DNA from: Clostridiales bacterium
Lineage (GTDB): Bacteria; Bacillota; Clostridia; Peptostreptococcales; Anaerovoracaceae
NCBI GenBank assembly: GCA_015058205.1
Contig: SVCS01000003.1
Coordinates: 1-42,034 of the forward strand
Length of the DNA stretch: 42,034 nucleotides
Direction of reading: 5' to 3'
The translations under genes and the position numbers were made by a program. Of the stretch, positions 1-42,034 are shown one piece after another. Under the pieces are notes generated by a model, which saw nothing but the letters and a program-made list of their open reading frames with translations, was not told where the DNA came from and ran no database searches. The stretch's first letter is position 1. Each line of letters opens with the position of its first letter.

Positions 1-407
1 CGATGATGGGTATCGCTGACAAAGCCAAGAAATACCCGGATGAACTGTCTGCCGGAGAGCAGCAGCGTGTTGCGATTGCCAGAGCAATCGTAAACAGACC
101 TAAGATCCTCATCGCAGATGAGCCGACAGGAAATCTGGATCCTGATACAGCATGGGAGATCATGCAGCTTTTGAATCAGATCAATCAGCTTGGAACCACA
201 ATTCTCATGGTAACCCATGCGAAGGATATCGTGGATAAAATGGAGAAACGTGTCATTGCCATTGAGAAGGGCCGTATTGTTCGTGATGAAACAGGAATGT
301 ATGGTTATAAAGAGGCATTGGAAGATGCAACGAGCGCATTTGACACCATGCCAATGAATTCACGGGGCACGTTCAAAGCGGGATTCAGGAGAGGAGGCCG
401 AAGCTGA
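1..407 (+). CDS. ftsE: Cell division ATP-binding protein FtsE (3' part only)
   Basis: The gene enters from the left edge, so only the last 134 or so codons are visible and the true start lies outside. FtsE is the cytoplasmic ABC ATPase of the FtsEX complex, which couples ATP hydrolysis at the divisome to activation of a cell-wall hydrolase. Visible motifs are the ABC signature ([15 protein letters not shown]), the Walker B segment with D-loop ([13 protein letters not shown]) and the H-loop histidine (MVTHAK); the Walker A motif is in the missing part. Beyond the last core strand there is an extra C-terminal tail of about 35 residues. The stop overlaps the ftsX start (ATGA), so the two are translationally coupled. 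The identity is secured by the motif spacing and by the ftsX neighbour. Confidence 0.95.
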
Positions 408-1297
408 TGAAAACATTTGCTTACACCCTGAAACAGGCCTTCATCCAGTTCGGCAGAAACAGAAGCATGTCGGTGATTTCTATTTTTGCAATCACATGCA
501 TGATGCTGATACTCAGCCTGTTCTTTATCCTGTTTATCAACGTCAATGCTGCTGCGGAAACAGTCAAAGGTGATTACGATTCGATTGAAATTTTCCTTCT
601 CGACACGACAACCGAGGAGGATGCGCAGGCCATGGCCGATGACATGAAACAGCAGGATGGTGTTTCCGATGCCTACTACAAGACAAAAGAAGAAGCCATG
701 GCGGAGTTTAAGGCGAGATGGGGTGAGAATGGGTATTTGCTCGACAGTCTGGAAGACAATCCTCTGCCGAATTCGGTAGTTGTGATGATAGATGATCTGG
801 AAAAAGCGGATGCATTGGCGGAGCATGCTGCAGGATATGCAGGCATCGAAGACGTCAAATATTATAAGAGCACCGTGGATAAGCTCCTCAGAGCGACGAA
901 ATTCATTCAGATTTCTGCAATCGTGATTATGATATTCCTCATCATTGTTTCTATCATCGTCGTTTCGAATACGATCAAACTGACTGTATTCAACAGAGCA
1001 GAAGAAATCAGCATTATGAAATACGTCGGTGCAACAAACTGGTTCATCAGAGGACCTTTCCTCGTGGAAGGAATCCTCATCGGTGTGATTTCGGCAGGGA
1101 TATCCCTTGCGATCACATATCTTGTTTATGATCAGATTGTTGAAACGATTGGTGATCAGGCATACCAGATGCTTTCAATGCCGATGGTTCCTGTTGGATT
1201 CCTCATCTACAATTTCGCATGGATATTCCTCGCGCTCGGCGTGAGCATCGGTTCCTGCGGAAGTATTATTTCCATGAGGAAGTTCCTGAATGCATAA
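407..1297 (+). CDS. ftsX: Cell division protein FtsX
   Basis: This is the membrane partner of FtsE; it relays ATPase state to an extracellular peptidoglycan hydrolase or its activator. The 296-residue protein has one membrane segment near residues 22-48, a large extracellular loop (about 50-160), then three membrane segments near 168-195, 222-243 and 262-290, the FtsX/MacB-like permease layout. The sequence NRAEEISIMKYVGAT after TM2 is the conserved FtsX permease motif. The start codon overlaps the ftsE stop by one base. The next gene is a coiled-coil M23 peptidase, which matches the known partnership of FtsEX with EnvC or PcsB-type proteins; that functional link is inference from order. Confidence 0.95.
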   Translation: MKTFAYTLKQAFIQFGRNRSMSVISIFAITCMMLILSLFFILFINVNAAAETVKGDYDSIEIFLLDTTTEEDAQAMADDMKQQDGVSDAYYKTKEEAMAEFKARWGENGYLLDSLEDNPLPNSVVVMIDDLEKADALAEHAAGYAGIEDVKYYKSTVDKLLRATKFIQISAIVIMIFLIIVSIIVVSNTIKLTVFNRAEEISIMKYVGATNWFIRGPFLVEGILIGVISAGISLAITYLVYDQIVETIGDQAYQMLSMPMVPVGFLIYNFAWIFLALGVSIGSCGSIISMRKFLNA

Positions 1298-1321
1298 TTG
1301 CAGATGAGAGTGTTATCAGTT

Positions 1322-2401
1322 ATGAAGAAGAAAACAGCAGTTATAATTTCATTCATGCTTGTATTGTGCTTTTCTTTTGGAGCATCTGAAGTTTTTGCGA
1401 CACCTCTTTCTGAACTTCAGGATGAAATCGATCAAAAGCAGGAAGAACTGAAGGAAGGGCAGAAGAAAGAAAAGGATCTTTCAAAACAAGTCAATTCCCT
1501 GGAAGAAACGATCTATGAACTGAATGATCAGATCGAAGTTTCGGAGGGTGAACTTGAAGTACTCAAAAAAGATCTGAAGGAAGCACAGGAGAAAGTTGAT
1601 GCTCAGAATGAGGAATTAGGAATCCGTCTTCGTGCCATGTACAAGAATGGTTCCGTCGGATTTATGGATGTCCTCATGAATTCAAACAGTTTCTCTGAGT
1701 TTTTGACCAATATGGATCTTGTACAGAAGATCTATGCATCTGACAAGGATGTCCTGGAAGAACTTCAGGATTCCCATGATAAGATCGAAAAGAAGAAAAA
1801 CAAAGTGGAAAAGCTCTCAAAAGAGCTGAAAGATTCCAAACAGGCCGCGCAATCCAATATGGCAGCAGTGGAAGCAGAAAAGCAGAAGATTGCAAAGGAC
1901 AATGAGAAGACTGCAGCTATGCTGGATGATCTGGAAAATGAAGCCGCAGCAGAAGCAGCCAGACTCGCGTCTTCCGCACAAAGCGGTGCAACCAGCAGCA
2001 GCAGTACTTCCTCCTACGGCGGCGGTGCATTTGCTTGGCCTGCTTCTGGTACAATTTCATCCGGTTACGGATGGCGTATCTGTCCGTTCCACGGAAGAGA
2101 ATTCCATGGCGCGATCGATATCGCAGCGAACTCCGGATCCGCAATCGTAGCAGCAGCTGATGGCAAAGTTATCAGAGCAGGTTGGAACGGAGGTTTCGGC
2201 AACTCTATACAGATTGACCATGGCGGCGGCCTGGTTACTATGTATAATCACTGTTCCGGATTTGCAGTATCTGTTGGACAGACTGTTTCCAAAGGGCAGA
2301 CAATCGCATATGTAGGATCGACGGGATCTTCTACAGGCCCGCATCTTGACTTCAGAGTATTCAAAGACGGAACAACTCAGAATCCAAATTCATATCTCTA
2401 A
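1322..2401 (+). CDS. Secreted coiled-coil M23 peptidase (EnvC-like murein hydrolase or activator)
   Basis: The protein has a signal peptide (MKKKTAVIISFMLVLCFSFG), a long charged coiled coil over roughly residues 30-210, a short Ser-rich linker, and a C-terminal LytM/M23 domain of about 105 residues. M23 enzymes are zinc endopeptidases that cut peptide bridges of peptidoglycan; EnvC-type members instead activate amidases. The HxxxD zinc motif (HGAID) and the catalytic-type His of the GPHL motif are present, but the usual HLH reads HLD, so the third zinc ligand is Asp instead of His. The ORF track starts at a TTG (1298); I prefer ATG 1322, which gives a clean signal peptide, though ATG 1304 is possible and no strong ribosome site marks either. 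It directly follows ftsEX and is probably its extracellular effector. Confidence 0.88.
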   Translation: MKKKTAVIISFMLVLCFSFGASEVFATPLSELQDEIDQKQEELKEGQKKEKDLSKQVNSLEETIYELNDQIEVSEGELEVLKKDLKEAQEKVDAQNEELGIRLRAMYKNGSVGFMDVLMNSNSFSEFLTNMDLVQKIYASDKDVLEELQDSHDKIEKKKNKVEKLSKELKDSKQAAQSNMAAVEAEKQKIAKDNEKTAAMLDDLENEAAAEAARLASSAQSGATSSSSTSSYGGGAFAWPASGTISSGYGWRICPFHGREFHGAIDIAANSGSAIVAAADGKVIRAGWNGGFGNSIQIDHGGGLVTMYNHCSGFAVSVGQTVSKGQTIAYVGSTGSSTGPHLDFRVFKDGTTQNPNSYL

Positions 2402-2403
2402 AC

Positions 2404-4113
2404 ATGAAAAAAACAGAAGATATTATCAATGAAATACTGAATAAACGAGGCATATTAAGTGAAGAAGACAGAGAGGAATTTCTCTCTGTAAGGCCGAAAC
2501 GTACCTATGATCCATTCCTGCTTGACAGTATGAAAGCGGGAGTGGATTTACTGATATCTGCTGTAAAAAACGGAGACCGTATATGCATTTATGGTGATTA
2601 CGATGCTGATGGCGTCACGGCATCTACCGTTATGGCCTGCGGTGTATCCGCGCTGACAGACAATTGGTTCTTCTACATTCCATCCAGATTCGAGGAGGGA
2701 TATGGACTTAATATTGCTGCCATCGATAAGATTATGGAACGTGGCGCAGATTTGATTATCACAGTCGACTGCGGATGTGTTTCAAAGAAAGAAGTAGAGT
2801 ACGCAAAAGCCAAAGGACTCAAGGTCATTGTCACAGATCATCACAATATTGAAGATACGATCGCAGACGGAATCGTCATTGATCCTAAGAAACCTCAGAA
2901 GTTCATGCTTGAAGAGGGGAAAGAATTATATCCATGTCAGGATCTCGCTGGATGCGGAGTTGCATTCAAGTTTCTTCAAGCATTGCAGAGAACAGCAGAT
3001 CTTCCTCGCAAGGTACTGAACGACGCCCTTGACATGGTAGCAGTTGGAACCATTGGGGACATCGTGCCTTTGCGTGATGAGAACAGAACACTTGTCAAAT
3101 ATGGAGTAGATGCGGCAAACAGCGGCCGCAGGATCTCCCTGTCCAGACTGGCAAAGGCTATTTCCATTGAAGAAATGACATCTACGAATATCGCATTTGC
3201 CGTTGTGCCTCATATCAATGCGACAGGCAGGATGGCTTCGGCGATGACCGCTTTAGAACTGTTCAACACAACTGATGCAAGGACCATCGATGAAAAAGTG
3301 AATGCTATGATTGGCTACAACAGGCAGCGGAAGAACATTCAGGAGGATGCTTTCAGAAGATGCAATGAGTTGATTCATGGTGAAGAGGACTTCATTCTGC
3401 TCAGCATCAGCGATATCCATGAAGGCATTGCAGGTATCGTTGCCGGAAAAATCAAGGACCAGTACTACAGGCCTGTCATCATTGTGACTCCGTCAGAAGA
3501 AAAAGGACGCATCAGTGATGATGTTACACTTCTGAAAGGAACTGGCAGAAGTATCGACGGTGTCAATATATATGATTTATTAAACAGACACAGTGAATTG
3601 TTTATCAGATTTGGAGGTCACAGCAAAGCTTGTGGTTTTCTAATGGAGGCAGGGAATTTTGAAAGCCTTTGTGATGCTCTGAATAAGGACGTTGAAAATC
3701 TTCTCATAGAAAATCCGAATTTGTTCAGCAGAACCATTAGCATTGATATGGAGATTTCTCCAGAAGACGTGACCGTTGAACTGGCAAAAGAACTCAAGAA
3801 GATTGCTCCATTTGGAGAGGGAAATCCAGTTCCCCGTTTTATGATGAAAAATGTGGACATTCGCAATCTGGCATATATGGGCAGCGATCACACACATGCC
3901 CGTTTCAGTGCCTGCACACAGAGAGAAAGCTGCGGGCAGAAAGATCAGCGGTATGCCTATGCTGAATGTGTGCTGTTCAGAAAGGCGCAGGAAATCAAAC
4001 CATTGCTTGAAGGCGGCGAGAAAGTTGACGTAGCAGGAAACATCAATTATCAGGTCTGGAAAGGACAGGAGAGAGTGCAGTTTATAGTTGAAAATATTGA
4101 GAAATCATTCTGA
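2404..4113 (+). CDS. recJ: Single-stranded-DNA-specific exonuclease RecJ
   Basis: RecJ is a 5'-3' single-strand DNA exonuclease of the DHH phosphoesterase family, acting in recombination and base-excision or mismatch repair in the cytoplasm. The 569-residue length fits the family core. Visible motifs are the Mn-binding DHH-family motif YGDYDADGVTAS (about residue 60), TVDCG, the DHH motif proper in VTDHHN (about residue 143), and the DHHA1 GGHSKACGF motif (about residue 402). The C-terminal OB-like part follows. Only two bases separate the start from the preceding stop, so it belongs to the ftsEX transcript. Stop and next gene: the ribosome site of the S41 protease (GAGGTG) overlaps the recJ stop codon. 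Confidence 0.95.
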   Translation: MKKTEDIINEILNKRGILSEEDREEFLSVRPKRTYDPFLLDSMKAGVDLLISAVKNGDRICIYGDYDADGVTASTVMACGVSALTDNWFFYIPSRFEEGYGLNIAAIDKIMERGADLIITVDCGCVSKKEVEYAKAKGLKVIVTDHHNIEDTIADGIVIDPKKPQKFMLEEGKELYPCQDLAGCGVAFKFLQALQRTADLPRKVLNDALDMVAVGTIGDIVPLRDENRTLVKYGVDAANSGRRISLSRLAKAISIEEMTSTNIAFAVVPHINATGRMASAMTALELFNTTDARTIDEKVNAMIGYNRQRKNIQEDAFRRCNELIHGEEDFILLSISDIHEGIAGIVAGKIKDQYYRPVIIVTPSEEKGRISDDVTLLKGTGRSIDGVNIYDLLNRHSELFIRFGGHSKACGFLMEAGNFESLCDALNKDVENLLIENPNLFSRTISIDMEISPEDVTVELAKELKKIAPFGEGNPVPRFMMKNVDIRNLAYMGSDHTHARFSACTQRESCGQKDQRYAYAECVLFRKAQEIKPLLEGGEKVDVAGNINYQVWKGQERVQFIVENIEKSF

Positions 4114-4120
4114 GGTGACT

Positions 4121-5248
4121 ATGCAGATTAAAAAGAAAAACTTCATACTCATCATAGTAGGTGTATTTTTTGCAGGTGCAATTCTAATGGGAGCTGTCTG
4201 TGCTACATTGCTGCATTCTCCGGGATATGCAATTACAAGTGATGAAAAACTAACTGAGATCAAAGGATATATCGACAAGTATTATCTGAAAGAATATGAT
4301 GAGAAGGATTTAGTGGAGGGTGCCTATGAAGGATATGTGGCAGGTCTTGGTGACCCGTATTCTAACTATATGTCAAAAGAGGATTATGAATCATGGATGG
4401 CATCAGCAACAGGCAACTATTCTGGCGTAGGTATTACATTTTCTGAAAATGAAGACGGTAACTTCCAGGTGATTGAAGTCAACCCGGGATCTCCTGCTGA
4501 GAAAGCAGGCGTTGTTCCTGAAGACTTGATCCTTGCTGTGGATGGACAGACCTATACGGATTCCGACGTGATGGCAGCTGCCATAAGAGGAAAGAAGGGC
4601 ACAGAAGTAACGCTGATTCTGTTCCACGACGGGAAAGAAAAAGAAGTGAAGATGATGCGTGATAATATCATTCTTCAGAGCGTCACTTGGGAAATGCTTG
4701 ATGATTCTATTGGTTATATCAAAATCAGTTCATTTATAAACAATACGGGCAAGGAGTTCAAAGAAGCCCTTCAAGCAATAGAACAGAATAAAGCAAAAGG
4801 CCTTATACTTGATTTGAGGAATAACGGCGGCGGTCTCGTAGATGCGAGCGTTGATGTCGCAGATGAATTTCTCGACGAGGGCGTCGTTTGTTATGTCGAA
4901 GACAAGAATGGGAATACAGAAACCTATAAAGCTTACGACGGTAAAACTAACATTCCGGCAGTGATTCTGATCAATGAATCTTCTGCATCTGCATCGGAGA
5001 TACTGGCAGGCGCGCTGAAGGATAACGGATATGAAATCGTAGGAACAAAATCCTTCGGAAAAGGTGTCATTCAAACGACAATCGAGATGGAAGATGGATC
5101 CGCTCTCAAGCTCACGATTATGCAATATCTTTCACCGGATAAGCATGTCATACACGAAAAAGGAATCAAGCCGACTGTGAAGGTGAAAGATAAGGAGAAG
5201 ACGGAAGCTGACGAACAGCTGGAAAAAGCAGAAGAGCTTCTGAAATAA
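4121..5248 (+). CDS. S41 family C-terminal processing protease (CtpA-like)
   Basis: This is a membrane-anchored serine protease of the tail-specific/CtpA family, acting outside the membrane. From the N-terminus: a signal-anchor helix (about residues 7-30), a helical S41 N-terminal region, a PDZ domain (about 95-180; YSGVGITFSENE onward), and the protease core. The nucleophile Ser lies in NESSASASE and the general-base Lys in GTKSFGKG, the family's Ser-Lys dyad; LILDLRNNGGG is the conserved strand before it. The ORF track begins at 4088, but GAGGTG at 4112-4117 places the start at ATG 4121. Last gene of the apparent ftsEX operon; it may process division or envelope proteins, which is inference. 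Confidence 0.93.
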   Translation: MQIKKKNFILIIVGVFFAGAILMGAVCATLLHSPGYAITSDEKLTEIKGYIDKYYLKEYDEKDLVEGAYEGYVAGLGDPYSNYMSKEDYESWMASATGNYSGVGITFSENEDGNFQVIEVNPGSPAEKAGVVPEDLILAVDGQTYTDSDVMAAAIRGKKGTEVTLILFHDGKEKEVKMMRDNIILQSVTWEMLDDSIGYIKISSFINNTGKEFKEALQAIEQNKAKGLILDLRNNGGGLVDASVDVADEFLDEGVVCYVEDKNGNTETYKAYDGKTNIPAVILINESSASASEILAGALKDNGYEIVGTKSFGKGVIQTTIEMEDGSALKLTIMQYLSPDKHVIHEKGIKPTVKVKDKEKTEADEQLEKAEELLK

Positions 5249-5303
5249 TTATCATTGGATTGTTCTTTAATTGTCTAAACTTCATCAGATACTTTCCTTC
5301 ATC

Positions 5304-5332
5304 TTGACTTTACAACGTGAAAGTGCTATAGT
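5304..5332 (+). promoter_or_regulatory. Sigma-A-type promoter for the TrpR-related gene
   Basis: TTGACT (5304-5309), a 17-nt spacer and TATAGT (5327-5332) form a near-consensus housekeeping promoter. It lies 29 nt upstream of ATG 5361 and upstream of the AAAGGAGG ribosome site, so transcription would start near 5339. Confidence 0.75.
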
Positions 5333-5360
5333 GCAAACAGAGGGAAAAGGAGGTGTCGTT

Positions 5361-5660
5361 ATGGCATATGAGTCTAAATTCAAGAGAGACGATATCGATG
5401 AGTTGTTCAAAGCCGTTCTTCTGTTAGAGGATGAAGAAGACTGCTACCGGTTTTTCGAGGATATCTGCACCATCAATGAGATACATGCCATTGCGCAGAG
5501 GCTGCAGGTAGCTAAACTTCTTTCCGAAAACAAAACGTACAATGAAATTGAAGGTATCACGAAAGCGTCAACGGCAACAATCAGCAGAATCAACAAGTGT
5601 CTTGTATATGGAGCTGATGGTTACCAGAGAATCCTTGCCAGAATGAAAGAGCAGGAATAA
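5361..5660 (+). CDS. YerC/YecD-type TrpR-related DNA-binding protein
   Basis: This 99-residue protein matches the small TrpR-superfamily proteins of Firmicutes (YerC/YecD type). It is all-helical with a helix-turn-helix in the second half (TYNEIEGITKASTATISRI), preceded by the family segment NEIHAIAQRLQVAKLL. Such proteins are presumed DNA-binding regulators; the target is not evident here. The ORF track starts upstream at 5271, but AAAGGAGG at 5346-5353 sits 7 nt before ATG 5361 and a promoter lies inside the longer ORF, so 5361 is the start. It is a monocistronic unit: own promoter at 5304 and a perfect terminator at 5685. Confidence 0.88.
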   Translation: MAYESKFKRDDIDELFKAVLLLEDEEDCYRFFEDICTINEIHAIAQRLQVAKLLSENKTYNEIEGITKASTATISRINKCLVYGADGYQRILARMKEQE

Positions 5661-5684
5661 CAGACGTAGTAAAGTATTAGCATC

Positions 5685-5718
5685 AAAAGGCGTGTCATTT
5701 ATTTTGTCACGCCTTTTA
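5685..5718 (+). terminator. Intrinsic terminator after the TrpR-related gene
   Basis: AAAAGGCGTG (5685-5694) pairs perfectly with CACGCCTTTT (5708-5717) around a 13-nt loop, ending in a T run. An extended -10 element for the next gene begins two bases after it. Confidence 0.85.
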
Positions 5719-5727
5719 TGTTATAAT
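5719..5727 (+). promoter_or_regulatory. Extended -10 promoter for the PPTase gene
   Basis: TGTTATAAT (5719-5727) is a consensus extended -10 (TGnTATAAT). There is no good -35 at 17 nt, as allowed for extended -10 promoters. The start codon at 5735 begins 8 nt after the hexamer, so the predicted transcription start falls on or next to the ATG. Confidence 0.65.
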
Positions 5728-5734
5728 TTAGTGT

Positions 5735-6295
5735 ATGAAACTGTATGTGATCAAAGATTACAAAAAAGCTTTTCCTGCATTAAAGGGTAAAGAACTGACC
5801 GATGCTCTGATCAGGCATTGTCTTGGCTGTGAAGATGCTGTTATTACGAGAAACGAACGAGGCAAGCCCTTCGTATGCCATCCTGGACAGGTTTCAGGTG
5901 ATAACAGAGTGTTCATATCAGTATCTCACAGCAAAGATACTTTTGCCATGATTGAAGCAGACAGGAATGTTGGTTTGGACATACAGTATCATAGAAATGT
6001 CAAAGCTGACAGGATCGCAGCACGCTGCTTCACGGAAGATGAAACAGCTTATGCGGCAGCTGATGGATGGGGCAGCAGTTTTTACAAGCTGTGGACACGT
6101 AAGGAAGCCTACAGCAAGTACACGGGTCTTGGTCTGGAGCAGATCATGAAAAGAGAAGACGTGCTTGAAAGGAAAGATGTTTCTTTCCGGGACCTTCGCC
6201 TTGATGACGGCTGTTTTTGCGCTGTATGCACGGGAACAGAGGAAGGAGATGCATCAGATGAAATTCAGATTTCTTATGGAAAACAAAACCTATAA
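5735..6295 (+). CDS. 4'-phosphopantetheinyl transferase (Sfp-type)
   Basis: Sfp-type enzymes transfer the phosphopantetheine arm of CoA to a serine on acyl or peptidyl carrier proteins, using Mg2+. The 186-residue protein shows FISVSHSKD (CoA-binding Ser-His segment), the metal motif as VGLDIQ (usual GxDxE, with Gln at the Glu position) and FYKLWTRKEAYSK, the W-x-KEA-x-K signature. It is shorter than Sfp (about 220 residues), and its C-terminus overlaps the next gene by 38 nt. No Shine-Dalgarno precedes the ATG; the -10 element ends 8 nt upstream, so the mRNA is likely leaderless. No polyketide or peptide synthetase is in the window, so the carrier protein target is unknown. Confidence 0.87.
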   Translation: MKLYVIKDYKKAFPALKGKELTDALIRHCLGCEDAVITRNERGKPFVCHPGQVSGDNRVFISVSHSKDTFAMIEADRNVGLDIQYHRNVKADRIAARCFTEDETAYAAADGWGSSFYKLWTRKEAYSKYTGLGLEQIMKREDVLERKDVSFRDLRLDDGCFCAVCTGTEEGDASDEIQISYGKQNL

Positions 6296-7100
6296 AGATA
6301 AAACCACAGCGGAACACGGCCTTTCCATCTACATTGAGGCCCAGGGGAAAAAGATCCTCTTCGATGCAGGAGCAACGAATCTGTTCGCAGTCAATGCGGC
6401 GAATATGGGCGTGGATCTGAGTGCGGTCGATTTTGCGGTTGTAAGTCATGGGCACTATGATCATACAGGCGGCTTCCCGATGTTTCACGATATCAATCCG
6501 AATGCTCCTGTTTACATCCACAGAAACGCGCTGCGGGTCGTTTATGGAACGGAAGGCGGTCCTCTCGGAGACGGAGGTGTTTTGGAGAAGGAACCGTGCA
6601 GCATTGCCTGGAGCGACAGTGAACTGAAAGCACTTGCAGATCAGCTTTTGTTCACAGACGGTCCAGTTGAAATCACAGAGAATATCAAAATCACAGGAAC
6701 CATACCGTTTGCAGAAGGATTTAAAGAAACGGACTATTTCTACTATTACGAAGGTGGAGAGCTGATTCAGGATGACATGTCCCATGAGCAGTGTCTGGTC
6801 ATCAGAGAACCGGAAGGACTCTACATATTCTCCGGATGCAGCCATAGAGGTGTCATCAGCGCACTGAATGCCGGCAAAAGTATGTTCCCGGGTGAGAAGG
6901 TCGCGGCTTTCATTGCAGGAATGCATCTGTATGCGACGACAAAAGAAGACAGGCAGAGAGTTGTCGACGAGATTACAGCTGAAGAAATCGGTACAGTGAT
7001 ACCAGTACACTGCACTGGCATGGATGCTCTATGTGAGCTGAAGCTGATGCTTGGTGACAAGTGCAAAATCATGTCAACAGGAGATGAATATCTGATTTAA
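6258..7100 (+). CDS. MBL-fold metallo-hydrolase (COG1237 type)
   Basis: A metallo-beta-lactamase fold hydrolase of about 280 residues. It carries the two-metal motif HxHxDH as SHGHYDHTGG (about residue 58), a conserved FSGCSHRG segment (about 190) with a third-site His, and VIPVHCTG near the C-terminus. This arrangement fits the COG1237 group, related to archaeal dihydropterin-aminobenzene-phosphate synthases, but the substrate in bacteria is not established. The ORF track begins at 6165 inside the PPTase gene; AGGAG at 6244-6248 lies 9 nt before ATG 6258, which I take as the start (the upstream ATG 6249 is too close to it). It overlaps the PPTase end by 38 nt and is followed 5 nt later by recX. 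Confidence 0.85.
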   Translation: MKFRFLMENKTYKDKTTAEHGLSIYIEAQGKKILFDAGATNLFAVNAANMGVDLSAVDFAVVSHGHYDHTGGFPMFHDINPNAPVYIHRNALRVVYGTEGGPLGDGGVLEKEPCSIAWSDSELKALADQLLFTDGPVEITENIKITGTIPFAEGFKETDYFYYYEGGELIQDDMSHEQCLVIREPEGLYIFSGCSHRGVISALNAGKSMFPGEKVAAFIAGMHLYATTKEDRQRVVDEITAEEIGTVIPVHCTGMDALCELKLMLGDKCKIMSTGDEYLI

Positions 7101-7105
7101 GAACT

Positions 7106-7573
7106 ATGGACGCCCTGGAAAAAGCAACATCATATTTGAACAGAAAATCTCATACAGAGAAAGAGGTGAAGGATTATCTTCTGCGCAAAGGTTATGAAGA
7201 GGACGAGTCTGCAGAAGCGGTCCGCCGTCTTAAGGAGTATGGATATCTGAATGATCTCGCCTATGCAAAACTGTATTTTGAATATGGATTTGAGAAAGGA
7301 CGAGGCAAAGATCGCATCGTTCGGGAATTGGCAGGAAAAGGCGTTTCCAAAGACACGATTGAACAAGCCTACGATGATCTTGAAGATATACCTAATGAGG
7401 ATGAAATGGCTCGCCAAATCGCAGCACAGATACTATCTGAAGCAGGGAAAGAACCTAATGAAATGACTTATGAAGAGAAACAGAAGCTGCAGGCCAGAAT
7501 TGCCAGGAGACTGGCGTCAAGAGGGTTCAGCGGGAGCATCTGCTGGAGCACGGCTCGCGACGCAGTGAAATAA
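7106..7573 (+). CDS. recX: Regulatory protein RecX
   Basis: RecX binds along the RecA filament groove and modulates RecA activity. The 155-residue length is typical. The protein consists of three-helix repeats: the first contains RKSHTEKEVKDYLLRKGY, the second LKEYGYLNDLAYAKLYFE with the family's YLxDxxYA pattern, and the C-terminal repeat ends in ARRLASRGFSGSI, the conserved RecX tail. recA is not in the window. The start at 7106 lies 5 nt after the previous stop; no clear ribosome site is visible, so translation may be coupled to the upstream gene. Confidence 0.9.
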   Translation: MDALEKATSYLNRKSHTEKEVKDYLLRKGYEEDESAEAVRRLKEYGYLNDLAYAKLYFEYGFEKGRGKDRIVRELAGKGVSKDTIEQAYDDLEDIPNEDEMARQIAAQILSEAGKEPNEMTYEEKQKLQARIARRLASRGFSGSICWSTARDAVK

Positions 7574-7591
7574 TTGGAACAGAGTTGTGCA

Positions 7592-8275
7592 ATGAAACAG
7601 CAGTATGAGAGAACAATCAGAATCATCGGAGAAGAAGGAATCGATAAGCTGTGCGGAAGCCGTGTGCTCATTTTTGGTGTAGGCGGCGTCGGCAGTTATG
7701 TTTGTGAAGGGCTGGCAAGAGCAGGCGTTGGTTCGCTTACCATTGTGGATAAAGATGTTGTGGATATCACCAACATCAACAGACAGATTCCTGCACTTCA
7801 TTCGACGATAGGCAAATCAAAAACAGAAGTGATGGCGCAGCGAATCCAGGATATCGATCCGGATTGCCAGGTGGAAGCCAAGGAACTGTTCTTCATGCCG
7901 GGCGGAGAAACGGATGATATTGATTTTGCATCGTATGATTATGTCGTAGATGCTGTAGATACGGTGACTGCGAAAATATATATTATTGAACGGGCACGGG
8001 AAGCCGGCGTTCCGGTGATTTCTTCTATGGGGACCGGGAACAAGTTGGATGGCGGTGCCTTCCGAATCACTACCATTGAAAAAACGAAGGTATGTCCTCT
8101 GGCCAAAGTCATGAGGAGAGAATTGAAGAAACGAGGCATCGAAGGCGTCAAAGTGCTCTATTCAGAAGAAGAGCCGAAAGCAACAGGTGGAAGCATCAGT
8201 TTTGTTCCGTCTGTGGCAGGGCTTCTGATAGCAGGTGAAGTGGTACGGGAAATACTAGATACAGAAGGGAAATAA
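7592..8275 (+). CDS. tcdA: tRNA threonylcarbamoyladenosine dehydratase TcdA (ThiF/MoeB fold)
   Basis: TcdA uses ATP to cyclise t6A37 of tRNA to ct6A. The protein has the E1/ThiF-type Rossmann ATP-binding segment (LIFGVGGVGSYVCEGLARAG), the DxxxVxxxNxxRQ motif (VDITNINRQ), and later the YgdL/TcdA-specific region (SSMGTGNKLDGGAFRITTIE followed by CPLAKVMRRELKKRG). The ORF track starts at TTG 7574; ATG 7592 gives the usual short N-terminus (MKQQYERT) and is preferred. The 227-residue length fits the TcdA group rather than longer MoeB proteins. It sits in a run of nucleic-acid-related genes (recX, rmuC). Confidence 0.87.
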   Translation: MKQQYERTIRIIGEEGIDKLCGSRVLIFGVGGVGSYVCEGLARAGVGSLTIVDKDVVDITNINRQIPALHSTIGKSKTEVMAQRIQDIDPDCQVEAKELFFMPGGETDDIDFASYDYVVDAVDTVTAKIYIIERAREAGVPVISSMGTGNKLDGGAFRITTIEKTKVCPLAKVMRRELKKRGIEGVKVLYSEEEPKATGGSISFVPSVAGLLIAGEVVREILDTEGK

Positions 8276-8277
8276 GA

Positions 8278-8784
8278 ATGGATTACCGCACAGAACTGAT
8301 GAATATGATCAACAGGTTCAATATTGAATCTGTAGAAGAGTTTAAGGAAGCGGAGATGCGCATTGTCAGAGACTCCAGATTTTCCAGCATCCGAAAGAAA
8401 AAAGACTACGATGGACATGTGGCGATGCTGAGAAAAGTCAAAAGCAAGGCAAACAAAATCACTCCGAAGTCGATTGAGATCCCGGAGAGCGATGAATTGA
8501 CCCAAAGCCTCAGAAAAGCTTTTGAGAGATGTCTTGTGACATTCAGCGGTGTTTGCGATAGCTATGTGCAGATGCAGCTGGCTCTGAAAGGAAAATCAGA
8601 AGGAGAGTCGCTCAGCTATGGTCAGTACAAAGAAATCAACAATAAAGTGAAACATATGAGAGTCAAGCTGAATGAACAAATGCAGGATCTTGATGTTCTC
8701 TATGCAGAGTTTAACGAATACTCACAGATGGACAACAGCGAAGATCTGGCAGGTATTGAATATAAAACATACGATCAGCTGTAA
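8278..8784 (+). CDS. Unknown 168-residue helical cytoplasmic protein
   Basis: I do not recognise this protein. It starts 2 nt after the tcdA stop and is clearly coding: it fills the gap in the operon in frame. It has no signal peptide, membrane segment or cysteine-cluster motif. It is rich in Lys, Glu, Met and Gln with amphipathic helices predicted throughout; the region RKKKDYDGHVAMLRKVKSKANK is strongly basic, and the C-terminal 25 residues are acidic. Context (tcdA before, rmuC after) would fit a nucleic-acid or stress role, but nothing in the sequence shows a function. Confidence 0.75.
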   Translation: MDYRTELMNMINRFNIESVEEFKEAEMRIVRDSRFSSIRKKKDYDGHVAMLRKVKSKANKITPKSIEIPESDELTQSLRKAFERCLVTFSGVCDSYVQMQLALKGKSEGESLSYGQYKEINNKVKHMRVKLNEQMQDLDVLYAEFNEYSQMDNSEDLAGIEYKTYDQL

Positions 8785-8818
8785 ACACAAAAGGGGATAG
8801 GGAAAGGAGGCATAATAC

Positions 8819-9751
8819 ATGGATGCAGTATTGATAGCGGTTATCATATCATCTGTCGTCATCATAGCAGTGCTTGTTATACTGATCGTATTGCTACGCA
8901 GTTCGATTGCAGGTATGGGAGAACGCGTCAGCGAAACACAGAGAGCATCAGGAGCGGTCATCAATCAGCAGCTCAATGAGGCTATGGCACAGATCAACCG
9001 CAACATAGGAGAGATGAGAAACCTGTCATCCGGCGTCGACGATCTCAAACGCCTGATGACGAATGTCAAGACGAGAGGTATTGTCGGCGAAGTGCAGCTT
9101 GGCGGAATTCTGGAAGAAATCCTCGCTCCCCAGCAATATGAGGAGAATGTAGCAGTGAAAGGAGACAGCGCCAGAGTGGAATACGCCGTCAGATTTCCTT
9201 CCGAGGATGGAGGCAATGTCTATCTTCCAATCGACTCCAAATTCCCGGGAGACGCGTATATGGAGCTTCTGGACGCCTATGATACGGGTGACAGAAGTAT
9301 GATTTTGAGCGCTACGGATCATCTTCGGAGAGCAGTGATCAAGTCGGCAAAGGATATCAGGACGAAATATATCTATCCGCCTTATACGACTGAGTTTGCA
9401 ATCATGTTCCTCCCCTTTGAGGGACTGTATGCAGAAGTTCTGCGGCTTGATCTGGTAGAACTGCTGCAGAGAGAATACAGAGTCAGCGTGGCAGGACCTA
9501 CCACAATGGCTGCCATACTGAACAGTTTCCAGCTTGGGTTCCGTTCTCTTGCCCTTCAACAGAGCTCTGGTGAGGTATGGGATACGCTGGAGAAAGTCAG
9601 AACAGAATTCGAAAAGTTTGATACTGTTCTGGAAGATACACAACATAGGTTAGACCAGGCGCAGAAAGATCTGGAAGCGCTGGTTGGAGTCAGAACAAGA
9701 AGCATCAGAAGAGCCCTTGATAAGGTTTCTGATTATTCAGACAAACATTAA
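8819..9751 (+). CDS. rmuC: DNA recombination protein RmuC
   Basis: RmuC proteins limit DNA inversions and rearrangements and carry a PD-(D/E)xK-like nuclease fold. The protein begins with a single membrane helix (about residues 3-26), then a short coiled coil, then the RmuC core: RGIVGEVQLGGILEEIL (about 83-99), VRFPSEDGG, and LPIDSKFPGDAY, the conserved active-site segment. At 310 residues it is shorter than E. coli RmuC because the N-terminal coiled coil is short. AAAGGAGG 8-10 nt upstream supports the ATG at 8819. Confidence 0.92.
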   Translation: MDAVLIAVIISSVVIIAVLVILIVLLRSSIAGMGERVSETQRASGAVINQQLNEAMAQINRNIGEMRNLSSGVDDLKRLMTNVKTRGIVGEVQLGGILEEILAPQQYEENVAVKGDSARVEYAVRFPSEDGGNVYLPIDSKFPGDAYMELLDAYDTGDRSMILSATDHLRRAVIKSAKDIRTKYIYPPYTTEFAIMFLPFEGLYAEVLRLDLVELLQREYRVSVAGPTTMAAILNSFQLGFRSLALQQSSGEVWDTLEKVRTEFEKFDTVLEDTQHRLDQAQKDLEALVGVRTRSIRRALDKVSDYSDKH

Positions 9752-9753
9752 AT

Positions 9754-10482
9754 ATGAGCATATTTGCAATTGCCGATCTGCACCTTTCCTTTGCTCCGGG
9801 AAGTGATAAACCCATGGATGTATTTGGTTACAGATGGGAAAATCATGCGGAGAAAATCAAAGAAGACTGGTGCAGCAGAGTAACAGAAGAAGATACAGTG
9901 GTTGTGGCAGGAGATATTTCCTGGGGTCTTAAACTGGAAGACGCTGCTTATGATTTGGACTGGGTGGACGCGCTGCCCGGTCATAAAGTCATGCTCAAAG
10001 GAAATCATGACCTCTGGTGGTCCGGAATCAACAGATTGAATAACATGTATGATTCTATCACATTTCTCCAGAATGACGGATACTTTGTTGAGGATGAGGA
10101 GAGCAGCGGTCTGTGGATCTGCGGAAGCCGAGGCTGGATCACACCGGATGACGATGACTTCACAGAGGATGATGAAAGGGTGTACAAGAGAGAAATACTC
10201 AGACTGAGAGCTTCTCTGGAATATGCCGATGCAAAGGCAGCAGATTGCAGTGAAGACAAACCGGAAATCATAGGATTTCTGCATTATCCGCCTGTATCAA
10301 AGCCAGGAAGTTTTTCGGGATTTATGCAGGCTTTTGAGGATCATGGCATCAAAGAAGTTTACTACGGTCACATCCATGGTGAAACAGGCTTCAGAACCGC
10401 CGTACAGGGAGATTACTACGGGATTCATTACAGACTAATATCTGCAGATTATCTGAACTGCAGACTGCTGAAAATCAGATAA
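9754..10482 (+). CDS. Metallophosphoesterase (calcineurin-like, COG1768 type)
   Basis: A 242-residue calcineurin-fold phosphoesterase. The dimetal motifs are in order: DLH (IADLHLSF), GDISW (the GD-x motif), GNHD (LKGNHDLWW), FLHYPP and GHIHGE at the end. This pattern fits the COG1768 group of predicted phosphohydrolases; no substrate is known to me. It starts 2 nt after the rmuC stop and is followed 15 nt later by deoB, so it is co-transcribed with both. Confidence 0.87.
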   Translation: MSIFAIADLHLSFAPGSDKPMDVFGYRWENHAEKIKEDWCSRVTEEDTVVVAGDISWGLKLEDAAYDLDWVDALPGHKVMLKGNHDLWWSGINRLNNMYDSITFLQNDGYFVEDEESSGLWICGSRGWITPDDDDFTEDDERVYKREILRLRASLEYADAKAADCSEDKPEIIGFLHYPPVSKPGSFSGFMQAFEDHGIKEVYYGHIHGETGFRTAVQGDYYGIHYRLISADYLNCRLLKIR

Positions 10483-10497
10483 GAGAAGGTGAAAGAG

Positions 10498-11694
10498 ATG
10501 AGAGCTACTATTATCGTACTGGATTCATTGGGTGTCGGCGCACTTCCGGATGCAGCAGCATACGGTGACAGCGGCGTTGATACACTGGGACATATACTTG
10601 ACAACTATCCTCTCGATATTCCGAATCTGAGGAACTTGGGTATGGGCAATATCGAGCGGCCGGAAAGTCCTGCAGGACTCGTAGCGGGAGGAAAACTTGC
10701 AGTCACTGCACCGGAAGGCATATACGGACGACTTGCGGAACGGTCAGCCGGAAAGGATACCATAACAGGACATTGGGAAATCGCCGGGATTGAGACGAAA
10801 GTCCCGTTCAAAACCTATCATAATGGTTTTCCGCAAGAATTGATGGATGAATTCGAGAAGCGCATTGGCCGCGGATATCTTGGGAACTGCGTTGCTTCAG
10901 GTACTGAGATTATTGAAGAACTGGGTGATGAACATGAGGCAACAGGTAAAGTGATCGTATATACTTCCGCCGACAGTGTTTTCCAGATTGCAGCGAATAC
11001 TGATGTGGTGCCTCTTGATGAGTTGTACCGCATCTGTGAGATTGCCCGTGAGTTGCTAGTCGGGGAGTATTCCTGCGGTAGAGTCATTGCCCGTCCTTAT
11101 ATCAAAGGAGAGGACGGTAAACGTGTTCGTACAGCGGACCGGCATGATTATGCTGTTTCTCCGCCGACCGACACGATGCTCGATGTGATTGCAAAAGCAG
11201 GACAGACAGTGTATGCAATCGGGAAGATTAAAGATATCTTCAACGGGAAAGGTGTTACAGAAGCAGTTCACACAGAAAGCAACGATGATGGTGTTACGAA
11301 GACGATTGAAGCACTCAATAAAGTGTTTGACGGACTGATATTCACCAACCTTGTTGATTTTGATTCAAAATACGGACACAGAAGAGATCCCGAAGGATAT
11401 GGCAAGGCTATTGAAGAGTTTGACAGGCGGCTCCCTGAAATTATGGGTGCTATGCATGAGGATGACATACTCGTTCTCTGCGCAGATCATGGTAATGATC
11501 CGATTCACACTGGTTTTGACCATACTAGAGAGTACATTTTCTGCCTTATGTGCGGTGCACCTCTGAAGAAGGGTGTTGACTTTGGCACGGGAAGCTCTTA
11601 TGGGAACATCGGTGCAACTGTCATTGAATATCTGACAGGACAAACAGATGTTGTGCCAGTAGGAGAGAGCATGTTGCGGCTTATTAAAAAGTAA
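10498..11694 (+). CDS. deoB: Phosphopentomutase DeoB
   Basis: DeoB interconverts (deoxy)ribose 1-phosphate and 5-phosphate, linking nucleoside salvage to the pentose pool. It belongs to the alkaline-phosphatase superfamily with two Mn ions. Motifs: LDSLGVGALPDAA at the N-terminus (metal Asp), AGKDTITGHWEI (catalytic Thr), DRHDYAV in the cap, and LVDFDSKYGHRRD and CADHGNDPIHTGFDHTRE (metal ligands). The 398-residue length is typical. The ORF track starts at GTG 10489; AAGG 8 nt upstream supports ATG 10498. Last gene of the operon, followed by a strong terminator. The cytidine deaminase of the same salvage pathway lies about 19 kb away (30598). Confidence 0.95.
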   Translation: MRATIIVLDSLGVGALPDAAAYGDSGVDTLGHILDNYPLDIPNLRNLGMGNIERPESPAGLVAGGKLAVTAPEGIYGRLAERSAGKDTITGHWEIAGIETKVPFKTYHNGFPQELMDEFEKRIGRGYLGNCVASGTEIIEELGDEHEATGKVIVYTSADSVFQIAANTDVVPLDELYRICEIARELLVGEYSCGRVIARPYIKGEDGKRVRTADRHDYAVSPPTDTMLDVIAKAGQTVYAIGKIKDIFNGKGVTEAVHTESNDDGVTKTIEALNKVFDGLIFTNLVDFDSKYGHRRDPEGYGKAIEEFDRRLPEIMGAMHEDDILVLCADHGNDPIHTGFDHTREYIFCLMCGAPLKKGVDFGTGSSYGNIGATVIEYLTGQTDVVPVGESMLRLIKK

Positions 11695-11730
11695 ATCAGT
11701 GCTGTTTACATAAACAAATTTTAATAAACT

Positions 11731-11767
11731 AAAAGCCCTCGGAGCGTTGATGGTGAGGGCTTTTTTT
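11731..11767 (+). terminator. Intrinsic terminator after deoB
   Basis: AAAGCCCTC (11732-11740) pairs perfectly with GAGGGCTTT (11755-11763), followed by a run of seven T. It closes the eight-gene operon beginning at 5735. Confidence 0.9.
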
Positions 11768-11835
11768 AATACAATTATTATGTATTAAAGTGGGATTAGA
11801 ATGGATAAGTTTATGACTGGCATTGGAGGAGTATT

Positions 11836-13779
11836 ATGAGAAATAAGTTCATATGCTTTGCCTTATCGGCTATGCTCATACTGACATTTATTCCGCAGAT
11901 TTCTTTTGCAGTTGAGGAAGAAACCAGCGTTTCTGATGATATTACAGTTGAGTACACAGAAGACCCTGCAGCGGAAACCATTGAGGATGGTGCTGCGGAG
12001 GCCGCTGGGGAAGCAATCACAGAAACGGAAGAGGATACGGATGACGCAGCGGCAGAAACTGCTGAAGAATCCGAAGAGATTTCTGTCAGTGGTGTCATTA
12101 CTGGTTTTGCTCCTCTTGAAACCAGCGATTATTACTACGAGGGTAATCCGGAGGAAGAGGAACTGACCGTGAGTCTTCCTGATACACTCAGCGTATATCT
12201 TGATGGAAGCGAAGAGGTTACAGATATTCCTGTATCATGGACGGCAGTTGAAGATTTCGATGCTACAGATTTCTATTTCTATTCTATGAAACCAGTCTGG
12301 GGTGAGGGAATCAGTCTTTCTGATGAACTGAATGAAATGGCAGATGTTCCTTGGATTACTGTTTATAAGCAGGAGCCGGAAAACAGCGATATCGAACCTC
12401 TTATGACGGAAGAGGAGCTTGATCCTATCTATACGGAAGAAGATGGAAGCATTGATCCTGAAGCAGAAGATGTATCACTTTCTGCTATGGCGGTAGGAAC
12501 AGCCGGTGAGATTATCGATACTGTTACAGAGGATTCCTATGCGGGAACCGCGGCTAATACAGCAGCAATCTATAACTATCTCACAGGAACCATGGGACTG
12601 AATAAAGCTGCTGCATGCGGCGTGATGATCAACATCAATGCAGAGAGTGGCATGAGTCCGAACAACCTTCAGAATACTTATAATACGAAGTTTGGATTAT
12701 CTGATTCTGCTTACACGAGCGCTGTAGACAAGGGCAAAGGCGCTTACAAAACCAGCAGTGGTAAATCTCAGAACTTCAAGACAGACAGCGGCGGATATGG
12801 ACTCTGTCAGTGGACGTCATCGGGCAGGAAGACCAATCTTCTCAACAGAGCCCTTTCCGAAAAGAAATCCATCGGCAACATCACTATGCAGCTGGGATTT
12901 CTGAACACAGAACTGCAGGGATATCAGCAGGTCCTGACGACACTTAGGAAAGTACCGAACAACGCAGCAGGAGCATATATTGCAGCTGCGGAATTCTGCC
13001 TTGCATTTGAAATTCCGGCTAATACAGTCAGCACTGCGGCATCCAGAGGCAAGAACTGTCTGTCCAACTACTGGAAGACCTACAGCGGTTCCTCGGCAAG
13101 TGCTACAGGAACATCATTCCTTTCGCTCTGCGGTTATTCCTATCCGACAGCGGTCAAGACAGGCAAAGGCATGGACGTTATAGGGTATGTGGTTTCCAAC
13201 TATACTGTCAAGTCACTGACGGGAAAGATTGTCAATAGCAGCGGAAAAGCTGTATATTCAAAGACCCTAAGCCCAGGTACAACCGCTTATAAACTCAGCA
13301 ACCTGGACAGCGCGATGAAATTCTCTGCACTCAGCGCAGGCACATATACCTATATAATTACGGCGAAGGATTCTCTGGGTAAGACAGTAACGGCCTCGCA
13401 CGGATTCAAGGTTTCATCTTCCGGATCCACAACGAAGACACTGGGATTTGCAACAACAGGAAGCAATGCATCGACCAGTACGGCTCCTACGCCTGCACAG
13501 ACGACTTCCACTTCCCAGACAACTACTGTCAAGAAAGCGTATACCGGTACCTTCCCGAAGATTCCGAAACGCGGATACTTCAAGAAAGGGGATAAAGGCA
13601 CTCAGGTCAAGAATCTCCAGAAGTTCCTCAAGTGGTATGGTTACAGTATCTCAACGGATGGAAGGTGTGGTCCTAAGACCATATCGACCATCAAGAAATT
13701 CCAGAAGGCAATCGGCGTGAAAGCTGATGGAAGATTTGGCAAGAAGACACTGAAAAAAGCCAAAACGATCAAGAAGTGA
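11836..13779 (+). CDS. Secreted cell-wall protein: phage-tail-lysozyme-like domain plus peptidoglycan-binding domain
   Basis: The 647-residue exported protein has a signal peptide (cleavage near SFA-VEEE), a very acidic low-complexity stretch (about residues 27-80), an Ig-like strand-rich region (about 80-180), a lysozyme-like domain (about 235-425) with MININAESGMSPNNL and GGYGLCQWTSSGR typical of the phage tail lysozyme family (the Glu of AESG being the likely catalytic acid), a beta-rich repeat domain (about 435-545), a Thr/Ser/Pro linker, and a C-terminal PG_binding_1 domain (FKKGDKGTQVKNLQKFL and TISTIKKFQKAIG). It should hydrolyse or remodel peptidoglycan at the cell surface. GGAGGAG lies 7 nt before the ATG. 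It appears monocistronic. No phage structural genes are nearby, so it is a cell-encoded autolysin rather than a prophage gene. Confidence 0.85.
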   Translation: MRNKFICFALSAMLILTFIPQISFAVEEETSVSDDITVEYTEDPAAETIEDGAAEAAGEAITETEEDTDDAAAETAEESEEISVSGVITGFAPLETSDYYYEGNPEEEELTVSLPDTLSVYLDGSEEVTDIPVSWTAVEDFDATDFYFYSMKPVWGEGISLSDELNEMADVPWITVYKQEPENSDIEPLMTEEELDPIYTEEDGSIDPEAEDVSLSAMAVGTAGEIIDTVTEDSYAGTAANTAAIYNYLTGTMGLNKAAACGVMININAESGMSPNNLQNTYNTKFGLSDSAYTSAVDKGKGAYKTSSGKSQNFKTDSGGYGLCQWTSSGRKTNLLNRALSEKKSIGNITMQLGFLNTELQGYQQVLTTLRKVPNNAAGAYIAAAEFCLAFEIPANTVSTAASRGKNCLSNYWKTYSGSSASATGTSFLSLCGYSYPTAVKTGKGMDVIGYVVSNYTVKSLTGKIVNSSGKAVYSKTLSPGTTAYKLSNLDSAMKFSALSAGTYTYIITAKDSLGKTVTASHGFKVSSSGSTTKTLGFATTGSNASTSTAPTPAQTTSTSQTTTVKKAYTGTFPKIPKRGYFKKGDKGTQVKNLQKFLKWYGYSISTDGRCGPKTISTIKKFQKAIGVKADGRFGKKTLKKAKTIKK

Positions 13780-13815
13780 AAGATTTCTCATTGAGAGAAA
13801 GATTTGAATTATTAT

Positions 13816-13844
13816 TTGAAGTTCAGCGGGATTTGGGGTATACT
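13816..13844 (+). promoter_or_regulatory. Promoter of tRNA-Ser, with its -10 inside an inverted repeat
   Basis: TTGAAG (13816-13821), 17-nt spacer and TATACT (13839-13844) place a start near 13851, 13 nt before the tRNA. The -10 lies mainly in the loop of an 11-bp perfect inverted repeat (13824-13834 with 13845-13855). Confidence 0.65.
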
Positions 13845-13855
13845 AAATCCCGCTG
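13824..13855. repeat. 11-bp perfect inverted repeat around the tRNA-Ser -10
   Basis: CAGCGGGATTT and AAATCCCGCTG flank ten bases (GGGGTATACT). No T run follows on the plus strand, so a plain terminator for the upstream gene is doubtful. It may be an operator, or a terminator of modest strength overlapping the tRNA promoter. Confidence 0.7.
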
Positions 13856-13863
13856 TAGAATAT

Positions 13864-13952
13864 GGAAGCGTATCGAAGTGGTCATAACGAGCCGCACTCG
13901 AAATGCGGTTGTCCTCCGGGGCACGTGGGTTCGAATCCCACCGCTTCCGCCA
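13864..13952 (+). tRNA. tRNA-Ser (anticodon CGA)
   Basis: The acceptor stem GGAAGCG pairs with CGCTTCC, followed by discriminator G and an encoded CCA. The anticodon loop CTCGAAA gives anticodon CGA (codon UCG), and the long variable arm (GTCCTCCGGGGCAC region) is characteristic of class II tRNA-Ser. The T-loop TTCGAAT is standard. About 89 nt including CCA. Confidence 0.95.
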
Positions 13953-13957
13953 GTAGC

Positions 13958-13984
13958 GAAAGAGAGGCCATCAGCCTCTCTTTC
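13958..13984 (+). terminator. Hairpin after tRNA-Ser (probable terminator)
   Basis: GAAAGAGAGGC (13958-13968) pairs perfectly with GCCTCTCTTTC (13974-13984) across a 5-nt loop. The T tract is short, and no promoter is visible before the malic enzyme gene 27 nt on, so partial read-through into that gene is plausible. Confidence 0.65.
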
Positions 13985-14010
13985 ATAATAATCCGCAAGG
14001 AGGAAATACG

Positions 14011-15186
14011 ATGAATTACGCAGATGAATCCCTGAAACTTCATGACAATTGGAATGGAAAAATAGAAGTAATATCTACTGTACCCGTTAAGAGTGAAGAC
14101 GATTTGTCTCTGGCATACACGCCGGGCGTAGCACAGCCTTGTCTGGAAATCAGAGATGATATCAGCAGAAGCTATGATCTGACGCGAAGATGGAATCTTT
14201 GTGCCGTTGTTACCGATGGAACAGCAGTGCTGGGATTGGGAGATATCGGACCGGAAGCCGGAATGCCTGTTATGGAGGGAAAATGCGTTCTATTTAAGTC
14301 CTTCGGCGATGTGGATGCATTTCCTTTGTGCATAAAGTCAAAAGATGTTGATGACATTGTAAACACAGTATATTTGGTGTCTGGATCTTTCGGAGGAATC
14401 AATCTGGAAGACATTTCTGCACCGAGATGCTTCGAGATAGAGAGAAAGCTGAAAGAAAAATGCGACATTCCTATTTTTCACGATGATCAGCATGGGACTG
14501 CTGTCATTACATTAGCAGGTCTTACCAATGCTCTTAAAATCGTCGGCAAGAAAAAGGAGGATGTTAAAATCGTCACATCCGGAGCAGGAGCCGCAGCTAT
14601 TTCTATTACAAAGTTGCTTTTGTCGGCTGGATTCAGAAATATTGTCATGACGGACAGAAGCGGCATCATCTATGAGGGAAGACCAGAAGGGATGAACTGG
14701 ATCAAGGAAGAAATGGCACGAGTCACCAATTTGGACCATCAAAAGGGTTCGCTGGCTGACGCACTCAAAGGCGCAGATATTTTCATAGGCGTATCAGCGC
14801 CGGGCCTTGTTACCAAGGAAATGGTCAAATCAATGAATCCGGATCCAATTATCTTCGCCTGCGCGAATCCGACACCTGAAATCTTTCCGGATGAAGCAAA
14901 AGCTGCCGGTGCAGCAGTCATAGCAACAGGACGTTCTGATTTTCCAAATCAGGTCAATAATGTACTCGCTTTTCCTGGGATTTTCCGCGGAACTTTTGAT
15001 GTCAGAGCATCGGATATCAACGAGGAGATGAAAATGGCAGCTGCCAAGGCATTGGCTGACTTTATACCGGAAGAAAAACTCAACGCAGAGTATATCATTC
15101 CAAAGGCATTTGAAGAGGGTGTTGGAAAAGCAGTTGCTGTAGCAGTCGCAAAAGCAGCACGTGAGACGGGTGTTGCACAAATCTAA
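14011..15186 (+). CDS. NAD(P)-dependent malic enzyme (oxaloacetate-decarboxylating type)
   Basis: Malic enzyme oxidatively decarboxylates malate to pyruvate and CO2 with NAD(P)+ and a divalent metal. The 391-residue protein is of the short bacterial type, without a phosphotransacetylase domain. Motifs: SLAYTPGVAQP (active-site Tyr), KSFGDVDAFPLCI (catalytic Lys), FHDDQHGTAV (metal ligands), the Rossmann motif GAGAAAI, ACANPTPEI and SDFPNQVNNVLAFPGIFRG. AAGGAGGAAA 7-9 nt upstream defines the start. The cofactor preference cannot be read reliably from the sequence. Followed by a bidirectional terminator. Confidence 0.93.
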   Translation: MNYADESLKLHDNWNGKIEVISTVPVKSEDDLSLAYTPGVAQPCLEIRDDISRSYDLTRRWNLCAVVTDGTAVLGLGDIGPEAGMPVMEGKCVLFKSFGDVDAFPLCIKSKDVDDIVNTVYLVSGSFGGINLEDISAPRCFEIERKLKEKCDIPIFHDDQHGTAVITLAGLTNALKIVGKKKEDVKIVTSGAGAAAISITKLLLSAGFRNIVMTDRSGIIYEGRPEGMNWIKEEMARVTNLDHQKGSLADALKGADIFIGVSAPGLVTKEMVKSMNPDPIIFACANPTPEIFPDEAKAAGAAVIATGRSDFPNQVNNVLAFPGIFRGTFDVRASDINEEMKMAAAKALADFIPEEKLNAEYIIPKAFEEGVGKAVAVAVAKAARETGVAQI

Positions 15187-15207
15187 CAGTCAATCAAGAT
15201 TATAAAA

Positions 15208-15234
15208 AAGCGGGAGACAAATTGTCTCCCGTTT
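15208..15234. terminator. Bidirectional terminator between malic enzyme and tRNA-Arg
   Basis: CGGGAGACAA (15211-15220) pairs with TTGTCTCCCG (15222-15231); effective loop about AAATT. T-rich sequence follows on the plus strand (GTTTCTGTT) and an A run precedes it (TTATAAAAAAG), giving a U tract for minus-strand transcripts. It lies 22 nt after the malic enzyme stop and 7-10 nt after the minus-strand tRNA. Confidence 0.8.
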
Positions 15235-15240
15235 CTGTTA

Positions 15241-15315
15241 TGGCGCCCCCAGCCGGAATCGAACCAGCAACGCATCCTTCGGAGGGATGTGTTATATCCA
15301 TTTAACTATGAGGGC
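15241..15315 (-). tRNA. tRNA-Arg (anticodon CCG)
   Basis: Read on the minus strand, GCCCTCA pairs with TGGGGGC, followed by discriminator G and an encoded CCA. The anticodon stem-loop CATCC-CTCCGAA-GGATG gives anticodon CCG (codon CGG, Arg). D-arm and T-arm (GCTGG-TTCGATT-CCGGC) are normal. 75 nt including CCA. Confidence 0.94.
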
Positions 15316-15325
15316 GTGCTGGTTT

Positions 15326-15354
15326 ATTGTAAACTTCATACACAAAAAAAGCAA
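15326..15354 (-). promoter_or_regulatory. Minus-strand promoter of tRNA-Arg
   Basis: On the minus strand, TTGCTT (15354-15349), a 17-nt spacer and TACAAT (15331-15326) place a transcription start near 15319, a few bases before the mature tRNA. Confidence 0.7.
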
Positions 15355-15439
15355 ATCATAATTTTTTATTCTGTGTTATTATTGATATTGAATGATCTAT
15401 TCATTCGATATGACATCAAATCGAAGAGAGGAAGAACAA

Positions 15440-16294
15440 ATGTCAAAAGTAATCGATCTCATTGTTTTCGACCCAGCGGGAAATACGACCATCATGGTCC
15501 TTACACCCATTCCGAAAAGCGAGTACGCGGAAATTGCCAAGAAGTTGCTGGAAATCGATTTTGGGCCATATTGTGACTGGAGAGAGGTCATGTATGGTGA
15601 GCAGGTTGCCTATGCGTTGGAAGACTTCGGCGAAGGGGAACCTGGTATGAATATGTGCGGTTTGGAGTTTTGCGGTAATGCGTCAAGATCCTATGCGTAT
15701 TATAGAGTTTTGTTCTGCGGAGACGGTGTAGATGCAGGTAAAGGTAAGAAAAAGGTCACAGTCCATGTCAGCGGCTGCAATCATCCACTAACGGCCATTG
15801 TTGATGAAAAAGCAAAGGACTCCATTGTTGAAATGCCCCTTCCGATTGATGTTAAAATGGTCGATACTGCACCTGCAGGAATAGAAGGGGAGTATCCGAT
15901 GGTTGTCTTTGAAGGTATCTCACATATTGTCATCCCGGGAGTGGAAGCAGATGCTGAGACATTCGAAAAGATCAAGAGCTACATCTATGCCAAGGTCGAT
16001 CCAGACATGGATGCCTTTGGTGTCATGTTCATCAATGAAGAAAAGGATTTGATGTCGCCGGTTGTTTACGTCCGGGATGTGGACACCACTTACTTCGAGG
16101 GCAGTTGTGCTTCCGGAACGGCCGCTGCAGCAACTGCAAAGGCAGCAAGGGAAGCGGATGGAAACTATAAGTATGTTTTCAGACAGCCGGATGGAACGCT
16201 GAATGCTGAGATCACGAAACAGGATGGGAAGATCACGGAAGTGAAACTTGGCGGAATCATTGAAAAGACAGATATTTTACACATAGAGATATAA
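15440..16294 (+). CDS. DapF-like amino-acid racemase/epimerase (PLP-independent)
   Basis: The 284-residue protein has the diaminopimelate epimerase fold signature: two catalytic cysteines, one in FCGNASRSYAYY (about residue 75) and one in EGSCASGTAAAATA (about residue 218), matching the CGN and SC/CGSG-T motifs of the DapF superfamily. These enzymes invert an amino-acid alpha carbon with a Cys-Cys acid/base pair and no cofactor. The local sequence departs from true DapF (no MCGNGARC), so it could be a histidine, DAP-like or other racemase; the substrate is open. GAGAGGAAG before ATG 15440 sets the start; the ORF track's 15392 ATG lacks a ribosome site. The next gene is an aminopeptidase, hinting at peptide or amino-acid turnover. 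Confidence 0.82.
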   Translation: MSKVIDLIVFDPAGNTTIMVLTPIPKSEYAEIAKKLLEIDFGPYCDWREVMYGEQVAYALEDFGEGEPGMNMCGLEFCGNASRSYAYYRVLFCGDGVDAGKGKKKVTVHVSGCNHPLTAIVDEKAKDSIVEMPLPIDVKMVDTAPAGIEGEYPMVVFEGISHIVIPGVEADAETFEKIKSYIYAKVDPDMDAFGVMFINEEKDLMSPVVYVRDVDTTYFEGSCASGTAAAATAKAAREADGNYKYVFRQPDGTLNAEITKQDGKITEVKLGGIIEKTDILHIEI

Positions 16295-16327
16295 AGCAGA
16301 TTAATAGAAACAGAGAGGAACGAAACT

Positions 16328-17437
16328 ATGGATCCAAGAATCAAAGAACTGGCAGATTTACTTGTTGACTATTCCTGTGATGTACAATCAGGAGAAAAAG
16401 TGCTCATCAGCTATGAAGGCGATTGCTGCAAAAACCTTGCACGCCAGCTGATCAAGAATATTTACGCAAAAGGCGGTCTCCCTTATGCGGAGATCAGAGA
16501 TGCGCAGATCACCAGAGAGATCATGTTGGAATGCACAGAAGAACAGATCAAATTCAAAGATGAAATCGATTTGGCGCAGATGAAAGGCATGCAGGCTTAT
16601 ATTGCCATCAGAGCGGGCAACAATACAGCGGAGCTGGCAGATGTTCCTTCTGAGAAGATGAACCTCTACAGCAGTCTGACAAGACCGACGATTGATTACC
16701 GTGTAAATGAGACCAAATGGGTCGTTCTCAGATATCCGAACTATTCCATGGCGCAGCTTGCAAACAGCAGTCTTGAGAAGTTTGAGGACTTCTATTTTGA
16801 TGTCTGCACCCTTGATTATAAGAAGATGAGTAAGGCGATGGATCCACTTGTCGATCTGATGAATAGAACGGATAAAGTTCACATCGAAGGACCGGGAACG
16901 GATCTTACATTTTCGATCAAAGGCATCGGCGCCGTCAAATGTGATGGATTGAGAAACATTCCTGATGGTGAAGTCTATACAGCACCTGTCAGAGAGTCCA
17001 TGAATGGCATCATCTCCTACAACACACCATCTGAAGAGCAGGGATTCACTTATGAGAATATTGTTTTTGAAGTCAAAGACGGTAAAATCGTCGATGCAAA
17101 GGCAAACGATAATAAGAGAATCAATGAGCTTCTTAACGTAGATGAAGGTGCGAGATATTTCGGAGAGTTTGCTCTCGGTGTCAACCCATATATTCTTCAT
17201 CCAATGAAAGATACACTCTTTGATGAAAAAATCTGCGGTTCCTTCCATCTGACGCCTGGCATGTGTTATGAAGATGCGCCGAACGGCAACAAGTCAGCCA
17301 ATCACTGGGATCTGGTCATGATTCAAAGACCGGAATACGGCGGCGGAAGAATCTGGTTTGATGATGTTCTCATCAGAGAAGACGGAATCTTTGTCCTGCC
17401 TGAACTAGAGGGACTGAATCCTGACAATCTGAAGTAG
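16328..17437 (+). CDS. M29-family aminopeptidase (AmpS/PepS-like)
   Basis: M29 peptidases are two-metal cytoplasmic aminopeptidases removing N-terminal residues from peptides. The protein is 369 residues, somewhat shorter than the usual 400-410. Visible family motifs are LRNIPDGEVYTAP and ESMNG (metal Glu region), then CGSFHLTPGMCYEDAPNGNKSANHWDLV (the conserved His-x-His region; quoted pieces HLTPG and NHWD) and IWFDDVLIREDG at the C-terminus. AGAGAGGAACG precedes the ATG. It follows the DapF-like gene by 33 nt and ends 8 nt before a TetR regulator, so the three may be co-transcribed. Confidence 0.9.
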   Translation: MDPRIKELADLLVDYSCDVQSGEKVLISYEGDCCKNLARQLIKNIYAKGGLPYAEIRDAQITREIMLECTEEQIKFKDEIDLAQMKGMQAYIAIRAGNNTAELADVPSEKMNLYSSLTRPTIDYRVNETKWVVLRYPNYSMAQLANSSLEKFEDFYFDVCTLDYKKMSKAMDPLVDLMNRTDKVHIEGPGTDLTFSIKGIGAVKCDGLRNIPDGEVYTAPVRESMNGIISYNTPSEEQGFTYENIVFEVKDGKIVDAKANDNKRINELLNVDEGARYFGEFALGVNPYILHPMKDTLFDEKICGSFHLTPGMCYEDAPNGNKSANHWDLVMIQRPEYGGGRIWFDDVLIREDGIFVLPELEGLNPDNLK

Positions 17438-17445
17438 GTAAGATT

Positions 17446-18006
17446 ATGGCTAATTTCACAGAACGAGCGATTGTTGAGACCCTCAACGAGATGCTGAAAA
17501 CACAAACTATCGATAAAATTACTGTGAAGGATCTCACCGATGCCTGCGGGATTTCCAGAAACACGTTTTACTATCATTTTCATGATATTTATGAAGTACT
17601 TGCCAGAAGCTTCATCGGGTATACAGACGCGATTCTGAAAGCTCATGAGAAAGATGAGTCCTGGGAAAACACACTGATCGAACTGCTCAGTTTTCTGTAT
17701 GAAAACAGGGTTGCCGTCAATCACGTCTACAAATCTGTAGACGGAGAAGCTCTTGACAGATTTCTCGATAAGGTGGTATACCATTATACAAGAAGTGTAG
17801 TGGAAGAGGAGAGCGGCAGAGGCCGCTTTAGTGAAAGGACGATTTCTCTCGCAGCGGATTTTTATAAGAATGCGCTGCTGGGCGCCGTCTTTGGCTGGAT
17901 CGAAGAGAATATGAAGGAAAGTCCGGAGTCCCTGGCGCACTTGTACAACAGTGTCTTCAGCGGGACCATCGGTAATCTTCTGACCAGCATCGAAAGAGCT
18001 TTATAA
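17446..18006 (+). CDS. TetR/AcrR family transcriptional regulator
   Basis: A 186-residue TetR-type regulator. The N-terminal helix-turn-helix is clear: KITVKDLTDACGISRNTFYYHFHDIYEVL (about residues 24-52; core SRNTFYYHF). The C-terminal ligand-binding part resembles the TetR_C group found in DhaS-like proteins. It lies immediately upstream of the MMPL transporter, separated by a 25-nt palindrome and a candidate promoter, which suggests that it represses the MMPL gene pair; that is inference. Co-transcription with the upstream aminopeptidase is likely (8-nt gap). Confidence 0.9.
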   Translation: MANFTERAIVETLNEMLKTQTIDKITVKDLTDACGISRNTFYYHFHDIYEVLARSFIGYTDAILKAHEKDESWENTLIELLSFLYENRVAVNHVYKSVDGEALDRFLDKVVYHYTRSVVEEESGRGRFSERTISLAADFYKNALLGAVFGWIEENMKESPESLAHLYNSVFSGTIGNLLTSIERAL

Positions 18007-18076
18007 ACGAGCAACCTGTATTGGAACAGGGGAATAAGGCTCAAGTCTGTGTAATTGATATTTGGGCAAATCAGTT

Positions 18077-18101
18077 AGAGTGCACAAAATTTGTGCACTC
18101 T
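18077..18101. repeat. 25-nt perfect palindrome between tetR and MMPL genes
   Basis: AGAGTGCACAAA (18077-18088), a single central A, and TTTGTGCACTCT (18090-18101). The symmetry and size fit a TetR-family operator. It is followed by GATTTTATT, so a terminator for the tetR gene is the alternative; both roles are possible. Confidence 0.85.
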
Positions 18102-18128
18102 GATTTTATTGTAAATTCAAAGGAATAT

Positions 18129-18157
18129 TTGTTTTTGTTAATATGAATCGGTATTGT
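18129..18157 (+). promoter_or_regulatory. Candidate promoter for the MMPL gene
   Basis: TTGTTT (18129-18134), 17-nt spacer, TATTGT (18152-18157). It lies 42 nt before the ATG and 28 nt downstream of the palindrome at 18077. The -10 is imperfect. Confidence 0.4.
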
Positions 18158-18198
18158 TCCAACATACATAAACTGACAATGCTTTCCGGAGGAGAAAC

Positions 18199-20316
18199 AT
18201 GCTTACGTTCGCAAGAACTGTTGTGAAAAAAAGAAAACTTATTCTGATCATAGGATTGCTGCTCCTGATTCCATCTGTGATAGGGTATTTGAATACAGGC
18301 GTGAACTACGACGTTCTGCTCTATCTCCCTGATTCGATGGAAACAGTACAGGGACAGGATATTCTCCTTGATGAATTTGACAAAGGCGGATTCGCCATGG
18401 TCATGTTCAAGGATATGACTGAGAAAGATATCAATCAATGCTGTGAAGACATTGAAAACATCGATCATGTTGACAGCGTTATCGCCTATGATACGCTTTT
18501 GGGACCGCAGGTGCCGGAGATCATTGTACCGAATGAACTGAAAGATGTGTATGAGGACGGCGATACGGAACTCATCGCCGTATTCTTCAATACGCCGACA
18601 TCCGACGTCGGTTCCATTCATGCTGTGCAGGAAATCCGAAAAGTGTGCGGCAAACAGTGTTTTGTCAGCGGCATGAGTGCCTTTGTCACAGATCTGAAGG
18701 AACTGTCAGAACATGAGGAGCCGATCTATGTAGCGATTGCTGTCATTCTTGCCACACTGCTGATGGCGCTTCTGATGGATTCTTCCTTTGTCGCCGTCGT
18801 GTTTGTGCTGGGAATCGGAATGGCGATTCTGTACAACATGGGAAGCAACTTATTCCTCGGAGAGATATCGTATATTACGAAAGCGATTGCCGCAGTTCTC
18901 CAGCTGGCTGTAACCATGGATTACTCCATCTTTCTCTGGCACAGCTATGAAGAACACAGATTTGAAATCGGTATGGATCGGGAAGAAGCAATGGCAAACG
19001 CCATTGCGAAGACACTCGTATCAGTAACCGGAAGTTCGATTACAACCATTGCAGGATTCCTTGCCCTTTGCTTTATGACATTCACACTGGGTCTGAATCT
19101 CGGTGTGGTCATGGCGAAGGGTGTGTTGCTCGGCGTTATCACAAGTGTTACCGTTCTGCCTGCGCTGATTCTCGGCTTCGAAAAACTGATCTTCAAAACC
19201 AAACATAAACCGCTGATGATCAAGTTCGATAAGCTGTCTAAAGGAATCGTCAGAAGACCTGTCATCATGGTTATCATCTTTCTGGTGCTTCTCGGACCGG
19301 CGCTCTTTGGCTATACACACACGCAGACATACTACAAACTCGATGAAGGCGTTCCGCAGAATCTGCCGTTCAATGTGGCGAACAACATGCTGCGGGATGA
19401 CTTCGGAATCAGTACACAGCATATGATCCTCGTCAATTCCGATCTTTCCCAGAAGGAAGTCGGAGAGATGATGGATGAGATCAAAAACGTAGATGGTGTC
19501 AAAGCAGTACTCGGATTACAGAGTGCCCTCGGACCATCGGTTCCTCAGGAAATACTGCCATCGGCACTGGAAGGCACCCTGGTCAGCGATCATCATCAGC
19601 TTTTGCTTGTTACCACTGAGTATGAGGTGGCAAGTGATGAAATCTATGATCAGCTTGTTCATATCAACAAAATCATCAAAAGCCACGACAAAGAAAGTCT
19701 GCTCATCGGTGAATCCGCGTGCACGAAGGATCTGATCGATGTTACGGACAGAGACTTTAAAATTGTCACAGCAGTTTCTGTAGGAGCAATCTTCCTGATC
19801 ATACTGTTCGTGCTGCAGTCCCTGTCATTGCCGTTCATCCTCGTCGCATGTATTGAACTGGCCATCTTCATCAATCTCGGCATTCCGTTCTACACAGGAA
19901 CCGTTATGTCGTTCATTGATTCCATCTGCATCAGTACCATTCAGCTTGGTGCAACGGTAGACTACGCGATACTGTTTACGAACCGGTACAAACGGGAACG
20001 GAACGGAGGACTGGATGCAGCGCAGGCAGTCATCAAAGCACATTCCAAGACAATGCCGTCGGTTTGTGTCAGCGCCATCGGGTTCTTTGCTGCCACATTC
20101 GGCGTATCCGTTTATTCTGATATTGATATCATCAGCTCCATGGTGTTCTTCATGGCCAGAGGAGCTGCGGTCAGCATGCTGGTTGTTATGTTCATGCTTC
20201 CGGCCCTGATCGTATTCTTCGATAAAATCATTATTAAGACAAGCAAGGGCTTTGAAAATGTTGAAGGCGCTTATCACAGCAGGCGCCTCGTCAGGGAAGG
20301 AGAGACAAATGAATAA
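18199..20316 (+). CDS. MMPL/RND family transporter
   Basis: A 705-residue inner membrane exporter of the MMPL group of the RND superfamily, proton-driven. It has two homologous halves, each with one leading membrane helix (about residues 12-30 and 350-370), an extracellular porter domain of about 150 residues and a bundle of five helices. The helix-4 motifs are VTMDYSIFLWHSYEEHR and ATVDYAILFTNRYKRER, the Asp-Tyr pairs involved in proton relay. GGAGGAG 5-8 nt upstream supports the start. The next gene starts inside its last codons (8-nt overlap), so the transporter and the secreted heptad-repeat protein are produced together. Substrate unknown; MMPL proteins commonly move lipids or hydrophobic compounds. 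Confidence 0.92.
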   Translation: MLTFARTVVKKRKLILIIGLLLLIPSVIGYLNTGVNYDVLLYLPDSMETVQGQDILLDEFDKGGFAMVMFKDMTEKDINQCCEDIENIDHVDSVIAYDTLLGPQVPEIIVPNELKDVYEDGDTELIAVFFNTPTSDVGSIHAVQEIRKVCGKQCFVSGMSAFVTDLKELSEHEEPIYVAIAVILATLLMALLMDSSFVAVVFVLGIGMAILYNMGSNLFLGEISYITKAIAAVLQLAVTMDYSIFLWHSYEEHRFEIGMDREEAMANAIAKTLVSVTGSSITTIAGFLALCFMTFTLGLNLGVVMAKGVLLGVITSVTVLPALILGFEKLIFKTKHKPLMIKFDKLSKGIVRRPVIMVIIFLVLLGPALFGYTHTQTYYKLDEGVPQNLPFNVANNMLRDDFGISTQHMILVNSDLSQKEVGEMMDEIKNVDGVKAVLGLQSALGPSVPQEILPSALEGTLVSDHHQLLLVTTEYEVASDEIYDQLVHINKIIKSHDKESLLIGESACTKDLIDVTDRDFKIVTAVSVGAIFLIILFVLQSLSLPFILVACIELAIFINLGIPFYTGTVMSFIDSICISTIQLGATVDYAILFTNRYKRERNGGLDAAQAVIKAHSKTMPSVCVSAIGFFAATFGVSVYSDIDIISSMVFFMARGAAVSMLVVMFMLPALIVFFDKIIIKTSKGFENVEGAYHSRRLVREGETNE

Positions 20317-22111
20317 AAAGCCTCTTAAAGAGAAAGTCATCGCGATTACAACAGCAGTGATGACAATGACAGTGATGTGTATGCCTGCTGCTGCCTTTGC
20401 TGCATCGAATGGTGTAGAAAAGGAAGAGACAGTGTATGTCGTCACCGACAATGCAGGCTCCCAGCAGGATGTCATCGTAAGTGATCATCTGATCAACAAG
20501 GATGAAGTCAAGACCATTTCTGATGAAACCACGCTGTCAGATATTGAAAATGTCAAGGGTGAAGAAACATTCAAACAGAATGGCGACGGCATCACATGGG
20601 ATGCTGAGGGAAACGGCATCTATTATCAGGGCAAGTCGTCAGATGAGATTCCGGTTTCTATGGATATCACCTACAGACTGGATGATAAAGTGGTAAGCGG
20701 TCCTCAGCTGCAGGGCAAAAGCGGTAAAGTCGAAATCAAAATCGACTATGAAAACGACGCCACATACAATGGAACGACAGTACCGTTTGTGGTCATGACC
20801 GGACTGATTGTTACTGACGATTCCTTCAAGAACATCAAGATCAGCAAGGGCAAAGTCATCGACGATGGCGAGAAACTGCTCGTCGTCGGAATGGCAGCAC
20901 CAGGCCTTGCACAGACCCTCGGCATCGGCGAATCTGATCTTGGTATCGGCAGCAGCGTCACGATTACCGGTGATGCAGAAGAGTTTGCTGTTGAAGATAT
21001 GATGACAGTCGTAACCAATGCATTCTTTGAAGATATCGATACAGACGGTATCGACATGAATTACGATGATGAAATCAATGCGCTGAATAAAGGCGCAAAG
21101 GCATTAGTGGACGGAAGTAAGCAGCTGTATGACGGTTTGACAACCATGAACGACAACATGCCGGCTTTGGAAAACGGCGTCAATACCTTGAAGAATGGCG
21201 CCGATCAGCTGAATGCAGGTACAAAAAATGCGCAGCAGGGGGCCAATCAGCTCAGTGGTGGTCTTGCACAGCTTGCGAAAGATCTGCCAACGGTTTTAAC
21301 GGATTTGACACAAAACCTGTCACAAATGAAACAGGTTGCGTCCGGTGTTGAGACAAACCTGGTCAAAATCAAGTTCGGCATTGACAGTTATATCAAAACC
21401 TTAAACGGGGTAAAAGCAAAACAGCAGAATGTAGTCGCTTATCTTACAGCTTTAAAGGCAGTAGAAGGCAATCTGACAGCTGAACAGAAAGAAAACATTA
21501 AAGATATTCTGGGATCTGATTATGATTCCAAGCTTGACACAGCATTAGCTGATGCAAAAGAAGTATATGGAACCATTGATGTCGTTGCCAATGGTAACGG
21601 AGAAGAAACGACCGGATTGGCAGGACTGTCATCTGGTTTAGGTTCAGAAGCAAACGAAGACATGGGCTCAGTAATATGGTATCAGCATCAGCTGGATCAG
21701 GGTCTTGATACGATGCTCCAGACTGTGATTGCAAAATCTTCTGAATTGAATACCGGACTGACAACGCTCACAAATGGGGCAGGTGAATTGAAAGCAGGTG
21801 AAGATGCACTTGCAACTGGCGCGCAGGCATTAGCAAATGGAATGGAATCCCTGCAGAATAAATCCGGCACATTGATCAACGGTGTCGACCAGTTAGATAA
21901 AGGATCCCTTGAACTCAGCAAAGGTATGTCAAAGCTTTACAAAGAAGGCATTAAGAAGATCGTTGATATGTACAATGATGATCTGAAGGGAACCATCGAT
22001 AATGTGGATGGAATGCTCGATGCAGGGAAAGGCTACAAAACATTTACCAAACTGCCTTCCGGCATGGATGGAAATGTCAAGTTCATCTACAAGACGGATA
22101 TTACACAGTAA
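20309..22111 (+). CDS. Secreted X-L-X-X-G heptad-repeat protein partnered with MMPL transporter
   Basis: A 600-residue exported protein: signal peptide (MNKKPLKEKVIAITTAVMTM onward, cleavage near AFA-ASNG), a beta-rich N-terminal domain (about residues 40-245), then a long helical part with repeated L-x-x-G units such as LYDGL, LKNGADQLNAG, LANGMESL and LINGVDQLDKG, as in YhgE/Pip and related heptad proteins. The last 20 residues (TKLPSGMDGNVKF) are a short ending; no C-terminal membrane anchor is present. AAGGAGAG before ATG 20309 decides the start over the track's 20252. It overlaps the MMPL stop by 8 nt. I infer an extracytoplasmic partner or scaffold for the exporter. A strong terminator follows. 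Confidence 0.8.
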   Translation: MNKKPLKEKVIAITTAVMTMTVMCMPAAAFAASNGVEKEETVYVVTDNAGSQQDVIVSDHLINKDEVKTISDETTLSDIENVKGEETFKQNGDGITWDAEGNGIYYQGKSSDEIPVSMDITYRLDDKVVSGPQLQGKSGKVEIKIDYENDATYNGTTVPFVVMTGLIVTDDSFKNIKISKGKVIDDGEKLLVVGMAAPGLAQTLGIGESDLGIGSSVTITGDAEEFAVEDMMTVVTNAFFEDIDTDGIDMNYDDEINALNKGAKALVDGSKQLYDGLTTMNDNMPALENGVNTLKNGADQLNAGTKNAQQGANQLSGGLAQLAKDLPTVLTDLTQNLSQMKQVASGVETNLVKIKFGIDSYIKTLNGVKAKQQNVVAYLTALKAVEGNLTAEQKENIKDILGSDYDSKLDTALADAKEVYGTIDVVANGNGEETTGLAGLSSGLGSEANEDMGSVIWYQHQLDQGLDTMLQTVIAKSSELNTGLTTLTNGAGELKAGEDALATGAQALANGMESLQNKSGTLINGVDQLDKGSLELSKGMSKLYKEGIKKIVDMYNDDLKGTIDNVDGMLDAGKGYKTFTKLPSGMDGNVKFIYKTDITQ

Positions 22112-22148
22112 GAGCAACCAATGTGAATGGTTTGATTTGAATCGGTGC

Positions 22149-22178
22149 AAACGGGAGATCCCAGGATCTCCCGTTTTA
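22149..22178 (+). terminator. Intrinsic terminator after the MMPL/heptad-repeat pair
   Basis: AAACGGGAGATC (22149-22160) pairs perfectly with GATCTCCCGTTT (22165-22176) around a 4-nt loop, followed by TATT. Confidence 0.9.
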
Positions 22179-22203
22179 TTGATAGGACATCTATGTTTAT
22201 GTG

Positions 22204-22232
22204 TTGACACGAAGGCATGCAAAACATAGAAT
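22204..22232 (+). promoter_or_regulatory. Sigma-A-type promoter for the MATE exporter
   Basis: TTGACA (22204-22209), 17-nt spacer, TAGAAT (22227-22232), 33 nt before the ATG. The -35 and spacing are ideal. Confidence 0.82.
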
Positions 22233-22265
22233 ACCATTTGTTAGATTTCATTTCAGGAGAACAAT

Positions 22266-23618
22266 ATGCAGAACAAGATGGGCACGATGCCCGTTGGCAG
22301 ATTAATACTGAATATGGCCTGGCCGGCCATGCTGTCGATGATGATACTGGCTTTGTACAACATCGTAGACAGCTTCTTTGTTGCGCGAATCGGCGAAGAG
22401 GCACTGGCTGCGATCACCTATATCTTCCCGGTACAGATGGTCATGATGTCCTGTGCCATAGGAACGGGTGTCGGTATCAATTCCCTGATTTCAAGAAGAC
22501 TCGGTGCCAGAAATTACGAAGAAGCCAATCTGGCGGCCAGCCATGGATACAGGCTTTCCTTCTTCAACTGGGCCGGTTTCGCTCTTGTGGGAATCTTCCT
22601 ATCAAGACCGATCATGGAGGTTATGACAGATACCGCCTACATTGTGGAGGAAGGCACCAAGTACATGACCATTGTGCTGATTGGATCCCTGTTTGTATTT
22701 GTTCAGGTCACATCAGAGAAAATCATCCAGGCTACAGGAAATATGATATTCCCGATGTTCTGCAGCATTCTGGGCGCGATTACCAATATCATTCTGGACC
22801 CGGTTCTCATATTCGGTCTTGGACCGTTCCCGGAAATGGGTGTGACAGGAGCTGCTGTTTCCACCGTTACGGGACAGCTGTTCTCTATGATTTTGGGACA
22901 GTACCTGCTCTTCGGCAGAAAACACCCAGTCAAAGTCAGACTGCGCGGGTTCAAATGGCAGGGGAGCATCGTCAAAGATATCTATGCAGTTGGATTTCCT
23001 GCGATTCTGATGCAGTGCATTGGATCCGTGATGCAGTTTGGAATGAATATGATTCTGAATTCATTTACTGAGACAGCTGTTGCAGTCATGGGCGTCTACG
23101 GCAGACTGCAGTCCTTCATTTTCATGCCTGTCTTTGGCCTGAATCAGGGTGTGCTTCCGATTCTTGGGTTCAATTACGGGGCGAAGAACAAGAAGAGGCT
23201 GATGGAGACTTACAAAAAAGGATTCATCTTCGCCTTTGCCATTATGGCAGCAGGTCTGGTCGTCTTCCAGCTGTTCCCTCATGAAATCCTCAGTGCATTT
23301 AATGCGCAGGGGAACCAGGACATGTACGTTATCGGTGTTCCGGCACTGCGCGCGGTCAGTTGGTGTTTCCTTCCTGCTTCCTACGGTATTATGACATCGT
23401 CCGTTTTCCAGGGAACGGGACATGGTTTCCTGAGCCTTTGGAGTTCACTGATCAGGCAACTTATCGGCGTACTCCCAATTGCTTACATCCTTGGAAAGCT
23501 GTATGGGCTGAACGCTGTTTGGTGGTCATTCCCTTTGGCCGAAATTCTGGGAACAACATATCTGATCATCGCCTTTGTATGGCTTTACAAAAAAGACATC
23601 CGTCAACTTGGGGAATAA
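22266..23618 (+). CDS. MATE family efflux transporter
   Basis: A 450-residue membrane protein with about twelve hydrophobic segments in two related halves, the MATE layout. These exporters use Na+ or H+ gradients to expel cationic drugs or metabolites. Family features include LILNMAWPAMLSMMILALYNIVDSFFVAR at the start (core ALYNIVDSFFV), the loop GINSLISRRLGARNYEEAN, and in the second half MFGLNQGVLPILGFNYGAKN-like sequence (here FGLNQGVLPILGFNYG). TTCAGGAGAAC precedes the ATG. It has its own promoter and terminator, so it is a single-gene unit. Substrate cannot be read from the sequence. Confidence 0.93.
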   Translation: MQNKMGTMPVGRLILNMAWPAMLSMMILALYNIVDSFFVARIGEEALAAITYIFPVQMVMMSCAIGTGVGINSLISRRLGARNYEEANLAASHGYRLSFFNWAGFALVGIFLSRPIMEVMTDTAYIVEEGTKYMTIVLIGSLFVFVQVTSEKIIQATGNMIFPMFCSILGAITNIILDPVLIFGLGPFPEMGVTGAAVSTVTGQLFSMILGQYLLFGRKHPVKVRLRGFKWQGSIVKDIYAVGFPAILMQCIGSVMQFGMNMILNSFTETAVAVMGVYGRLQSFIFMPVFGLNQGVLPILGFNYGAKNKKRLMETYKKGFIFAFAIMAAGLVVFQLFPHEILSAFNAQGNQDMYVIGVPALRAVSWCFLPASYGIMTSSVFQGTGHGFLSLWSSLIRQLIGVLPIAYILGKLYGLNAVWWSFPLAEILGTTYLIIAFVWLYKKDIRQLGE

Positions 23619-23632
23619 TCGCAATTCATAAA

Positions 23633-23661
23633 AAAGAACGCCGCAGCAATGCGGCGCTTTT
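23633..23661. terminator. Bidirectional terminator between convergent MATE and Cys-rich genes
   Basis: CGCCGCA (23639-23645) pairs with TGCGGCG (23650-23656) around GCAA. It is flanked by an A run on the left and CTTTTGTT on the right, so it can work on both strands; the MATE gene stops at 23618 and the minus-strand gene at 23663. Confidence 0.85.
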
Positions 23662-23662
23662 G

Positions 23663-24265
23663 TTACGGATATAGGTAAATAAGAGGCACACCATCATCGA
23701 TTCTGTCATCGGAATCCATCATAACAAGGTCCCGGATCAACGGGTCTCTGATCAGGTGTTTCCAGCAGGTGTAGGTTGCTCTGATGAATTCATCATTTAG
23801 TCTGACAAAATCCCGAATCAACGGACATTCGTAAGGAAGCTCATCTGCACAGAGAATGATATGAAATATGCCATCATCATCGATATGCGGGGAAAGGGGA
23901 AACGTGCGGCACTGAATCGGCCGCCTATTTCTCCTGCAGAGGGGAGCAGTGCGGCACTGTATGAACGGAACGCGTCCGTGCCAGCTCTCCGGATAATCAT
24001 ATTCTTCGGCGAGAATGGAACCCCACTCGATCCATTCCTCATCTGACTCATCATAAACCTGCTCTTCACCCGGAAGCAGCATCAGTCCCATGTAACTGTC
24101 GGCATTTTCATCACCATCAGCAGTGTAGGGGATATCCTCCGGGATATAGTCGCAAAGGCAGCAAGCCGCGCCGCAGAGAATCCCACAGTCGAAATCAACA
24201 GGAGATACTCTGTCCAGCAGACGATAGATAGACTGATAGGTTGTTTTTGTAATCGTACTCTTCAT
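23663..24265 (-). CDS. Cysteine-rich protein with YkgJ-like cysteine cluster
   Basis: A 200-residue soluble protein. It begins with FDCGILCGAACCLCDY (about residues 28-42), has a conserved-looking LLPGEEQVYD segment, then QCRTAPLCRRNRRPIQCRTFPLSPH (pieces CRTAPLC and IQCRTFPL) and further Cys near ILCADELPYECPL. Such spacing resembles the YkgJ-type zinc or iron-sulfur cluster proteins of unknown role. The track's start (24301) lies upstream of a promoter -10; ATG 24265 (MKSTITK) is preferred. No ribosome site is present: TATAAT ends 7 nt before the ATG, suggesting a leaderless mRNA. It is divergent from the activase fusion, itself an iron-sulfur protein; a link is speculation. Confidence 0.75.
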   Translation of the reverse strand: MKSTITKTTYQSIYRLLDRVSPVDFDCGILCGAACCLCDYIPEDIPYTADGDENADSYMGLMLLPGEEQVYDESDEEWIEWGSILAEEYDYPESWHGRVPFIQCRTAPLCRRNRRPIQCRTFPLSPHIDDDGIFHIILCADELPYECPLIRDFVRLNDEFIRATYTCWKHLIRDPLIRDLVMMDSDDRIDDGVPLIYLYP

Positions 24266-24272
24266 AGAATTT

Positions 24273-24301
24273 ATTATATTTGAAACAATAATAATATGCA
24301 A
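24273..24301 (-). promoter_or_regulatory. Minus-strand promoter of the Cys-rich gene
   Basis: On the minus strand, TTGCAT (24301-24296), exactly 17 nt, then consensus TATAAT (24278-24273). The start codon at 24265 begins 8 nt after the hexamer. Confidence 0.8.
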
Positions 24302-24332
24302 AACATGTGTGGAAGATTTTACAAAAGCATTG

Positions 24333-24360
24333 TTGCATACAGTATTTTTTGGGGTATAAT
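24333..24360 (+). promoter_or_regulatory. Promoter of the activase fusion gene
   Basis: TTGCAT (24333-24338), 16-nt spacer, TATAAT (24355-24360); start near 24367, leaving a leader of about 63 nt. The -10 sits in a 13-nt palindrome, GGTATA-A-TATACC (24353-24365). Confidence 0.75.
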
Positions 24361-24429
24361 ATACCTTGGTTTTTTATTGGAAATAATATTTGCATATATA
24401 TGTAGTAATTCATTATAGGATGGGTTTTT

Positions 24430-27400
24430 ATGAGATTAGGAATAGACGTAGGATCTACAACAGTAAAACTTGTATTTCTGGATGATGACAACAATATCAT
24501 CTACAGCAGATACGAAAGGCATATGTCCAATGCGTTCCTGAAGGTACAGGAACTGATCAAAGAAGCGCATGAAGAGTTTGGTGATAAGACAATTCAGGCA
24601 GTCATCACAGGCTCCGGCGGCCTGAGTATTGCGAAGCTGATCAAGGTGCCTTTTGAACAGGAAGTCATCTCCTGCAGCAAGGCAGTGCAGACACTGATTC
24701 CGGAAACAGACACAGCAATCGAACTTGGCGGAGAAGATGCCAAGATCACTTTCTATGGACAGACGATCGAACAGAGAATGAACGGTACCTGCGCAGGCGG
24801 TACCGGTGCTTTCATCGATCAGATGGCAGTACTTCTCAATACAGATGCTGACGGACTGAACGAGGCATCAAAGAAGCATACTCTGATTTATCCGATTGCG
24901 GCAAGATGCGGCGTATTCGCCAAAACTGATATCCAGCCGCTGATCAACGATGGCGCTAAGATTGAGAATCTGGCAGCGTCCATCTTTCAGGCGGTAGTCG
25001 ATCAGACCATTTCAGGTCTGGCTTGCGGTCATCCAATCAAGGGTAAAGTTGCCTTTCTCGGCGGTCCGCTTAGTTTTCTCCCGGAGCTGAGGGAGAGATT
25101 CATTGAAACACTCAAGTTGAAGCCGGAAGAAGTCATCATACCGGAAGACGGTAAGCTCTTCGTCGCAGTAGGCGCTGCGCTTCTGGCTGGGGAGAAGGAA
25201 GAAACCAGTCTTGGTGATATCATGACGAGACTGGCCAATGCTGATCAGAGCGAGCTTAGTGATACTGCCCGCATTGAACCGCTGTTCAAAAATCAGCAGG
25301 AATATGAGGAATTCAAGGAGCGCCACGATAGAGCGAAGGTCAGACGCAAACCGTTCTCCGAAGCCAAGGGCAGACTGTTCCTCGGTATCGACGCCGGATC
25401 GACGACAACGAAATCCATCGTCATCGATGATGAAAAGAATGTTCTCTATACGTTCTACCGCAGCAATCGCGGTAAGCCGATCGCACCGATCATCGAGATG
25501 CTTAAGGATGTATACGACAAGATGCCGGAAGGCTGCTATATCGGCGGCACGGCGGTGACAGGATACGGAGAGAACCTCATTAAGGCAGCCTTCAAGTGCG
25601 ACATGGGTGAGATTGAAACCATGGCCCATTACAAGGGCGCGGAGGAATTCCTGCCGGGCGTTGAGTTTATCCTGGATATCGGCGGTCAGGACATGAAATG
25701 TATGAAGATCCAGGACAACGCCATCTATGACATCATGCTCAACGAGGCATGTTCTTCCGGATGCGGTTCCTTCATTGAAACCTATGCCAAGTCGGTGCAG
25801 ATGAGCGTTCCTGATTTTGCCCAGGAAGCCCTCTTTGCCGAAGGACCGGTCGATCTTGGAACGAGATGTACGGTATTCATGAACTCCAAGGTAAAGCAGG
25901 CGCAGAAGGAAGGCGCAACCATTGGAGATATTTCCGCGGGGCTGTCTTATTCCGTGATCAAGAACGCCCTCTACAAAGTCATCAAACTCAGAAATCCTGA
26001 GGACGCCGGTGAGAAGGTCGTCGTACAGGGCGGCACATTCCTCAATGAAGCTGTACTCAGATCCATTGAGAAGATTCTCGGTAAGGATGTGGTTCGGCCT
26101 GACATTTCCGGACTGATGGGAGCATTCGGAGCAGCACTAATTGCCCGCAGCAACTACAAGGGCGGTGAATCCAGCCTGCTGAAGAGAGATGAGCTGGAGA
26201 GCTTTGATGTAGAAACATCTACAACAAGATGCAGAAGATGCGAAAACAACTGTCTCCTGACCATCAATAAATTTGCAGATGGCAGCAGACTCATCACCGG
26301 AAACAGATGTGAAAAGGGAGAAGGCAAGACAGAAGCTACACACAGTGAACTGCCGAACCTCTATGAGTATAAATTCAACAGATTGTTCCAGTACATCCCT
26401 CTGAAAGCGGAAGATGCTCCAAGAGGGGAAGTCGGCATTCCTAGAGTGCTCAATATGTATGAGAACTATCCGTTCTGGTTCACGTTCTGGACGCAGCTTG
26501 GATATAGTGTTGTCCTTTCACCGCAGTCTCGGAAATCCATCTATGAGATGGGCATGGATACCATTTCCTCAGATACAGCATGCTATCCGGCGAAGATTGT
26601 CCATGGACATATCAAATGGCTGGCGGAGCACGGTCTCAGATTCATCTTCTATCCAAGCATCAACTATGAGCGTGTAGAAGATCCGAAACAGCCGAACCAC
26701 TACAATTGTCCAATCGTTGCAACTTACCCTGAGGTCATTGCAAACAATATGGACGAAGTGATTGCAGAGAACGGAATAGACTTCATGCATCCATTCTTGC
26801 CGTATGATAATGACAAGTATCTCATCGATGAACTTGCAGATGTTCTGAAGGACAAAGGCATCACAAAGCAGGAGATACGCCATGCGGTCAGAGCTGCACG
26901 CCGTGAAGACGAACAGTTTCACAAGGATATGAGAAAGGCAGGAGAAGATGCCCTGAAGTATGCGGAGGAGCACGGCGTTAAGAGCATCATCCTGGCAGGA
27001 AGACCGTATCATGTGGATCCGGAGATCAACCACGGCCTCGACAAGATGATCAACTCCTTCGGTATGGTGGTTCTCACAGAGGATTCCATCGCTCATAAAG
27101 CGAAGCTGGAACGGCCGATCAGAGTCCTCGACCAGTGGATGTACCACTCGAGAATGTACCGGGCAGCAATATTTGCAGGCACGAGAAACGATATCGAGAT
27201 GATTCAGCTGAACTCCTTCGGCTGCGGTCTTGATGCGGTTACGACAGATCAGGTGCAGGAGATTTGCCACAAGAACAACAAGCTCTACACCGTTCTGAAG
27301 ATCGATGAAGGTTCAAACCTGGGGGCCGCCAAGATCAGAATCAGATCACTGCGCGCAGCCATGTCTGAACGTGAAAAGAACGAGGTCAAAGCAAAACCTG

Positions 27401-28662
27401 ACAATTCACCTTATGAGCGCGCTTACTTCACCAAGCAGATGCGGGATGACAATTACACCATCATGATGCCGCAGATGTCACCGATTCACTGGAATCTGGT
27501 GGAGGCTATGATGCGTTCCTGCGGATACAATGCGAAGCAGCTGCCGCCGGTCAGTGTACATGCCGTCGATGAAGGACTGAAGTATGTTAACAACGATGCG
27601 TGCTATCCGACCATCGTAACCCTGGGGCAGACCATCGCTGCGCTCAAATCAGGAGAATATGATTTAGATAAAACTGCCATATTCATGTCCCAGACAGGAG
27701 GGCAGTGCAGAGCATCCAATTATGTTTCCCTCCTGCGAAAGGCGCTGAAGGACCTGGATATGTCGCAGATTCCGATCATATCCGTAAATATGGCCGGTCT
27801 GGAAAAGAATCCGGGATTTAACCTCCTGGATTGGAACCTGATCAAAAAGGGCATGATGGCTGTTGTGTACGGCGACCTGTTCATGAGAGTGCTCTATTCC
27901 ACAAGACCATATGAGGTGGAGCCGGGTAGTGCCAACGCTCTCTATGAGAAGTGGAATGAGATTGCCATGGAGAACTGCAGAAATGGCAACTGGAATGAGT
28001 TCAAGAAGAACTGCAAGGGAATCTGCATGGACTTCGATGAACTGCCTTTGCGGGATATCAAAAAGCCGAAGGTCGGCGTAGTCGGTGAGATTCTCGTCAA
28101 ATATCATCCTACGGCAAACAACGATATCGTAGGGGTTATCGAGGAAGAGGGCGGCGAAGCAGTCGTGCTCGATCTTCTCGATTTTATCCTTTACGGAATG
28201 TACAATAAGACCTTCAACTATGAGCATCTTTCGGGAACATATATGCAGATGAAAGGCAACAACGCCGCCATTTCGATTCTGGAGAAAATCAGAAAGCCTG
28301 CCAGAGTCGCGCTCAGAGAATCAAAGAGATTCCATGAGCCGGCCCACATAGAAGAAACTGCCAAATCCGCCCAGCAGGTCATCTCCCTGGGGAACCAGTG
28401 CGGTGAAGGCTGGCTTCTGACAGGTGAAATGGTGGAACTGATCGAAAACGGCGTCGAAAACATCGCTTGTCTGCAGCCCTTTGCCTGCCTGCCGAACCAC
28501 GTAACCGGCAAAGGCATGATGAAGGCAATGCGAAAGTTCAGTCCGAAGGCCAATATCGTAGCCATCGACTTCGACCCGGGTGCGTCCCATGTCAATCAGC
28601 TCAACCGTATCAAACTGATGATGACAACGGCACACAAAAACCTGAAAGAGTCACAGCAGTAA
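24430..28662 (+). CDS. Giant acyl-CoA dehydratase activase-related fusion (two BcrA/HgdC-type ASKHA domains, DUF2229, HgdB-like)
   Basis: A 1410-residue cytoplasmic protein. Domains: ASKHA ATPase 1 (about 1-255; [13 protein letters not shown]), ASKHA ATPase 2 (about 316-580; [14 protein letters not shown]), a CxxCxxxC...C segment ([11 protein letters not shown], about 597-607), a DUF2229-type region ([19 protein letters not shown]), and a C-terminal part related to 2-hydroxyacyl-CoA dehydratase subunits. HgdC-type activases hold a [4Fe-4S] cluster between two subunits and use ATP to inject one electron into a dehydratase. Each ASKHA domain here keeps both cluster-type cysteines ([19 protein letters not shown] and [20 protein letters not shown]), so the protein could form the cluster within one chain. 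No separate dehydratase subunits are adjacent. The true substrate of these large fusions is not known to me. A weak AGGATGG precedes the ATG. Confidence 0.88.
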
Positions 28663-28683
28663 TGCTTGAGCAGGCGAAAGAAC

Positions 28684-28712
28684 TTGCAGATAATGACGAT
28701 AGGGGATAGAAT
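28684..28712 (+). promoter_or_regulatory. Promoter of yebC
   Basis: TTGCAG (28684-28689), 17-nt spacer, TAGAAT (28707-28712), 36 nt before the ATG. Confidence 0.7.
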
Positions 28713-28748
28713 AGAGATAAGCAAATATATTTTTAAGGAGGCGTCTTT

Positions 28749-29483
28749 ATGGGAAGACACGGTACAATAGCAGGAAGAAAAGCAGCGCAGGATTCCAAGC
28801 GCTCAGCAATGTTTACGAAGTACGGCAGACAGATTATCGTTGCCGCCAAGGCAGGAGGAGATCCTGAATACAACGCGACGCTCAGAGTAGCGATCGAAAA
28901 GGCAAAAGCAATCGGCATGCCGAATGATAATATAAAGAGAGCCATCAAAAAAGGTACAGGCGAACTGGAAGGTGAATCCTATTCTGAACTGAATTTTGAA
29001 GGCTATGGCGTTGGCGGCGTTGCCGTTATCGTAGAAGCACTGACTGACAACACGAACAGAACAACATCCGCTGTCAGATCGACTTTTGACAAGCACGGCG
29101 GAAATCTGGGAACACCGGGATGTGTATCCTATATGTTCGCACGTAAGGGTGTGATCATCATTGAGAAAACAGATGAAATCGATGAGGATGAACTGATGAT
29201 GACTGCCCTCGATGCAGGTGCTGACGATATGATCGTCAATGAAGACAGTTTCGAGGTTCTGACAGAGCCTTCCGCTTACACGGATGTGCACGGTGCGCTG
29301 ACAGATGCGGGCTATGAATTCGTGGAATCCGAAATCGAATATGTCCCTTCTATGGAAGCAGCACCAAAGGATGAAAAGGATCTCAAGAAACTGAAGAAGA
29401 TGATTGACATTCTGGAAGATAATGATGACGTACAGAAAGTACATCACAACTGCAGCGTAGATCTTGAAAGCATAGAGCTGTAG
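28749..29483 (+). CDS. yebC: YebC/PmpR family protein (TACO1-like)
   Basis: A 244-residue protein of the YebC family, described variously as transcriptional regulators and as translation factors that ease ribosome stalling (TACO1-like). The N-terminus MGRHGTIAGRKAAQDSKRS is the family hallmark (core AGRKAAQDSKR), followed by ARVAIEKAKAIGMPNDNIKRAI-type sequence (here AIGMPNDNIKRAI), the glycine-rich FEGYGVGGVAVIVEALTDN, and DKHGGNLGTPGCVSYMF. Length is typical. TTTAAGGAGG lies 8 nt before the ATG, and it has its own promoter. The 6S RNA gene follows. Confidence 0.95.
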   Translation: MGRHGTIAGRKAAQDSKRSAMFTKYGRQIIVAAKAGGDPEYNATLRVAIEKAKAIGMPNDNIKRAIKKGTGELEGESYSELNFEGYGVGGVAVIVEALTDNTNRTTSAVRSTFDKHGGNLGTPGCVSYMFARKGVIIIEKTDEIDEDELMMTALDAGADDMIVNEDSFEVLTEPSAYTDVHGALTDAGYEFVESEIEYVPSMEAAPKDEKDLKKLKKMIDILEDNDDVQKVHHNCSVDLESIEL

Positions 29484-29526
29484 TATGTTCGGCCTCAGGC
29501 CGTTCTATAAAAATGACATTGTAAAT

Positions 29527-29710
29527 AATCCTGAAGTGTTCGTTGGGAATCTATAATTCAACCTACATCATCACATAGGGAATCCGGGTCCAATCTGAAC
29601 GATGTCAGGCCTGCTTGACAGGAAGACAGAACGCAGAGGCAGGATACCCACCTAACATTCGTTAGGGCGTGAATTATAACCCTGACGGCATGTCGGGATT
29701 ATTGTTTTTT
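29527..29710 (+). ncRNA. ssrS: 6S RNA (SsrS), Firmicute type, with 3' terminator
   Basis: The region has the features of 6S RNA, which binds housekeeping RNA polymerase holoenzyme and mimics an open promoter. The 5' end AATCCTGAAGTGTTCGTTGG resembles Firmicute 6S starts, and the 3' end CGGCATGTCGGGATTATT matches their typical 3' end. AATAATCC (29524-29531) pairs with GGATTATT (29696-29703), closing one long irregular hairpin of about 180 nt. TTTTTT at 29705-29710 ends it. The exact ends and the promoter are estimates. The region has no credible coding content. The next gene begins 37 nt later. Confidence 0.82.
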
Positions 29711-29746
29711 ATCGGTTCGTATGAAAGAACGAAGGAGAACAGATTC

Positions 29747-30568
29747 ATGACTGCACTCACACCGCGTGAAATCATGATCAAACAGTCTGACGCTTCGCTG
29801 CCGAAGGCGGAGGGCGGAGCCGGCAGGCTTTTTGTTCTGGCTATGATGGCAGGTGCATTCATAGCCCTTGGCGCGCAGGCTTCTCTGATGGCATCCTTTA
29901 ACCTGACTTCTGATCCGGCCACATTCGGGGTCGGTAAGGTAGTTATGGGTGCTGTATTCCCTGTTGGATTGATGATGGTCGTATTATGCGGCGCAGAACT
30001 ATTTACTGGAAACTGTCTCATGGTAATCGGCATCCTTGATAAGAGAATCAGAGTATCCCAGATGCTCAGGAACTGGGCTATTGTTTACATCGGAAATCTA
30101 GCGGGCTCTCTCATCATCGTCTTCTGTATCGCTTACAGCGGACTCTGGGATTCCGGCGCAGGGCTTCTGGGAGCAGTTACAGTCAAGACTGCCGTCGGCA
30201 AGTGCAGTCTGAGCTTCGGAAGAGCTGTGATTCTCGGTGTATTCTGTAATTTTCTGGTCTGTCTTGCCGTTTGGATGGCAACCGGCTCCCAGGAAACCAT
30301 CGGTAAGATATTCGCCATCTGGTTCTGTATAGGACTGTTTATTATATCCGGATTTGAGCACAGTGTTGCGAACATGTATTTCATTCCAGCAGGAATGATT
30401 GCAGCGGGAAATGAAGCTTATGTCAATATGCTTGGTCTTGACACAGGATCGCTCACACTATTCGGATTTCTGATAAAAAATCTGCTTCCTGTAACCATTG
30501 GCAACATCATTGGTGGTTCGTTCTTTGTCGGCGTTACCTACTGGGGATGTTACAGGGACCGGAAGTAA
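29747..30568 (+). CDS. Formate/nitrite transporter family (FNT) channel
   Basis: FNT proteins are pentameric membrane channels for small monovalent anions such as formate, nitrite or hydrosulfide. The 273-residue protein has six hydrophobic segments, with ALGAQASLMASF after the first helix, GAELFTGNCLMV in the second, the NFLVCLAVWMA segment (including the NxxVC motif before it) and GFEHSVANMYFIPAGM near the pore. The last contains the FEHxxxNM signature with the conserved central His region. The ORF track starts at 29669, inside the 6S RNA; GAAGGAGAAC at 29731-29740 selects ATG 29747. In a fermenting anaerobe a formate role is likely but not shown. Confidence 0.93.
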   Translation: MTALTPREIMIKQSDASLPKAEGGAGRLFVLAMMAGAFIALGAQASLMASFNLTSDPATFGVGKVVMGAVFPVGLMMVVLCGAELFTGNCLMVIGILDKRIRVSQMLRNWAIVYIGNLAGSLIIVFCIAYSGLWDSGAGLLGAVTVKTAVGKCSLSFGRAVILGVFCNFLVCLAVWMATGSQETIGKIFAIWFCIGLFIISGFEHSVANMYFIPAGMIAAGNEAYVNMLGLDTGSLTLFGFLIKNLLPVTIGNIIGGSFFVGVTYWGCYRDRK

Positions 30569-30597
30569 CAGTTTCAAAAATGTGACGGAGGTCAAAA

Positions 30598-31245
30598 ATG
30601 TTTGGAAGGAAAAATAAAGACGAATCAGCTGAAATGAAACCAGCAAAGACACAGAAGACAGCGAATCTGAAAAAACTGGAAGATCTGTACTACGCTGCGG
30701 AAAATGCGAGAAAGAACGCCTATGCTCCATATTCCGATTTCAAAGTAGGAGCAGCGCTTCTTGTCAGACCGAATGAAGATTCCGTGCTTCCTGTCAACAA
30801 GATTTATACAGGTGTCAACATTGAGAACGGATCCTATGGTGCAACGCTCTGCGCAGAACGTGTTGCCTTTGCAAAGGCAATATCAGATGGTGTCCTGAAT
30901 TACGATATTGGTCAGAACCCATTCATTGCCATTGCCGTTTCAGCTGGTGAAGAAGAGGCTCTTCCATGTGGAATCTGCCGACAGTTTATGAGCGAATTTG
31001 CTCCCGAGATTACTGTTGTTACGAAAGCGGATAAACAGATCAGACTGAGAAATCTGACACAGCTTCTTCCGGAGAGTTTCCAGCTGAATAAAGATGGAAT
31101 CACGGAGTTTCCTGTCGGGGAAGCAGAGGGAACCGCAGAAGATCCTGAAATACCGGGAACTATAGAAGAAACGGCAACACCGGATGTGGCTGATGCACCT
31201 GAAGAATCCGCAGAGCCGGCAGAAACCGAAGAACAGACAGAATAA
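30598..31245 (+). CDS. cdd: Cytidine deaminase with N- and C-terminal extensions
   Basis: Cytidine deaminase converts cytidine and deoxycytidine to uridines in pyrimidine salvage. The core (about residues 22-160) has NAYAPYSDFKVGAALL, NIENGSYGATLCAERVA (zinc Cys and catalytic Glu) and LPCGICRQ (two zinc Cys), the three-cysteine small tetrameric type of Firmicutes. Core enzymes are about 130-140 residues; this one has 215, with a lysine-rich N-terminal extension of about 20 residues (FGRKNKDESAEMKPAK) and an acidic, Pro/Glu/Thr/Ala-rich tail of about 45 residues. GACGGAGGTC lies 6-8 nt before the ATG. The gene is 25 nt before the polA start. Confidence 0.93.
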   Translation: MFGRKNKDESAEMKPAKTQKTANLKKLEDLYYAAENARKNAYAPYSDFKVGAALLVRPNEDSVLPVNKIYTGVNIENGSYGATLCAERVAFAKAISDGVLNYDIGQNPFIAIAVSAGEEEALPCGICRQFMSEFAPEITVVTKADKQIRLRNLTQLLPESFQLNKDGITEFPVGEAEGTAEDPEIPGTIEETATPDVADAPEESAEPAETEEQTE

Positions 31246-31270
31246 GATACCTGCAGAAGGACAGTACTTT

Positions 31271-33955
31271 ATGAAGAGAATTGCGCTTATTGATGGAAAC
31301 AGTTTAATCAACAGAGCATATTACGCCATGCGGAATCCTATGATCACAAAGGATGGTATATACACTCATGGCATTTTTGGCTTCATCAATATGATGGACA
31401 AAATCAGGAAGGACTATGACCCTGAATATATGGCCATCGCTTTTGATATGAAAGCCCCTACATTCCGGCATGAGCAGTATGACGAATATAAAGCAGGGCG
31501 TAAAAAGATGCCGCCGGAACTTGCTATGGAGATACCTATCCTCAAGGATATTCTGGATGCTATGAATATCAGAAGGGTGGAGCTGGAAGGATACGAGGCT
31601 GATGATATCATCGGCACGCTTGTACGCATGAGCGAAGAAAAAGGTCTGGAACCATTTGTATTTACAGGAGACCGGGATCAGCTTCAACTGGCAACGGATG
31701 TGACGAAGATTGTCTACACAAAGAGGGGAGTATCTGAATTTGATCTTTATGATCATGATGCTTTTTGCGAAGCCTATGGGTTTACGCCAATACAACTTAT
31801 TGACTACAAAGGTCTGGCTGGAGATTCTTCAGATAATATTCCCGGTATTCCCGGCGTTGGTGCAAAGACTGCTACAAAGCTCATTCAGCAGTATGGCAGT
31901 GTAGAAGAAATCATCGCCAATGCTGATGAAATCAAACCAGCTGGTCTTCAGGCGAAGGTCAAGGACAATGTTCAGCAGGCTATGATGAGCAAACGTCTTG
32001 CGACGATCATGACACAGGTGCCCCTTGATATTACAGTAGATGACTGTCTTATAAAAGAACCAGACTATGACAGGCTGATAGAATTGTACAGAAAGCTGGA
32101 GTTCAACAGATTCCTAAGCAGATTGAAAGTCAGTCCTTCCGTACAGGAAACAGTGGCTGAAGTCAGCGTTCCTGAAGATACTGTGAAAGCAGAAGACATT
32201 GAGAGAATCATCATCAAAGAATCAGGACAGCTCGACAGTATCGACATCAGCGGCAGGACTGTTCTGAAAGTTTTCGGTAATCCAAGTCATACTGAGTCGC
32301 CTGTAATCGACTCTGTTGCCATGCTCAATCAGGGGAAGTATTACTTTGTAGAGCATGAGGGTCTCAATGGCCTGGGTGACTGGCTGAAAGAGCAGATGGC
32401 GTCGGAGAATCCGCCGAAATTTGCAGGACATGATATCAAAAGCGCTTATTACATGTTTATGTGCTGCTATGATTTGTCTGGATTTATCACGGAATTTGAT
32501 ACAGCCATTGCCCAATATGTGCTGGATTCAGGCAGAAGCAATTATGAACTGCCGGCGCTGAGCAATGAATATCTCCATACGAGTATTCAGGAGGAAAAGG
32601 ATTTCATCGCTTCCAATGCACAGATAGATCTGTTTGCAGACAATATGAAGGCTTATGAGGATTACGGTCTGTCATGGTGTGTGACCGTCAGCAATCTGGA
32701 AAGCCTCCAGAAAGCTCAAATCAGCGGTCAGAAGCTCGAACGAGTTCTTTATGATGTGGAGCTTCCACTCATTGAAGTTATGGCTGCAATGGAAAAAGAA
32801 GGCTTCAGATCGGATCGGGCATTTCTTACGGACTTTGGAAAAACCTTGTCTCTTGAGATCGATAAACTGGCAGCTGAAATCCATGAGATGGCAGGCGAGG
32901 AGTTTAACATTAACTCCACGCAGCAGTTAGGCGATATTCTGTTTGAGAAACTGGAGCTCAAACACGGTAAAAAAACAAAGCGAGGATATTCCACCAGTGC
33001 GGAGGTGCTTGAGAAGATCAAAAACGATCATCCAATCATTCCTGCCATTCTCGAATACAGAACACTGACAAAGCTGAAGAGTACATATGTCGATGGTCTG
33101 ATTCCTCTCATCCATCAGGATGGGAAGATTCATGCCCACTTCCAGCAGACGGTTGCTGCGACAGGAAGAATCAGCTGCACAGAACCGAATCTGCAAAACA
33201 TTCCAATCAGACAGGAACTGGGCCGGCAGCTTCGGAAAGCGTTCGTTCCGGATAATGAGGAGTGTCTGCTCATTGGTGCCGATTACTCTCAGATCGAGCT
33301 GAGAGTACTTGCCCATATGTCAGGCGATCAAGCGCTGATTGATGCATTCAATAAAGGGGAAGATATTCACAGAGCGACAGCGGCAAACGTGCTCGGTATC
33401 CCGGAAGAAGAAATCACCCCTGCTGAGAGAAGCAGAGCAAAGGCTGTAAACTTCGGAGTGATATACGGCATGAGTGCATTTGGTCTTTCCGGAGAGTTGG
33501 ATATCTCGCGCAAAGAAGCGGATGATTATATCAAGGCTTATTTTGAAAAGCACGAACAGGTCAAGAAATTCATGGATGACGCGGTTGCTTTTGCAAAAGC
33601 AGAAGGGTATGTTTCGACGCTCATGGGGCGGAAACGTTTCATTAAGGAAATCAACGCGTCTAACTACATGGTCAGGCAGATCGGCGAACGTCTTGCAATG
33701 AATTCCCCGATTCAGGGAAGTGCTGCTGACATCATCAAGATTGCCATGATCAAGGTGTATGATGCCATCAGAACTGCGGGACTGAGATCCAGACTGATAC
33801 TGCAGATTCATGACGAACTTGTGATCAACACATATCCTGATGAAAAAGAAACAATAGAGAAATTGATAGTAGATAATATGGAATCAGCCTATGAACTGGC
33901 CGTTGAGCTGAAGGCTGATCTGAATGAAGGAAAGAACTGGTACGAACTGAAATGA
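31271..33955 (+). CDS. polA: DNA polymerase I
   Basis: PolA fills gaps and removes RNA primers in replication and repair. The 894-residue protein has a 5' nuclease domain (about 1-290; GDRDQLQLATD and the helix-hairpin-helix GIPGVGAKTATKLI), a degenerate 3'-5' exonuclease-fold region (about 300-480) lacking the DxE catalytic motif, and the polymerase domain with motif A DYSQIELR (about 670), motif B RSRAKAVNFGVIYG (about 720) and motif C QIHDELV (about 845). Lack of proofreading residues is common in Gram-positive PolA. The track's start (31184) lies in cdd; GAAGGA before ATG 31271 supports the shorter start MKRIALIDGNSLINRA. The stop overlaps coaE by 4 nt. Confidence 0.97.
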   Translation: MKRIALIDGNSLINRAYYAMRNPMITKDGIYTHGIFGFINMMDKIRKDYDPEYMAIAFDMKAPTFRHEQYDEYKAGRKKMPPELAMEIPILKDILDAMNIRRVELEGYEADDIIGTLVRMSEEKGLEPFVFTGDRDQLQLATDVTKIVYTKRGVSEFDLYDHDAFCEAYGFTPIQLIDYKGLAGDSSDNIPGIPGVGAKTATKLIQQYGSVEEIIANADEIKPAGLQAKVKDNVQQAMMSKRLATIMTQVPLDITVDDCLIKEPDYDRLIELYRKLEFNRFLSRLKVSPSVQETVAEVSVPEDTVKAEDIERIIIKESGQLDSIDISGRTVLKVFGNPSHTESPVIDSVAMLNQGKYYFVEHEGLNGLGDWLKEQMASENPPKFAGHDIKSAYYMFMCCYDLSGFITEFDTAIAQYVLDSGRSNYELPALSNEYLHTSIQEEKDFIASNAQIDLFADNMKAYEDYGLSWCVTVSNLESLQKAQISGQKLERVLYDVELPLIEVMAAMEKEGFRSDRAFLTDFGKTLSLEIDKLAAEIHEMAGEEFNINSTQQLGDILFEKLELKHGKKTKRGYSTSAEVLEKIKNDHPIIPAILEYRTLTKLKSTYVDGLIPLIHQDGKIHAHFQQTVAATGRISCTEPNLQNIPIRQELGRQLRKAFVPDNEECLLIGADYSQIELRVLAHMSGDQALIDAFNKGEDIHRATAANVLGIPEEEITPAERSRAKAVNFGVIYGMSAFGLSGELDISRKEADDYIKAYFEKHEQVKKFMDDAVAFAKAEGYVSTLMGRKRFIKEINASNYMVRQIGERLAMNSPIQGSAADIIKIAMIKVYDAIRTAGLRSRLILQIHDELVINTYPDEKETIEKLIVDNMESAYELAVELKADLNEGKNWYELK

Positions 33956-34560
33956 TTGTAATTGGAATTACAGGTGGAATCGGAACAGGCAAATCAACAG
34001 CTGCAGAATACCTGATTGAGAAAGGCTTCGCGCTTATCGATGCGGATCAGATCGGCAGAGATCTCACAGCAGAAGGAGAACCTATTCTCGCTGAAATCGA
34101 AGAAAAATTTGGTTGTGTATCCCATGACGGGCAGAAGGGGAATGGCCTTGTTCTCGACCGAAAAGCAATGGCAGATCTTGTCTTCAGAGACAACGAAGTG
34201 AAAGAACAGTTTGATCAGATGATGCATCAGGAAATCATCTCGATCATTGACCGTAACATTGCGGAGCTCAAACAGACAGACGCACGAGGGATTCTTCTGG
34301 ATGCACCGTTGCTTTTTGAGGCGAATATCAACGACAGGTGCGATGTTGTGATACTCATAACAGCCGATATGGATGAACGGATCGATCGAGTCAGTCAGCG
34401 TGATGATGCAGATGAAGAAGACATCCGTGACAGGATCAACAATCAGATGTCCGATGAGGAAAAAGCAAAATACGCTGATTTTGTCATCGACAATTCCGGA
34501 GAACCGGAAGATATGTTTGCGCAGCTTGATGATATTATAGATTACCTTGGCCTTGAATAA
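33952..34560 (+). CDS. coaE: Dephospho-CoA kinase
   Basis: CoaE phosphorylates dephospho-CoA at the 3' hydroxyl in the last step of CoA synthesis. The 202-residue protein has the P-loop GITGGIGTGKST (residues 5-16), the DADQIGRDL segment that follows it, and LLDAPLLFEANIND in the lid region, all family features. It overlaps polA by the ATGA sequence; polA-coaE adjacency is common in Firmicutes. No terminator is seen between it and the tRNA-Leu promoter at 34593. Confidence 0.95.
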   Translation: MIVIGITGGIGTGKSTAAEYLIEKGFALIDADQIGRDLTAEGEPILAEIEEKFGCVSHDGQKGNGLVLDRKAMADLVFRDNEVKEQFDQMMHQEIISIIDRNIAELKQTDARGILLDAPLLFEANINDRCDVVILITADMDERIDRVSQRDDADEEDIRDRINNQMSDEEKAKYADFVIDNSGEPEDMFAQLDDIIDYLGLE

Positions 34561-34592
34561 ATCGCTCATTCCATTACGATGTGATTTGGGTG

Positions 34593-34621
34593 TTGACAAA
34601 GGGATATGAAACAAGTAGAAT
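34593..34621 (+). promoter_or_regulatory. Promoter of tRNA-Leu (GAG)
   Basis: TTGACA (34593-34598), 17-nt spacer, TAGAAT (34616-34621); start near 34628. A small hairpin (GTGCC/GGCAC, 34628-34643) lies in the 25-nt leader before the tRNA. Confidence 0.82.
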
Positions 34622-34652
34622 GAATGAGTGCCTGCGAGGGCACACGCCACAT

Positions 34653-34735
34653 GCGGCCTTGGCGGAATTGGCAGACGCGCACGTTTGAGGGGCGTGTGGG
34701 AGACCGTGCCGGTTCAAGTCCGGCAGGCCGCACCA
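34653..34735 (+). tRNA. tRNA-Leu (anticodon GAG)
   Basis: GCGGCCT pairs with AGGCCGC, followed by discriminator A and encoded CCA. The anticodon loop TTGAGGG gives GAG (codons CUC/CUU). The GGGAGACC variable arm is of class II size, as expected for Leu, and the T-loop TTCAAGT is normal. Confidence 0.95.
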
Positions 34736-34740
34736 TTTAG

Positions 34741-34779
34741 AAAATATCGCATCGGATTCAAACTGGTGCGATATTTTTT
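34741..34779 (+). terminator. Terminator after tRNA-Leu (GAG)
   Basis: AAAATATCGCA (34741-34751) pairs perfectly with TGCGATATTTT (34767-34777), followed by TT. It starts 5 nt after the encoded CCA. Confidence 0.85.
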
Positions 34780-34808
34780 ATGTATTATTAGCTATTAAAG
34801 TGCAAGAT

Positions 34809-34824
34809 GTGGTATGATTACCAC
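34809..34824. promoter_or_regulatory. Extended -10 inside a palindrome before the methyltransferase
   Basis: GTGGTA-TGAT-TACCAC (34809-34824) is a perfect 6-bp inverted repeat around TGAT. It contains TGGTATGAT (34810-34818), an extended -10 element (TGnTATGAT). ATG 34828 begins 9 nt after the hexamer. No good -35 is present. Confidence 0.5.
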
Positions 34825-34827
34825 GTT

Positions 34828-35751
34828 ATGAATGAATCGCACAGAAACAAAACGATACACACAGAAGTTGCAGATGGCAAAGAGTATCTGGATGCCTGTC
34901 TCCGTATGGATGATCTGGTGGAAGATGATACCTGTTGTATAGATTCTTTTGTCTGTGCAGATATGTTCAAAGTATGTAAATATGTTCCGGATGAGTTGGC
35001 AGATCTTATGATATTGGATCCGCCATATAATTTGACCAAAGAGTATAACGGCGAGAATTTTTCTAAGATGAAATCCGCTGATTATGAGGAATATACACGC
35101 AGGTGGCTGGTGGAAACCAGTCATATTCTGAAAACAGGTGGTTCGATCTATGTCTGCTGTGATTGGGAAAGCAGTCTGATCATCGGAAGAGTGCTCAGCG
35201 ACTACTACACTGTCAGAAACAGGATCACCTGGCAGAGAGAAAAGGGACGGGGCGCGAAATCTAACTGGAAGAATTCCATGGAGGATATTTGGTTTGCCAC
35301 AAAAGGCGATGACTATCTCTTCAATCTCGATGATGTGAAACTCAGACGCAGGGTAATCGCGCCATACAGGGAAGAGGGTCGCCCAAAGGATTGGGAAGAA
35401 ACAAAGGACGGCAAATTCAGAGATACGCATCCGTCAAACTTCTGGGATGATATCACCGTTCCGTTCTGGTCCATGCCTGAAAACACCGCCCATCCTGCGC
35501 AGAAGCCGGAAAAGCTCATGGCAAGACTGATTCTGGCAAGTACGAATAAAGGTGATCTTGTGTTCGATCCATTTGCAGGATCCGGCACTTCTTGTGTGAC
35601 GGCAAAGAAACTTGGCCGGCATTATATGGGGATTGAGAAAGATGAGAGGTATTGCGTCTGGGCGCAGCAGCGACTGGAAATGGCAGATACCGATCATAGG
35701 ATTCAGGGATACGAAGATGGTGTATTCTGGGAGAGAAATACAAAGAGATAA
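34828..35751 (+). CDS. Orphan DNA methyltransferase (N6-adenine/N4-cytosine, beta class)
   Basis: An amino-methyltransferase that transfers a methyl group from S-adenosylmethionine to an exocyclic amino group of adenine or cytosine in DNA. Motif IV (LMILDPPYNLT) comes first at about residue 70, and the AdoMet motif I (LVFDPFAGSGTS) near residue 250, preceded by HPAQKPEKLMARLI. This IV-before-I order is the beta class. About 307 residues, with a target-recognition part between. No restriction endonuclease gene is adjacent, so it looks like a solitary methyltransferase; the recognition site cannot be read. The ORF track starts at 34807; I prefer ATG 34828 because a -10-like element lies between the two. 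Neither has a ribosome site. Confidence 0.88.
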   Translation: MNESHRNKTIHTEVADGKEYLDACLRMDDLVEDDTCCIDSFVCADMFKVCKYVPDELADLMILDPPYNLTKEYNGENFSKMKSADYEEYTRRWLVETSHILKTGGSIYVCCDWESSLIIGRVLSDYYTVRNRITWQREKGRGAKSNWKNSMEDIWFATKGDDYLFNLDDVKLRRRVIAPYREEGRPKDWEETKDGKFRDTHPSNFWDDITVPFWSMPENTAHPAQKPEKLMARLILASTNKGDLVFDPFAGSGTSCVTAKKLGRHYMGIEKDERYCVWAQQRLEMADTDHRIQGYEDGVFWERNTKR

Positions 35752-35768
35752 AGAGGGAAAGAGATTAG

Positions 35769-38700
35769 ATGCTCACTAAATACAGTGTAAAAAGACCATT
35801 CACCGTTTTTGTAGGTGTCATTATCGCAATTGTTTTCGGAGGCGTTGCGCTGTACAGCATGACGCCGGATCTTATGCCGAGTATTAATGCGCCTTATTCT
35901 GTTGTTATGACGTCAGAACCAGGCGCCAGCGCAGAAGAAGTTGAAAAAGAGGTCACAGAGCCTCTGGAACAGCAGCTGGCGACCTTATCTAAACTAAACA
36001 ACATTTCATCCGTTTCAGCAGACAATGTTTCGGTGATTACCCTTGAATTCACCGATGATGTTGACATGGATTCTATGTCTATTGATATCCGTGACAAGAT
36101 TGATCAGATCGAAGGCACTCTGCCTGAAATGGCCAGCACACCAGTTGTCATTAAGATGAATATGAACATGATGCCTGTCACAGTTGCAGCCGTCGGCATG
36201 AAAGAAAAGACACCTGCGCAGGTTTCCACATTCATTAAAGATAATCTGGAAGCTGATCTCGAAGGCATAGAAGGCGTTGCCTCTGTCAGTAAAATCGGGA
36301 TGGTCGAAGAGGGAATTCAGGTTGTTCTGTCTCAAGATAAAATTGACAAGATCAACGATGATGTTTCAGCTGCCATCAGATCTCAGTTTGCAGATGGTGA
36401 AGGAAAGCTGAAAAGCGGTATCAGCAAAGCAAAAAAAGGCTCTTCACAGGTTGATAAAGGCAAGAAAACAGTAAAAAATCAGGCGAACAGTGCGACATCC
36501 AAGCTTGATTCAGCAATCAGCCAGGCACAAAAGGGCAAAGATGAGCTGGAAAACGAAAGAACAAAACTGGAAGTGCAGATCAATGAAATCACACAGCAAA
36601 TTGCTCTTCTGGAAGAGAATATCGATTTAGCACCAACCGAAGAAGCCAAAGAAGCTATGCGGCAGCAGATTGAAGATCTGACGGAAGGCAAAACATATGC
36701 TGAAGAAGCTCTTGCGCAGATCAAGGCGAAAATCTCTGCTCTGGATAAAACCATCAGCGAACTACAGAAACAGAAGGACAATATCTCATTCCAGCTGGGC
36801 ACTGCTTATTCAGATTTGGCTGCTACGCAAAGTACGATTCAGTCCACGGTTATGCAGCTTCAGAGTACTCTGTCACAAATTGAGTCTCAAAAGCAGGCTG
36901 CCATTGACAGCGCTGATATGACTGGCGTCATCACAATGGATAATGTATCAGCCATTTTGAATGCGCAGAATTTTTCTATGCCGGCAGGTTATGTCACAGA
37001 TAACGATGCTAAGATACTTGTCAGCGTAGGCGATAAGATCAAGGATACGGAAGAGCTTAACGACTTGATTCTCTTTGATATGGATATTGAAGGTCTTGCG
37101 CCAATTCGCGTCAAGGATATTGCTACTGTATCCTATGTGGCTGATGATTCTGACATCTACGCTAAGATCAATGGGGAAAATGGTGTTCTTCTCAGCTTCA
37201 CAAAACAGTCGACTTATGCAACAGCAACAGTGGCAGATAATATTGCTGAAGAATTTGAAAAACTCGAGAGTGAGAATAAAGGCCTCAAGTTCTCAACTTT
37301 GATGGACCAGGGAAGATACATCCATATTGTCATCAATTCTGTATTTCGGGATCTGCTTCTCGGTGCACTCTTTGCAATACTGATACTGCTGTTCTTCCTC
37401 AGGGATATCAGACCTACATTCATCACTGCAGTCAGTATCCCGGTCAGTGTTGTATTTGCAATTGCCTTGATGTATTTCACCGGTGTTACGATTAACATGA
37501 TTTCTCTGTCTGGACTGGCAATCGGCGTAGGAATGCTGGTAGACAACTCCATTGTAGTAATCGAGAACATATACCGGCTCAGGAGCATGGGATACAGCGC
37601 TGTACAGGCAGCCGTATCCGGAGCATCACAGGTTGCCGGCGCAATCACTGCATCAACATTGACGACCATTTGTGTATTTGTACCAATTGTGTTTATAGAT
37701 GGTCTCACAAAGGAACTCTTCATGGACCTGGCTCTAACAGTAACGTATTCGCTGGCTGCCAGCCTTGTCATCGCTCTGACATTTGTGCCTGCTGCTGCGA
37801 AGGGGCTTCTCCGAAACAAAACAGGCAAGACGATCATCTCACAAAACGGCAGAGTCGTTGCGTGGTACAAGAGATCCGCGGCCTGGGCGCTTCTGCATAA
37901 AAAGAGGCTCGTCCTTGCAGCTCTGGTTCTGTTGCTGGCATCTTCCGGACTGCTTCTGACAAGAGGATTCGAGTTTATGCCGTCCATGTCTACGTCGCAG
38001 ATATCAGCATCTATTACGATGCCGGAAGACAGTGAACTAGAAGACACAATAAGAGTCAACGACAAAATCAGCGAAGAAGTCAGAAAAATTGATGGCGTTG
38101 AATCTGTCGGAGTTATGCTTTCCTCGAATATGTCACAGATGTTTGGCATGTCTTCCAATGATGATACGGATTATGCTGAAACTACAATGTACATTGTGCT
38201 CGATGAAAGCAAAGCGGAACAGGGTAAAAAAGTCGCAAAAGTCATCGAAAAGATTTGCAAAGACAACAACTGCGAGGCGATCACATCTGTAGATATGGAT
38301 ATGACGGAGTATATGAGCGGCACTGGCGTATCCATCAAACTTTACAGTAATGACTTGGACAAGCTGAGAGTATCCGGAATGAATATTGAAGACAGACTGA
38401 GAAACGTCAAATCATTGGAGGAAGTATCAGACATCACAGAGTCAAGTACGGAAGAGGTCAAGGTTACTGTCGATAAGAATGATGCGATGAAGCATGGTCT
38501 GACGGTAGCCCAGGTATTCCAGCAGATTAATTCCAAGCTTGCAAAGGATAAAGCAGCTACGAAGCTGAACGCAGACGGTGAGAGTATCGATGTCAGAGTC
38601 GAGAACACCTCTAATGGAGAATTTACGCTTCAGGATCTGACAGACATGAAGCTTATTGCTGATAAACAAGACGGCACCAAGGATAAAGTATCACTCACGA

Positions 38701-39443
38701 ATATCGCAGTCATCAGCAGAGATGCTTCTTTAAGCCAGATCAATCATGATAATCAGCGGAGAAGTCTGAATGTGACTGCCGGTGTAAAAGATGACTACAA
38801 TATTACGAAAGTCACCTCGAACGTCAAGAAAATCATACGAGATGAAAATCTTGTGAAACCTGGCGTTGAAATTAAATACAGCGGTGAAAATGAGGAAATT
38901 ATGAAGTCCATGAAGAAGATGCTCCTCATGATGATCATAGGAATCATCCTTGTTTATCTGATCATGGTCGCACAGTTCCAGTCCCTCAGGTCACCATTCA
39001 TCATCATATTCACATTGCCGCTTGCTTTTACGGGAGGTATGCTTGCGCTTCTGATCGCCAATCAGACTCTGAGTGTCATCGCGATGATGGGCTTCGTTAT
39101 GTTGGTCGGTATCGTTGTCAACAACGGTATCGTACTGGTCGACTGTATCAATAGATTCAGACTGGAAGGCATGGATACAGACACGGCGATCATCACGGCG
39201 GGCGCGGTTAGAATGAGGCCTGTTCTCATGACGGCCGCCACGACGGTACTTGGATTGATTCCTCTTGCGCTCGGAATAGGGCAAGGTGCTGAAATGGTGC
39301 AGCCGGTCGCTATCGTCTGTATCGGAGGATTAATATATGCGACAGTAACAACACTGTTCATCATCCCGGTTATGTATAAGAAGTTCTCCCGTAAGCACAT
39401 GGAAAAAATCAAGGATGAAGAACTTGAAATAGTAAATGTCTGA
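35769..39443 (+). CDS. RND (AcrB/SwrC-type) exporter with inserted coiled coil
   Basis: A 1224-residue RND family permease, proton-driven export across the cytoplasmic membrane. The RND core is clear: MLTKYSVKRPFTVFVGVII at the start, PGASAEEVEKEVTEPLE in the first porter domain, helix-4 AIGVGMLVDNSIVVIENIYR (core GMLVDNSIVVIEN), and in the second half MLVGIVVNNGIVLVDCINR (core GIVVNNGIVLVD). Between the first porter segments, about residues 190-380, is an extra Lys/Glu/Gln-rich coiled coil (for example QIALLEENIDLAPTEEAK) not found in AcrB. No membrane-fusion adaptor or outer-membrane gene is adjacent. The insert probably projects outward and replaces an adaptor, which is inference. A GAGGGAAAGAG ribosome site precedes the ATG. 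Confidence 0.92.
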   Translation: MLTKYSVKRPFTVFVGVIIAIVFGGVALYSMTPDLMPSINAPYSVVMTSEPGASAEEVEKEVTEPLEQQLATLSKLNNISSVSADNVSVITLEFTDDVDMDSMSIDIRDKIDQIEGTLPEMASTPVVIKMNMNMMPVTVAAVGMKEKTPAQVSTFIKDNLEADLEGIEGVASVSKIGMVEEGIQVVLSQDKIDKINDDVSAAIRSQFADGEGKLKSGISKAKKGSSQVDKGKKTVKNQANSATSKLDSAISQAQKGKDELENERTKLEVQINEITQQIALLEENIDLAPTEEAKEAMRQQIEDLTEGKTYAEEALAQIKAKISALDKTISELQKQKDNISFQLGTAYSDLAATQSTIQSTVMQLQSTLSQIESQKQAAIDSADMTGVITMDNVSAILNAQNFSMPAGYVTDNDAKILVSVGDKIKDTEELNDLILFDMDIEGLAPIRVKDIATVSYVADDSDIYAKINGENGVLLSFTKQSTYATATVADNIAEEFEKLESENKGLKFSTLMDQGRYIHIVINSVFRDLLLGALFAILILLFFLRDIRPTFITAVSIPVSVVFAIALMYFTGVTINMISLSGLAIGVGMLVDNSIVVIENIYRLRSMGYSAVQAAVSGASQVAGAITASTLTTICVFVPIVFIDGLTKELFMDLALTVTYSLAASLVIALTFVPAAAKGLLRNKTGKTIISQNGRVVAWYKRSAAWALLHKKRLVLAALVLLLASSGLLLTRGFEFMPSMSTSQISASITMPEDSELEDTIRVNDKISEEVRKIDGVESVGVMLSSNMSQMFGMSSNDDTDYAETTMYIVLDESKAEQGKKVAKVIEKICKDNNCEAITSVDMDMTEYMSGTGVSIKLYSNDLDKLRVSGMNIEDRLRNVKSLEEVSDITESSTEEVKVTVDKNDAMKHGLTVAQVFQQINSKLAKDKAATKLNADGESIDVRVENTSNGEFTLQDLTDMKLIADKQDGTKDKVSLTNIAVISRDASLSQINHDNQRRSLNVTAGVKDDYNITKVTSNVKKIIRDENLVKPGVEIKYSGENEEIMKSMKKMLLMMIIGIILVYLIMVAQFQSLRSPFIIIFTLPLAFTGGMLALLIANQTLSVIAMMGFVMLVGIVVNNGIVLVDCINRFRLEGMDTDTAIITAGAVRMRPVLMTAATTVLGLIPLALGIGQGAEMVQPVAIVCIGGLIYATVTTLFIIPVMYKKFSRKHMEKIKDEELEIVNV

Positions 39444-39452
39444 TGTTAAAAT
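39424..39452 (+). promoter_or_regulatory. Promoter of tRNA-Leu (CAA), inside the end of the RND gene
   Basis: TTGAAA (39424-39429), 17-nt spacer, TAAAAT (39447-39452); start near 39459, about 5 nt before the tRNA. The -35 and most of the spacer lie within the last codons of the exporter gene. Confidence 0.7.
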
Positions 39453-39463
39453 AATTCCGTTAC

Positions 39464-39550
39464 GCCGGCTTGATGGAATTGGCAGACGTGCGGGACTCAA
39501 AATCCCGTGGTGGCAACACCGTGTGGGTTCGACCCCCACAGCCGGCACCA
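39464..39550 (+). tRNA. tRNA-Leu (anticodon CAA)
   Basis: GCCGGCT pairs with AGCCGGC, followed by discriminator A and encoded CCA. Anticodon stem-loop CGGGA-CTCAAAA-TCCCG gives CAA (codon UUG). The long variable arm (TGGTGGCAACACCGTG) and T-loop TTCGACC are typical of tRNA-Leu. Only an AT-rich weak hairpin follows, so it may be co-transcribed with yajC. Confidence 0.95.
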
Positions 39551-39605
39551 ATATAGTAAATATTGTTATCAAACAAATATATAACTACAGGAGGAATAAT
39601 TAATC

Positions 39606-40115
39606 ATGGGTAGCTCGATGTTCTCGATTCTGATCCTGGTACTTCTGTTCGCAGTAATGTACTTCCTGATGATCAGACCACAGAAGAAGAGAGAAAAAGA
39701 AACAAAGGCAATGAGAGCAAGTCTTGCTGTTGGTGATGAAATCGTAACCATCGGCGGTCTCTGCTGCAAGGTCGTTAAGACAAAGGATGAATCCATCGTT
39801 GTTCAGGTTGGTCCTGACAAGGTTAAAATGGAGTTCATGAGATGGGCTGTTTCCAAAGTTGTTAAGCAGGGTTCAGGCCATGTAGAAAAGGCATCCGTTG
39901 ATGATTTTGACGAAGTTGCAGATGCTGAAAAGAAAGAAGCCAGAAAATCAAAGCCTAAGAGAATGAAGAAGGCTGCAGTTGTCGAAGAAGTTGAAGAAGC
40001 ACCGGAAGTCGTTGAAGAAGTGAAGGAAGCGGAAGAGGCAGTTGTTGAAGAAGCCGCTGCCGCAGCGGAAGAGGTTGCTGAAGTCGCTGAAGAAGCTGCT
40101 GCTGATGCAGAATAA
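39606..40115 (+). CDS. yajC: Preprotein translocase subunit YajC with acidic tail
   Basis: YajC is a single-span membrane protein that associates with SecDF-YidC at the translocon. Residues 4-22 are the membrane helix, followed by IRPQKKREKETK (family RPQ motif) and the small cytoplasmic domain LAVGDEIVTIGGLCCKV to about residue 95. Usual length is about 90-115; this protein has 169 residues because of a Lys-rich stretch (KKEARKSKPKRMKK) and a repetitive Glu/Ala/Val tail of about 45 residues (VVEEVEEAPEVVEEV). CAGGAGG precedes the ATG by 11 nt. Terminator follows, then secDF. Confidence 0.93.
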   Translation: MGSSMFSILILVLLFAVMYFLMIRPQKKREKETKAMRASLAVGDEIVTIGGLCCKVVKTKDESIVVQVGPDKVKMEFMRWAVSKVVKQGSGHVEKASVDDFDEVADAEKKEARKSKPKRMKKAAVVEEVEEAPEVVEEVKEAEEAVVEEAAAAAEEVAEVAEEAAADAE

Positions 40116-40143
40116 TCTGTTTCATAAGAGCTTAATTGAAAAG

Positions 40144-40177
40144 AACACCGCGTCAGACAAAGATGCGGTGTTTTTTA
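40144..40177 (+). terminator. Terminator after yajC
   Basis: AACACCGCGT (40144-40153) pairs with ATGCGGTGTT (40163-40172; one G-T pair), followed by TTTTATT. Confidence 0.88.
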
Positions 40178-40221
40178 TTGCAAAAAAAGGTCATTATAAT
40201 TGAAAAATCAACGGTTTAGGC

Positions 40222-40250
40222 TTGTTTGAGATTGCAATAAATTGTATAAT
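40222..40250 (+). promoter_or_regulatory. Promoter of secDF
   Basis: TTGTTT (40222-40227), 17-nt spacer, consensus TATAAT (40245-40250). A start near 40257 leaves a leader of about 44 nt with GGAGGAG at 40291-40297. It shows that secDF is transcribed separately from yajC. Confidence 0.75.
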
Positions 40251-40300
40251 ACTATGAATGATTAAATGGATTTTTATTTTTAAAATTTCCGGAGGAGTAG

Positions 40301-42034
40301 ATGAATTACACAGTTAGAAAAATTATTGCAGTATTTATTGTATTGTGTGTCATTTTCGGATGGCTTGTTACGATCACAGGTATCGGACCGATTACACCGC
40401 TCAAAGACAGAATGAGCCTTGGTCTTGATATCAAAGGTGGTGTTTACGTAGTCATGGAAGCAAACAAGAAAGACATCGCAGGTATGTCGGACGATGAGCT
40501 CCGTGAAGCTATGGAACAGACTCAGACAGTCATTGAAAATCGTATCAATGCCAATGGTCTGGGTGAGCCGACGATCACCATAGAAGGTCAGGATAGAATC
40601 AGAGTTGAAATACCTGAAGTAGAGGATCCTGAAGAAGCAATCGAACTCATCGGTAAGACCGCAAAACTTCAGTTTATACTCGCTGACGGATCCCTTGTTC
40701 TCGAAGGTGATAACGTCAAAAAGGCAGAAGCCGCCAGAGATGACCAGTCAACTGGATATGCTGTCAACCTGCAGTTTGACAGAGAAGGAGCCGATCTCTT
40801 TGGGGAAGCGACAACAAAAGCATTTAACGGTGAAGTGACATCAACAATTGAGGGCGTAGGAAACGGCGCAATCGCCATTGTACTGGATGATCAGATCATT
40901 TCAGCCCCTAATGTCAATGAACCGATCCTCGGCGGCAATTGCACAATTACAGGAGACTTTGATCTTGAAGAAGCACAGCTTCTGGCTGCACAGATCAATG
41001 GTGGTGCGCTGCCAATCGCACTGAAAGAAGTCACATCTTCAGTTCAGTCAGCAACAATCGGATACAACGCTCTTGAGATGAGTATCATTGGAGGTCTCAT
41101 CGGTCTTGGAATCATTCTCCTCCTGATGCTTGTAATCTATAGAGGACTCGGTCTTTGCGCTGATATTGCACTGCTTCTGTATGTAGTGCTGATTCTGAAC
41201 ATCATGGCTTCCATGGGTACCGTTCTGACACTCCCTGGTATCGCAGGTATCATCATTTCGATTGGTATGGCGGTCGATGCGAACGTCGTCATATTCTCGC
41301 GTATCCGGGAGGAAATCACGCTGGGTCGTACTGTGCGTGTAGCAACAGAAACAGGTTCCAAGAGAGCGATGACCACTGTAATCGACTCACAGGTAACAAC
41401 ACTGATTGCAGCTGTTATCCTGTACGAAATCGGTACAAGTGCTGTTAAGGGATTTGCTTACACATTCATGGTTGGTATCATCGTCAGCATCTTCACAGCT
41501 GTATTCATTACACAGCTTTACGTAAAACTGATGGCTTCCAGCGACAGATTTGCTAAGAAGTCCTACTTCGGTGTCAAGGACGACAACACCGCAACATTCC
41601 ATATTTCGAAGACCATCGGCTTCATGAACAAGCGCAAAATATTCTACTGTATTTCCGCCGGAATTCTCATTATCGGACTTGGCTTCGGAGTGATCAGAGG
41701 TTTGAACTACGGCATCGACTTTACTGGCGGAACGATGATTCAGCTTGACATGGGCAAGCAGGTCAAGATTGCTCAGGTTGATGACGCAATCAAGCAATTC
41801 GACCTTGACCCGCAGATCATCTATGCAGGATCTGACAATGATCAAATCGTCATCAGAACCATTGAATCACTGAACAAGGCAGATAGAGCCGAGGTCATCA
41901 AAGCTATTAATAATGAATTCGGGATTAAGGGCGATGACAATATCGTGACGCAGGAGTACTTTGGACCTTCCGTGGGTAAGGAACTGAGGAATAACGCTAT
42001 TCTGGCCATTATCATAGCCGCGATCTGTATGATG
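40301..42034 (+). CDS. secDF: Protein-export membrane protein SecDF (fused, 3' end outside window)
   Basis: SecD and SecF use the proton gradient to help pull exported proteins through SecYEG. The ORF track omits this gene because it runs off the edge; the frame is open for 578 codons from ATG 40301, with CCGGAGGAG just upstream. The SecD half has a first membrane helix (about residues 7-27), the signature DRMSLGLDIKGGVYVVME, an extracellular domain, and helices with GMAVDANVVIFSRIREE. The SecF half begins near residue 435 (MNKRKIFYCISAGILIIG) and shows GLNYGIDFTGGTMIQL, the SecF signature. It is therefore a single SecD-SecF fusion as in many Firmicutes. About the last 150 residues are missing from the window. 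Confidence 0.94.
   Translation, partial: MNYTVRKIIAVFIVLCVIFGWLVTITGIGPITPLKDRMSLGLDIKGGVYVVMEANKKDIAGMSDDELREAMEQTQTVIENRINANGLGEPTITIEGQDRIRVEIPEVEDPEEAIELIGKTAKLQFILADGSLVLEGDNVKKAEAARDDQSTGYAVNLQFDREGADLFGEATTKAFNGEVTSTIEGVGNGAIAIVLDDQIISAPNVNEPILGGNCTITGDFDLEEAQLLAAQINGGALPIALKEVTSSVQSATIGYNALEMSIIGGLIGLGIILLLMLVIYRGLGLCADIALLLYVVLILNIMASMGTVLTLPGIAGIIISIGMAVDANVVIFSRIREEITLGRTVRVATETGSKRAMTTVIDSQVTTLIAAVILYEIGTSAVKGFAYTFMVGIIVSIFTAVFITQLYVKLMASSDRFAKKSYFGVKDDNTATFHISKTIGFMNKRKIFYCISAGILIIGLGFGVIRGLNYGIDFTGGTMIQLDMGKQVKIAQVDDAIKQFDLDPQIIYAGSDNDQIVIRTIESLNKADRAEVIKAINNEFGIKGDDNIVTQEYFGPSVGKELRNNAILAIIIAAICMM

Follow-up and report, generated by a model that had tools for sequence, protein, structure and literature searches.

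The closest described systems to the locus studied here are the pumps of mycobacteria. In MmpL5, a coiled-coil insert of 196 aa in the second periplasmic domain is predicted to form a 13-nm tube and is needed for efflux, and the Ig-like beta domain of this system is a separate protein (PMC12501195). For Gram-positive bacteria, the roles and mechanisms of RND pumps have been described as largely unknown (PMC5417439). We analyzed a stretch of 42,034 nucleotides, referred to as the window, from a Clostridiales bacterium of the Anaerovoracaceae (GenBank assembly GCA_015058205.1, contig SVCS01000003.1, positions 1 to 42,034 of the forward strand), and compared one of its loci with these systems and with related loci in other Bacillota. 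The locus consists of a tetR gene, a 25-nt palindrome, an MMPL gene, an overlapping gene for a signal-peptide-bearing heptad-repeat protein and a strong hairpin. All of these elements were found in the sequence, in the order that had been given in an initial annotation of the window.

The first gene, tetR (17446..18006, + strand), encodes a TetR-family regulator of 186 aa, with Pfam TetR_N and TetR_C_8 matches over cut-off. The initial annotation regarded the locus as a closed unit. At the 3' side this is borne out by a terminator-like hairpin (22150..22175, + strand; AACGGGAGATCC-CA-GGATCTCCCGTT, followed by TTATT), with 12-nt arms, T-rich sequence after it, a folding energy of -25.8 kcal/mol and a z of -5.9 (flanking 56 nt folded). 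At the 5' side, however, the unit appears less closed: an M29-peptidase-like gene (16328-17437) ends 9 nt before the start of tetR, and five near relatives (L037-L040, L042) show a comparable spacing between an M29-like gene and tetR, so that tetR may be transcribed from upstream of the locus. The palindrome between tetR and mmpL (18077..18101; AGAGTGCACAAA-A-TTTGTGCACTCT) has two perfect 12-nt arms that are 1 nt apart, and nothing comparable arose in 100 shuffles of the window. Five near relatives keep it, in most cases with one mismatch in the arms, and L041 has another palindrome in its place. Considering that it also scores as a fair terminator-like hairpin for tetR, it is a candidate TetR operator, a candidate tetR terminator, or both. 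In the relatives, one arm has a G-to-A change without a matching change in the other arm, and the hairpin still folds; this one-sided change leans towards a protein-binding site. The tetR-mmpL intergenic regions of L037-L050, L056, L064 and L072 have palindromes of 20-45 nt, each lineage with its own and with differing sequences.

The second gene, mmpL (18199..20316, + strand), encodes an MMPL/RND pump of 705 aa. The protein matches PF03176 with an E-value of 2e-53 and 181.9 bits (cut-off 20.5), in two stretches that lie in both halves of the protein, and each half contains a D-Y pair (MDYSI and VDYAI). It stays under the curated cut-offs of the HAE3 model TIGR00921 (130.4 of 351.9 bits) and the ActII model TIGR00833 (183.6 of 874.7 bits). 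Its nearest solved relatives by sequence are MmpL4 and MmpL5, whose fold it matches with TM values of about 0.55-0.63 in a low-confidence AlphaFold model (mean pLDDT 49.8, seven close sequences). The two porter domains have no coiled-coil insertion: the second porter loop is about 133 aa long with alpha/beta porter elements only, and measures 125-140 aa in all 64 paired pumps.

The gene for the secreted repeat protein (20309..22111, + strand, ATG at 20309; 600 aa) is preceded by a ribosome-binding site, AAGGAG (20297..20302, + strand), within the 3' end of mmpL, and overlaps mmpL by 8 nt (ATGAATAA, 20309..20316, + strand). While the overlap is exact, the matched production that had been deduced from it is a weaker claim than was stated, as the spacing ranges from small overlaps up to +76 nt over 62 pairs and the 8-nt overlap itself is not conserved. 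The protein starts with a signal peptide (residues 1 to about 31, with cleavage near AFA-A at about residues 30-32), which is its sole hydrophobic stretch. This is followed by a conserved but undescribed N-terminal beta domain (residues about 35-245), referred to here as the N-domain, by a region with a predicted helix (253-387), tip (391-445) and second helix (451-564), and by a conserved C-terminal VKFIYKT strand (590-596). It contains 12 in-register LxxG heptad pairs, whereas 5000 shuffles gave 0.45 on average and never more than 4, and it matches TIGR03057 with 51.2 bits (cut-off 18.6) in four stretches. In the whole genome, heptads of the TIGR03057 type occur in this single open reading frame only, at three places.

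The same layout is common to diverse homologs: a signal peptide, an N-domain of about 210 residues with the motifs ETVY, IYYQG, LPV, Y.LDG and L.GKSG, heptads, a variable middle, heptads again, and a C-terminal V.F(V/I)..T strand. The total length is highly variable (about 420-1070 aa). Some homologs have lipobox-like signal peptides (e.g., L046, L050, L051 and L058), and about half or more end in an amphipathic FWQKLLxLF-like tail (33/64 by the strict pattern, others by a looser one), which is missing in the window's own clade; carriers include L052, L053, L055, L059, L061-L066, L069, L072, L077-L080, L113-L124, L128 and L129. For the N-domain, no convincing Pfam match was found, the one PDB match (E 0.38) was judged to be due to chance, and none of 21 N-domains gave similarity to MmpS in Pfam up to an E-value of 1. 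In the AlphaFold model, based on seven close sequences (mean pLDDT 53.5), two long helices are joined by a tip, with pLDDT values of about 70-80 over most of the helix length and an N-domain that is largely unresolved. The repeat protein is thus predicted to contain an antiparallel helical hairpin, of which the longer helix would measure about 20 nm at 1.5 Å per residue. Foldseek matched the hairpin model to generic antiparallel coiled coils, such as those of chemoreceptors; weak matches to Mce, SMC, ATG17 and chemoreceptor proteins were taken to reflect coiled-coil composition.

The survey that had been named beforehand as a refutation test for a link between the 2 proteins revealed conserved adjacency from both sides. 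We searched 148 genomes of the class and 300 genomes of the phylum for the repeat protein and then read the neighboring genes. In 55 of the 58 loci found via the repeat protein alone, an MMPL gene lies directly upstream on the same strand. The 3 exceptions are L136, L137 and L138. The repeat gene of L136 and an MMPL-tetR pair (L190) lie on different contigs of one genome, and in the relative L126 both are adjacent. In L137 (4075-6569) and L138, a protein with the same N-domain and a C-terminal TM helix is encoded directly after a 5-TM DUF1097 gene, and no MMPL gene is present there. Starting from the MMPL side, an intact adjoining repeat gene was found in 35 of 38 class loci of the approximately 700-aa type; among the remaining three, the repeat gene is broken in G003, there is none in G120, and the third is the second MMPL of the window's own genome, at a contig end. 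Among phylum genomes that were first found via their MMPL, 11 of 13 evaluable loci were pairs, with both failures from one genus. The second MMPL of the window's genome (G000:C40:2851-4893, L081) lies about 150 nt from the contig end, and this assembly yielded no second heptad protein, though the sister of this MMPL, L070, has a partner.

The 2 proteins are also inherited together. Over 48 loci, the distances between MMPL proteins and those between N-domains correlated with a Spearman coefficient of 0.79, which was reached in 0 of 500 permutations; for MMPL and TetR distances at the same 48 loci, the coefficient was 0.29. In each of two genomes with two pairs (L053 and L080; L060 and L155), every pump was matched to its own partner lineage. 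Judged from these sequence comparisons, the pairing of the MMPL and the repeat protein is real and old. Adjacency and co-inheritance establish a shared function, not contact.

Two further arrangements bear on what this function may be. First, five MMPLs of 1001-1094 aa, which form a separate MMPL clade (L142, L144, L145, L149 and L152), have LxxG heptads in cis, within a second porter loop of 378-545 aa. It is in this domain that MmpL5 holds its coiled coil. A natural fusion of the heptad-repeat protein to an MMPL was not found in the class and phylum samples, in which the open frames of paired pumps are below 800 aa. Second, a subclade of MMPLs of about 800 aa is nested among the heptad-paired pumps (one MMPL clade, SH-aLRT 98), and directly downstream of these, in 8 of the 11 class loci that were read and two more in the phylum, lies a gene for a secreted GLUG beta/long-coiled-coil protein that is unrelated to the repeat protein (L159-L161, L163, L164, L169, L170, L172, L191 and L193). 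The heptad partner is also present in just one (G026) of the 18 class genomes with such MMPLs. In L166 (2797-8535), a single frame of 1912 aa comprises the pump, a signal-peptide-like TM, GLUG, a coiled coil, GLUG and a C-terminal TM, and its nearest relative, L159, has the pump and the GLUG partner as separate genes. Given this exchange of a heptad protein for a GLUG protein, a beta-domain/coiled-coil partner seems to be needed by these pumps whatever its family.

Other transporters with long extracytoplasmic inserts were seen along the way. A 1202-aa MMPL from a Bacilli MAG (L043:2132-5740) has a second porter loop of 673 aa full of helical units of about 75 aa (xxFIDFI type), a single copy of which is apparently present in GLUG-paired MMPLs such as L166. 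Two FtsX/MacB-like permeases of about 1200 aa (L148:2048-5809 and L150:1674-5192), each with an ABC ATPase gene adjoining, have a first extracytoplasmic loop that contains a long coiled coil; this is the theme of a coiled-coil extension in another transporter class. Within the window, an AcrB/SwrC-like RND protein of 1224 aa (35769-39443), just before yajC- and secDF-like genes, has a coiled-coil-like stretch within the first of its parts that lie outside the cytoplasm, at about residues 200-390.

Since the genome gave no match to TolC-type (PF02321) or Omp85 (PF01103) families and contains a sortase, the host is likely a monoderm, as had been supposed in the initial annotation, and for the same reasons an extension of the pump would reach the cell wall rather than an outer membrane. 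We consider it on balance probable that the locus encodes a two-gene MmpL-type pump unit, in which the pump receives its coiled-coil extension in trans, from a dedicated extracytoplasmic partner. Gene order, co-inheritance, domain layout, the insert-free paired pump and the partner swap support this reading, and the idea, initially put forward, of an extracytoplasmic partner of the pump, here as a long coiled coil, is still the best reading of the sequences. From these data, we infer a physical complex, the position and oligomeric state of its parts, a role in transport, and regulation of the unit, as follows. The MMPL protein would act as a membrane pump that is driven by protons and whose porter domains are bare. 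The N-terminal beta domain would sit at the outer face of the membrane beside these porter domains, and in relatives a lipid anchor, a TM helix or the amphipathic C-terminal tail would often help to hold it there. From the beta domain, the long antiparallel coiled-coil hairpin would extend outwards into the cell wall, with Leu at a and Gly at d in its packing, and several copies of the repeat protein round an oligomeric pump may form or brace a coiled-coil stalk. This stalk would carry or shield an amphipathic or lipid-like substrate on its way from the outer leaflet to the wall or the outside, in the role that the coiled-coil domain and MmpS have for mycobacterial MmpL4/MmpL5, but in trans. 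The TetR regulator would control the unit in this lineage. A wider and more doubtful idea, which we put forward tentatively, is that of a class of RND pump assemblies in monoderms, in which an exported beta-domain/hairpin adaptor (of the heptad family or, independently, of the GLUG type) forms a stalk or tube into or through the peptidoglycan.

Several observations count against a pump unit completed in trans, namely the genus with split genes (L136/L190), the association with a DUF1097 gene in L137 and L138, and the seemingly partnerless L081. Other explanations of the pairing have to be weighed. The repeat protein could act as an acceptor or chaperone for the cargo, with a beta domain that receives a lipid or amphiphile handed over by the pump, and a hairpin that anchors or spaces it in the wall; there would then be no conduit, and stable binding to the pump would not be required. 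Linkage and co-inheritance fit such a role equally well, and the lipobox-like signal peptides and the many FWQKLLxLF-like tails would suit a protein of the membrane surface. The cis heptads in the second porter loop of the other MMPL clade and the GLUG fusion in L166, however, argue for a built-in part of the pump over this and the other rivals, and we regard a cargo acceptor as unlikely, albeit worth serious consideration.

The repeat protein might instead be the substrate of the pump or a surface structure, where the MMPL helps to insert into the envelope either the coiled-coil protein itself or a modification of that protein. Strict pairing and the pump-first order agree with this, as does a length that varies as it does for surface proteins. 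Yet the protein has an ordinary Sec signal peptide and thus needs no MMPL for its export, MMPLs of known function are movers of lipids or small molecules, and cis or fused forms would be hard to explain if it were a substrate, which leaves this explanation very improbable. The least probable explanation in our estimation, with a slim chance of being correct, is a signaling or envelope-stress unit, in which the coiled-coil protein senses the wall or the substrate load and gates the pump while TetR sets expression. TetR genes do adjoin most of the 64 pairs (31 upstream on the same strand, 14 upstream on the opposite strand and 3 downstream), but they come from diverging lineages that track the pump poorly, as the low Spearman coefficient given above indicates, and in 16 of the 64 loci none was found close by.

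In open-access papers, we found no earlier description of a secreted heptad or GLUG protein that partners an MMPL, though databases may hold the neighborhood unremarked. As far as sequences and models indicate, many single-membrane gut bacteria encode a small MmpL-type pump together with a secreted protein that is predicted to form a long coiled-coil rod. The strictly paired exported partner, the cis version and the unrelated replacement partner together suggest that these pumps generally require a coiled-coil structure extending beyond the membrane, even where there is no outer membrane. This provides a testable idea of how MmpL-type pumps operate in bacteria that lack an outer membrane, and a functional clue to numerous heptad-repeat and GLUG proteins that are listed as "hypothetical".

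Compared with known systems, the repeat protein shares with the YhgE/Pip phage-infection-protein family its extracytoplasmic LxxG heptads and, often, an adjoining TetR gene. The kinship with YhgE/Pip that had initially been proposed nevertheless had to be dropped: the YhgE-like proteins encountered here have about six TM helices, no MMPL neighbor and no such N-terminal domain, and the window's protein, with no Pfam or NCBIfam match to them and no six TM helices, has the LxxG repeat alone in common with them. AcrA/MacA/HlyD adaptors of tripartite RND pumps offer an analogy at the level of how the unit may work, as they too combine a beta domain with a helical hairpin (which is a prediction for the repeat protein) and are encoded beside an RND pump; unlike for these adaptors, there is no lipoyl/barrel-sandwich, HlyD or adaptor match in Pfam or NCBIfam, and no TolC-type partner in the genome. 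The cis-heptad MMPLs of Bacillota likewise unite an MMPL core with TIGR03057-like heptads, but do so in a single polypeptide of a separate clade, which lacks such an N-domain and has its heptads within the second porter loop, bounded by the TM helices on either side of that loop. Among solved structures, nearest in pump fold and sequence are mycobacterial MmpL4/MmpL5 with MmpS4/MmpS5 (PMC12501195, PMC12346298, PMC12803245); as in these, the unit includes, outside the membrane, a long antiparallel coiled coil (predicted here) as well as a small beta domain. It differs in that the pump studied here has no insert, and in that a single secreted protein, in which no similarity to MmpS was detected, combines the beta domain with the coiled coil. 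By analogy, what mycobacterial MmpL4/MmpL5 hold in one protein, pump and rod, seems to be divided here between two genes.
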